From positions 1 to 41,504 of IMG/VR virus record IMGVR_UViG_3300030116_001958: a DNA stretch of 41,504 nt. One strand, 5' to 3'. Source of the DNA: a virus. The notes beneath the pieces were generated by a model, which ran no database searches, was not told the DNA's origin, and saw only the letters and a list, made by a program, of their open reading frames with translations. The position numbers and the translations under genes are program-made. Shown piece by piece: positions 1 to 41,504 of the stretch. Position 1 is the first letter of the stretch. Every line of letters begins with the position of its first letter.

Positions 1-113
1 AAAGCAAATTCTAATTTTTTATTAGCACCACTTGGAGTAAAAGTATTATTACTTGTTGGTATAAATAGTAATGATTCCTGATTACCATCATATATATAGG
101 ATACAGCTATTTG
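1..113. repeat. Left copy of 113-bp terminal direct repeat
   Basis: The first 113 bases are identical to 41392-41504. The repeat lies inside the tail nozzle-like gene, and the reading frame continues through the join when one copy is removed (41391 is a multiple of three). This fits a circular or circularly permuted genome whose assembly overlaps itself. A true packaged terminal repeat is possible but would not normally sit in the middle of a coding region. Confidence 0.9.
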
Positions 114-1220
114 ATATGCAACATTAGTAAAAGAAGATGTGCTTAATGATGTATCACCTATAAATCTTAAATGAAATCCTGTACCATTACCTGTAGGGTA
201 TGCTTCTGATCCACTTGTAGCTAAGAAAGTAGGTGCAGCTAAATCATTCTTTTTTGCATCCCATCCATCAAATACACCATTTGCACTTGTAGTCAATACA
301 GTTTGACCTGGGCCACCAGCTTGAAAATGATCTCTTTTAATATAACCTAACCATACATTTTGAAAACTTTGATTATCAGCTGGACTTGCTCCATTTTGAG
401 ATAAAAAGAATCCAGCATCACTTATCCTTACTGCGTTATTTGCATAATAAAATACTGGTCTAAGATTAGAAACTATACCTACCTCACCTGCTTCGCTTGA
501 TTCTGCAGTTATTAATCCTACATGATCTAACACTATTTTATCTTTTTGTACATTTAAAACTCTAAGATTAGATTTATTATTAGTGCCTTGATCAGTTGCA
601 CCAAATACATGTATATAATCTCCTGGTCTTATATTAGCAGCAAGAAAATCATCTCCATGATGAGCACCTGAACTGCGTTTAATTACATCATTTAAATTTG
701 TTGTAGAGCTAAATTCAAGTTCATCTGTTTTAGAATAACATAAATCTCTATCTCCAGTCATGTTTGCATTTCTAAAACTATTATGACTACCATCAGATAT
801 AAGATTCCAAGTATCTGTACTTTGATTGTATAAACTTATACCCATCGTAATTGCATCTACAAATACAAGCCAATGATCACCTTGGTCTGTAGCACCAGAA
901 GCATTTTTACTTGCTGGTGAATCTAAACCCATTGTATAGTCACTTTCAAAAGTAAATAATCCATGCCCTGCAGTAAGGTGTCCTTTTAACGCAGAAGCAC
1001 CCGTATTTGGCCCAAAAGTAGTGCTAGAATCGAAAGTTATTAAGTCACCCTTAGTTGCATCCGTTGTAGTAATTAAACCGCCTAGAGTGTTAATTTCGTT
1101 TCTACGTTTAAAAGAAACATTGTTGGCTTCTGCTAATGCATTTAATGGTATATCTCTAGGGTCTGTATCATCAATCAGACCTACAGAAAAATCATTTAGA
1201 TTTAGTATTTCTTTTGGCAC
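1..1220 (-). CDS. Tail nozzle-like protein, N-terminal part (continues at 41391)
   Basis: This is the N-terminal half of a protein of about 890 residues whose C-terminal half is at 39939-41391. The frame is open from a GTG at 1220 down to base 1 and continues across the circular join. A stop lies at 1227-1229, so GTG (MPKEILNLND) is the only reasonable start. The middle of the full protein has beta-rich repeats with an ISGARIYAR segment, and the C-terminal part has an FRDRIMYTP...FPRDNFIDV stretch. These resemble phage nozzle or stabilisation proteins (T7 gp12 / P22 gp10 type beta-propellers), which form the distal short-tail tube. It overlaps the 34-codon basic gene just upstream. The family call is by pattern only. 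Confidence 0.75.
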   Translation of the reverse strand, partial: MPKEILNLNDFSVGLIDDTDPRDIPLNALAEANNVSFKRRNEINTLGGLITTTDATKGDLITFDSSTTFGPNTGASALKGHLTAGHGLFTFESDYTMGLDSPASKNASGATDQGDHWLVFVDAITMGISLYNQSTDTWNLISDGSHNSFRNANMTGDRDLCYSKTDELEFSSTTNLNDVIKRSSGAHHGDDFLAANIRPGDYIHVFGATDQGTNNKSNLRVLNVQKDKIVLDHVGLITAESSEAGEVGIVSNLRPVFYYANNAVRISDAGFFLSQNGASPADNQSFQNVWLGYIKRDHFQAGGPGQTVLTTSANGVFDGWDAKKNDLAAPTFLATSGSEAYPTGNGTGFHLRFIGDTSLSTSSFTNVAYQIAVSYIYDGNQESLLFIPTSNNTFTPSGANKKLEFA

Positions 1221-1296
1221 GTTTCTTTACTTTTCTTTTCTTTTTCTTACCGTAATATTTTCTACGATCAGATATAACATCACTTAATTTTTTCAT
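1192..1296 (-). CDS. Small highly basic protein (34 aa)
   Basis: A 34-codon ORF starts at an ATG that overlaps the metallophosphoesterase stop as ATGA (1293-1296). It ends inside the start of the nozzle gene, in a different frame. Eighteen of its 34 residues are Lys or Arg, with a run of KKKKRKVKKR in the middle. It belongs to the same style of tiny basic proteins seen at 2767-3889 and 27263-27457. Function is unknown. Nucleic-acid binding is the natural guess from charge. The stop-start coupling is the main reason to believe it is translated. Confidence 0.6.
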   Translation of the reverse strand: MKKLSDVISDRRKYYGKKKKRKVKKRAKRNTKSK

Positions 1297-2051
1297 CCTA
1301 TAATCTTTCCATTATAAGATGTTTTACCATTTATAATCGTTAAGACATTTAAATTAAAATCACCATTAGTAAATATATCTAGTATACCTACGTTGTGTGT
1401 CCAATTAGTCTGTCTGTTCTTTAAAAATTCTTTCTCCATTTTACACAGGCAACCCATGGAGTAGGCCATCTTTGCTCCTGTTAAATGTGTAACTACAGAC
1501 TTCATAGAATCATGAGTGTGTCCATAGATTACATTGACTCCTAAGTTAAGTACATGACTCCTCGTATGATTAATACCTGAATAATGTCCACCATGATATG
1601 CATATAACTTAGAACCCAGTATCTTAATATATTTACCATAGGGATAACTATCGTAGCCTCTTTCTTTAATCTTAAAAGCATTTACAGCTTTGTATCCTTT
1701 TAAATATGGATTTTCTTCAACGAAGTTATCAAACCAAAGTTCATGGTTTCCCATAGTTAATATTTTTTTCTTTACTTTTGCTTTTTTACAAGCTTCATCT
1801 ATTCTATCTAAACCTTCATTAGCTAATACAATTTCTTCTTTTATAGCAGGTAATTGATACTCTAATGGAGGTCTTTTCTTTTTTGCCCATTGCCAATGAC
1901 TTACACTCTCGCCCTCTACAAAGTCACCAAGCAATAGAAATGCAGAAGGCTTTACATATTCTAATACCTTTAATGCACAAGAGAGTGCTTTTTCGTCATG
2001 ATGAGGGAAGTGAATATCAGGAAAGACAACAACAGTATCTTTAATTTTCAA
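1293..2051 (-). CDS. Calcineurin-like metallophosphoesterase
   Basis: This 252-residue protein has the full metallophosphoesterase signature: PDIH near residues 11-14, LGDFVEG near 41-47, MGNHE at 100-104, YHGG near 152-155 and YGHTH at 176-180. These residues bind the dinuclear metal centre that hydrolyses phosphoesters. The phage substrate is not evident; 2',3'-cyclic phosphate, nucleotide or DNA-repair roles are all known in the superfamily. The start is TTG (MKIKDTV), placed two bases after the endolysin stop. No ATG lies near the N terminus and motif I begins at residue 11, so this start fits. The stop overlaps the next gene as ATGA. Confidence 0.88.
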   Translation of the reverse strand: MKIKDTVVVFPDIHFPHHDEKALSCALKVLEYVKPSAFLLLGDFVEGESVSHWQWAKKKRPPLEYQLPAIKEEIVLANEGLDRIDEACKKAKVKKKILTMGNHELWFDNFVEENPYLKGYKAVNAFKIKERGYDSYPYGKYIKILGSKLYAYHGGHYSGINHTRSHVLNLGVNVIYGHTHDSMKSVVTHLTGAKMAYSMGCLCKMEKEFLKNRQTNWTHNVGILDIFTNGDFNLNVLTIINGKTSYNGKIIG

Positions 2052-2052
2052 A

Positions 2053-2445
2053 CTATTCTCTTATCTCAAAATGTACAAGGTCATCAAATCTATTATCTTT
2101 TGTTTTCGTATCTTGATCCCAATCACCGCCCCAACGAATATTTAACCCCATCTGTGAAGCAATACCCAATACAAAACCACTAAAGTAGTGAAACCTATCG
2201 CGATCAGTCCAATCAATAGGATAAGGAGCAACATCAACCGCAATGCTAGGGCTTTTATTGTGTTTACCATTAGGCCACTTAACTTTTGAGTTTCCCTTGT
2301 TGTATGCTTCATCCTGCTTCTTTTGACCTCTATGTCCTTCTATAATAGTGCAATCAAAATGCTTTACTACTTCATTAAATAGATCTACTAATCTTTGATC
2401 GCAAGTATGCAATCTTGATTTACTTCTTGTGCTAAACCTTGGCAT
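2053..2445 (-). CDS. Peptidoglycan L,D-type endopeptidase, M15 family endolysin
   Basis: This 130-residue protein resembles phage VanY/M15-type endolysins, which cleave peptide bonds in peptidoglycan. Expected zinc ligands are visible as His62 and Asp71 in the KHNKSPSIAVDVAPYPIDW segment and His125 in LVHFEI near the C terminus. TIIEGHRG near residues 33-40 matches the usual N-terminal motif. No signal peptide or cell-wall binding domain is seen, so release should depend on a holin, and a holin candidate lies two genes upstream. The start overlaps the preceding stop as TAATG at 2445. Confidence 0.85.
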   Translation of the reverse strand: MPRFSTRSKSRLHTCDQRLVDLFNEVVKHFDCTIIEGHRGQKKQDEAYNKGNSKVKWPNGKHNKSPSIAVDVAPYPIDWTDRDRFHYFSGFVLGIASQMGLNIRWGGDWDQDTKTKDNRFDDLVHFEIRE

Positions 2446-2621
2446 TACTTGCTTAAAACTTTTCCCATTACATCTTGAAATACATTGTAGATAGCTGATA
2501 TAACTTTCTCTTCTGTATCTTCATTAATAATAGGTATGTTTACACTTTTATTTAATTCTTCTATAATCTTTGCTTTATTATCTTCATTAAATAGATATTC
2601 CATAATCATTTTATTGATCAT
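2445..2621 (-). CDS. Small protein of unknown function (58 aa)
   Basis: This 58-residue acidic/hydrophobic ORF begins MINKMIMEYLFNEDN. It is joined by TAATG overlaps to the holin candidate upstream (2621) and the endolysin downstream (2445). It tiles a gap that would otherwise be empty, which strongly supports translation. No transmembrane segment is obvious, and the predicted character is alpha-helical. Its place inside the lysis cassette suggests a late accessory role, but I do not recognise a family. Confidence 0.7.
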   Translation of the reverse strand: MINKMIMEYLFNEDNKAKIIEELNKSVNIPIINEDTEEKVISAIYNVFQDVMGKVLSK

Positions 2622-2770
2622 TATTTACTCCTTAATTCATTTTTTATTTTAATTACTAAATATACAAAAGTTGCTATAGATACTGCCATCTGTAATATCA
2701 TTGGTACATTTACCCACCAGACTCCTACTCCAACCATTCCATTTAAAACTGCTTTAGTAGAATCTATCAT
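2621..2770 (-). CDS. Putative holin (49 aa)
   Basis: This 49-residue protein begins MIDSTKAVLNGMVGVG. It has a hydrophobic region over about residues 8-18, a second hydrophobic span at about 21-42 (VNVPMILQMAVSIATFVYLVI) and a charged KIKNELRSK tail. That layout is typical of small class II type holins, which permeabilise the inner membrane at lysis. It lies one gene away from the M15 endolysin. The ATG overlaps the preceding stop as ATGA (2767-2770), and its own stop forms TAATG with the next gene. Confidence 0.65.
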   Translation of the reverse strand: MIDSTKAVLNGMVGVGVWWVNVPMILQMAVSIATFVYLVIKIKNELRSK

Positions 2771-3090
2771 TTTCTTTTCTTCTTTTTCTTAGCAGCATTA
2801 CGTTTAGATATTGCTGCAGCTTTTCTTTTAGCATCTGCTTTACTACTAGCACCCCAAGCTCTTAAAGAAAGTAATAACCTAGTAGGTTTACCATTCTTGT
2901 ATTCTGGGCCTTTCATACCACCCATACGTGCTAAGAATGATGCTCTTCTAGGATTGTCTCCACTTTTAACAGGAGCTTTTAAAGTACCACCTTTATAAGA
3001 TGCTCTACCTTTAGCATTTAATCCACCTTTAGGATTCTTACCTGCTTTTCTTGTCCAGGCTGGTGACTTATACTTTCTTTTTCTTGGCAT
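2767..3090 (-). CDS. DUF6321-like small basic protein (107 aa)
   Basis: This Lys/Arg-rich 107-residue protein contains PAWTRKAGKNPKGGLNAKGR (residues 10-29), then NPRRASFLARMGGMKGP and a KPTRLLLSLRAWG segment, and ends in a poly-lysine tail. The pattern matches what I recall of DUF6321, found in aquatic phages and large viruses, with no established function. Nucleic-acid or capsid-interior binding is an inference from charge. It overlaps the upstream 50-residue basic gene by 23 bases and the holin by ATGA. Confidence 0.8.
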   Translation of the reverse strand: MPRKRKYKSPAWTRKAGKNPKGGLNAKGRASYKGGTLKAPVKSGDNPRRASFLARMGGMKGPEYKNGKPTRLLLSLRAWGASSKADAKRKAAAISKRNAAKKKKKRK

Positions 3091-3220
3091 TTCTTTTTTT
3101 CTTCATTTTTGACTTTATGATCTTAGCTTGTAAAGCTTTAGGTAAAGTTTTTTGCTTTGCTGTAAGCATCCCTTTACCATTCTTCTTTTTAGTCATTTTC
3201 TTTTTAGTATGTCCAGGCAT
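3068..3220 (-). CDS. Small Lys-rich protein (50 aa)
   Basis: A 50-codon ORF starts at 3220 with a TAATG overlap to the DUF5872-like gene and ends inside the DUF6321-like gene. It contains GMLTAKQKTLPKALQAKII flanked by lysine clusters at both ends. The segment LTAKQK-LP-ALQ-I is a pattern I associate with other short conserved phage proteins. Function is unknown. The continuous stop-start chain on both sides supports it as a real gene. Confidence 0.72.
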   Translation of the reverse strand: MPGHTKKKMTKKKNGKGMLTAKQKTLPKALQAKIIKSKMKKKRNAKKKKV

Positions 3221-3615
3221 TACGCGTTTCTTACCTTTCTAGCAACTTTTTTAGAGTATTTTGCTCGTTGCTTTCCTTTTCTAGTTGCTGCTCTTTTTGC
3301 TCTGTTTGTAGCAGCTTTTTCCGATTTACTAAGACTTTTCCTAACTGACTCAGGTAAATACCTACCTCTTTTTGCTCTTGGTTTTTTCTTGTCACCTTTA
3401 CTTACGTAATCCCATTTTTGTTTTGACCATTTAGTTAACTTATTGCTACTAGACTTTTTACCTCTATATCCACCACCTGCTTTTTTATATCTAGCTGTAG
3501 CAATCTGTGCTTTACGTGCTGACCATTGTCCTGGTCTACCACCTTTGCTGCCAGACTTTACACTAGCAACAATACGTTTCCATAATTTAGGTTTAGTTTT
3601 AGTAGCACTCGCCAT
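3220..3615 (-). CDS. DUF5872-like basic protein (131 aa)
   Basis: The 131-residue protein begins near LWKRIVASVKSGSKGG (residues 11-26), followed by RPGQWSARKAQIATARYKKAGGGY, then LTKWSKQKWDYV. It ends in a YLPESVRKSLS / AATNRAKRAATRKGKQ basic region. This order matches DUF5872, which occurs in phages and in nucleocytoplasmic large DNA viruses. Biochemical function is not established. TAATG overlaps couple it to both neighbours (3615 and 3220). Confidence 0.82.
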   Translation of the reverse strand: MASATKTKPKLWKRIVASVKSGSKGGRPGQWSARKAQIATARYKKAGGGYRGKKSSSNKLTKWSKQKWDYVSKGDKKKPRAKRGRYLPESVRKSLSKSEKAATNRAKRAATRKGKQRAKYSKKVARKVRNA

Positions 3616-3767
3616 TATTTTTTACTATGAACTTTCTGTACTTTAAACTCAGCCATAAGACTAGCACCTTTATGCTTTTTAAATTTGCCTGTATGTTTCA
3701 TAAGTTTATATGTAGTACCTTTTTTCATCCAATGAAAACCTTTAGGAGCTTTAATCTTTTTAATCAT
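3615..3767 (-). CDS. Small basic protein (50 aa)
   Basis: This 50-residue ORF begins MIKKIKAPKGFHWMKKG, continues YKLMKHTGKFKKHKGASL and ends FKVQKVHSKK. The HWM...YKLM.H...KHKGAS pattern recalls short conserved proteins from aquatic phages, with no assigned function. It is bounded on both sides by TAATG overlaps (3767 upstream, 3615 downstream), which is the best evidence that it is expressed. Confidence 0.72.
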   Translation of the reverse strand: MIKKIKAPKGFHWMKKGTTYKLMKHTGKFKKHKGASLMAEFKVQKVHSKK

Positions 3768-3889
3768 TAGTAGCTTTTCTTCATTCTTTTCATTTTAGGC
3801 ATAGTCTTTTTCATGCCTTTTTTCATTGATTTCATTTTAGTTTTCATAGGTTTCTTTTTACCTGCTTTTTTCTTAGTATGGTATGCCAT
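3767..3889 (-). CDS. Lys/Met-rich micro-protein (40 aa)
   Basis: A 40-residue ORF contains 17 lysines and 8 methionines, begins MAYHTKKKAGKKK and ends KMKRMKKSY. TAATG overlaps link it to the genes before (3889) and after (3767). The composition resembles simple DNA-condensing tails. No known fold can be assigned, and alternation of Met and Lys pairs gives an amphipathic helix potential. The function is unknown. Confidence 0.68.
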   Translation of the reverse strand: MAYHTKKKAGKKKPMKTKMKSMKKGMKKTMPKMKRMKKSY

Positions 3890-4149
3890 TATCTACCAGC
3901 CTTTCTTCTTTGTTTAGAACCTCTGCCATTACCTAGCTTAGCTTCTATATAGTTAAGTTGATCAGTTACTTCATCGTTCATTTCTTGAAATTTATCTACC
4001 ATTATATTTTTGGCATCAATAAGTTTTATTATTATATCTTGTAGATCATCAATCTTTTTATTTAACTCACTTGTCATCCACTTAAACGTCATAAATAATA
4101 TAGTTGCTGATAGTCCAGCAAAACCTATTTCAGTCCAATTTTCCATCAT
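3889..4149 (-). CDS. Membrane-anchored coiled-coil protein, possible holin or spanin-like
   Basis: This 86-residue protein has one N-terminal transmembrane segment at about residues 7-24 (EIGFAGLSATILFMTFKW). A charged helical/coiled-coil stretch (SELNKKIDDLQDIIIKLIDA onward) and a basic tail GSKQRRKAGR follow. That architecture occurs in BhlA/UviB-type holin-like proteins and in inner-membrane spanin-type proteins. Two Met codons stand together at the start; the first overlaps the previous stop as ATGA. It lies near the lysis genes but among the small basic genes, so the role is uncertain. Confidence 0.65.
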   Translation of the reverse strand: MMENWTEIGFAGLSATILFMTFKWMTSELNKKIDDLQDIIIKLIDAKNIMVDKFQEMNDEVTDQLNYIEAKLGNGRGSKQRRKAGR

Positions 4150-4367
4150 TTTTCTTCAGTTACCTCTTCTAAAGTTTTTTTCAATGCATTAACAAAGGCT
4201 TGCTTACCAAACTCTAACTGCTGCATATTAAAATTCATTGTTTCCATTTTTCTTGCAAGATCTGCAATATGATTTACCATGACTTTTTGTTCATCATTCA
4301 TATCATCAATTACATATTCTTTACCATCAAGATTTAACATAGCTTGTTTATTTTCTTTTTTAGCCAT
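4146..4367 (-). CDS. DUF6447-like small protein (73 aa)
   Basis: I place the start at 4367 (MAKKENKQAML) because an AAGGA ribosome site lies about seven bases upstream; a longer in-frame start at 4397 lies inside the previous gene. The segment LNLDGKEYVIDDMNDEQK followed by a helix with MQQLEFGKQAF resembles DUF6447 proteins of aquatic phages: a short beta hairpin over Gly-Lys-Glu-Tyr and then a long helix. Function is unknown. The stop overlaps the next gene as ATGA. Confidence 0.7.
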   Translation of the reverse strand: MAKKENKQAMLNLDGKEYVIDDMNDEQKVMVNHIADLARKMETMNFNMQQLEFGKQAFVNALKKTLEEVTEEK

Positions 4368-4368
4368 T

Positions 4369-4599
4369 TTATTTCCTTTCAATTGCACTAGAATCACCTA
4401 GTATTATTTTAATATTACCTATTAGTGAGTCTACTTCAAACATAGACTGCATTAATTCTTTTTCAATTTCTTCTTCAGATTTACCGATATAAAAATTATC
4501 ACAAGCCCAAGAGAATAAACCAATAAACAAAGCAGTAAAAAACATACCATTAAGAAAGCTATCAAATCTAAAAGTAAATTTTTTAATCTTTTCATTCAC
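4369..4599 (-). CDS. Small single-pass membrane protein (76 aa)
   Basis: This protein has 76 residues, with a basic N terminus (MNEKIKKFTFRF), a hydrophobic span at about 16-33 (LNGMFFTALFIGLFSWAC) and a mostly acidic exterior tail. It overlaps the fibre gene end by eight bases. No family is recognised. The N-in topology with a short hydrophobic helix would suit a lysis accessory or an envelope protein made late in infection. Confidence 0.65.
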   Translation of the reverse strand: MNEKIKKFTFRFDSFLNGMFFTALFIGLFSWACDNFYIGKSEEEIEKELMQSMFEVDSLIGNIKIILGDSSAIERK

Positions 4600-7500
4600 A
4601 GTTGCATCTCTTTTCTAATTCTGTAACTTTTGCAGATAGCTCTTGAATTGCTTTCATTAATACAGAAACAACACCTAAAGTATTAATTGATTTTGTACCC
4701 TCTTCTCCATGAACTAACTCTGGAAAATATTTTTCAACATCTTGAGCAATAAAACCTATTTGCTTGTCATCGCTTTTTGTTTCTTCTTTCCATTTAAAAG
4801 TTGAGGGTTTTATTTTGTTAACACTTTCAAGTGTTTTTCCTAAATCTTTAATATTCTTTTTTAAAGCTTTATCAGAAGTATCATTAAAATCGCCATCAAT
4901 CACACCATTCGTATTTATAAGAAATGGAACTGAACTGCCTTGTCTAATTCTCATAGCTTGACTTGCTTGTAAATCAATACTTCCAAGATTTGTTGTATAG
5001 CCAAAAATAAATCCATTAGAATTGCTATCATTACTCAACCTCATAATATCTGAAGAACCATGAGCATCTACGTCTAACTTTACTGCTGGGTTACTATCTC
5101 CCACCCCAAAATTTGCACCATTATTTATATAGCTTTTTGAATTACCACTAATTAAAACTTTCAAAGAATTGCTTGAGTTTAATCTAAGCTCACCACAAGT
5201 ACCACCACTAAAGCTCTCCTCAAAGAGTGTTCCAGCTATATTAGTATCCCCATTGTTTTCTAATACAATACCTCCTACAATTTGCCCAGCACCAGCAGAT
5301 TTAACAGTCAATTTATATGATGGTGTGTCAGTTCCAATACCTATTTTTCCATCGTCTTTAATTACCATATCATCATTTTGAGATGAACCACCACCAAGTC
5401 TTAAATCGCCATTACCATTTGAAGATATACTGCCTTCTACAGAACCAGAAGCACTTAAAAATCTCAATCGCCCTCTTGCACCACTTGTTAATTGAATAGC
5501 TATGCCATTATCAGTTCCAATTACATGAAGAGGATTTGTGGGTGAGGTAGTTCCAATGCCAACCTTGCCACTATTACAAACTAAAGTATCAGTCATAGTT
5601 CCAGCTACTTGCGTTTGTAAGTGCAATCTGCCATCTTCACTTGTATGTGATATATCTTCTATTTGAGCATTTATCTGAGCATAAACATTTGTAGTTGTAT
5701 TTGCTGAATCAGAACCTTGAAATTGTATTTCTCCAAGAACATCATTATTATCTTCAGATGCTGAATTATCCCTTTGAAGTGTTAAGATTGGCCCAGCGTT
5801 TGCATCTCCATTCGTTTCAGTTATAGTTAAATCACCCCTCATAGTATTATTTGAAACTGTACCACCAAGCTCAAGTGCAGTTGAGTTGCCAGAAACAAAA
5901 TTTATTTTATCATCTGTAAATCTTATAAATGTGTCTGTATCTCCAGAGTGTGTAAGTCTTTCTGGTATTAATACATCATTAGGATAAAATTCTGCTTCAC
6001 TACCTCTAAGGATTAATTTAGAACCTAAACTTCCATCTGTTGCTACTTGTAATTTAAGCTGACCATCTCTTGTGCTTGAACCACTATAATCGCCCTCTCT
6101 TGCACCTATTACTGCTGCTGTAGCATGACCAGAGCTTGTTGTGGTAAAATTAATACTGCTTGTTTCATCTATACTTCCACTTCCAGCAGAGTTTTTTACA
6201 GTAAGAGAAACATCCCCTCCATCATTTGATTTTACTATGCTCATGTTTTCAGCAAAGGTAAAATTACCACTTGTATTAGAAGTAACTTTATCTGAACCAC
6301 TAAATGCTATTGCTAATTGTCTTACATCTAACTTTGCATTTACATAAGCAGAGCCAGTATGCCATTTAGTAGTTTGGTCTGAGCCATCTCCATTAATAAA
6401 AAAAGTACCAGCATTGTCTATTTCTAATCTTTCAACATTATTTGTAGAAAAATTTATTGAGGCATTATTTTTATTATTAATACTTAATATGCCATCGCCA
6501 GTACTTAGATAACCAATTAAACCAAGTTGGTTTGTATCTGCTCTATCGTAAAATTCGATATGTGGTGTTGCAGTAGCTAAAGAATTTGAATTAGCATCTG
6601 ATATTCTTATTACTGGGTCATCATTATGAACATGGAGAGCCTTTTGAGGCGATACGCCCACCCCAACTTTTCCAGAGCTGTCTATTCTCATTCTTTCAGT
6701 CATTGAGCCACCATTAGCCTGTGTTAAAAAGTCTATGTAAGCATCATCAGAATTAGCTTCTCTTTTAATATTTATTGCACCAACAGAATCACTTCCTTGC
6801 GATGCAAGTAGTGACATAATTTCTTCATCATTACTTGCAGATGTATTTTTAAATAATATACCTGGCACATCATCAGTTCCACCAGCACCCTCAATATTTA
6901 ATAAAGTGCTATAACCCTCATCAGTTGTTCCACCAATAAATGTTTGACCACTTGCTGTAAGTGTAGTAAATGCACCAGTTCCAGCAGAGTTTGCACCAAT
7001 GTTCGTTCCGTCTATCGCACCAGAATCTATATTTACATTTGTTATTGCTTGGTTGTTTGCGTCTAAAGCACCAGCTAATTGTGAAATAGTTACTGATCCA
7101 ATAGTACCACCATTGATAGCATCGCCAGAAATTTGGTCGTTTGCAAGTGTTAATGTACCACCTGAAACATTTAAAGTTTTTCCTGTACCTACTGTAATAT
7201 CAGATGTTGCTATTGTAGTTCCATCAATATTACCACCATCTATATCTACTGTAGCAGCTTCTAAGTTTGCAACTAATGTAGCAACTGTATATCCTGTAGC
7301 GCTTGTATTGATAGTATTAGTTGTAGATAGATCTTCTTGTGAATCTATAAATAATTTAAACTTGCCACTATCGTTAGCATCTCTAAATAAACCTGCGTAT
7401 TTATCTGTACCACCTGCATCATATAATCCTACAAAACCTATATCAACTACGTCAGAAGAATTATTATCTCTACCAAGCTGTATTAAACTATCATCAACTT

Positions 7501-7705
7501 GTAGATTTGTTGTATTTACATTTGTTAAGGTACCTGCAATAGTCAGGTTACCTGATATTTCAACTTCACTTGTAGATACTTTTAATACTGTTGCTGTACC
7601 ATCACCATCATATAATGCTTTTGCAGTACCAGTTACACCACCATCAACGTGGATAATTTGTGGATAAGTTTGTGATATTTTATTGCCAGTCAAACTTGTA
7701 GGCAT
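4592..7705 (-). CDS. Tail fibre with C-terminal S74 intramolecular chaperone
   Basis: A 1,037-residue fibre. I choose the start at 7705 (MPTSLTGNK) because GGGAGG lies seven bases upstream and it forms TAATG with the preceding mini-gene. An in-frame ATG 12 codons earlier has no such support. The body is beta-rich with repeated hexapeptide-like segments (e.g. ISGNLTIAGTLTNVNT, VGIGTTSP). The end has an S74 peptidase/chaperone domain at about 940-1037: TSDKALKKNIKDL with catalytic-type Ser944, then IGFIAQDVEKYFPELV and a terminal coiled coil. S74 domains guide trimerisation and cut themselves off. The host-binding role is inferred from family. Confidence 0.88.
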   Translation of the reverse strand: MPTSLTGNKISQTYPQIIHVDGGVTGTAKALYDGDGTATVLKVSTSEVEISGNLTIAGTLTNVNTTNLQVDDSLIQLGRDNNSSDVVDIGFVGLYDAGGTDKYAGLFRDANDSGKFKLFIDSQEDLSTTNTINTSATGYTVATLVANLEAATVDIDGGNIDGTTIATSDITVGTGKTLNVSGGTLTLANDQISGDAINGGTIGSVTISQLAGALDANNQAITNVNIDSGAIDGTNIGANSAGTGAFTTLTASGQTFIGGTTDEGYSTLLNIEGAGGTDDVPGILFKNTSASNDEEIMSLLASQGSDSVGAINIKREANSDDAYIDFLTQANGGSMTERMRIDSSGKVGVGVSPQKALHVHNDDPVIRISDANSNSLATATPHIEFYDRADTNQLGLIGYLSTGDGILSINNKNNASINFSTNNVERLEIDNAGTFFINGDGSDQTTKWHTGSAYVNAKLDVRQLAIAFSGSDKVTSNTSGNFTFAENMSIVKSNDGGDVSLTVKNSAGSGSIDETSSINFTTTSSGHATAAVIGAREGDYSGSSTRDGQLKLQVATDGSLGSKLILRGSEAEFYPNDVLIPERLTHSGDTDTFIRFTDDKINFVSGNSTALELGGTVSNNTMRGDLTITETNGDANAGPILTLQRDNSASEDNNDVLGEIQFQGSDSANTTTNVYAQINAQIEDISHTSEDGRLHLQTQVAGTMTDTLVCNSGKVGIGTTSPTNPLHVIGTDNGIAIQLTSGARGRLRFLSASGSVEGSISSNGNGDLRLGGGSSQNDDMVIKDDGKIGIGTDTPSYKLTVKSAGAGQIVGGIVLENNGDTNIAGTLFEESFSGGTCGELRLNSSNSLKVLISGNSKSYINNGANFGVGDSNPAVKLDVDAHGSSDIMRLSNDSNSNGFIFGYTTNLGSIDLQASQAMRIRQGSSVPFLINTNGVIDGDFNDTSDKALKKNIKDLGKTLESVNKIKPSTFKWKEETKSDDKQIGFIAQDVEKYFPELVHGEEGTKSINTLGVVSVLMKAIQELSAKVTELEKRCNCE

Positions 7706-7818
7706 TATAAATCCTCCCAGTTCTGAGTTTGATCTTCCCATTTAAGATTTGATTGCTCAAATATCTTATCATAAATGGTGCTTAAAAAATTTGCATATTT
7801 ACGAAATATTGTTATCAT
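7705..7818 (-). CDS. Mini-gene preceding the fibre (37 aa)
   Basis: A 37-codon ORF (begins MITIFRKYANFLSTIYD, ends TQNWEDL) fills exactly the space between two larger genes. Its ATG overlaps the upstream stop as ATGA (7815-7818) and its stop overlaps the fibre start as TAATG (7705). The fibre ribosome site lies in its last codons. It could be a real micro-protein, a device coupling fibre translation to the upstream gene, or both. No family is recognised. Confidence 0.65.
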   Translation of the reverse strand: MITIFRKYANFLSTIYDKIFEQSNLKWEDQTQNWEDL

Positions 7819-8339
7819 GCTTTTAATGCAATCATATTAGTTGCAGTAGTATTATTTGCTTTTACATGAGTTACTTGTATCGGAAGTAATTGTCCACTTG
7901 CTACATTTTTAAATGTAAAATCACTACCACTTGTTGCGAGAGTTACTACTACATCACCACCTACTCCTACATAAATTGATTGATATGTAGATCCTAATGC
8001 TTGATCAGCCCCTCCATTAACTGCAGTTATAATTAATCCTGTACCATATAGCATTTTATCTATACTATCATTAGATGTTTTAACAAACCCATTTGAATTA
8101 ACTTGTAATGGGCCTACATCACCATCAGTAATAGTTTGTGGTGTTGATTGATACAAACCACCTACAAGTGTATGCTTTGATACATTATCAGTCCAATCGC
8201 CATCATCAACATATACTGATTCTGGATTTGCTACAAATGTAACTCCTGTAGCATCTACAATATCTACCTGTAAAGAAGTATTGCTACTATTGTAGACTTT
8301 ATTAAGTATTTCTCTTTCTAAAAATGTTAAGTTTCCCAT
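7815..8339 (-). CDS. Putative structural protein (174 aa)
   Basis: This 174-residue protein is rich in Val, Thr, Ser and Gly, with predicted beta strands. The N terminus is helical (LTFLEREILNKVYNSSN), and a section near VYVDDGDWTDNVSKHTLVGGLY precedes a beta-sandwich-like C-terminal half. Composition and place between the connector genes and the fibre suggest a virion surface or fibre-base protein. I do not recognise a specific family. It starts two bases after the stop of its upstream neighbour. Confidence 0.55.
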   Translation of the reverse strand: MGNLTFLEREILNKVYNSSNTSLQVDIVDATGVTFVANPESVYVDDGDWTDNVSKHTLVGGLYQSTPQTITDGDVGPLQVNSNGFVKTSNDSIDKMLYGTGLIITAVNGGADQALGSTYQSIYVGVGGDVVVTLATSGSDFTFKNVASGQLLPIQVTHVKANNTTATNMIALKA

Positions 8340-8343
8340 AGTC

Positions 8344-8688
8344 TTATCCTGTTACTACATAGCAAAATTTATCGCCACTAGCACCTTGACCTTCTATATG
8401 CACATGGGTAGCTCCATTTGGTATATAGAATTTTTGCATTTTGCCTGCTTCTATTCTTAATGAGTTATTACCATTAGAATCTCCTGATGTTGTATCAAAT
8501 CCAATAGAGCTTAACTCATCTGGATATACATACAATATAGTATGACCTGTTGGTATTGCTATATTTATTTCATCGTTAGTGCCACTACTGCAAGTCTGTC
8601 CTCTGGTTGCTTCAGTCCAAGCAGAAGCATATTCAGAGTTCAATGCTTGAGCACCAGCGAACTTTAATAGGTTCTTTTGAACTGACAT
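8344..8688 (-). CDS. Putative small virion protein (114 aa)
   Basis: This 114-residue, beta-rich protein contains three or more Gly/Ser/Asn turns (SSGTNDEINIAIPTGHTILYV, TTSGDSNGNNSLRIEAGKM). It looks like a compact jelly-roll or beta-sandwich, as in head-decoration and spike-base proteins. The start forms TAATG with the upstream gene at 8688. No family is assigned, and the structural role is inferred from position within the head-tail cluster. Confidence 0.5.
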   Translation of the reverse strand: MSVQKNLLKFAGAQALNSEYASAWTEATRGQTCSSGTNDEINIAIPTGHTILYVYPDELSSIGFDTTSGDSNGNNSLRIEAGKMQKFYIPNGATHVHIEGQGASGDKFCYVVTG

Positions 8689-8876
8689 TATGTTGCCTCC
8701 GTATAATCGGTTAATTCAACCATAGTAGTGGCTGATGTTGTTATTTCTGTAAATGTTGCAGAGACTGTATTCACTAGCTCAGTTGTAGACTTACTATAGG
8801 AGGACACTTCCGATATTGATGCACTAGCAATCTGATCTTCTGTGTAAGAGGGTTTAGTCAATACAATCTCTGTCAT
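8688..8876 (-). CDS. Small Thr/Ser-rich protein (62 aa)
   Basis: This 62-residue protein is almost devoid of basic residues and rich in Thr, Ser and Glu (SYSKSTTELVNTVSATFTEI). It is coupled to both neighbours by ATGA (8873-8876) and TAATG (8688). The composition suggests an extended beta or linker-like virion component. Function is unknown. Confidence 0.6.
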   Translation of the reverse strand: MTEIVLTKPSYTEDQIASASISEVSSYSKSTTELVNTVSATFTEITTSATTMVELTDYTEAT

Positions 8877-9307
8877 ACTTCGTCTTTATCTCTAGTAGAG
8901 TAAACAGTAGGTTCAAAGCCTTGTCCTTTTATAACAATCTTTTCCATTCTACCTGTATTAGCGTATCTTTTACCTTCTCTTACTCCTTTTTCAAATTGAT
9001 CTTGCCAATACTGTGCTGCTGCTAAAGATTCTATATTTAATTCATATCCTCTTTGTATAGCTTTAGCAACTACAGTATGTTGAAATTCTTCTGGTAAATC
9101 TGGAGTTTCATTATATCCAGTTGTAGTATTAGCTGTTCCAGAATCAGCGTTTACAAATAGATTAGGTTTTTTAATTGCAAATATAGTTACAGTCTTTACT
9201 TCACTTGGAGATGAATATGTATTCTCTCCAGAAGATACAGATCTTTTAACTATAGCTATAGCATCTCTATCTACAAAGTATGCAAATGTTCTATTCTCGT
9301 AACCCAT
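8873..9307 (-). CDS. Hypothetical protein, likely connector or tail component (144 aa)
   Basis: The protein has 144 residues. The N-terminal half is beta-rich; the C-terminal half holds a helical PEEFQHTVVAKAIQRGYELN and an EKGVREGKRYANTG segment. That late helical motif (FHx2VxxAIxRGYEL-like) recalls short-tailed phage proteins next to the head-tail adaptor. I cannot assign a known family. It lies four genes after the capsid block, and its stop overlaps the next start as ATGA. Confidence 0.5.
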   Translation of the reverse strand: MGYENRTFAYFVDRDAIAIVKRSVSSGENTYSSPSEVKTVTIFAIKKPNLFVNADSGTANTTTGYNETPDLPEEFQHTVVAKAIQRGYELNIESLAAAQYWQDQFEKGVREGKRYANTGRMEKIVIKGQGFEPTVYSTRDKDEV

Positions 9308-9311
9308 AATA

Positions 9312-9719
9312 TTAAACTAATTGTTTCATAACTGTTTGTATCTCTTCAATTTTTTCTCTTTGAGAATTCATTATATTTACATTATCGGGATACTGTTTCA
9401 TCTTTGCTTGAACACTTAAAAATGCTCTTTGATACCATTGAATTGCTTTTTGTATATCTTCAGGTTTATAATTTTTTTTATTTATTTTTTGACCAGTATG
9501 TCCTCTATAAAGTATATCCTGCATACCAGGATCAACAGAAAATGGATTATAAGCATTTGCTGCTTCGCCTCTAATAGGTTGGCCATCCATATAGGGAACT
9601 TGAATATTATCACCCCATGGATCATCAAATTGAACTTTTGATTTTTCATTTCTATTTCTCATATACAACGCACCTAATCCTGCAGCAAGACCTGCACCCA
9701 TCATTTTTTTACCTATCAT
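9312..9719 (-). CDS. Hypothetical protein with N-terminal hydrophobic helix (135 aa)
   Basis: The 135-residue protein starts MIGKKMMGAGLAAGLGALYMRNR, a Gly/Ala-rich membrane or signal-like helix. A middle region (DDPWGDNIQVPYMDGQPI) leads to a C-terminal amphipathic helical stretch over about residues 85-133. The start is TAATG-coupled to the adaptor-like gene upstream (9719). It may be a virion or assembly protein that contacts the membrane. Family unknown. Confidence 0.5.
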   Translation of the reverse strand: MIGKKMMGAGLAAGLGALYMRNRNEKSKVQFDDPWGDNIQVPYMDGQPIRGEAANAYNPFSVDPGMQDILYRGHTGQKINKKNYKPEDIQKAIQWYQRAFLSVQAKMKQYPDNVNIMNSQREKIEEIQTVMKQLV

Positions 9720-9982
9720 TATGTTAAATCCCTTATCTCTGGTTTACTACCTAGTCTAGGTATATCATAGCCATCATAATCAACAGATATTATTTCTAAT
9801 ATATCATCTGATAATCCATAATATCTTTGATTTGCAACTGTATCAAATTGAAATGCACCAGTCAACATTCTTGTTCTTCTAGCAAACTCAGTCATTGCAG
9901 CATTAAGCCATAATCTAATTTGAGTTTCTGTAGTATTAGGGTGATGTTGCCTAACCATTTCTATCATTTGTTTTTGTGTCAT
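9719..9982 (-). CDS. Head-tail adaptor-like small protein (87 aa)
   Basis: This 87-residue protein begins with a helix (QKQMIEMVRQHHPNTTETQIR), followed by LWLNAAMTEFARRTRML and a beta hairpin QRYYGLSDDILEIISVDYDG. The helix pair with a YY-L-D-I-I-V strand is what small head-completion/adaptor proteins of short-tailed phages look like. Two adaptor-like genes stand side by side here (see next upstream). It overlaps that gene as ATGA (9979-9982). Confidence 0.55.
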   Translation of the reverse strand: MTQKQMIEMVRQHHPNTTETQIRLWLNAAMTEFARRTRMLTGAFQFDTVANQRYYGLSDDILEIISVDYDGYDIPRLGSKPEIRDLT

Positions 9983-10584
9983 TTTTGTTGTGTAACCCTT
10001 TGTAATTCTTTTTCATAATCTTGCTTTAACTGGGTAGCAAAAGCTGCAGTATTTGTTGCAAGTTCTATATCTTCATTATTCTGATCTTCAGAAGCTAACT
10101 TAAACATAAATTTAGCTGCTGCTCCAAGAACAACTGCATATTCAGCTCCACTAGGAAAATCAGAAATACTTGTATCTCCATGATCAATGCTAGATGGATA
10201 GTCATATTTAATAACTTCGCCATTTTCACTACTTGTAGGTTCTGGCTGTATAACTAACAACTTACCTTTTAAATAAAAAACAGGATCTCTTTTTTGTGCA
10301 GTATCTGCAAAGTAAATACTACCAGAGTCAGTAGCTCTACCATGCTGACCATAAGGTATTTCAGTAGCATAGTAACTATCCCTACTCACACTTAATATTC
10401 TTTTATTAGCAACATTATAGGAGTTAGATGTAATTGATTGCACAGTTGCATTTCTTAATAATACATCTTTAGGTAAAACATCAGATACTTCACGAGCTGT
10501 TGCATTTAACATATCGTTTAAACCATTCGTATCTGTAATTGTTCTACCTATTAAATCTTCTACTTGTAACTTAAATGTTTGCAT
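9979..10584 (-). CDS. Head-tail connector/adaptor-like protein (201 aa)
   Basis: The 201-residue protein follows the capsid block. The N-terminal half holds helix-strand elements (VEDLIGRTITDTNGLNDM), then beta strands RNATVQSITSNSYNVANKRIL. The C-terminal half has ISDFPSGAEYAVVLGAAAKFM and a long terminal helix. The phrase FPSGAEYAVVLGAAAKFM is typical of head-tail adaptor proteins that dock under the portal. The ribosome site AAAGG lies next to the 3' arm of a stable hairpin. Precise homology (P22 gp4, T7 gp11) is not claimed. Confidence 0.6.
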   Translation of the reverse strand: MQTFKLQVEDLIGRTITDTNGLNDMLNATAREVSDVLPKDVLLRNATVQSITSNSYNVANKRILSVSRDSYYATEIPYGQHGRATDSGSIYFADTAQKRDPVFYLKGKLLVIQPEPTSSENGEVIKYDYPSSIDHGDTSISDFPSGAEYAVVLGAAAKFMFKLASEDQNNEDIELATNTAAFATQLKQDYEKELQRVTQQK

Positions 10585-10596
10585 TTATTACCTTTA

Positions 10597-10647
10597 ATTA
10601 CTAGGGCTGCAGGGTACGTTTGCATGCATGCCACAGCCCTTAGTAAT
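10597..10647 (-). promoter_or_regulatory. Stem-loop between decoration and connector genes
   Basis: Two arms of 13 and 14 bases pair almost perfectly with one bulged base (10597-10609 with 10634-10647; core AGGGCTG/CAGCCCT). The loop holds GCATGCATGC. It sits after the decoration gene stop and directly before the connector ribosome site. No U-tract follows, so this looks like an RNA-processing or stability element, or a weak attenuator that lowers expression after the capsid genes. Confidence 0.55.
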
Positions 10648-10654
10648 CCTATTA

Positions 10655-11131
10655 TTAACTTCCTGCTATAACTGCTATACTTGAAGGTGTGCCAGTTGTA
10701 GTCAATAATGCATTGACAGCCCATGCTGCATCATCAATAGCAACTATTTCAACAATATCACCAGCTGCACAACCAGAAGTTGTTGCATCCCCATCAAAAG
10801 TCATGACATCATAACTTCCTGGAGAACCTGTTGCTGTTGCATAAGTTACTACCTGCATTGCAGTTTGGTTATCAGTATTATTGTCTTGTACTTGCACTCT
10901 TCCAAAGAAAGCATCACCAGCAGTAACAGCAATCTTCATAGCTGCATCAGTTCCACCGACTTTAAAAAGTATCTTATACTCTAAGCCTTTTTGACAAGCT
11001 GGTAGAGTTAAGGTAAAGCCAGTAGATGCATCAACAACTATTACTTTATTGCTATCTGCTTTTGATAATGTAGTCGCACTTGATATTGCTTCTACATTAG
11101 CCATAGTTCCGCCTTGAAATGGTCTAGCCAT
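10655..11131 (-). CDS. Putative head decoration protein (158 aa)
   Basis: This 158-residue protein sits immediately after the major capsid gene and has a strong AAGGAGG ribosome site. It is rich in Ala, Val, Thr and Gly, with beta strands such as SNKVIVVDASTGFTLTLP and AAGDIVEIVAIDDAAWAV. That is the usual size and composition for capsid surface decoration (trimeric beta-tulip/jelly-roll) proteins. The assignment rests on position and composition; no catalytic motif is visible. Confidence 0.6.
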   Translation of the reverse strand: MARPFQGGTMANVEAISSATTLSKADSNKVIVVDASTGFTLTLPACQKGLEYKILFKVGGTDAAMKIAVTAGDAFFGRVQVQDNNTDNQTAMQVVTYATATGSPGSYDVMTFDGDATTSGCAAGDIVEIVAIDDAAWAVNALLTTTGTPSSIAVIAGS

Positions 11132-11142
11132 ATTAAACCTCC

Positions 11143-12453
11143 TTAATCAGTTATCTTAAACAACTTATGAGATTCAATCAAGGTTATTCCAAGACCTTCA
11201 TCAGACATGTATTGATCTTTTACTCCATCAAACGCGTCATCAGTCTTGATGTTAGTTTGGTATACTGGAGGTCTGTAAACAGCATGGAATAAGTTCTCTT
11301 CAGAAACTACAACCATGTATTTAGAGTAAGGCCCACGTAATACAGGAGTAGGAATTAACATTAGTACACCATGAGGTGTTTCTAATTGTCTATAGTTAAA
11401 TCCATAACTGCTACGCTCTGAAGGCCCAATGTTAATATTCCATCCAGAATTTCCAGCAAATCCAGAAGCACCATCAATCTTAGAGAAGTAGCTCATAGCA
11501 CCACGACCAGCAAAAGCCATCTTCATACCTGCTTCAGGTATATACTGGAATACTTTTTCCATATCATCTACAAAGTTGCTGTAGCTATAACTAGCTTCAG
11601 AAATTGTAAATACACTTTGATCATCACCACTTGTATCACCATACTTACCTAATGCTGTTACTAATCCCATTGTAGAACGAACTACATTTCCATTAGCATC
11701 GGTTATTGCATGTTCAGCAAATGATTCACTAGATGTTCCATCACGAGAATCAGCAAGACCAGTACCAATAGTAGAACCACCAAATAGGAAAGCTCTTTCT
11801 TTTTGTATTTTATGTTCTTGTGATTTTTGTAAACGTAGTCTAGCTAATTCAGATGACTCACCACGTAAAGCTGCTGCTTCTAGAGTACCAGTAATCTGTA
11901 GTGGTGTTTTAAAGATCTGAGTGCTATTGTGAACAACTTTGATTTCATCTGACCATGCTTCAGGAGCAACTGTTCCTTCACCATGTGCATTACCAACAAC
12001 TCTAAATACGTCATCATTAGCAACATCTAAAGCTGCAGAACCTAAGTTCTTAAACTTAATTGTATCACTATCAACAACAGTTGTAATTAAAGCTTGACCT
12101 TTAAGTGTAGTTCTGGTTGAATCCCAAACTTCACACTCTAAGCCAAGATATGATGAATCAGCAGATGATGCTAATCCAATGATATTATCAATATCTAGTC
12201 CAGCTGATTCTGAGTTACCTGCAGCTAAACTAGCAGGATCACTTGCAGCTTGAAACTCTTGGTTTTGCCAAGGATTTCTATGTTCAAACATTTTGAAAAG
12301 CGGATCGGTTGGTGTACGCTGTTCCTGATTAGCCACGATTGTAGTAAATGGGGTTACATCAGTCCAAAGTTCCTTGACAACTTGAGGACTGATATAAAAA
12401 TCTCGTCTATCAGTAAAAAGAACACCTGAGCCGCTAAGGTTTTTAGTAGCCAT
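11143..12453 (-). CDS. Major capsid protein, HK97 fold (DUF5309/SU10-like)
   Basis: The 436-residue protein follows the scaffold gene, the standard order. It begins LFTDRRDFYISPQVVKELWTD, with an inserted beta region at about residues 95-150. The C-terminal half resembles the P-domain/A-domain of HK97-fold coats of the DUF5309 type (HKIQKERAFLFG, then NFRYRQLETPHG-like FNYRQLETPHGVLML). About 330 to 440 residues is the usual size. Coat subunits assemble the icosahedral shell around the scaffold. AAGGAAA precedes the ATG. Confidence 0.85.
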   Translation of the reverse strand: MATKNLSGSGVLFTDRRDFYISPQVVKELWTDVTPFTTIVANQEQRTPTDPLFKMFEHRNPWQNQEFQAASDPASLAAGNSESAGLDIDNIIGLASSADSSYLGLECEVWDSTRTTLKGQALITTVVDSDTIKFKNLGSAALDVANDDVFRVVGNAHGEGTVAPEAWSDEIKVVHNSTQIFKTPLQITGTLEAAALRGESSELARLRLQKSQEHKIQKERAFLFGGSTIGTGLADSRDGTSSESFAEHAITDANGNVVRSTMGLVTALGKYGDTSGDDQSVFTISEASYSYSNFVDDMEKVFQYIPEAGMKMAFAGRGAMSYFSKIDGASGFAGNSGWNINIGPSERSSYGFNYRQLETPHGVLMLIPTPVLRGPYSKYMVVVSEENLFHAVYRPPVYQTNIKTDDAFDGVKDQYMSDEGLGITLIESHKLFKITD

Positions 12454-12454
12454 T

Positions 12455-13327
12455 TTATTGTTTCCTTATTTTGCTCTGTGAAAGTAAAGCAGCATTAAAC
12501 AAATCTTCCTCATTCATAGGTGGCTTACTTTGTCCTGTCTGTGCACTAGGCGTAGTAGGATTCTGTAAAGCCTGACCTGCTTGTTGGAATTCTTGTTTCT
12601 TCTGTACTGCATTTATTTGTTCTTGTGTTGGAGCGTTCTGTATATCAAATAACTTAGCTAAAACATCAAGAGTTACGTTGTTAGGATTAGTAGCCCAGCC
12701 AATAAAGTCTGCAGCTTTCATATCATCCCAACCATATTGATTCTTAACTGTGCTATAAGCTTGATTTAACATTTGCTTTTCTTGTTGTTGTGCAAATAAT
12801 TGATCTTGCTCTTGAATACGTGCGTACTCTAGCCTTTTAAGATAATCATATCGTTCATCTTGAAATTTTTCTTTAGCCATTCTGTATTTAAATGAATCAC
12901 TCTCAGGATCATTGTATGCATCTATCTCACTATATGAGATTGGCTTTTCTGGTGGCATTGGCTCCTTCAATGGATCAGCCTGTGGCTGGGGCTGGGTTCC
13001 GTTGGAGACTGGAGCATTGTTCATTGATTCAACAGCTTTCTTATACATATCGAGCTCTTGAGCCATTCTACTTGCTTCATTCTTGGCCTTGTCTGCCTGT
13101 GATTGCCAGTATTGTAACCTATTAGGATCCTCTTTTGCAGATACATCTTGTGTAGGCTCAGCAACTTCATTGCCCTCTGAAGTTTGAGCTTCTTGTTCTT
13201 CGAACCTAGTTGTTTGGGTAATTGATGGTGCAGGTGAAGCAGTATCTGCAGGTGCATCGAAAACTTGTGTAGTTTCCATTTGCGGTTTGCTTACTTCCTG
13301 TACCTCAGCATTACTTACGTTTTCCAT
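12455..13327 (-). CDS. Capsid scaffolding protein
   Basis: The 290-residue protein lies between the portal and the capsid gene. The first 100 residues are low-complexity, rich in Pro, Thr, Glu and Gln. Central and C-terminal parts are charged and helical, with a coiled-coil-like stretch DYLKRLEYARIQEQDQLFAQ and a Gln-rich LFAQQQEKQML segment. That pattern and position are characteristic of phage scaffolding proteins, which guide coat assembly and are released afterwards. The ATG overlaps the portal stop as TAATG (13327). Confidence 0.82.
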   Translation of the reverse strand: MENVSNAEVQEVSKPQMETTQVFDAPADTASPAPSITQTTRFEEQEAQTSEGNEVAEPTQDVSAKEDPNRLQYWQSQADKAKNEASRMAQELDMYKKAVESMNNAPVSNGTQPQPQADPLKEPMPPEKPISYSEIDAYNDPESDSFKYRMAKEKFQDERYDYLKRLEYARIQEQDQLFAQQQEKQMLNQAYSTVKNQYGWDDMKAADFIGWATNPNNVTLDVLAKLFDIQNAPTQEQINAVQKKQEFQQAGQALQNPTTPSAQTGQSKPPMNEEDLFNAALLSQSKIRKQ

Positions 13328-15528
13328 TATTCCTCCAATGGTATTGTTAAATCGTTTGTAGCATCTTGCTCAGCAACGACATTTTTGATCTTTTTAAGTT
13401 CATCTTCCGTACGTGCTTGATATAGCTTAGATGCCATACTTGCCCTATTGGAGGATTGTTTTAGATCTGTTTTGAATTTCTCAACTTCGACACGTTGACG
13501 TGCATGTACCAGCTCACGTCTAGCTGTTTGCAGGTCACCCTGTAAATCTTTTATCTGTGCTTCCTGACTTTGTACCTGAGTCATTAATTGCTGCATTTGA
13601 GACTTTCTATTTAGTACATCTTCAACATTAGCAACCTCTGTCTGCTTAAGCACTTCTAATTGATCTATGATACCATTCTTATATAGATCCATATAGTATT
13701 CAAACCTAGCGTATCTATTAGATGGTAAGGTAGAACCTGATACAACCAATACATCATATTTACCAACTGTTACGTCATTAAGTTTACCTAAAAACTCCCC
13801 ACTTACTTGATCGTAAATAGGTTCATTTATCTTTACTTCTTTTGGTCTATGATTTGGTTGTAATAATCGCATGACTTTCATAGTGGTATAAGTTGCTTGA
13901 ATAAATCCTACTACTACTTTAGCAACTTGATTTATACCTTCCTCAATGTCATCTCTTTTAGATTTAATTCTTCTTTGACCATATTCATCTATTGCCAATG
14001 TACCCTTATAGGTTTGTGGCATAGCAGATGGATCTCCTTGCATTAATGCATAAATACCTAATATACGTTCTATATCAGCTTTTGCATCAGCTTCGTTTTT
14101 ATACAATTCATTAGGTAAAGGTATAGGCCCTGCTACTATAGGCTGACCTAACTCTGGATCAAACTCTATTACTGCAGTACCAGCTCTACCCCACTCTTCT
14201 TCTAGCTGCCTTTTATTCATAGAGCCTCTAGGTATAAGTAACTTTACATTTGTAGAAGAAGATGCATGAGCAACAATAAGTGATCTTATCTTATTGATAT
14301 ACGACTGAAGTCCTTTTACCATTCGTACATCACTAAGAGGATAAGGATTACGATTATGATTATTCATAAAAGTAACTATTGGATATTCTTCTATAGGTAG
14401 AACATTGATATATAAAAGTTCTCCACCAACACTTACAACTTGTTTTATTCTTGTAAGTTCTATTTCATTCATCAGTATATCACCTGTTTCCATAAGATCT
14501 GCAAAAGTAACTCTTTCAATAATAGTTGTGCTATTCTTTAATGCATCAGGAGTTTCTTCTCCTTGCATCATTACCTGCTCTTGAGTAACAGGGTTTATTA
14601 AAAGATGAAATACGTTTCCATACTCTTCTTCTATCTTTTTATAATTCTCTACTTCATTATCATCAGTTATGATATTTTCTTTTTCTTTGTTAAATACTTT
14701 GTATCCAATCTTCTGTGAGTATGCTTCATATTCTGCTGGAGTCAATATTTTTTCATCATTTAACTGTGGATCATAAATTCTATAGTGAGGTACTTTTATC
14801 TTAGAATATCTTTCAATTACCTCTAATTGTCTTTCATCTGGTGTACCATAAATTCGCTGGGCGTTGATATCCTCTTTACTAACAATCTGATCTTCTAAAC
14901 CATGTCTGATTGATTCTGTTTGAGGAGCAACAGAAGTTGTAGTAGCAGACTTTATTATTTCCTCTAAATCTGGATACATGGAGATCAACTGCATCTCAGA
15001 ATAGAGTCTAGCAACAATAATGTTAGAAGCATCTCTAGAATAGGCATCTTGGGAAGAAGGACATACATATATATCTAGAGGATCTATAGCCTTTACATAT
15101 ATATCGCCTTTACCGAAGTCAGCTTGTGGATCATGATATACCATCATACAACCCATGCCCTTTACATAGTAGTCATCCACAACTTCTTTTAATTCGGTAT
15201 TACCTTTGGAGTTTTCCCACACCCAGCTCATTAGGTCAGAAAAAATTTGTCCAGTCTTTACATCACTACCTTCTCTACCAGCCGACTGAAATCTAGGAGA
15301 GTTAGCAGTAAGCATAGCTTTAGCTTGTTCAACTGCTGGATAGATTACATTAACAACTAAAGGCTCTTGTGCACGTTTTCTTAGTGCATCAACTTGTTCT
15401 TTAGTCCATTGGATTCCATTACGAAACTCATTATCCTCTGTGGCTTGTCTAGCCCACTTATCACGTACAGATGAGTATTCGCTTAATTTGTCCTCAGATA
15501 TCTTGACTTCTGGGTGTTTTTCGGGCAT
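13327..15528 (-). CDS. Portal protein, P22-like
   Basis: This 733-residue portal subunit forms the dodecameric DNA-entry ring. The N terminus has DNEFRNGIQWTKEQVDALRK and PLVVNVIYPAVEQAKAMLTA, matching the P22-like portal family. A middle region has SGSTLPSNRYARFEYYMDLY. The C terminus is a Gln-rich coiled coil (VQSQEAQIKDLQGDLQTAR), a typical barrel-helix extension. Its length fits the P22 family (about 725). It follows the large terminase gene as usual and is TAATG-coupled to the scaffold gene. Confidence 0.9.
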   Translation of the reverse strand: MPEKHPEVKISEDKLSEYSSVRDKWARQATEDNEFRNGIQWTKEQVDALRKRAQEPLVVNVIYPAVEQAKAMLTANSPRFQSAGREGSDVKTGQIFSDLMSWVWENSKGNTELKEVVDDYYVKGMGCMMVYHDPQADFGKGDIYVKAIDPLDIYVCPSSQDAYSRDASNIIVARLYSEMQLISMYPDLEEIIKSATTTSVAPQTESIRHGLEDQIVSKEDINAQRIYGTPDERQLEVIERYSKIKVPHYRIYDPQLNDEKILTPAEYEAYSQKIGYKVFNKEKENIITDDNEVENYKKIEEEYGNVFHLLINPVTQEQVMMQGEETPDALKNSTTIIERVTFADLMETGDILMNEIELTRIKQVVSVGGELLYINVLPIEEYPIVTFMNNHNRNPYPLSDVRMVKGLQSYINKIRSLIVAHASSSTNVKLLIPRGSMNKRQLEEEWGRAGTAVIEFDPELGQPIVAGPIPLPNELYKNEADAKADIERILGIYALMQGDPSAMPQTYKGTLAIDEYGQRRIKSKRDDIEEGINQVAKVVVGFIQATYTTMKVMRLLQPNHRPKEVKINEPIYDQVSGEFLGKLNDVTVGKYDVLVVSGSTLPSNRYARFEYYMDLYKNGIIDQLEVLKQTEVANVEDVLNRKSQMQQLMTQVQSQEAQIKDLQGDLQTARRELVHARQRVEVEKFKTDLKQSSNRASMASKLYQARTEDELKKIKNVVAEQDATNDLTIPLEE

Positions 15529-15563
15529 ATCAAGAACTTAGACATAAAAAGTTATAAAAAGTT

Positions 15564-17039
15564 TCAGGAAATCATCCAATCATCAGTCTTTTTTACGTAA
15601 TCACCCTGAGAGTGATAAGACTCATTTCTTTGATTGCTATGATTTGGGGTATAATTATTTTTAGTAGCATAATATAAACCATCTAATAAATCATCGTGTT
15701 TTCCTCTAGGAAACATCAATAACTCATCTAGTAAATGATTCATATCTTTTTGGATATAGATCTTCTTTTGTGCAAACCAGGGCTGCATTGTTTCTAGTCT
15801 TGCTGACTTACTACTACGCGGTGTTTCTTTTATTTCTAGTCCTGGTATAAATAATCCTTCTTCATCAGCACGACTTCTTAAATAATCACGTAACATTTCT
15901 TGATAACCTACAGATTCTATACGAGTCTTAACAGGTTTATACTTTTTAAAATATTGTATAATAGTATCTGCTAGATTCATAGGTGTAGACCTTTTTCTAT
16001 AATAAGGCAGCACATATTTGTTATTCTTATTATCTACAGCTACACATACAATCGTAGAGAAGTCTGCATGCTTACGAACAGAACTAGCTGGATCTACTCC
16101 CATAAATACATTTACAGCTCTCATTTCTTCTGTTTTAGGAAAATGTAAATAGGCATCATCTTCTTTATATACTAGCTCTGCATCATAGTATTGTATATAG
16201 CTTTCTTTAAATAACTGATCTTCATCTCCAATAATCTCACATTGATACTCACGATAGAACGCAGATACTCTACCTATAGAGTTTAATGACTTCTTTTCTG
16301 CTTCTAGCTTTTCTTTTGACCACATCTCAGGCCAAAGAGCTGTACCATCATCTTGCAATGCTTTGTATCTACGTGACTCCCATCCTTCAGTCTGCATTAA
16401 AGTTTCAACTAAACATCTTTGATGCTGTGGTGTACCAATAACTGCAATCCTGCCACGCTTAGCATCTAATGCAGGTACCATTGATTGCAATAACCATCTA
16501 AGGTTAAACTCCATAGCTTCTGCAGTTTTAGTATTGTTCATATCTTCTGGATCATCTAGTACAACTAATGTTGGTCTTTGATTACCATGCTTTAGTCCTA
16601 CAACCTGCTGACCTGTACCACGACACATTATCATACTATCATCTCTTAATACTACTTCTGTACGTGACCATTGTCTAGCAGAGTGTTGACCAAAGTATCC
16701 ATAAACACTACGTAACTCCATGCTATACTCTAATGCATTTTTAATAGTTTGTAATAATCTTACAGCATGCCCTTCTGTCTTAGAAGATAATACAACAAAC
16801 TTAGTACCTTCTTGTGTTAGTATATGCCACAATGGAAATATACATGCAATCAATGATGACTTAGCATGACCACGTGGTGCTATTACATTTAATTTATTTA
16901 TATCTGGCTGTACTAAAAGATCTGCAAGTTCATGATGAAAGTTAGGAGATTTACTAGAAAACATATTAGGTAGGCATATCTTACCAAATAATATTATATC
17001 ATTTCTTAGCTTTTCTTTTATTTGTTGAATATTTCCCAT
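15564..17039 (-). CDS. Terminase large subunit
   Basis: The 491-residue packaging motor has an N-terminal ATPase and a C-terminal nuclease. Walker A-like PRGHAKSS is at residues 55-62, Walker B LVVLDDPED at about 158-166, and a GTPQHQ motif follows at about 202-207. Nuclease acidic residues are seen as Asp316 in MGVDPASS, Glu375 in TRIESVG and Asp449/450/453 in KHDDLLDGLYYA. This is the usual large-terminase plan and size. It translocates DNA into the prohead through the portal and cuts the concatemer. The start overlaps the previous small gene by 22 bases. Confidence 0.93.
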   Translation of the reverse strand: MGNIQQIKEKLRNDIILFGKICLPNMFSSKSPNFHHELADLLVQPDINKLNVIAPRGHAKSSLIACIFPLWHILTQEGTKFVVLSSKTEGHAVRLLQTIKNALEYSMELRSVYGYFGQHSARQWSRTEVVLRDDSMIMCRGTGQQVVGLKHGNQRPTLVVLDDPEDMNNTKTAEAMEFNLRWLLQSMVPALDAKRGRIAVIGTPQHQRCLVETLMQTEGWESRRYKALQDDGTALWPEMWSKEKLEAEKKSLNSIGRVSAFYREYQCEIIGDEDQLFKESYIQYYDAELVYKEDDAYLHFPKTEEMRAVNVFMGVDPASSVRKHADFSTIVCVAVDNKNNKYVLPYYRKRSTPMNLADTIIQYFKKYKPVKTRIESVGYQEMLRDYLRSRADEEGLFIPGLEIKETPRSSKSARLETMQPWFAQKKIYIQKDMNHLLDELLMFPRGKHDDLLDGLYYATKNNYTPNHSNQRNESYHSQGDYVKKTDDWMIS

Positions 17040-17215
17040 GGATGCTTTGCGTGTTTTGATTGTTCGTACTTTGACATTTCTTTAGTACACTTAGGTAGAT
17101 TTTTAACTTTAGTGCCTTCAAAAGCACAACTAATGATGCCACAATGTAACTCTCCATTTACAGTTGCTGCAAACCCACACATTGATCTTGTGGTAAGAGG
17201 ACATGGCTCAAACAT
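17018..17215 (-). CDS. Cys-rich small protein (65 aa)
   Basis: I set the start at 17215, where TAATG couples it to the DUF3310 gene; an in-frame ATG three codons upstream has no such support. The five cysteines (residues 5, 13, 25, 30, 43) have spacings of 8, 12, 5 and 13. With NGELHCGIISC and LPKCTKEM they suggest a zinc or metal-binding knuckle. Function is unknown. It sits between DUF3310 and the large terminase, and related small Cys proteins are common among phage accessory genes. Confidence 0.65.
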   Translation of the reverse strand: MFEPCPLTTRSMCGFAATVNGELHCGIISCAFEGTKVKNLPKCTKEMSKYEQSKHAKHPWEIFNK

Positions 17216-17442
17216 TAATAACATGTACTTGGTGGTTGCTCATCATTTTCTAGCCTTTGTATAAGATCTTCTATATACCATTTGGCTTTCTTAAGATCTT
17301 TTATAGTATTGCCTTTGTGTGGACAGCGTACAATATATTTAATAATATTACCACGAAACCAATCCATTTGCCAAGATGCAATAAAGTCAGTTACTTCTAT
17401 ACCTTTAGTATAGTGATCTGGATGATTTACATCGTCATTCAT
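17215..17442 (-). CDS. DUF3310-like (SaV-type) small protein
   Basis: The 75-residue protein contains VNHPDHYTKGIEVTDFIASW at about residues 5-24, then WFRGNIIKYIVRCPHKG and a DLKKAKWYIEDLI helix. This is the DUF3310 family (annotated as SaV-like nucleotide kinase in some databases), very widespread in phages; its activity is not firmly established. It is coupled by TAATG on both sides (17442, 17215), so it is co-expressed with packaging genes. Confidence 0.9.
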   Translation of the reverse strand: MNDDVNHPDHYTKGIEVTDFIASWQMDWFRGNIIKYIVRCPHKGNTIKDLKKAKWYIEDLIQRLENDEQPPSTCY

Positions 17443-17651
17443 TACGAATACTGTGCCTCAGCTAATAATATATTATCAATATTACCTACTACTCTTAAAG
17501 ATGCATTATCGCTCTCTCTTATACACCATGCAGAAAAATATTTATTATTTTCTACTTGTATACTAGCATTAATTTTATACCACTCATTATCTGCAAGATA
17601 CACTCTATGTATATCTTCAGTATGTACTCCAAATAATGTATTATTAATCAT
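17442..17651 (-). CDS. Small protein of unknown function (69 aa)
   Basis: I place the start at 17651 (MINNTLFGVHTED) because AGGAG lies six bases upstream in the end of the small-terminase gene; a longer in-frame start at 17669 overlaps that site. The protein looks like a small alpha/beta fold (WYKINASIQVENNKYFSAWC). No family is recognised. The stop makes TAATG with DUF3310. Confidence 0.6.
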   Translation of the reverse strand: MINNTLFGVHTEDIHRVYLADNEWYKINASIQVENNKYFSAWCIRESDNASLRVVGNIDNILLAEAQYS

Positions 17652-18432
17652 TTTCATCTCCTGGATCATGATACTCTATAACATCAGATTCTACTTTTCT
17701 ACTAGCAACTAACTTCTTTTCTTCTGTTTCTATATTATCCATTATTTGATTAGTCATATCTATTTGTAAAGTATCTGTTGTTACTTTCTTACTTGGTTTC
17801 ATTTCTAACATATCTACAAAATTCTCTACTCCACGTAGCATATTAGATACATCTTGCTTATCTTCTGCTATAGATATTGCTTTTAGTATAGTATCAAGTA
17901 CATATCCTTTGTCAATACCTCTAGAAGATAGTATTTCTTTTAATTTTTCTTCAACCATATTAGTTATAACCTTTTCTCTAAATAATCTTTTGACTGTAGC
18001 CTCTGGTTTTTTCTGATCTGCCCTATAAATATTGCCTATTTGCTGCCAATCTATCTTTTTACCCTCTACAATCTGAGATACGTACGCATTTACTGCATTT
18101 TTTGTACGTTTTTTCTTAGATTCACGATCTTGCCACGTTCTTGGCTTAATCATAGAGTAAATACCTGCCTCTTTGTTAGGTTTATACAGTAATTTACTGT
18201 TACCTGTGCTCCATTGTAACCCACAAGTGAGCTTTATGAGCGTTTTTACTCTCCCTGACTTGTCTGTATAGACATTTTTTGCTATACATTCTGCTACATA
18301 CCCATCATCGGTAGTAGCCCAATCACCTTTTGCTGCTGATTTCCAATATACCATAGGATGTGGACAATCATCAGTAGTATACACTACACATTCTGTAGTC
18401 TTATGATTGATCTTTCTAGTTATTTTTTCCAT
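17644..18432 (-). CDS. Putative small terminase subunit (262 aa)
   Basis: This 262-residue protein lies upstream of the large terminase with three small genes between. The N terminus has several Cys residues in beta-like segments (TECVVYTTDDCPHPMVYWKS). The centre (KRTKNAVNAYVSQIVEGKKI / WQQIGNIYRADQKKPEATVK) is helical and could be the DNA-recognition domain with a helix-turn-helix. The C-terminal region is helical and acidic. Size, place and layout fit a terminase small subunit that selects viral DNA for packaging, but no family motif is definite. Confidence 0.55.
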   Translation of the reverse strand: MEKITRKINHKTTECVVYTTDDCPHPMVYWKSAAKGDWATTDDGYVAECIAKNVYTDKSGRVKTLIKLTCGLQWSTGNSKLLYKPNKEAGIYSMIKPRTWQDRESKKKRTKNAVNAYVSQIVEGKKIDWQQIGNIYRADQKKPEATVKRLFREKVITNMVEEKLKEILSSRGIDKGYVLDTILKAISIAEDKQDVSNMLRGVENFVDMLEMKPSKKVTTDTLQIDMTNQIMDNIETEEKKLVASRKVESDVIEYHDPGDEND

Positions 18433-18457
18433 GAGAGTGGGGATTTATATATATATT

Positions 18458-18516
18458 ACTTAGTAATGGAATACTATTATTAATTATATTACTTAGTAAT
18501 GTATCACTTAGTAATG
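18458..18516. promoter_or_regulatory. Three operator-like repeats upstream of the small terminase gene
   Basis: ACTTAGTAATG occurs three times in 59 bp, at 18458-18468, 18491-18501 and 18506-18516. Two copies are within the perfect interrupted palindrome ATTACT-T-AGTAAT. A related half-site (TTAGTAAT on the - strand) lies over the candidate -10 of the leftward promoter at about 18743. Spaced dyads in front of a late gene look like a protein-binding operator array. They also code for part of a short - strand reading frame, which I do not call a gene. Confidence 0.6.
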
Positions 18517-18521
18517 GAATA

Positions 18522-18716
18522 CTAGGGAGTATCTTCAATTCTCTTTTGTACGTGTTGTAATATAATCTTTTCAATGATCTGTCGTTCTGCTTCATAATAT
18601 TCAAAATCCTTTAAATATATTTCAAATGCACGATCTATCTCATCATCCGTAGTTACATCTCTTTCCCACTTACCTGTTCTGGGATTAAATACTTCATATA
18701 TTACTTTTTTAGTCAT
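18522..18716 (-). CDS. First gene of the leftward arm, unknown (64 aa)
   Basis: The 64-residue protein begins MTKKVIYEVFNPRTGKWERD, followed by an acidic helix and EAERQIIEKIILQHVQKR. Because it is the first gene after the divergent control region, it may be an early leftward regulator or an accessory protein. No domain is recognised. The operator-like repeats lie just downstream, between its stop and the small terminase gene. Confidence 0.6.
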   Translation of the reverse strand: MTKKVIYEVFNPRTGKWERDVTTDDEIDRAFEIYLKDFEYYEAERQIIEKIILQHVQKRIEDTP

Positions 18717-18742
18717 CTAATAATGTAACTGAGTCATTGCCA

Positions 18743-18771
18743 ATATTACTAATTTACAATTTATTAAACAA
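18743..18771 (-). promoter_or_regulatory. Candidate leftward promoter
   Basis: On the - strand TTGTTT (18766-18771) is followed by a 17-base spacer and TAATAT (18743-18748), about 27 bases upstream of the first leftward gene. The match to a sigma70-type consensus is moderate. TTAGTAAT, related to the downstream operator-like repeats, overlaps the -10, so the same protein could act here. It is only a candidate. Confidence 0.35.
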
Positions 18772-18784
18772 TAAGAGAGTGATG

Positions 18785-18798
18785 AAGTTTCAAAACTT
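18785..18798. promoter_or_regulatory. Inverted repeat AAGTTT-CA-AAACTT
   Basis: A perfect 6-2-6 inverted repeat (AAGTTT, CA, AAACTT) lies about 70 bases upstream of the first leftward gene. It is short and AT-rich, so chance is possible. Its place inside the divergent control region makes it a possible protein-binding site. Confidence 0.3.
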
Positions 18799-18854
18799 AA
18801 TCTACATTGTGTGTGTGAGACGTTTACGTTACCGTACCCCGTTGCATTACGGGT

Positions 18855-18884
18855 TTGACTTTGTGATTAGGTTACAATTTTGAT
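18855..18884 (+). promoter_or_regulatory. Candidate rightward early promoter
   Basis: TTGACT (18855-18860) is followed by an 18-base spacer and TTTGAT (18879-18884), pointing to transcription toward 19004. A short CCCGT/ACGGG hairpin (18838-18853) stands directly upstream. The -35 is good and the -10 is weak. If a host enzyme starts early transcription, this is the best-looking site; a phage-carried polymerase might use a different signal. Confidence 0.4.
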
Positions 18885-18898
18885 TTCAGTATTGCCCA

Positions 18899-18952
18899 CC
18901 CTGTATGCCAGCTGGCTCTCCCCTAGCCTTCGGCTAGCCCCCGAGCACAGGG
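18899..18952. other. GC-rich multi-hairpin element in the control region
   Basis: This island is clearly richer in GC than its surroundings. CCCTGT (18899-18904) pairs with ACAGGG (18947-18952). Inside lie the palindrome GCCAGCTGGC (18907-18916) and a six-base-pair stem with a three-base loop, CTAGCC-TTC-GGCTAG (18923-18937). No T-tract follows on either strand, so it is not a simple terminator. It could be a leader RNA, a polymerase-recognition hairpin or an origin element. The 5' leader of the first early gene would contain it. Confidence 0.5.
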
Positions 18953-19003
18953 CATATTTACCCCTTGGTATGTTTTACTTTAATCAACTCTTAAGGAGGT
19001 CGC

Positions 19004-19174
19004 ATGAACCTTAAACGCAAACTATACTGGACTGCCTTTGGTATGGGTCTACCATTCAAGCCAGTTCATCTAATCATCAACATCATAGCCTACGTAATAG
19101 CAGTACCTTTAACTTTATATAGACTGTCCTCAACAGTATATAAATCCATACGTCAACGTAGAGTGATGAAGTAA
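19004..19174 (+). CDS. First rightward early gene, membrane protein (56 aa)
   Basis: A 56-codon ORF has an excellent ribosome site (AAGGAGG five to seven bases upstream of ATG). The N terminus is basic (MNLKRKLYWTAFG), and a hydrophobic span over about residues 21-42 (VHLIINIIAYVIAVPLTLY) is followed by a basic tail. A single-pass membrane protein is predicted. As the first gene after the control region it is probably made early, perhaps as a host-modifying factor. A terminator follows at once (19184-19222). Family unknown. Confidence 0.7.
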   Translation: MNLKRKLYWTAFGMGLPFKPVHLIINIIAYVIAVPLTLYRLSSTVYKSIRQRRVMK

Positions 19175-19183
19175 CAACAGGTG

Positions 19184-19222
19184 TGTAGTGTATCGTAATG
19201 ATGCACTACATTACCCCTTTTT
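19184..19222 (+). terminator. Intrinsic terminator after the first early gene
   Basis: A stem of 10-11 bp (arms 19184-19194 and 19200-19210, one G-U pair, loop GTAAT) is followed by CCCC and a run of five T. It stands ten bases after the stop codon of the 56-residue gene. Fit to rho-independent termination is good. It would limit transcription of downstream early genes unless antiterminated or re-initiated. Confidence 0.75.
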
Positions 19223-19224
19223 AT

Positions 19225-19339
19225 GATATGTAAGGCATTACTCAAAGTTAATAGTAAACACTACCGTTAAATTGCTAATAATTGCTAAGTGAGTGTTTAA
19301 GAGTTTAAGAAACTTGTCTTGTCTTACATATCTTTTTTT
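19225..19339 (+). ncRNA. Predicted structured RNA ending in a T-tract (~115 nt)
   Basis: The segment is closed by a perfect 10-bp stem (GATATGTAAG 19225-19234 with CTTACATATC 19323-19332) and followed at once by seven T, as in an intrinsic terminator. A second perfect 8-bp stem lies inside (TAAACACT 19255-19262 with AGTGTTTA 19292-19299), plus a small hairpin AGTTT/AAACT (19302-19314). No ORF fits. It could be a small RNA, an attenuator or an RNase III-type processing site. Family unrecognised. Confidence 0.55.
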
Positions 19340-19365
19340 AAACTAAATAAAAGAAAGGCTGCACT

Positions 19366-19554
19366 ATGAACGAACTAACTCATCTCATAGATATACCATT
19401 CGGTGTAATAATAATGACTTTGTTTCTAATATTCTTTTTAATCTGCTTTAATGTATTTCTATTCTATAAGTGGTCTTGTAGTATAGAAGAACTTAAAACA
19501 GTTAAAGAAGATGTATTAGATACATTTTACAGCAGGCAATGTGAAAGAGGATAA
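19366..19554 (+). CDS. Small membrane protein (62 aa)
   Basis: The protein has 62 residues. A hydrophobic segment spans about residues 11-35 (PFGVIIMTLFLIFFLICFNV), and a charged tail with two cysteines follows (CSIEELKTVKEDVLD). A single transmembrane helix is predicted. The ribosome site is AAAGG. It sits between two structured RNA elements, which suggests separately controlled early expression. No family recognised. Confidence 0.65.
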   Translation: MNELTHLIDIPFGVIIMTLFLIFFLICFNVFLFYKWSCSIEELKTVKEDVLDTFYSRQCERG

Positions 19555-19556
19555 TT

Positions 19557-19630
19557 AGGGATAGTAAGCTACTGGCACACTCGTTTACGGATGATGCTTA
19601 ACAGAAGAATCTGAGTAGCTTCAATACCCT
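19557..19630 (+). ncRNA. Predicted three-way-junction RNA (74 nt)
   Basis: AAGCTACT (19566-19573) pairs perfectly with AGTAGCTT (19614-19621), and AGGG (19557-19560) can pair with CCCT (19627-19630). Between them two hairpins can form: CACACTCG-TTTA-CGGATGATG and CAGA-AGAA-TCTG. Length is tRNA-like, but there is no acceptor/T-arm pattern and the long pair joins the wrong arms. It is an intergenic structured RNA or processing site between early genes; family unknown. Confidence 0.5.
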
Positions 19631-19669
19631 TTATATGTTCTTTTAACTAACTAACGAAAGGAGTCAGAA

Positions 19670-19978
19670 ATGGCTATATCTCTAGAACAAATTAAAAGTG
19701 TATTAACTCGTAATACTAAAAACTATTGGTTTTCTCGTAAAACAAATGATGGATATGAGAATATACCTATTGATGAAATTAATGATGGTGATGTTATATG
19801 GTTCAATAGTGATGCTACGATAGAAGATTTAGAGGATGCAAAGAAATCTCTAAGTTCTCTTAAGATGCACATGTATACTAAAACTATGGATGAGAAACGG
19901 AAGAAAGAATATACAGGGAAACCTATGTATTCTAAGAGTGGTGCATTTAGTTTTCTAGTGTTACCAGATAATCAATAA
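19670..19978 (+). CDS. Early hypothetical protein (102 aa)
   Basis: This 102-residue protein has a strong ribosome site (AAAGGAG). It is small and mixed alpha/beta (YWFSRKTNDGYENIPIDEIN, DGDVIWFN) with a Lys-rich helix near residues 60-80. No motif is recognised. It stands alone between a structured RNA and a terminator, so it is probably regulated independently of the genes on either side. Confidence 0.65.
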   Translation: MAISLEQIKSVLTRNTKNYWFSRKTNDGYENIPIDEINDGDVIWFNSDATIEDLEDAKKSLSSLKMHMYTKTMDEKRKKEYTGKPMYSKSGAFSFLVLPDNQ

Positions 19979-19986
19979 TGATCAGT

Positions 19987-20022
19987 GGGAGGGGTTACAT
20001 AAGTAGCCCTTCCCCTTTTTTT
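19987..20022 (+). terminator. Strong intrinsic terminator
   Basis: A 12-bp stem (19987-19998 with 20003-20014, two G-U pairs) with loop ATAA is followed by C and seven T. It ends the transcription unit of the 102-residue gene, nine bases after its stop. Matches the usual form of a rho-independent terminator very well. Confidence 0.9.
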
Positions 20023-20053
20023 GTTCCTTAAAAAAATGATTGGAGTAAAAAAA

Positions 20054-20131
20054 ATGTTCACGAAAAAAAAGGCACGAGAAATAAGTATAATCGCAATAAC
20101 AATACCCTGGTATATGATACCAGCAACATAG
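20054..20131 (+). CDS. Possible micro-protein (25 aa), hydrophobic
   Basis: A 25-codon ORF starts with MFTKKKAREISIIAITIPW: basic N terminus then a hydrophobic stretch of about 14 residues. GGAG lies eight to nine bases upstream. It ends two bases before the next gene's ribosome site (GGAGG). The length is small, so chance is possible. Layout would fit a small membrane peptide acting early. Confidence 0.4.
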   Translation: MFTKKKAREISIIAITIPWYMIPAT

Positions 20132-20139
20132 GAGGTAAC

Positions 20140-20328
20140 ATGCAAGTAAAACGTATAATGGAATTAATAGTAGATCTTGACTGGGAATATGATAGGATGA
20201 GTGAATCAGGAAAAGAAACATACGATGAGCTGTGTAAACTTTTAGGAATAGAAGAACCTGTTCTTATTCAAAAATACAGAGATAAAAAGATAGAAGAGCA
20301 TGCTACCCCTTTTTCTGTTAATAAATAG
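20140..20328 (+). CDS. Small acidic protein (62 aa)
   Basis: The 62-residue protein starts MQVKRIMELIVDLDWEYDRM and looks helical. GGAGG lies five bases upstream of the ATG. The protein ends FSVNK, followed by GGAGG for the next gene. No family is recognised. Confidence 0.65.
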   Translation: MQVKRIMELIVDLDWEYDRMSESGKETYDELCKLLGIEEPVLIQKYRDKKIEEHATPFSVNK

Positions 20329-20336
20329 GAGGATAT

Positions 20337-20600
20337 ATGCCAGATATACATGATATGACACTAGATGCAATGCCAGATTGGAATGATGTATATTCAGATG
20401 TATTTTGTGCAGAACATGGTGATGATGAAGTAAGAGAAATAGCAGTTTATTATACTGATGTATCAACAAATAAAAAATATTCACAAGATATTAGATTTTG
20501 TATGAAATGCGTATGGGAATATCCAGGTGAAGATCAAGAAATGTATACATCAATTATAAAAGCACACATAAACCAACAACGAAAGGATAACTATGGGTAA
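20337..20600 (+). CDS. Small protein with possible zinc site (87 aa)
   Basis: The 87-residue protein has Cys and His in two groups: FCAEHGDDE near residues 23-31 and FCMKCVWEY near residues 54-62. The pairing C-x2-H ... C-x2-C suggests a zinc-binding fold. The N terminus is acidic. Function is unknown; the motif may bind nucleic acid or a partner protein. It overlaps the next gene by eight bases and has a GGAGG ribosome site. Confidence 0.6.
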   Translation: MPDIHDMTLDAMPDWNDVYSDVFCAEHGDDEVREIAVYYTDVSTNKKYSQDIRFCMKCVWEYPGEDQEMYTSIIKAHINQQRKDNYG

Positions 20601-20886
20601 ACTACGTTTTGCAGCAATGCTTGGTAAAACTCTAGGTTATGTATCTTTTGGACTAACACAAACACTAAGATTTACAGGTAGTGTTGCTAGAAAGATTAGT
20701 GATTTAGTTCAAAACAAAGCACAGTTCAACATAACTGTAATTGATAAGAATGGTGCAGTAATTAAAGAATACACAGCAGTAACACAAGTTAAAGTTAACG
20801 AGGTTATGACTGCTATGCATCATTTACACGATAACTACAAAGTAACAATAGAGGACTACGATGTCACATTACAAGAACCAAGCTAA
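20593..20886 (+). CDS. Hypothetical early protein (97 aa)
   Basis: This 97-residue protein begins with a basic, amphipathic helix (KLRFAAMLGKTLGYVSFGL), followed by a small beta-rich domain (FNITVIDKNGAVIKEYTAV, YKVTIEDYDVTLQE). It overlaps the preceding gene by eight bases and the next by 26. The family is unrecognised. Confidence 0.6.
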   Translation: MGKLRFAAMLGKTLGYVSFGLTQTLRFTGSVARKISDLVQNKAQFNITVIDKNGAVIKEYTAVTQVKVNEVMTAMHHLHDNYKVTIEDYDVTLQEPS

Positions 20887-21115
20887 ACAAAGATGGCTAC
20901 GATTTGCAGAGATAGCATTTAATGCAATGCCAAGACACAAGCACAATCACTTCAATCTGATACAACAGATGAATAAGAAAGAATTGATTGAGTTTGTAGA
21001 TGATCGTAAACATCTTATTAACATCAGAACTAACTCCAAGATGTCAGAGAATCAACGAAAAGAATTGAGTATGCTTACATACGCTAAGAATTTGTTGAGA
21101 CTAGGAGTTAGTTAG
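20861..21115 (+). CDS. Basic helical protein (84 aa)
   Basis: The 84-residue protein starts MSHYKNQAKQRWLRFAEIAF and is rich in His, Lys and Asn. It is predicted mostly helical with a net positive charge, compatible with nucleic-acid binding. It overlaps the previous gene by 26 bases, and GAGG lies a few bases upstream. No domain match is recalled. Confidence 0.6.
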   Translation: MSHYKNQAKQRWLRFAEIAFNAMPRHKHNHFNLIQQMNKKELIEFVDDRKHLINIRTNSKMSENQRKELSMLTYAKNLLRLGVS

Positions 21116-21123
21116 TACAACAA

Positions 21124-21161
21124 GAGGTGCAGGGTTAAGCTCTCTCCTTTCTCTGCACCTC
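21124..21161 (+). promoter_or_regulatory. Hairpin in early intergenic region
   Basis: GAGGTGCAG (21124-21132) pairs perfectly with CTGCACCTC (21153-21161) around a 20-base pyrimidine-rich loop. No T-tract follows, so it is not a classic intrinsic terminator. It stands just after the stop of the 84-residue gene and right before another inverted-repeat structure. RNase processing or messenger stability is a possible role. Confidence 0.5.
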
Positions 21162-21168
21162 AAACATT

Positions 21169-21240
21169 CAAGCCCTGGACATAACGTGTATTGATTTTAA
21201 ATTGAAGTATAAATGCAAACATAAATCAGTTTAGGGCTTG
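21169..21240 (+). ncRNA. Predicted nested-stem RNA element (72 nt)
   Basis: CAAGCCCT (21169-21176) pairs perfectly with AGGGCTTG (21233-21240). Inside, ATTGATTT (21190-21197) pairs with AAATCAGT (21223-21230), one G-U. No coding frame fits. The element sits 21 bases upstream of the next start codon, so it may control translation of that gene or be a processing site. No riboswitch family is recognised. Confidence 0.5.
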
Positions 21241-21261
21241 ATAAACTTTAAAGGATAAAAA

Positions 21262-21462
21262 ATGAGTGAGTATACACAAGAAGATCTCGCAAGAGATGAA
21301 ATGGCAGAAGAAGTTATAGAGCTGCTAGAAGAAGTATATCAAGGTGAAATGATGAACATGTATCAATTACTTAATGATGTTCTTGTAGAAAAATATGGAT
21401 TTAGTTTTGAAGAAAGCAATAAATACATAGACATGTGGGAAGTTCAATATGCCAAACGATAA
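21262..21462 (+). CDS. Small acidic helical protein (66 aa)
   Basis: The 66-residue protein is strongly acidic, begins MSEYTQEDLARDEMAEEVIEL and is predicted as helices. AAAGGA lies upstream. Acidic small early proteins often act as inhibitors or DNA mimics, but nothing specific is seen. It overlaps the next gene by 14 bases. Confidence 0.6.
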   Translation: MSEYTQEDLARDEMAEEVIELLEEVYQGEMMNMYQLLNDVLVEKYGFSFEESNKYIDMWEVQYAKR

Positions 21463-21667
21463 ATACTTTGGAGATCATATAACAGCAGACATGAAAGTTG
21501 CTCTTAAATGGTTAAATACTAAATTAAAAGAAAAGAATCCGAAATATCAATTTACAAAACCAAATAGTGCAGTAGCATTAAAATGGAAATATTCGGATTG
21601 GTGTGATCACATTGATGCTTTGTGGAGAAAAGCAGACAATGGTTCAATTAAAACAAAGGAGGAGTAA
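21449..21667 (+). CDS. Small hypothetical protein (72 aa)
   Basis: This 72-residue basic protein contains ADMKVALKWLNTKLKEKNP and ends DNGSIKTKEE, with Trp-rich spots (KWKYSDWCDHIDALWR). It forms TAATG with the DUF2958 gene, and its own stop lies one base into the next start region. Family unrecognised. Confidence 0.6.
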   Translation: MPNDKYFGDHITADMKVALKWLNTKLKEKNPKYQFTKPNSAVALKWKYSDWCDHIDALWRKADNGSIKTKEE

Positions 21668-21984
21668 TGCAATTACTTAACGATAAAATAGAATCACTAG
21701 CTAAAGAACAATATAAATATGGTTCTGACTTAGAAAAACAAAATGTAGTAGCAAAGTTCTTTAATCCAGTTGGAAACTGGGATTGGTATTTAATGAACAT
21801 GGAAGATGAAAACTATGCTTGGGGCATTGTAGATGGAGAATATGTAGAAATGGGTTCATTCTCTATCAAAGAGCTGCAAGATATAGAACTACCATTTGGC
21901 TTAGGAATAGAAAGAGATCTTTTGTTTAGACCTACTAATGCTAAAAAGCTTTGGGATAAACTTAAGACTAAAAATAATATGTAA
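21667..21984 (+). CDS. DUF2958-like protein (105 aa)
   Basis: The 105-residue protein has the DUF2958 signature: AKFFNPVGNWDWYLMNM at about residues 29-45, then YAWGIVDGEYVEMGSFSIKE and LPFGLGIERDLLFRP. The family is widespread in phages and plasmids, and I know of no defined enzymatic role. It begins at TAATG with an AAGGAGG site upstream and ends before a strong terminator (21997-22034). Confidence 0.88.
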   Translation: MQLLNDKIESLAKEQYKYGSDLEKQNVVAKFFNPVGNWDWYLMNMEDENYAWGIVDGEYVEMGSFSIKELQDIELPFGLGIERDLLFRPTNAKKLWDKLKTKNNM

Positions 21985-21996
21985 TTTACTTGTAAA

Positions 21997-22034
21997 GGGC
22001 AGTTAGTATTAATATATTAATTGCCCCTTTTTTT
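21997..22034 (+). terminator. Intrinsic terminator after DUF2958
   Basis: A stem of about 13 bp with two or three G-U pairs (GGGCAGTTAGTAT with the complementary 3' arm ending TTGCCC) has a small A/T-rich loop. It is followed by C and seven T. It ends the transcript of the gene group 21262-21984. Fit to the intrinsic terminator form is good. Confidence 0.85.
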
Positions 22035-22053
22035 GTTAATCTATGAGGAGATT

Positions 22054-22206
22054 ATGACAATAGATGAATTTCTAGATATACTTGAAGAAAATCAAGTTAT
22101 CTACAAATACGAGGGATCACATTCTTGGAGAATAAGAGATGAAGAACATTTAATTCCACAAGAATTCACAATATACTTAGAAGAAGAGGAGAACAAAGAT
22201 GCTTGA
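22054..22206 (+). CDS. Small acidic protein (50 aa)
   Basis: The start is placed at 22054 (MTIDEFLDILEEN) because GAGGAG lies three bases upstream; a longer in-frame start would lie inside the terminator. The 50-residue product is acidic, with Glu-rich ends (IYLEEEENK). Unknown function. It overlaps the Sak3-like gene by eight bases, so it probably belongs to the recombination operon. Confidence 0.65.
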   Translation: MTIDEFLDILEENQVIYKYEGSHSWRIRDEEHLIPQEFTIYLEEEENKDA

Positions 22207-22819
22207 TGACAATCCAAAGCACCCCTACCACATACTACGTAATGATGATTACAAAAGCTCAGTAGAGCAAAAAGGTAAATTTGATTATTTATCTTGGGCT
22301 ATATGCTGGGATAAACTAAAACAAGTAGATCCTGATTGCAGATATGAGTTAGTTAATATTCTAGATGTAAATCAAAGTAAAATGGTTCATGTAAGATTAT
22401 ACTATGACTTTGATGGACTAGAAAATATACATGATGAATATCTTGCAGTAAGGGATTTTAGAAACCAAGCAGTATCTAATCCAGATGCAGCACAAGTAGA
22501 AAATACTTTTAGACGTGCAGTTGCTAAAGCTGTAAGTATGGCTACAGGATACGGATTAGATCTTTGGATTAATGAGGACATAAGAGATCTTGATTATGTA
22601 CCTAATTCAATTAATGGTCAAATGCCAGTAAAAGGAGGCATAACACCAGATCAAAGAGTAAAGCTAGATAGATTATCTAGAAGTAACCATCTAAAACCTG
22701 GTGGTAAAGAAAGAATACTTGAGATAATGAACAATCCTAACACTACTGAAGAAACTGCAAATCAACGTATTGAAGAAATTCAAGCAGTAATAAAACAAAG
22801 AAAATTGGAGACTAAATAA
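22199..22819 (+). CDS. Single-strand annealing protein, Sak3/DUF1071-like
   Basis: The protein has 206 residues. FDYLSWAICWDKLKQVDPDC at about residues 23-42 and FRRAVAKAVSMATGYGLDLW near 103-122 match DUF1071 (Sak3), a Rad52-superfamily single-strand annealing protein used in phage recombination. The C-terminal third has a helical region GGITPDQRVKLDRLSRSN. Activity is annealing of ssDNA for homologous repair and genome end-joining. An SSB-like gene follows (TAATG-type overlap at 22819), and a resolvase lies downstream. Confidence 0.85.
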   Translation: MLDDNPKHPYHILRNDDYKSSVEQKGKFDYLSWAICWDKLKQVDPDCRYELVNILDVNQSKMVHVRLYYDFDGLENIHDEYLAVRDFRNQAVSNPDAAQVENTFRRAVAKAVSMATGYGLDLWINEDIRDLDYVPNSINGQMPVKGGITPDQRVKLDRLSRSNHLKPGGKERILEIMNNPNTTEETANQRIEEIQAVIKQRKLETK

Positions 22820-23349
22820 TGGAAAAGAAATACATGGATGGAGTATTCGTTAACAATGTAACAATTGTTGACGTTACTCCAGTATATGGTGGTAAAGAAT
22901 GGCAAAACGAAAAATACAAAGATGACGTAGGTCTAGATATTAAATTAGAGATAGGTCAAAACTTTCAACCAGTATTCTATCTAGGTGGTAGACTAAAGAA
23001 AGATGAGTTTGGAGAAATCAAAGATCCAGGCTCAGTAAGAAGAGTTATGTCATTCTTTGATGCAATAAACATGAATCCAGAGTTTGATGATAATTACAAA
23101 CTTAAAGATACCGATATTCTTAGAGATTGTGTAGGTCGTGAATTTATGAGATTATCTTATGTAAGTGGTAAACGTGATAATGGTAAGCTAAAGTATACTG
23201 ACTTTCAACAAGTTGTATCTGCTTCAAGCCAAAAGCGTGAGATTGTAGATATATTCAAAACTCATGTAACAAATGGTTGGGTAAAGAATTACAAACCAGA
23301 AGTTATGGAATCAAACGCACCAGGTAATGATGAGTTATCAGGTTGGTAA
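22819..23349 (+). CDS. Single-stranded DNA-binding protein-like
   Basis: This 176-residue protein begins next to the Sak3-like stop. The N-terminal two-thirds is beta-rich (VNNVTIVDVTPVYGGKEWQN, VGLDIKLEIGQNFQPVFYL), consistent with an OB fold. The C terminus is acidic and flexible (NAPGNDELSGW), as in many ssDNA-binding proteins that recruit partners by the tail. Position among recombination and replication genes supports the call, but no catalytic or OB motif is certain. Confidence 0.65.
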   Translation: MEKKYMDGVFVNNVTIVDVTPVYGGKEWQNEKYKDDVGLDIKLEIGQNFQPVFYLGGRLKKDEFGEIKDPGSVRRVMSFFDAINMNPEFDDNYKLKDTDILRDCVGREFMRLSYVSGKRDNGKLKYTDFQQVVSASSQKREIVDIFKTHVTNGWVKNYKPEVMESNAPGNDELSGW

Positions 23350-23629
23350 AAGAACAGCCAAGCAAATTCTTTTAGAATATCTTGGTGAAAAAGTAAAATG
23401 GAACAATATTCAGGGTATCAAAGCTATTGAAGTAGCTTCACATGAGATAGAAGAAAATGTAAAGGACTTTGGAATCAAATGGCATAGCATTAGACATAAT
23501 GGTTCTACATATTCTAGAGCATGGAGAAAGCTAAAAGAAAATGGCAAGATACCTGAAATTGATGTTATTAACGTATCTGTAGTAGATAATAATAGTGCAG
23601 AGAATACATGGCTACTAAAAACAATCTAA
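23327..23629 (+). CDS. Small helical protein beside replication genes (100 aa)
   Basis: A protein of about 100 residues that overlaps the SSB-like gene (23 bases) and the primase-helicase gene (22 bases). The ATG pair at its start makes either residue 1 or 2 possible. Contents: KRTAKQILLEYLGEKVKWNN, a Trp-His segment (FGIKWHSIRHNGSTYSRAW) resembling a winged-helix-like turn, then ENGKIPEIDVINVSVVD. It is probably DNA-binding or a helicase partner, by context only. Confidence 0.6.
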   Translation: MMSYQVGKRTAKQILLEYLGEKVKWNNIQGIKAIEVASHEIEENVKDFGIKWHSIRHNGSTYSRAWRKLKENGKIPEIDVINVSVVDNNSAENTWLLKTI

Positions 23630-25365
23630 TCGAAATAGCTACAGGTAGTGTAAGTAATAGAGGTTACGTAGGTACCTTAAGTAATCTATCAGAATATATA
23701 GGTAAAGAGACAGAAGTCTTTCGTTCTATGTTTCTGTATGATAATACATTCAAAGGTAATATCAAAGAATACAAAGGTACCTATGAAATCGATAAGATAA
23801 TCCTAGATGTAGATATTAAGAATAGAAGTATGTACAATGTAAGAGATATACTTACTCATATACTTGATGATCTTGGAGGATTATATTGTCAACCCTGGTT
23901 TAGTGGTACAGGATTTCACATATATATAGCAGACGTATTTAAGCTTGGAGATAGAGAAGATCTACCAATGATTCTTAAAATGACTCTAAAGAAAATGTTT
24001 AAGAATTATGATATAGATATTATCTATGATAGAGCTAGACTTATTCGTGCAGAGTATTCATACAATGCAAAGAATAATACATACAAAATACCTGTTACAT
24101 CTGAAGAGATATATAACTTTAACTATGAACACTTTATAGCTAAAGCTAAAGAACTACCAGATAGCAGAGAAATACCTAATCTATATTCACTTACTGCATA
24201 TTGGAAAGATGATGGACATATACAATATGTAGAGAATGTAGATACAAAACCTACACAAATAATCACAACAGGAAATGAAACATACACATCTCATGTAACT
24301 TGCGTACAAAAGATGTACTACAACGGAGCACAAGAAGGTCAAAGACATCAAACTGTGCTTCGTATGGCATCAGCACTAAAGCGTAGTGGTATTCCACTAG
24401 AAACTACAAGAGCACACATTGCTAATTGGGATTCAACATTTGCAGGTAAAGAAGAAGTTGACAGAATATTACAAACTGTATATGGATGGACACATGATGG
24501 ATACAGCTGCAATGATCCTATTATGGAAATGTATTGCGATGATAAATGTAGATTTTACAAACAGAAAGACTATGCAGTAGATGTACACAATGCAGATAGT
24601 ATGTCTGAAGAGTTCATGGAGTTTGTTAATGAGGACTTTGAAGGTAAATACTTTGATCTAAATAATTTGTATGATATTGGCAATAGTTACAAGTTTACAG
24701 TAGGTGAGCTAGTAACAATGATTGGTGATACTAAGCTAGGTAAAACTGCTTTTATACAAAACATTGTTGCAAGGATGGATCAATTCAAATGTTTGTATTT
24801 ATCGTTAGAAGTCAATCAACAACTAATGTGGAGACGTTTCTGTCAGATTGCATTTGATAAAACTAAACAACAGATTACAGAACACTATCAAACAAAAGAT
24901 ATGGACTTTATCCAACAAGCTAAGGATAAGCTAGGCCATATCAAAATACTTACAGTATCTCCAGAGATTAACAGTATCATAGATGTAATATCTAATCTAG
25001 AACCAAAGATAATTGTTATAGACACTATAGATGAGATTAGAGTAGATTATGCTAATGATCCACTTGTTAAGACTCAAAAGATCGTAAGTAAACTAAAAGA
25101 AATTGCACAGAGATACGAAGTAATGATATTTGCTATAAGTCATATCAGTAAATCTGCAGCTTATGATGGCTCACTAGATAGACATAGTGCTAAAGGTGAC
25201 TCATCTATAGAGCAGAAGTCTGATAAGCTTATTGGTATTCGTGCACCAAATAAAGAGTCTAAAGGCAGAGTGATCGAATCTATCGTAGCAAGAGATGAAT
25301 CAGGATTCAAACTAAAATGCTGGTTCAATCATGAAACATTTAGATTTGTTCAAGCTATAGACTAA
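23608..25365 (+). CDS. Primase-helicase fusion (AEP primase + DnaB-type helicase)
   Basis: This 585-residue replicative protein has an N-terminal archaeo-eukaryotic primase core: IILDVDIK with Asp67/Asp69, SGTGFHIYI with His104, then RLIRAEYSYN near residue 145. A PriCT-like helical region (QRHQTVLRMASALKRSG) and a Cys cluster (CDDKCRF) follow. The C-terminal helicase has Walker A GDTKLGKT at 373-380 and Walker B IIVIDTID at about 468-475. It makes primers and unwinds DNA. No phage DNA polymerase is seen, so it likely loads the host one. The start ATG lies in the previous gene. Confidence 0.88.
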   Translation: MATKNNLIEIATGSVSNRGYVGTLSNLSEYIGKETEVFRSMFLYDNTFKGNIKEYKGTYEIDKIILDVDIKNRSMYNVRDILTHILDDLGGLYCQPWFSGTGFHIYIADVFKLGDREDLPMILKMTLKKMFKNYDIDIIYDRARLIRAEYSYNAKNNTYKIPVTSEEIYNFNYEHFIAKAKELPDSREIPNLYSLTAYWKDDGHIQYVENVDTKPTQIITTGNETYTSHVTCVQKMYYNGAQEGQRHQTVLRMASALKRSGIPLETTRAHIANWDSTFAGKEEVDRILQTVYGWTHDGYSCNDPIMEMYCDDKCRFYKQKDYAVDVHNADSMSEEFMEFVNEDFEGKYFDLNNLYDIGNSYKFTVGELVTMIGDTKLGKTAFIQNIVARMDQFKCLYLSLEVNQQLMWRRFCQIAFDKTKQQITEHYQTKDMDFIQQAKDKLGHIKILTVSPEINSIIDVISNLEPKIIVIDTIDEIRVDYANDPLVKTQKIVSKLKEIAQRYEVMIFAISHISKSAAYDGSLDRHSAKGDSSIEQKSDKLIGIRAPNKESKGRVIESIVARDESGFKLKCWFNHETFRFVQAID

Positions 25366-25370
25366 TGGCG

Positions 25371-25415
25371 TAAAGGGGAGAGTTAAACAATATGGTATGT
25401 GTACTTTCCCCTTTA
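25371..25415 (+). terminator. Probable terminator after primase-helicase
   Basis: TAAAGGGGA (25371-25379) pairs perfectly with TCCCCTTTA (25407-25415) around a 27-base loop, a few bases after the gene's stop. The pairing is strong but the following T-tract is short, so this may be a weak terminator or an attenuator, or a translation or stability element ahead of the next gene. Confidence 0.5.
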
Positions 25416-25438
25416 TTTGGCATCAACAAAAGGAATAT

Positions 25439-25642
25439 ATGAATATATCAATACTGGGATTATCAATATTTAAGTTTATAAATATTGACGACTTAGAAAG
25501 AAATATCGTAGGAAATAAAATCGTAGTATTAAGTTTATTTAGCTTTACCATATCTTATGGAGAGTCTGAAGGTAATCATTTACATTTCAGCGTTGGGTTT
25601 TATAAATTTGAAATATTTGGAGGTCTTACACTATGGTCATGA
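25439..25642 (+). CDS. Small hydrophobic-rich protein (67 aa)
   Basis: I use the ATG at 25439 (MNISILGLSIFKFINIDD), with AGGA five bases upstream; a longer in-frame start lies inside the hairpin at 25371-25415. The 67-residue product is hydrophobic in parts (IVVLSLFSFTISYG) without a clear transmembrane helix. It overlaps the resolvase start by ten bases. Family unrecognised. Confidence 0.5.
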   Translation: MNISILGLSIFKFINIDDLERNIVGNKIVVLSLFSFTISYGESEGNHLHFSVGFYKFEIFGGLTLWS

Positions 25643-25962
25643 GTAAAAAGAAAGGCAATAGAGTAGAAAGAGAAATAGTAAATATATTTAAGACTTACAA
25701 TTGGGAAGCAGAACGAGCATGGGGATCTAATGGCAAAGCCATGGGTGAACATGAAGAAGTAGATATAAAAGCTTATAAAGATGAAATAAAACTACTTATT
25801 CAAGTCAAAGCTCGTAAAGCTATCGCTGACTACATAAAACCAAACAATGACATTGTAGATATACAGATTGTCAAAGAAAACAGAATGAATCCATTGGTTG
25901 TAATTGATATTGATTTATTCTTACAATTAATAAACACAGAAGATTATTACAGGAAAGAATAA
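25633..25962 (+). CDS. Holliday junction resolvase-like PD-(D/E)XK nuclease
   Basis: The 109-residue protein starts MVMSKKKGNRVEREIVN. The motif E-x11-18...D-x15...K is visible as Glu17 (VEREIVN-like helix), Asp48 (EEVDIKAY) and Gln-x-Lys in LIQVKARKA near residues 60-68. This is the archaeal-type Hjc resolvase pattern, also found in phages, and size is right. It would resolve recombination junctions made by the Sak3-like protein and clear branches before packaging. GGAGG lies nine bases upstream. The stop joins the next start as TAATG. Confidence 0.8.
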   Translation: MVMSKKKGNRVEREIVNIFKTYNWEAERAWGSNGKAMGEHEEVDIKAYKDEIKLLIQVKARKAIADYIKPNNDIVDIQIVKENRMNPLVVIDIDLFLQLINTEDYYRKE

Positions 25963-26168
25963 TGAAACTAAATAAAGAAGAATCATTAATATATGTATTA
26001 AAGCAAATACGTAAGTTAATAAACATGGCAATAGGTGATGAAGTTACAGAGTCACACGCATTAGAGCCAAGAAAGGGTAGTTATGGTGCAAAGCAAAATA
26101 AACGAAATAACTATGATAACAGAGAAGTTACACCACCTCAAGGTAATAATTGCGAAGTCTGTGACTGA
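25962..26168 (+). CDS. Small protein with C-terminal cysteines (68 aa)
   Basis: The 68-residue protein follows the resolvase with a TAATG overlap. It has an N-terminal helix (KEESLIYVLKQIRKLINMA) and a tail rich in Asn, Lys and Arg ending NNCEVCD. A gene in a different frame overlaps its last 86 bases. Function unknown. Confidence 0.55.
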   Translation: MKLNKEESLIYVLKQIRKLINMAIGDEVTESHALEPRKGSYGAKQNKRNNYDNREVTPPQGNNCEVCD

Positions 26169-26289
26169 TGGTGTTAATAAAACTCAATACATAAAATCAG
26201 TAGAAGATTCTATTACTTATTTAGAAGAGTATAGAGATCATATATTAAATACTGTTACAATTACAGGAGATTCAAATGGGAAGGCGTAA
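26083..26289 (+). CDS. Overlapping small helical protein (68 aa)
   Basis: A 68-residue ORF begins within the previous gene (86 bases of overlap) in another frame and fills the gap up to the next start at 26276. AAAGGG lies six bases upstream of this ATG. The protein is predicted helical (KTQYIKSVEDSITYLEEYRD). A shorter version starting at 26113 is also possible. Confidence is lower because of the overlap. Confidence 0.45.
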   Translation: MVQSKINEITMITEKLHHLKVIIAKSVTDGVNKTQYIKSVEDSITYLEEYRDHILNTVTITGDSNGKA

Positions 26290-26464
26290 AGGTAAAGACT
26301 ACGAAGCTATAGTTATATCTATATATGAAATACTATTAAGTGAAAATAAAATAGAACCTGATGGGCCTGCTTACAGCAGATTGCAAAAACTTAAACTTGA
26401 TAAACTTATGAGGAGTAAGTATGGAAGCTACTATGCAAAAAGAAATAAAAGACTACATGGCTGA
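26276..26464 (+). CDS. Small basic protein (62 aa)
   Basis: The 62-residue Lys/Arg-rich protein begins MGRRKGKDYEAIVISIYEIL and ends KRNKRLHG, with helices predicted. ACAGGAG lies about seven bases upstream. It overlaps the next gene by 44 bases in another frame. No family is recognised. Confidence 0.5.
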   Translation: MGRRKGKDYEAIVISIYEILLSENKIEPDGPAYSRLQKLKLDKLMRSKYGSYYAKRNKRLHG

Positions 26465-26870
26465 ATACAACGCAAGAATGAGAGATAGACAAAGTAAAGC
26501 TCTTAAAGAAGTCAAAGGACAACTAGCACCTAAATATATTAAGAATGGTATTACAATGATAGAATTACATTATAGTGGGTGTGGTGATTCTGGTGAAATG
26601 ACTGAAGTTGCAGCATATGATAAAGATAATAATGTAATAACAGACTATTCTGAAAAAGGTAAATACTTACAATTACATGAAGATTGGTCTGAAATATGTT
26701 ATGATCTTTTAACTTATGATTGGTACAACAATGATGGTGGTGGAGGTGTAATATACATTGACTTAGAAAATATGAATATAGAAGTAGATGGATATTACAA
26801 CGAAACTGTAGAGGTTAATCTTAGTAACTCAGATCAAGAAACTATGTTTAATCTAAATGAAGTCGTATAA
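26421..26870 (+). CDS. DUF6878-like protein (149 aa)
   Basis: This 149-residue protein has an N-terminal helix. The signature stretch is ELHYSGCGDSGEMTEVAAYD at about residues 48-67, then WYNNDGGGGVIYIDLENMNI at 101-120. The pattern G-C/S-G-D-S-G ... NDGGGG matches the phage family I recall as DUF6878, of unknown function. GGAGTAAGT precedes the ATG. It overlaps the next gene by 14 bases. Confidence 0.75.
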   Translation: MEATMQKEIKDYMAEYNARMRDRQSKALKEVKGQLAPKYIKNGITMIELHYSGCGDSGEMTEVAAYDKDNNVITDYSEKGKYLQLHEDWSEICYDLLTYDWYNNDGGGGVIYIDLENMNIEVDGYYNETVEVNLSNSDQETMFNLNEVV

Positions 26871-27207
26871 TCATTGTAAATCATCTGTTCACAAATTTGG
26901 TGGTGAAGAAGATGATTATCTAGAAATACATCAATGGTTTGATGAAACTAAAAATCATTACGGAGATATACGTCATAGAGCACTTAGACATCATACTTTA
27001 GGTATACAACAATGTGAAGAAAAGTTTGGTGTTTATATATATAACTCTGATGGCAAGAAAGTTATTACACGATCAATAGCAGAACAACATATTAGAGAGG
27101 ACTTAGGGTTTATACCTTCAGTTCAGGATTGGCTAAAATGTATTAAGCCAGAACTCTGGATGGAGTCTACTAAACGTGTTAAGACTGCAAAAATGCACCT
27201 CGGATAG
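26857..27207 (+). CDS. DUF6915-like protein, last gene of rightward arm (116 aa)
   Basis: The 116-residue protein begins MKSYNHCKSSVHKFGGEEDD, then HQWFDETKNHYGDIRHRALR and HHTLGIQQCEEKFGVYI. EDLGFIPSVQDWLKCIKPEL marks the C-terminal half. The arrangement of His, Asp and Trp residues is characteristic of DUF6915, common in phages. It may bind metal through the conserved His residues, but function is unknown. The strong terminator at 27212-27278 follows. Confidence 0.85.
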   Translation: MKSYNHCKSSVHKFGGEEDDYLEIHQWFDETKNHYGDIRHRALRHHTLGIQQCEEKFGVYIYNSDGKKVITRSIAEQHIREDLGFIPSVQDWLKCIKPELWMESTKRVKTAKMHLG

Positions 27208-27211
27208 ATAG

Positions 27212-27278
27212 TAGGGTAGTGTTGTGGGCCTGAGATAACCTCAGAAGGCATATCAACCTACCCTATTTCTTTTTTTTA
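27212..27278 (+). terminator. Terminator at the convergence of the two arms
   Basis: TAGGGTAG-T-GTTG (from 27212) pairs with CAAC-CTACCCTA (to 27265) with one bulge. An inner hairpin CTGAG-ATAAC-CTCAG lies within the loop, and TTTC and eight T follow. It ends the rightward arm. The left-hand (- strand) side ends with the stop codon of the gene at 27263-27457 inside the stem and has no T-tract, so it is mainly a + strand terminator. Confidence 0.8.
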
Positions 27279-27457
27279 AACTTACGTAATGTTTGAGCTA
27301 ATGCTGCTTGTCTTTTAGTTCTGGTGCTATATCGTGAACCTTTTTTTAAAACTTTACGTGCAAAAGCAGCAGTAGTCATACCAGCACGTTTAGCTTTAGC
27401 GGTAAAAGCACCTGGTCTTTTAATAGCTTTCTGTATCCAGTTCTTCTTCTTTTTCAT
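27263..27457 (-). CDS. Small basic protein, last gene of leftward arm (64 aa)
   Basis: The protein has 64 residues, very rich in Lys and Arg: KNWIQKAIKRPGAFTAKAKR, then AAFARKVLKKGSRYSTRTKR and a C-terminal TLRKFKKKK. The WIQKAI...PGA motif recurs in short basic proteins of phages and large viruses. Function unknown. Like the genes at 2767-3889 it would be made late, and a DNA-binding or virion-interior role is possible. Its start lies within the preceding gene (38-base overlap). Confidence 0.75.
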   Translation of the reverse strand: MKKKKNWIQKAIKRPGAFTAKAKRAGMTTAAFARKVLKKGSRYSTRTKRQAALAQTLRKFKKKK

Positions 27458-27713
27458 CTTGCACTTCGTCAGGATAATAATAATCAGTATAACCAGCTTT
27501 ACTGTAAAAATCAGGAGATTTCATATTACCTGTTTTTAAATAATAATCTAACATCCATTGTGCCATTTTAGATCCCCAAGGAATATCATGACTTTTAGTA
27601 TGCTGCATCAATTCTTGTGGTGGATTATTATTAAAAAGACTTCTTTTAAATTCCATGTGATTATCATCAGATCCACTAAATATATTATCTAATATTGCTC
27701 TTTTTTTATTCAT
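27420..27713 (-). CDS. Small acidic protein after the giant gene (97 aa)
   Basis: The 97-residue protein begins MNKKRAILDNIFSGSDDNHM and contains SHDIPWGSKMAQWMLDYYLKT. It ends with an acidic tail (DEVQDEKEEELDTESY). It overlaps the giant ORF stop by eight bases and the basic 64-residue gene by 38. An acidic protein next to basic ones may act as a partner or assembly factor. Family unrecognised. Confidence 0.6.
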   Translation of the reverse strand: MNKKRAILDNIFSGSDDNHMEFKRSLFNNNPPQELMQHTKSHDIPWGSKMAQWMLDYYLKTGNMKSPDFYSKAGYTDYYYPDEVQDEKEEELDTESY

Positions 27714-30700
27714 CTAAAAACTCCGATATAGTTTTTTGTCTTGCATCTCTTAATTGTTCACGCTTGATATCGTATTGTACTTTATCAACAGGTAATCTAA
27801 AAAAGTTATGAAAAAACCTCTCTGGTCTTTCTTTAGTTTTCTTATATGAATAATATAATCTACCACCTGGATACATAGTATGTATACTATAATCACTAAA
27901 TTTTTCCCAATCACCTTGGAGTAATTCTACAAATGTTTGTGGAAATCTTGCAAGTGGTGGTAATGCTATTTGTAATGGTGCTATTGGTCTAGGCAATGTA
28001 CCATAAAAAGCTCTTTCTCTTTCTTTTTTATCACCAAATAAAAGATCTCCTGTTTGCTGAAACCAATCCCATGGTGGTGGTAGGGCAACATCAAAAAGAG
28101 AGTACATATACATTCCACCTATTGCAGCTGTAAATAAATCTGTAAGATATAGATCTTTAAATCTTTTATAAGCATCTGTATTCTGCTTAAAACCTTGTGC
28201 TTTAGCTTGTTGATAGAATTCTTTCCTAACTCTAACAGATTGAAAAGCAAATAACTTAAACCTGGTTAAAACTCTTCCTAATGCTGTTCTCATAAATGCA
28301 GGTCTAAAACTATTGTGATATAAGAACTGTGTAGTTTCAATACCACGTAATCCTGCTTCAAAGATAAAAGGATCATCCATTTTTATATCTACACCTGCTT
28401 CACCTAATCTTTCTTTCATTTTAAGAGCGTGTGCAACAAAAGCATTTCTTCTATTTATTCTTTCTGATGAACTCATAAAAAATCCACCTGCTTTTACTAA
28501 CCTTTCACCTACTCCATATCTATTAGCTATTTGTAAAACAGATTCATCGTCAGCACCATTTTTTATAGCACGTGTAATTTCTTTAGTAAAGTTAACTGAA
28601 TTTTTACCCATACCTTTAATTATGTTGGAAACATTAGGATTAGTATCAAATTCATTCTTTATATAATTATCTATTACACCTTTTTCATCTAAAAAACTAT
28701 ATAAATCTTTTCTAGTTTTTACTGCTTTGCCAGATTTTAACTTTATTATGTAATCACCATTTCTATTTTGTAATAAATTTTTAGTTACATAACCAAAGTT
28801 TAAAGCATTTACATAATGTTTTGTACCTGCACTACCTATGGTCATTGTACCGCCACCATATAAATTAGTCATCATAGATCCAGTATTTGCAAGAAGTGTA
28901 ACTAAGTTATATTTAGCTTCCATCATTCCTAGATTATGCAGCCTCCTCACAAAATAATCTCTTCTAGCTTCTGGATTCTCTGGTGCATTTTTCATGTATG
29001 GCATTTTATCAAACTTACCAGTTTTATATAATCTCTCTAGAGCATTTGTAACTGCATAATCTGTTGTAAGGTAGTATGGGTTGTACTTTAATTTTAATGG
29101 ATCTCCTTTATCAATAGATTTTTGTATTCTATCTGTTAACAAACTTGGATGACCTAACGTATCTTTTAAATGCATATATAAAAAGTCTGACCAAAGATCG
29201 CTATTATTTTTATAACCAGCTTGTTGTAAATTTTTATTTTGTTTAGCTGATAGCCTAGCATTAAAAGCAGTATTATCTGCAAATTTAAAATCAGATATAA
29301 CTTTATTACCATGTATAGCTGTCATATTAGCAAAATAACTTCTATCTATTTGTTGTCTATAAATACTATACATATCAGGCCCTTTATCATAGCCATCAAT
29401 AAATAACTCACCTCTTTGTAATAAATTCTTAGCTTTATTCTTATATCCTACATCTTTATAATTACGATCTCTAAACTCAAAAACATGATTTAAATAATTA
29501 TCTTCTATTCTTGTGCTATCTCTCATGTGATTTTCTTTCATAAGGTCAGCATCATCACGTGTAATCTTACCTTCTTTTATTAATTTATCTACGCTTTCAT
29601 TGTATAATTTAATAGAAGCATTATCTTTATTATAATTTGTTCTTGGCCAATAGCCTTGTGGATCTAAAAATCCAAATGCATAGTCTTTAAATTTATATTT
29701 TTCTCGATAAGCAAGTCTAGATTGTAAATTTGCTTTCTTCCCTAATTTCGCCTCCATGATATCTTCATACTGGTATCTGAGTTGTTCTTCGATTGTAGTA
29801 CGTTTTGCGTTTCTACCCATAAATATGGGCTTTATAACCCTATTGTAGTACAATTTTCTATCCATAGAACCATCACCAAGAAAACGAATGTTATCATTTA
29901 CTACTATTGCTTTAAAATTATCTTTTGCGTCTATACTATCATAATCAAATCTTTGACCATTTTTATCAAATGTATATATATCTTTACCTATTTCTGTAAT
30001 AAAAGCAGTAAATTTATCATCATACTCTTTTACTAACTCTTGACCAGTTTTACCTTTAAATTTTTTAGTTAGAAATTGTTTTGCTTTAGCAGAAGGTTCT
30101 TGTTGTCCTTCATTTCTTCTAAAAGATATATGATCATATAAATGCACTTTATCTGTATTTGTTAATCCGTATTTTTCAGAATCAAAATATTGTGCATCTT
30201 TTAACATAGATTCTGTTTCTTTGGCATTTTGTAATCTTAAATTATTTCTAGTAAACTGTCTCATCTCACCCATAGGAGTAAATAGTCTTTTTACAGTCTT
30301 TTCTTTAAAATTACCTTTAGCATCAACTAAAGTATAGGTTTGATCGAACTTCTTAACTACATCCATTAATCTTCTATCTACAGTTCTAGGATCTGACCAA
30401 TAGGCTGACCTGTCTAATAATCCTGTCTTACCTGTTTTAATTTCTAAAAACCTACCATTTATACCTCGTATATCTTCCATGTTTATTGTAGATATATCTC
30501 TTGGTATATCTTTTTCTAAAACATAATCATAAAACATATCTTCTATAGTTAAACCAGGATTTTCTTGTAAATTTTTTCTAAGTTCTTTTACCTGCAATGC
30601 ATCTTCATCAGTTCTTGCAGCTACATCCCCTAATCCAACTTTATATTTATCTTTTTTAATCTGTTTGTATACTTTATTAGTTTCTCCAATACTTCTATCT

Positions 30701-33700
30701 ACAGCTAAAACTAAATCTTTTTTATTTGTAGGAATACTACCAATAATATTTTTAGGTGTATCATCAATTTTTTCTACACGATTATAAACATTTTCAAATT
30801 TTGTAAAATAATTTCTTAAACTTTGATCACTTATTTGCTCACTACTATATATTAATCTATTCTCTCTAAATATATTGCCAAAAACTTTAGTAGGCTCTAA
30901 TAGTGCAGTTTCAAAATATCTATTCATGTAAAGTTCTACATATTGATTTAGATTGTTTCTACCTACATATTCTTTTATATCTTTTTTAACTTCTAATATA
31001 GCTTCATCAAGATCTGGAACTTTAGTTATATTATTATCATTATCTTTAATTATTTTATTTACGCGTACTCTTATATCTTCAGCTCTTTTATATAAATTTG
31101 ATAATTGATTTTTTACAGATTCTACATTCTTTTTAGTGCCTACATTTTTATATACTCTATATCCATAATCATTTAAAAGCTCATATACAGATACTTTACT
31201 TAAATTAACACCAATAGATTCATATACATCTTCTCTTGTATTTCTATTAGATTGTTGAAATGTTTTAACTATAGATTTATTAACTCCAAATAATTCTTTA
31301 ACAAAGGGTACATCTTGCTCATCAATCTTTTTAGTATCTATATTTTTAAATTTTATAGATATATCCTTAGCATCACTAACTGTAAAAAGATTAGAAAAAA
31401 GATTATTTTCTTCTCCTATTTTAAATTTTGTATTCTCTGGCATTACAAAATTTTTATTTTCTTTTTGAAAAAAATCAATATTGCTTAAAAACCCATCATA
31501 ACTTTTATCATTCCTATTAAAAGGTTGAGCTTTAAATTTTGTATAAAAATCTCCACTATCTTTTAAAATATTCTTTGCTTTATTAGACATCTTACCTTCA
31601 AAGCTATCATTAAAAACTTTATTTTGCATAGCATCAAAATATGATACATTATCATAATTACTGCTATCATTGTTTATATCAATAATATCTTTAATATTAT
31701 TTTGCATATTTCTAGCAGCATTTTTTCTTAATTTAATACCAGGTACATTCCCAGCTTTTACATTTTCATAAAGATCATAGTACCTATTAAAATATCCAAT
31801 ACTAGGCCCTCTTTGTGCTTCACCTACCCTACTTGTAGAGTAAGCTTTTATTCTGTAATGTGGACTAAATTTATTTAATGCACTACCAAAGTTTTTAGTA
31901 CCAAAAGTATTCTTTTCGTTAAACTCTCTATCTTTTACTTTTAATAAATCATTAATATGATCTCTACTACCAAATTGTATAACTTGGAAAGAATCAATAT
32001 CTTTGTCCATACCACCTAGATAAAAATCGTCTTTTGAACTTGTGGCTGAGGCTTTATTTCCTCCTGGTAAAAATCCAGCCATGCGTAAAACACGAGTGCC
32101 AGAAAAATCGTAAGCAGGAACACGTATAACCAGCAAATCAAGAGATTCATTAAGTTTCTGAACTGCTTCTTTAGAAAGTAATTGAAATTGATTATTTTGT
32201 TCTGGAGTTCCAAGTTTTTTCGATATCTTATATAAAGACCATAGATGTTCCATTGTTGATTCATTATTTTTATCTATACCTTTTTTAATTTTGTTTAATT
32301 CAGATCTTTGAGCATCATCAATATCTATACGCACTTTCATTTTTTTAAGTGCACCACCTAACACAATAAGTCCATCTTCTTTGTTTAAAAAAGTATCTCT
32401 ATCAACTTTAATCATATCAGCATTGTCAATTAAATCTTTTGTTACTGGAGCAGCAGTTGATTTTTGTGCATAAGGCCAGTAAGGAGTATCTAGTTTTTTA
32501 CGAACATATTTACCTACGCTATTCAAATAATCATCAAAAATCATTTTATGAAAATTATTTGCAGCATACCCACCTTGCATTGCATTATATACTTTAGAGG
32601 TTCTATTATGATATTGTTTATAGTTAAGATCGTTTGTTTTATCAAAAGAAAAATCATCAGACATAGGGTTGTCAGTTTCTGATACCTTTTGAAATGCTCT
32701 TCTAAATATATCTCCATTTTTATCATTGCTTGATAATTGCTTTAAGAAAAATTCAGAAGGAAACTCATATATTCTATTTGCATCTTCTGTTAAATATTTT
32801 TTTATTTCTTTAATATCTTGAGTTTTATTATAGCTTTCTACTAATTCTCTTGCTTTAAAACTACCATTTATAGTGTAGTCAAAATAATGTCTCATATATT
32901 CTTTTGACTTAGGAGCATCTATAGGGTTAGAAGTAGAAAAAAATTGCCTATAAAGATTGTCGCCTTGTTTTTTTATAAATGTTTTTTCATAAGTAGTTGG
33001 ATTAATACGTAATGACTCTGTAGATACATCAAAGTAATTAACTTGTCCAACTAAATCATATTCACCAGTTTCTTTATTGTATTGATAGTCAGTAGGTTTA
33101 GTCTCTGATTTTATTTTATTTGCACTTTGAAATACTACAAAATCCAAACCATCTCTTTTCATTAGCTTATCTATTGCTGGATATGCATCAGAAAAAGATC
33201 CACTTGCTTTTAATGCAACTAATCCTTTATCTACAGGAGCTTGTATTCTACCTACAACAACAGGTTTTATTAGTTTAGATAAAGATTCTAAACCTACAGC
33301 ATTAGCTGCTTCTTTACCTATTCTTGTTAAAAATATTAAACCACCATCAGCATTGGAAGAATCAGGTATTTCATCTATATTAAATTGTTCATCTTTTAAT
33401 ATAGCAAATCTTAAATTATCTCCACCATTTAATGTTGTAAAGTTTTCTCTATGCAATGGCATACCAGAAGATTCCATATAAAGCTGCATCCTTTTGTTAT
33501 AATCAACTGCATGTTTAAAATAATTATTTGTAAGTATTTTTGGTAGCTCATTTATATTATAACCATGAAATGATAACTCATGCATTATATTAGAAACAAA
33601 AGCTCTTTCATGTATATTTTTAGATATATCTCCTTTATATAGTTTTACAAATTCTCTTTCAGAATCTTTAAATGCAGATTCTAAATCTTTTTCTAAATTA

Positions 33701-35583
33701 CCAGCAGACTTTTTTAATTCATCAAATTTTAAAGTACCATTTCTATCATTGAATTCTGCAACTATAAATCCAGGCTTATCTTTCATGCCTGCAAATATAT
33801 AACTACCATTACCTTGTTTAGCTAAAGATGAATTTATATTGGCTAAATCTTTTCTGTTTATATTAAATTGTTTATCAAAAGGATCCATTCTAAAAATATC
33901 ATCATAGATCCTAGTATTTCTTACTAAATTTAACACTTTAAAGCTACCAGGTATGCCAAAGTTATCTAATATTGGACTATTATAATCGTTTTTACCTATA
34001 TACCTAACACCATCTACATACCCAGCTTTTTCTTCTGAAACAGTTCCATCTATTACATTATATACTAACACATCTCTTTCTTTAATTACGGACTGTGCAA
34101 ATAAAGATCTAAGATTATTTTCATTCTTTTTATTAGATAAATACTGATCGTATATACCATTTTGTCTTAACTCTTTAATAAATCCTGCTGTATTAATACC
34201 TGTAATATCATCATTATTAATTTTATATTTATTAATAGTAGTCAATAAACTTCTTTGTATATTGTCTACAGATGTTGTTGTTTTAATATTGCCTAAGCTA
34301 TCATATATATTAGTAGCAACATCTAAAATTTTAGGAGAAGGTATATTTAATTCATTGACTGCATCTTCTGAGTTATCAGCTACAACAGGTCTTTCAGCTT
34401 TATATTTTTCAGAAGGAACTCTTGTATTTATATTTAACTCATAAGCATAATCTCTAACTTCTTTATCTCTTGCAGCTTGACTTTTATCTTTTGAATATTG
34501 CAATCTTTTATTTACAATATTATTTATTTCTGCATTTGGAATTTTGTAAATATTTCTAAGTGTGTTATATGCTAAATCTGTAGACTCACTAAGAACATAA
34601 TCTTTTGTTTCTTTTGTAAGCTTATTAAAATCTTGTCTAGCTTCTGGCTTATAATCCATTTCTGGATGTAGTGTACTTCTTTTATTTATAAATTCACTAC
34701 CTGCTATCTTGTATGCTGGTCTTGCACTATACCCAAAGAATCCACCTAGTAGATAATGATATAGCTGCATTGATAAATCTTCATCACCAGTTATAGTAGA
34801 TGGCACACCAGTAATAGTAGAACCTACTGCAGCTTTAAGTAATCCTTCTGCTCTTTCTCCCATCTGTGGAGTTTTAGCAGCACCAAATAAATTAGCTATA
34901 GATCTCCAGTTACCTATACCACCAAATGCACCACCAAATATTGCATTTTGTATAGCTACATTCCAAAAAGCTTCTGACTTATCATCTGCAGATGCTATAT
35001 TCCAAACTTCTGATATTGTACCTGCAGTACCTAAATTTACAGCTTCTTGTAATATTTCTCTTCTAACAGCTCCAGGTCTTAATGCACCTACTGCTCCAGT
35101 TTTAGTTTTGTCTAAAACAACATCTACTGTTTTTCTTGCTAACTTTCCTGATGCCATTGGTAAAGACCATTTATCTAATGTTTGTATAGCTTTTTGTCCT
35201 ACAAATTGCCCTTTAGGTACAGACTTAGCTATACCTGCAGCTCTTGCTAATGCAGTAGCTCCTTTTAATGGTGCAGATAATATGGAGGGTGCGAATCCTG
35301 CTAGATGACCTAAACTATATGCTATTTTTTCAGATGTAGTTTTTGCTAAATCTCTAGTATCTTGTGGCGGTACAAAAGGTATAAGACCTCTTATAAACCC
35401 ATCACCAGCTTGATTTACAATATCATATAAAGAACTAGAATCTCTTCGAGGATTAAATTTTATATTGTATAAATCTGCTTTCTCTGATAATACATCTACT
35501 TGATCATCATTAAAAGCACCAGGATTTACTCTATATAAATTAACCAAAGATTGAATTTGGTTTAATTCATTTTGTATTGCCAT
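27706..35583 (-). CDS. Giant virion protein with putative two-barrel RNA polymerase core (2625 aa)
   Basis: The N terminus (about 1-300) has Ala/Gly-rich hydrophobic helices (LAGFAPSILSAPLKGATALA), as in ejection proteins. DGLDFVVFQSANKIK (Lys823, Lys825) resembles the Lys-bearing barrel of multisubunit-type polymerases. LLVIRVPAYDFSGTRVLRM precedes LGGMDKDIDSFQVI, with Asp1193/1195/1197 in D-x-D-x-D form. That equals the metal-binding motif of double-psi-barrel RNA polymerases (DFDGD; DFDID-like in crAss-like virion polymerases). The C-terminal SSERINRRNA / RPAFMRTALGRVLTRFKLFA (about 2425) recalls PLxRFG polyvalent proteins. The inferred role is an injected RNA polymerase. Confidence 0.75.
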   Translation of the reverse strand: MAIQNELNQIQSLVNLYRVNPGAFNDDQVDVLSEKADLYNIKFNPRRDSSSLYDIVNQAGDGFIRGLIPFVPPQDTRDLAKTTSEKIAYSLGHLAGFAPSILSAPLKGATALARAAGIAKSVPKGQFVGQKAIQTLDKWSLPMASGKLARKTVDVVLDKTKTGAVGALRPGAVRREILQEAVNLGTAGTISEVWNIASADDKSEAFWNVAIQNAIFGGAFGGIGNWRSIANLFGAAKTPQMGERAEGLLKAAVGSTITGVPSTITGDEDLSMQLYHYLLGGFFGYSARPAYKIAGSEFINKRSTLHPEMDYKPEARQDFNKLTKETKDYVLSESTDLAYNTLRNIYKIPNAEINNIVNKRLQYSKDKSQAARDKEVRDYAYELNINTRVPSEKYKAERPVVADNSEDAVNELNIPSPKILDVATNIYDSLGNIKTTTSVDNIQRSLLTTINKYKINNDDITGINTAGFIKELRQNGIYDQYLSNKKNENNLRSLFAQSVIKERDVLVYNVIDGTVSEEKAGYVDGVRYIGKNDYNSPILDNFGIPGSFKVLNLVRNTRIYDDIFRMDPFDKQFNINRKDLANINSSLAKQGNGSYIFAGMKDKPGFIVAEFNDRNGTLKFDELKKSAGNLEKDLESAFKDSEREFVKLYKGDISKNIHERAFVSNIMHELSFHGYNINELPKILTNNYFKHAVDYNKRMQLYMESSGMPLHRENFTTLNGGDNLRFAILKDEQFNIDEIPDSSNADGGLIFLTRIGKEAANAVGLESLSKLIKPVVVGRIQAPVDKGLVALKASGSFSDAYPAIDKLMKRDGLDFVVFQSANKIKSETKPTDYQYNKETGEYDLVGQVNYFDVSTESLRINPTTYEKTFIKKQGDNLYRQFFSTSNPIDAPKSKEYMRHYFDYTINGSFKARELVESYNKTQDIKEIKKYLTEDANRIYEFPSEFFLKQLSSNDKNGDIFRRAFQKVSETDNPMSDDFSFDKTNDLNYKQYHNRTSKVYNAMQGGYAANNFHKMIFDDYLNSVGKYVRKKLDTPYWPYAQKSTAAPVTKDLIDNADMIKVDRDTFLNKEDGLIVLGGALKKMKVRIDIDDAQRSELNKIKKGIDKNNESTMEHLWSLYKISKKLGTPEQNNQFQLLSKEAVQKLNESLDLLVIRVPAYDFSGTRVLRMAGFLPGGNKASATSSKDDFYLGGMDKDIDSFQVIQFGSRDHINDLLKVKDREFNEKNTFGTKNFGSALNKFSPHYRIKAYSTSRVGEAQRGPSIGYFNRYYDLYENVKAGNVPGIKLRKNAARNMQNNIKDIIDINNDSSNYDNVSYFDAMQNKVFNDSFEGKMSNKAKNILKDSGDFYTKFKAQPFNRNDKSYDGFLSNIDFFQKENKNFVMPENTKFKIGEENNLFSNLFTVSDAKDISIKFKNIDTKKIDEQDVPFVKELFGVNKSIVKTFQQSNRNTREDVYESIGVNLSKVSVYELLNDYGYRVYKNVGTKKNVESVKNQLSNLYKRAEDIRVRVNKIIKDNDNNITKVPDLDEAILEVKKDIKEYVGRNNLNQYVELYMNRYFETALLEPTKVFGNIFRENRLIYSSEQISDQSLRNYFTKFENVYNRVEKIDDTPKNIIGSIPTNKKDLVLAVDRSIGETNKVYKQIKKDKYKVGLGDVAARTDEDALQVKELRKNLQENPGLTIEDMFYDYVLEKDIPRDISTINMEDIRGINGRFLEIKTGKTGLLDRSAYWSDPRTVDRRLMDVVKKFDQTYTLVDAKGNFKEKTVKRLFTPMGEMRQFTRNNLRLQNAKETESMLKDAQYFDSEKYGLTNTDKVHLYDHISFRRNEGQQEPSAKAKQFLTKKFKGKTGQELVKEYDDKFTAFITEIGKDIYTFDKNGQRFDYDSIDAKDNFKAIVVNDNIRFLGDGSMDRKLYYNRVIKPIFMGRNAKRTTIEEQLRYQYEDIMEAKLGKKANLQSRLAYREKYKFKDYAFGFLDPQGYWPRTNYNKDNASIKLYNESVDKLIKEGKITRDDADLMKENHMRDSTRIEDNYLNHVFEFRDRNYKDVGYKNKAKNLLQRGELFIDGYDKGPDMYSIYRQQIDRSYFANMTAIHGNKVISDFKFADNTAFNARLSAKQNKNLQQAGYKNNSDLWSDFLYMHLKDTLGHPSLLTDRIQKSIDKGDPLKLKYNPYYLTTDYAVTNALERLYKTGKFDKMPYMKNAPENPEARRDYFVRRLHNLGMMEAKYNLVTLLANTGSMMTNLYGGGTMTIGSAGTKHYVNALNFGYVTKNLLQNRNGDYIIKLKSGKAVKTRKDLYSFLDEKGVIDNYIKNEFDTNPNVSNIIKGMGKNSVNFTKEITRAIKNGADDESVLQIANRYGVGERLVKAGGFFMSSSERINRRNAFVAHALKMKERLGEAGVDIKMDDPFIFEAGLRGIETTQFLYHNSFRPAFMRTALGRVLTRFKLFAFQSVRVRKEFYQQAKAQGFKQNTDAYKRFKDLYLTDLFTAAIGGMYMYSLFDVALPPPWDWFQQTGDLLFGDKKERERAFYGTLPRPIAPLQIALPPLARFPQTFVELLQGDWEKFSDYSIHTMYPGGRLYYSYKKTKERPERFFHNFFRLPVDKVQYDIKREQLRDARQKTISEFLDE

Positions 35584-35584
35584 A

Positions 35585-36178
35585 TTATACTAAACGAGGT
35601 AAATAATCTATATTTCTTGGTGTTGCTCTTTGTGCACTTTCAGCAATTGTATTTCTTGTCAAGTTTGCTCTTATAAATGGGCCTAATAAACCACCATATA
35701 AAGCACCTGTCATTGCTCTTTCTGGTGCACCTAATGGATCTTCAGCTAAATTAATTGCTGCTAGTCCACCTGCACCTCTTGTTGCTCCTTCTGCAGCTCT
35801 TCTTAAGGTAGTTCTAAATTTACTTGCATCAGTCATAGCTTTTCTTGGTAATAATTTACTACCAACTTTTGCACCTGCTGTTAAAGGTATAGCTAATCCT
35901 AATAAATTACCTGCACCAGATGACAATCTTTCACTTCTAGTTTCTCCGTATAAATCTTCACCTCTAGATTTAGGCCTCATAGAATTAGGTATTGCACCAA
36001 AAGTAGCACTATCTGCTAAATCAAAAAAAAATTTTTGTAGTTTTTTTGTTTCAGGTCTAAATGGTAATCCTAGTTGCAAAGCAATAACAGCTATTTTTTC
36101 AGCTTCAGAATCAGTATAATCACTAGGATCTAAATTATAATCATATACAATTCTTTTTGCTTGTTGTACTGGATCCAT
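35585..36178 (-). CDS. Internal virion (ejection) protein, membrane-active (197 aa)
   Basis: This 197-residue protein starts MDPVQQAKRIVYDYNLDPSDY. Two Gly/Ala-rich hydrophobic segments follow (SSGAGNLLGLAIPLTAGAKV; then ATRGAGGLAAINLAEDP and TGALYGGLLGPF). Its first 100 residues parallel the N terminus of the giant protein just downstream (see findings), suggesting a shared membrane-insertion module. TAATG overlap with the coiled-coil gene upstream (36178). Probably enters the host envelope with the DNA. Confidence 0.65.
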   Translation of the reverse strand: MDPVQQAKRIVYDYNLDPSDYTDSEAEKIAVIALQLGLPFRPETKKLQKFFFDLADSATFGAIPNSMRPKSRGEDLYGETRSERLSSGAGNLLGLAIPLTAGAKVGSKLLPRKAMTDASKFRTTLRRAAEGATRGAGGLAAINLAEDPLGAPERAMTGALYGGLLGPFIRANLTRNTIAESAQRATPRNIDYLPRLV

Positions 36179-36846
36179 TATCTTTGCCCTTCTATTTCAG
36201 CTTGTTGAATTCTAAACATATCATCAACTTTATCAACTTTATATTTATCATCTCCAAAGACTTCGTATAAATTATTTAATAATTGATTACGTGCAGGTTG
36301 GAAATTATAATCCATAGTAAAATCAAATAATGATTTATTAAATCTTAAATTTTCTGGAATTGGTATTTCATTAGGTTTTATATCAGCTGGATTATAATTA
36401 GTAATTAAATCATCATAATCATTAATAACTTTATTTAAATTTTCTCTTTTTTTAGGATTTAAAATAGATAGTGTTTTTTGTCTTTCTAAATATTTTTTAA
36501 AGGTTTTAGGTTTTAAAAAATCTGGCATATCTTCATAATCACTTAATAGATTATCATTATCTTTTGCAAACTCTCTATTTTTCTTTGCAGATAGTCTTAA
36601 TTTTTGTTGCAAGTCAACTCTTTCTCTAAAAACTTTATCTCGATATTCTTGCTCTACAGTAAGCAAGTCAAATAATGTTCTTTCTCTAGTTGCTCTATCT
36701 TTTGCTCTTTTTTCTGCTTCTTCACGCAAAAGCATTTGCCTATTAAATTGTTCTCTTTGTGAATCCTGTCTACGCATTTCTAATGCATACCTAGGAAGAT
36801 TATCTAAAAATTGATTTATTGGATCATTAGTTATTTGTATAGACAT
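36178..36846 (-). CDS. Coiled-coil internal virion protein candidate (222 aa)
   Basis: The 222-residue protein is highly charged. A long alpha-helical N-terminal half (ALEMRRQDSQREQFNRQMLL, DRATRERTLFDLLTVEQEY) looks like a coiled coil, followed by a mixed C-terminal half. No membrane span. It is TAATG-linked at both ends (36846, 36178) with neighbouring ejection-type genes. Structural role by context. Confidence 0.6.
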   Translation of the reverse strand: MSIQITNDPINQFLDNLPRYALEMRRQDSQREQFNRQMLLREEAEKRAKDRATRERTLFDLLTVEQEYRDKVFRERVDLQQKLRLSAKKNREFAKDNDNLLSDYEDMPDFLKPKTFKKYLERQKTLSILNPKKRENLNKVINDYDDLITNYNPADIKPNEIPIPENLRFNKSLFDFTMDYNFQPARNQLLNNLYEVFGDDKYKVDKVDDMFRIQQAEIEGQR

Positions 36847-38765
36847 TAAAATTGACCTCTTGTTCTTTTATCTTCATCAGTTTGTGTGAAGTTTTCACCA
36901 CCTGTATCACCAGTTGGATTAGCTATGGCACCTCTTCTAAATCTACTAAGATCAGCTTCACTTCTAATTAAATCTACAAGTCTACTTCTAGTATCTCTTG
37001 CAAAATCATCTCTAAAATTAAATATAGATCTTTGTCTTTCTTGCTCTGCTAATCTACTTCTTAAATCAGATTGTTCTGTTAAAAAGTTTTGACTTTCTGT
37101 AATACCTGCTAATTGTTGGGCTAATTCAAATTGACTTCTTGCAGTTTGTGCTTCTGCACCTCTTCTTTGTATACCTAAAGAACCTAATTGATTTGCCGCT
37201 CTTTCTCTTTGCTGTCTTAAATTAGCATTTATTTCAGAATCAGTTAAATTCAATCCAGCAACTTGACCTTCTAATTGTAATTGCCTTCTTGCTATTGAAT
37301 CATTAAGTGCACCTCTATTCAAATCTAATCCTTGCAATTGTCTAGAAAGAGCTTGTTGTAATAACCCTGGCTCTTCTTCAGTACCTATTTGTCTACCTAA
37401 TGCACCTTCTCTAATTCCTATCCTATCTAAATTTTCTTCACCAGTTGCATATACATCACGAAATCTAGCTGCTCTTTGATCTTCTGCAATTCCTAATCTA
37501 CCTAATATATCGCCTAGTCTATCAGATTCTAAATCTTGTTGCTGTAACAATCTTTCACCAGAAATATCTTGTCTTTGTAATTGCCTAGATAATCTATCTT
37601 GTTCTGCTCCAATTTGTTGAGATATACCACCTCTTTGTATACCTATTCTTGCTCGTGCTAAAGCTTGGTCTTGCATCAAAGCAGTTTCTCTATCTTCTAA
37701 AGCTTCTGATTGTATACCTAATCTATCTTCAGCTCTACCTAAAGAATCTATTCTACCTCCTACTCTGCCTAAATAGCTATCTATAGCTCTTTGTGTTTCC
37801 ATAGGCCTTCTACCTTCTGCAGCAAAATTACCTGATTGCTCTGCTCTTCTATATATATCAAACAAATTACCTCTGGCATCTGCCATAGTTTGATCTTGTT
37901 GTTGAGCTAATTCATCTGACTGCATACCAAGCAATTCTTGTTGCCTTGATATATCTTGTAATCCACGACCTGTTCTAAGTGATAAGTCTTGTTCCTGTAA
38001 GGAAGCTAAAGCATCTTGTCTAGCAAGTTGTCCTGTTCTTAATCCTGATGATGCTTCAAGGTCTTCAGTTTGTAAATTTAATAATTCTTGTTGTCTTTGA
38101 GACTCACCAGCTCTTGCACCAGATTCTCTAATAGCTGACTCTCTTGCAATTAAATCTAAACTACCTTGCGATCTAAGATCTCTAAGTTGTGACTGTGTAG
38201 ATCTTTGAGCTGCAGCTTTATCTATACCTAAACCTTCTAATTGATCAGCTATTTTTGTTTCTGCTTCCATAGTTGCAGATTTTAATTCTGCTTCTCTTAT
38301 ATTAAATTGCTTAGCTTTTCTATCTTGTTCTGCTTGTAATCTACCTCCAGTAAACTGCCCATCTTCTCCTTGCATACCTAATTCTTGCATTAATGCATTT
38401 CTTTGTATATCTGTTCTACCTAAAGCTCTTGCTTGTGCTTCTTCTGCAAAATCTAAATTAGATTGTACTGCTTGTCCTCTTAAATCAAAACTTTCAAGTT
38501 GTCTACCTAATGCTTCTGATAAAAATCTTTGTTGATTTAACCCTGATAATGCTTGTCTACCTAATTGACCTTGTTGCCTTCTAAGTTGTGCATTGGCTAA
38601 ATCTTGAGTTAAAACAAATGCATTATTTGTAAATAGCTCTCTTGTGTTATCATACGAATCAAATATATCTCCATATTCTTTTTGTAGTTTTTTTGTATCA
38701 TAATTGCTAAGAATATCAGCTATATCTGTACTTAATTCATAATCTATTTCTGTAAATTGTGACAT
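36846..38765 (-). CDS. Gln/Arg-rich repetitive coiled-coil virion protein (639 aa)
   Basis: The 639 residues are dominated by Gln, Arg, Leu, Ala and Glu with irregular short repeats such as LGRQ...L, RLGIQ, RQELLGMQSDEL and SRQLQRQDISGERLLQQQDL. It is almost all helix and low in Lys. This pattern suggests a long rod or sheet of helices like the ring-forming internal core proteins of podoviruses (T7 gp15-16 class), though no sequence homology is claimed. It is TAATG-coupled to the downstream gene and lies two genes before the giant polymerase candidate. Confidence 0.65.
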   Translation of the reverse strand: MSQFTEIDYELSTDIADILSNYDTKKLQKEYGDIFDSYDNTRELFTNNAFVLTQDLANAQLRRQQGQLGRQALSGLNQQRFLSEALGRQLESFDLRGQAVQSNLDFAEEAQARALGRTDIQRNALMQELGMQGEDGQFTGGRLQAEQDRKAKQFNIREAELKSATMEAETKIADQLEGLGIDKAAAQRSTQSQLRDLRSQGSLDLIARESAIRESGARAGESQRQQELLNLQTEDLEASSGLRTGQLARQDALASLQEQDLSLRTGRGLQDISRQQELLGMQSDELAQQQDQTMADARGNLFDIYRRAEQSGNFAAEGRRPMETQRAIDSYLGRVGGRIDSLGRAEDRLGIQSEALEDRETALMQDQALARARIGIQRGGISQQIGAEQDRLSRQLQRQDISGERLLQQQDLESDRLGDILGRLGIAEDQRAARFRDVYATGEENLDRIGIREGALGRQIGTEEEPGLLQQALSRQLQGLDLNRGALNDSIARRQLQLEGQVAGLNLTDSEINANLRQQRERAANQLGSLGIQRRGAEAQTARSQFELAQQLAGITESQNFLTEQSDLRSRLAEQERQRSIFNFRDDFARDTRSRLVDLIRSEADLSRFRRGAIANPTGDTGGENFTQTDEDKRTRGQF

Positions 38766-38774
38766 ATTTAATCC

Positions 38775-39740
38775 TTAATAACCAAAGTAGTCGTTATATA
38801 ATTGTTGCCTTGCTAAAAAACTAGAATCTCCACCAAATCTATTAATTTGATCTACAATCGATCTATTTGGATTTAATCCCATTGCATCTGCTAACATTCT
38901 ATTTTGATTTGCTGTGCCTGTAAATTGACTAAATGGGCCTGTTCTATTGCTTGTAAATCCTGGGCCTACATTCATAGTATTGTCTATTGCTGCTGCTGTT
39001 GTACTTTGTGTAGCAGGATTCATACTACCAGTTGGTAATTCAAATGGAGGAGGTGACATATCTGTATTTAAATTTCCTGTAATATTAATATCATTCTGAT
39101 TAAATACTCTTTTAGTAGTTACATCTGCTCCTGGTGTATTCATAGATTTTATTGCTTCAGGTAATTTATTTGGTGAATCATTAGCTGGTAAAAAATCTAA
39201 CAAACTTTTTTCTGAAGGATTAATAATTTCTTCAGCAGTTCTTAATCCAGGATTCTGTGCTAATCCTTCTTCTGTTACTCTTCTTCCAAACTCATCAGCA
39301 CCTATTCCTAAATTTCTTGCAGCTGCATCTCTCACATCTCCAACTAAATCTTTTCCACCTCTAATTACAAAAGAGCTAAAAGCATCCGTTAAAGCACCTA
39401 CATTAGCTGACCTATTCAAATCTCTCAAAGCTTCTGTTCCCTTACTTCTAAAATCTGCTATTTTGTTTTTAAATAAACTTTGCTCTGCTATATCATCAAC
39501 CTTAGTAGTTCTTTGGGCTATCTCTTGACCTAATCTAGAGCCAATACCTGTAATTGCAGCACCTGCTAATGCTCCTACGCCAGGAACAGCTAAACTTAAA
39601 AGCCCGCCTACAAATCTACCAATACCCATTTTATTTCTACGATTCTGCAGTTGGTCTTGAAATTTTCTTTGTGATTCGTAAAACTTTTTTAATTGGTTTG
39701 ATATTAATTGTGCTAAATTAATACTTGCTTCAGTAGCCAT
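38775..39740 (-). CDS. Internal virion protein with membrane-active segment (321 aa)
   Basis: The 321-residue protein has a helical start (INLAQLISNQLKKFYESQRK), followed by a Gly/Ala-rich hydrophobic segment at about 40-70 (GIGRFVGGLLSLAVPGVGAL, GAAITGIGSRLGQEIA). The middle and C-terminal part is flexible, rich in Asn, Thr and Pro. The amphipathic, glycine-zipper-like segment resembles phage proteins that insert in the membrane during DNA ejection. It is located between the tail nozzle region and the repeated coiled-coil gene. Confidence 0.6.
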   Translation of the reverse strand: MATEASINLAQLISNQLKKFYESQRKFQDQLQNRRNKMGIGRFVGGLLSLAVPGVGALAGAAITGIGSRLGQEIAQRTTKVDDIAEQSLFKNKIADFRSKGTEALRDLNRSANVGALTDAFSSFVIRGGKDLVGDVRDAAARNLGIGADEFGRRVTEEGLAQNPGLRTAEEIINPSEKSLLDFLPANDSPNKLPEAIKSMNTPGADVTTKRVFNQNDINITGNLNTDMSPPPFELPTGSMNPATQSTTAAAIDNTMNVGPGFTSNRTGPFSQFTGTANQNRMLADAMGLNPNRSIVDQINRFGGDSSFLARQQLYNDYFGY

Positions 39741-39741
39741 C

Positions 39742-39939
39742 TCAAGATCCTTTCGTCAATTCTTTAAATTCATTTATATAAACTTTACTACCTATCTTTA
39801 AATACAATTTAGGATTTTTTGCAGTTTCTTTTGCAATAATAATTTCACCATCACTTAACTCTTGTATGTTAGGAACTTTAGTAACTATAGGTATCTTACC
39901 TTGTTGTAAATTTCTTAACCTTCTTTGTATTGGCTCCAT
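39742..39939 (-). CDS. Small protein beside the nozzle gene (65 aa)
   Basis: The 65-residue protein has the segment IVTKVPNIQELSDGEIIIAK, then NPKLYLKIGSKVYINEFKEL. That is similar to the short N-terminal strand-turn motif (DGE-I-I ... LY-KIG-KVY) at the base of phage fibre or spike proteins. The ATG overlaps the nozzle stop as TAATG (39939). Likely a minor tail component; exact role unknown. Confidence 0.6.
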   Translation of the reverse strand: MEPIQRRLRNLQQGKIPIVTKVPNIQELSDGEIIIAKETAKNPKLYLKIGSKVYINEFKELTKGS

Positions 39940-41504
39940 TACGCTAATCTCTTTGTTGTTGTTCTAAATTCAATAGATATTTCATTAATCTTTATACCTT
40001 TAGTAGTTCCTGTAGCAACTGTATTTTGTATTTTTAATTTAATACTTTGACATTGTACAATAGAACTAGGTACTAATTTTAAAATAGTAGGTGTCGAAAC
40101 GCTAGAAAAATTACCTGTTAATGTAGTAAAACTTGTTGAGCTATCAGTTGCAAATGATACAGGATTAGTATGTGATGCATCAGACTCATAAGTCACATAA
40201 ATAGCGTATATTCTTTTTATTCTACCAGGACTATCAAAATCTATATCTTTAGTTGTAAAAGTAAAATTACCATTAGCATGTGCTTTTGGAATATCTTTCC
40301 AAACAACTATTCCTGGATTTGTAGTTCTTGGTGCTTGACTAGAACTAATAAAATTATTACCACCACCACTTATTAAGAAATCACTAGATCCATATTGATG
40401 TGCATCTTCTATTGCTAAAATATCATTGTGAGAACCTGGTATATCAGTTGTGATTACATTATTTCTATTTGTCCAATTTACAAAATTAGTTATAACTGTT
40501 TCAGTTGGAGTAACTGATGTAGAGTTGTCTGCTTTTACTATAGCATTATTTTTAAAATCATATAGATATGCATTATTATTATCCTTAATACAATCTTTGA
40601 CTATTATTAAATATCTATGCTCATTATGATACCCTAATATTGTACCTTTGGTATAAAAACTAATCCATGATTCTGTTTTTAATTTATTTTCTAGCAAATT
40701 CTTAACTTGACCATTGTATAAATATAAACCATATTTACCAGCCCATACTACACCAAACTCAGTTTTTACTAAAGCTGATGCCATTTCACATCCAGCTCTT
40801 TCTATTGTATTTTCTAAAAACCAGTTTGATGGATTAGGGTTAGCAATATTAATTATAAATAGCTTATCTCTTTTATAAGCAAGTAATCTATCAGAAAAAC
40901 TAGATAGAGCAGTAAACTCACTTGCATCACCTTGTACAACATCTATAAAATTATCTCTTGGAAATGTATCAAACTTATTTATAGGTGTATACATTATTCT
41001 ATCTCTAAACTGCTTAAGAACATTATCACTCATCTTAGTTCTTATATTTGCAACGAAGCATCTTCTATTTGTTACCTCTGCAGCTTTATAGCCTTCACCT
41101 ACTCCACTTATTGTTATTTTTTCTTGTTCATTAGAAAAACCATTTAATATTTCATAAGTTTCTAAATTAATATCAGTACAATGTATAGACTCAGCTTTAG
41201 CTTGTGTTGCAGATGAATTATCAGACCAAGCAGATACATTATCATCTGTTTCAAAATTTAAATTCAAATTAGGTCTAATACCTTTTGTCATATCTACATC
41301 AATCAATAAGAAAAAAGGATCTTGTGTACCATCTACTCTAGCATATATTCTTGCACCACTTATTCTAGAATCATAAGCTGCATTTGCATATAAAGCAAAT
41401 TCTAATTTTTTATTAGCACCACTTGGAGTAAAAGTATTATTACTTGTTGGTATAAATAGTAATGATTCCTGATTACCATCATATATATAGGATACAGCTA
41501 TTTG
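39939..41504 (-). CDS. Tail nozzle-like protein, C-terminal part
   Basis: This is the C-terminal part of the about 890-residue protein whose N terminus is at 1-1220. A TTG in frame at 41306 can look like a start, but the frame is open well upstream through 41504 and on across the circular join, so it is internal. The sequence includes FRDRIMYTPINKFDTFPRDN, FIDVVQGDASEFTALSSFSD and GVVWAGKYGLYLYNGQVKNL. This is the beta-propeller style of short-tail nozzle and stabilisation proteins. Its stop overlaps the 65-residue gene as TAATG. Confidence 0.75.
   Translation of the reverse strand, partial: QIAVSYIYDGNQESLLFIPTSNNTFTPSGANKKLEFALYANAAYDSRISGARIYARVDGTQDPFFLLIDVDMTKGIRPNLNLNFETDDNVSAWSDNSSATQAKAESIHCTDINLETYEILNGFSNEQEKITISGVGEGYKAAEVTNRRCFVANIRTKMSDNVLKQFRDRIMYTPINKFDTFPRDNFIDVVQGDASEFTALSSFSDRLLAYKRDKLFIINIANPNPSNWFLENTIERAGCEMASALVKTEFGVVWAGKYGLYLYNGQVKNLLENKLKTESWISFYTKGTILGYHNEHRYLIIVKDCIKDNNNAYLYDFKNNAIVKADNSTSVTPTETVITNFVNWTNRNNVITTDIPGSHNDILAIEDAHQYGSSDFLISGGGNNFISSSQAPRTTNPGIVVWKDIPKAHANGNFTFTTKDIDFDSPGRIKRIYAIYVTYESDASHTNPVSFATDSSTSFTTLTGNFSSVSTPTILKLVPSSIVQCQSIKLKIQNTVATGTTKGIKINEISIEFRTTTKRLA
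41392..41504. repeat. Right copy of 113-bp terminal direct repeat
   Basis: Identical to 1-113 and in frame with it. See the left copy. The duplicate accounts for the extra 113 bases beyond a genome of about 41,391 bp. Confidence 0.9.

Follow-up and report, generated by a model that had tools for sequence, protein, structure and literature searches.

The window (the whole stretch of DNA analysed here, 41,504 nucleotides, IMG/VR record IMGVR_UViG_3300030116_001958) carries a 113-bp direct terminal repeat, found at both of its ends (positions 1–113 and 41392–41504). Collapsing this repeat restores an ORF of 892 amino acids across the ends, the product of which matches its counterpart in G025, a relative described below, from end to end with 42% identity. 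The terminal repeats and the restored ORF indicate that the genome is complete, with a length of about 41.4 kb. It encodes terminase, portal, capsid, tail fibre, endolysin, Sak annealing protein, primase-helicase and resolvase; the primase-helicase gene accompanies the family considered here in 12 of the 16 records tested.

A giant gene coding for a protein of 2,625 amino acids occupies positions 27706–35583 on the minus strand. It comes last among the large genes of the virion block, lies on the virion strand and converges with the early/replication block. Its product consists of an N-terminal carrier, a central part that we assign to the two-barrel RNA polymerases and a helical C-terminal carrier, a layout shared by most full-length relatives, which are 2.6–3.7 thousand amino acids long. 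The N-terminal carrier (residues 1–350, positions 34534–35583, minus strand) is rich in glycine and alanine, is conserved in the family and is weakly paralogous to the protein encoded immediately upstream. The C-terminal carrier (residues 2050–2625, positions 27706–29436, minus strand) ranks with the best-conserved segments of the family and is predicted by AlphaFold2, with low confidence, to be all-helical; the model of residues 1401–2600 was poor (pLDDT 64, pTM 0.46), and a fold search with it gave no match. Neither carrier has similarity to N4 gp50 or to gp66 of the crAss-like phage phi14:2, and no solid match to any known ejection protein was found for them. Residues 2367–2493 match the PLxRFG domain weakly; membership in this (tail-700) domain family, NCBIfam NF032893, was rejected, as the score of 24.3 bits compares with a curated cut-off of 100.

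Two small virion-block genes directly precede the giant gene. The first (35585–36178, minus strand) codes for an ejection-type protein of 197 amino acids with similarity to the N-terminal part of the giant protein (BLAST E 5e-5, hhalign E 2.5e-4). A weakly similar segment is common to this protein and to the giant protein's N terminus (35240–35583), whose carrier may thus have originated from an ejection protein. The second gene (36178–36846, minus strand) codes for 222 amino acids; its product, a conserved neighbour in G025 and G019, is a candidate ejection partner judging by its position. Further along the virion block, a 639-amino-acid protein (36846–38765) is rich in glutamine, arginine and leucine repeats and is a candidate periplasmic tunnel protein.

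The preliminary description saw no other RNA polymerase in this DNA, and the scans agree: among the proteins of the complete genome scanned against Pfam and PHROGs, neither another RNA polymerase nor a DNA polymerase was recognised. PF00940 was also silent in 29 records of the family, while the T7 and N4 controls were detected. Since this model detects N4 RNAPII but misses the N4 virion enzyme gp50, its silence leaves some room for a polymerase of the N4 type at another place in the genome.

Catalytic motifs and their conservation

Positions 31993–33126, which had drawn attention to the locus, correspond to residues 820–1197 of the giant protein. The pentapeptide DKDID (residues 1193–1197, positions 31993–32007, minus strand) lies within YLGGMDKDIDSFQ and is the sole DxDxD of the 2,625 residues; its three aspartates are proposed to form a Mg-binding loop and align with DFDID (D1361–D1365) of gp66. 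It is preceded by 39 residues by R1154-V-P1156 (32116–32124, minus strand), which aligns with YRIP of gp66. K823 and K825 are found within DGLDFVVFQSANKIK, 370 residues upstream of DKDID. All these features had been read correctly from the letters in the preliminary description, including the departure of DKDID from the usual motif and an R-x-P about 40 residues before it; its pair of conserved lysines fared differently, with K823 standing and K825 falling away (see below).

Direct searches with the giant protein gave no match in Pfam, PHROGs, PDB sequences or INPHARED, an NCBIfam search returned nothing but the sub-threshold PLxRFG domain, and six peptide patterns taken from the protein had no match in IMG/VR. 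Relatives were reached only via the portal protein, followed by a protein search of the IMG/VR records so retrieved; further members were collected by scans with an alignment of the polymerase region and, separately, of the C-terminal domain. The resulting family numbers over 60 members in IMG/VR, some full-length and others partial. No relative was found in the bacterial and archaeal genomes searched, and that search therefore gave no link to a host. G025 encodes a full-length counterpart (45% identity) in which DKDID and both the lysine and RxP segments are kept. In G040, a protein of 4,128 residues matches both ends of the giant protein and, weakly, residues 586–1341, and reads GGADNDGD at the motif; this version (L081:1575–13955) has roughly 1,300 extra residues ahead of the polymerase core. 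The core resides inside a giant ORF in 26/26 relatives tested. G067, a record of 88,986 bases, has the polymerase twice, once in a giant ORF of 3,031 amino acids and once in another of 3,080; either the assembly has merged two related phages or the block is duplicated.

In an alignment of 52 distinct full-length relatives, K697, D746, G747, K773, K823, R1154, P1156, G1162, R1164, G1191, D1193, D1195 and D1197 are invariant. Two other lysines, K697 and K773, thus share the invariance of K823 (52/52), and the K825 position is variable (R, K, T or N). K697 belongs to a DYNKR motif (D694–R698, positions 33490–33504, minus strand) in which R698 is kept by 51 of the 52, K697 and R698 being aligned with K893 and R894 of gp66. 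Most of the 52 sequences were gathered through the C-terminal domain, a query that does not contain the DxDxD motif, and their shared motif therefore reflects conservation beyond chance. In the C-terminal-domain scan, the motif was present in every complete ORF; in the one apparent exception, L150, the ORF is split in two and the motif is in the upstream part. The residues between the aspartates vary, with DKDID, DKDAD, DHDSD and DVDGD all present in the family. Some subfamilies read GADVDGD or GADNDGD, the former, the canonical reading, belonging to a divergent subfamily (at least nine members among those listed) and resembling the motif of cellular enzymes.

The very low overall sequence similarity to known polymerases could be taken to mean that the core has lost its catalytic activity and survives as part of an ejection protein. 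Pairwise identity among full-length members falls to 26–30%, and is often in that range, yet the three aspartates, RxP and K823 are invariant in all 52, which makes loss of activity extremely improbable.

Predicted fold and relationship to crAss-like polymerases

The core was modelled by AlphaFold2 as residues 560–1400 (31384–33906, minus strand) using an alignment of 19 sequences (pLDDT 75.9, pTM 0.72). The 50 best matches in a Foldseek search of the PDB were all two-barrel RNA polymerases (50/50). The first match was 6vr4, the virion RNA polymerase gp66 of phi14:2 (E 3.9e-8), followed by QDE-1, plant RDR2, AR9 and cellular polymerases. In a library of viral structures, the named matches were largely crAss-like proteins, the best ones being nameless. 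The TM-score to gp66, 0.38, is modest, as may be expected when a partial model is compared with large multi-domain chains.

The strands of the model place K823 (33115–33117) and K773 (33265–33267) in a proposed DPBB-B (residues 773–860, positions 33004–33267, minus strand), and RxP together with DxDxD in a proposed DPBB-A region, whose extent we estimate at residues 1039–1203 or thereabouts (31975–32469, minus strand). Directly after the DxDxD region the model has a 36-residue helix (residues 1241–1276, positions 31756–31863, minus strand), which we propose to be the bridge helix. The D1193–D1197 stretch itself is modelled with moderate confidence (pLDDT about 59), and its local geometry is tentative. 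Taken together, the fold matches support a two-barrel RNA polymerase fold for residues ~560–1400, in which the two barrels are proposed to form one active site.

The profile of the family was compared by hhalign with a profile built from 11 crAss-like polymerases. The two aligned over 443 columns with a score of 92.4 (E 1.6e-9); 30 block-shuffled controls scored at most 25.1 and the reversed control 24.6. The motifs are in register: RVPA is paired with RIPN, and GGMDKDIDSF with GSDFDIDKM, which sets DKDID against DFDID of gp66. The N-terminal half of the 52-member profile (the DPBB-B part) taken alone, without the aspartates, still aligned over 164 columns (E 1.1e-8), and the profile pairs K697, D746, K773 and K823 with K893, D962, K1012 and K1065 of gp66. 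As a single sequence, gp66 matched the family profile weakly (E 0.028), significance being reached with the crAss-like profile; for gp96 and gp64 of Thermus phage P23-45, also used as single sequences, no similarity to the family profile was detected. These comparisons show at the level of sequence that the core is a homologue, very divergent, of the crAss-like virion polymerases. The profile alignment, the fold matches and the invariant catalytic residues agree with one another and bear out the original proposal of a two-barrel RNA polymerase.

Other enzymes have these barrels as well. PolD has both (PMC10770324), and none of the proteins scanned was recognisable as a DNA polymerase; QDE-1, in turn, is the second-best fold match, so one may ask whether the core is a PolD-like DNA polymerase or an RNA-templated polymerase of the QDE-1 type. 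We regard either as very unlikely. PolD is absent from the best 50 PDB matches and reportedly shares only the barrels with these polymerases (PMC10770324), whereas the present model has a long, bridge-like helix after the aspartates; and the nearest sequence relatives are the polymerases of crAss-like phages. QDE-1 and plant RDR2, the next two groups after gp66 in the fold search, are eukaryotic RNA-interference enzymes without virion carriers; in a published dendrogram, RNA-interference enzymes group with the phage single-subunit two-barrel polymerases (PMC10770324).

Gp66 and its Crassvirales relatives thus offer the closest comparison for the core. They have a single-chain two-barrel core with RxP...DxDxD and the aligned lysine, and gp66 is a giant protein encoded in a virion gene block. 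The carriers of gp66 are different, its motif is D-F-D-I-D rather than the D-K-D-I-D or D-V-D-G-D seen here, and crAss-like genomes are about 90–100 kb compared with 41 kb. No ORF of the window matches a phi14:2 protein (BLAST, E 0.001), and by that test the phage does not belong to the Crassvirales. In layout, and in its proposed function, the giant protein is analogous to N4 gp50 (Schitoviridae), a single chain of ~3,500 amino acids with N-terminal, polymerase and C-terminal domains, whose gene adjoins those of two ejection proteins and converges with early genes; the giant gene likewise lies beside putative ejection genes and converges with the early block. However, gp50, described as a single-subunit polymerase (PMC12633501), has no similarity to any segment of the giant protein, and PF00940 is absent here. 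A third comparison is gp96 of P23-45, a giant virion protein with a two-barrel polymerase fused to it, which was found by the same DxDxD logic (PMC10770324); unlike the giant protein, it is the tape measure of a long-tailed phage with a clamp-less polymerase at its N terminus (PMC10770324).

A proposed virion-packaged polymerase and its possible role in early transcription

We propose, with a probability of roughly 0.86, that the 2,625-amino-acid protein is a virion-packaged, co-injected, single-chain two-barrel RNA polymerase that would transcribe the early genes. Packaging, injection, transcription of early genes, promoter use, catalysis and the function of the carriers are suggested by the position of the gene, the layout of domains and analogy, the model of packaging, passage and promoter use being drawn from gp66, N4 and crAss001 (PMC12633501; PMC10172136). 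The protein would be packed with the ejection proteins, cross the tail in an extended form and refold in the host. The conserved N- and C-terminal carriers would hold the polymerase in the particle and, with the neighbouring ejection proteins, aid its passage through the tail. After injection, the core (residues about 560–1400), with one double-psi barrel contributing K823 and the second contributing R1154/P1156 and the Mg-binding D1193/D1195/D1197, followed by the bridge helix, would transcribe the early genes (about 19–27 kb, plus strand) before or without host RNA polymerase.

Two-barrel polymerases that are not part of the virion do exist, P23-45 gp64 being one (PMC10770324), and the giant protein could similarly be made late and act in the infected cell, its flanks having another role. 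We consider this unlikely: the gene is placed at the end of the virion block, has the orientation of the virion genes, adjoins ejection-type genes and opposes the early genes, the relatives encode the polymerase as one giant chain with conserved carriers, and the nearest homologue, gp66, was annotated from MS/MS of virions. The enzyme, its invariant catalytic residues included, is shared by at least 50 uncultured relatives, and the lineage therefore probably delivers its own transcription machine along with its DNA.

In the early region, the repeated element CCCTTTTTATG is found, allowing up to one mismatch, at five sites of the window between 19.2 and 22.1 kb (19215–19225 and also 19627, 20013, 20307 and 22025), all on the plus strand, i.e., the early strand only; one of 100 shuffled sequences matched this. 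Related elements recur in the relatives (CACACCCTTTTAT in G025, CCTTACCCTTTTYT in G060, TGCTTCCTTTATCT in G054 and G055), where the opposite strand has few copies or none; this C/T-rich, lineage-specific element stands before early genes, on the early strand only, in the window and at the loci L083, L134, L135 and L137. Several copies of CCCTTTTTATG sit at the end of GC-rich hairpins, as in terminators, and so two readings stand: the element is a candidate promoter of the virion polymerase or a candidate terminator. The element TACCCCTT alone was not significant (7/100 shuffles), and sigma-70-like promoters between 17.5 and 20.5 kb were at chance level.

Other repeated or structured elements occur in the same part of the genome. 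A conserved non-coding block lies ahead of the early genes (window 18776–18965; L083 about 6570–7015), and its long hairpin CCCTGTATGCC...ACAGGGCATA, common to the window and G025, is a possible structured RNA. The divergent region (window 18456–18515) has three near-perfect copies of the palindrome TTACTTAGTAAT, and G020 has similar ones. A hairpin of the form AGCTAC..GCACACTC..GATGATGC..GTAGCT is repeated in the window (19566–19620), in G025 (twice, at about 7877 and 8749 of L083) and in G020.

Significance of the family

The open-licence papers examined describe virion polymerases of the two-barrel type solely for crAss-like phages, P23-45 and jumbo phages; we found no description of the giant-protein polymerase family in the papers searched, and Pfam, PHROGs, NCBIfam and INPHARED leave it unannotated. 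The present analysis adds a large family that combines a catalytic core related at long distance to that of crAss-like phages with an N4-like layout and small genomes. It provides a compact model for an RNA polymerase travelling inside an ejection protein, and the variation of its motif helps to trace links among phage, RNA-interference and cellular polymerases. It also predicts that phages with genomes of about 40 kb should have early transcription that resists rifampicin.

Tentatively, and at less than even odds, we extend the proposal to a widespread lineage of 36–50 kb phages that would be transcriptionally self-starting, with a two-barrel virion polymerase housed in an N4-like three-part ejection chain and with promoters of its own, the lineage-specific C/T-rich elements (ACCCYTTTTAT-like) before the early genes. 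If this is true, N4-like and crAss-like phages would have arrived from unrelated enzymes at one design of injected polymerase, and this design would fit small genomes.
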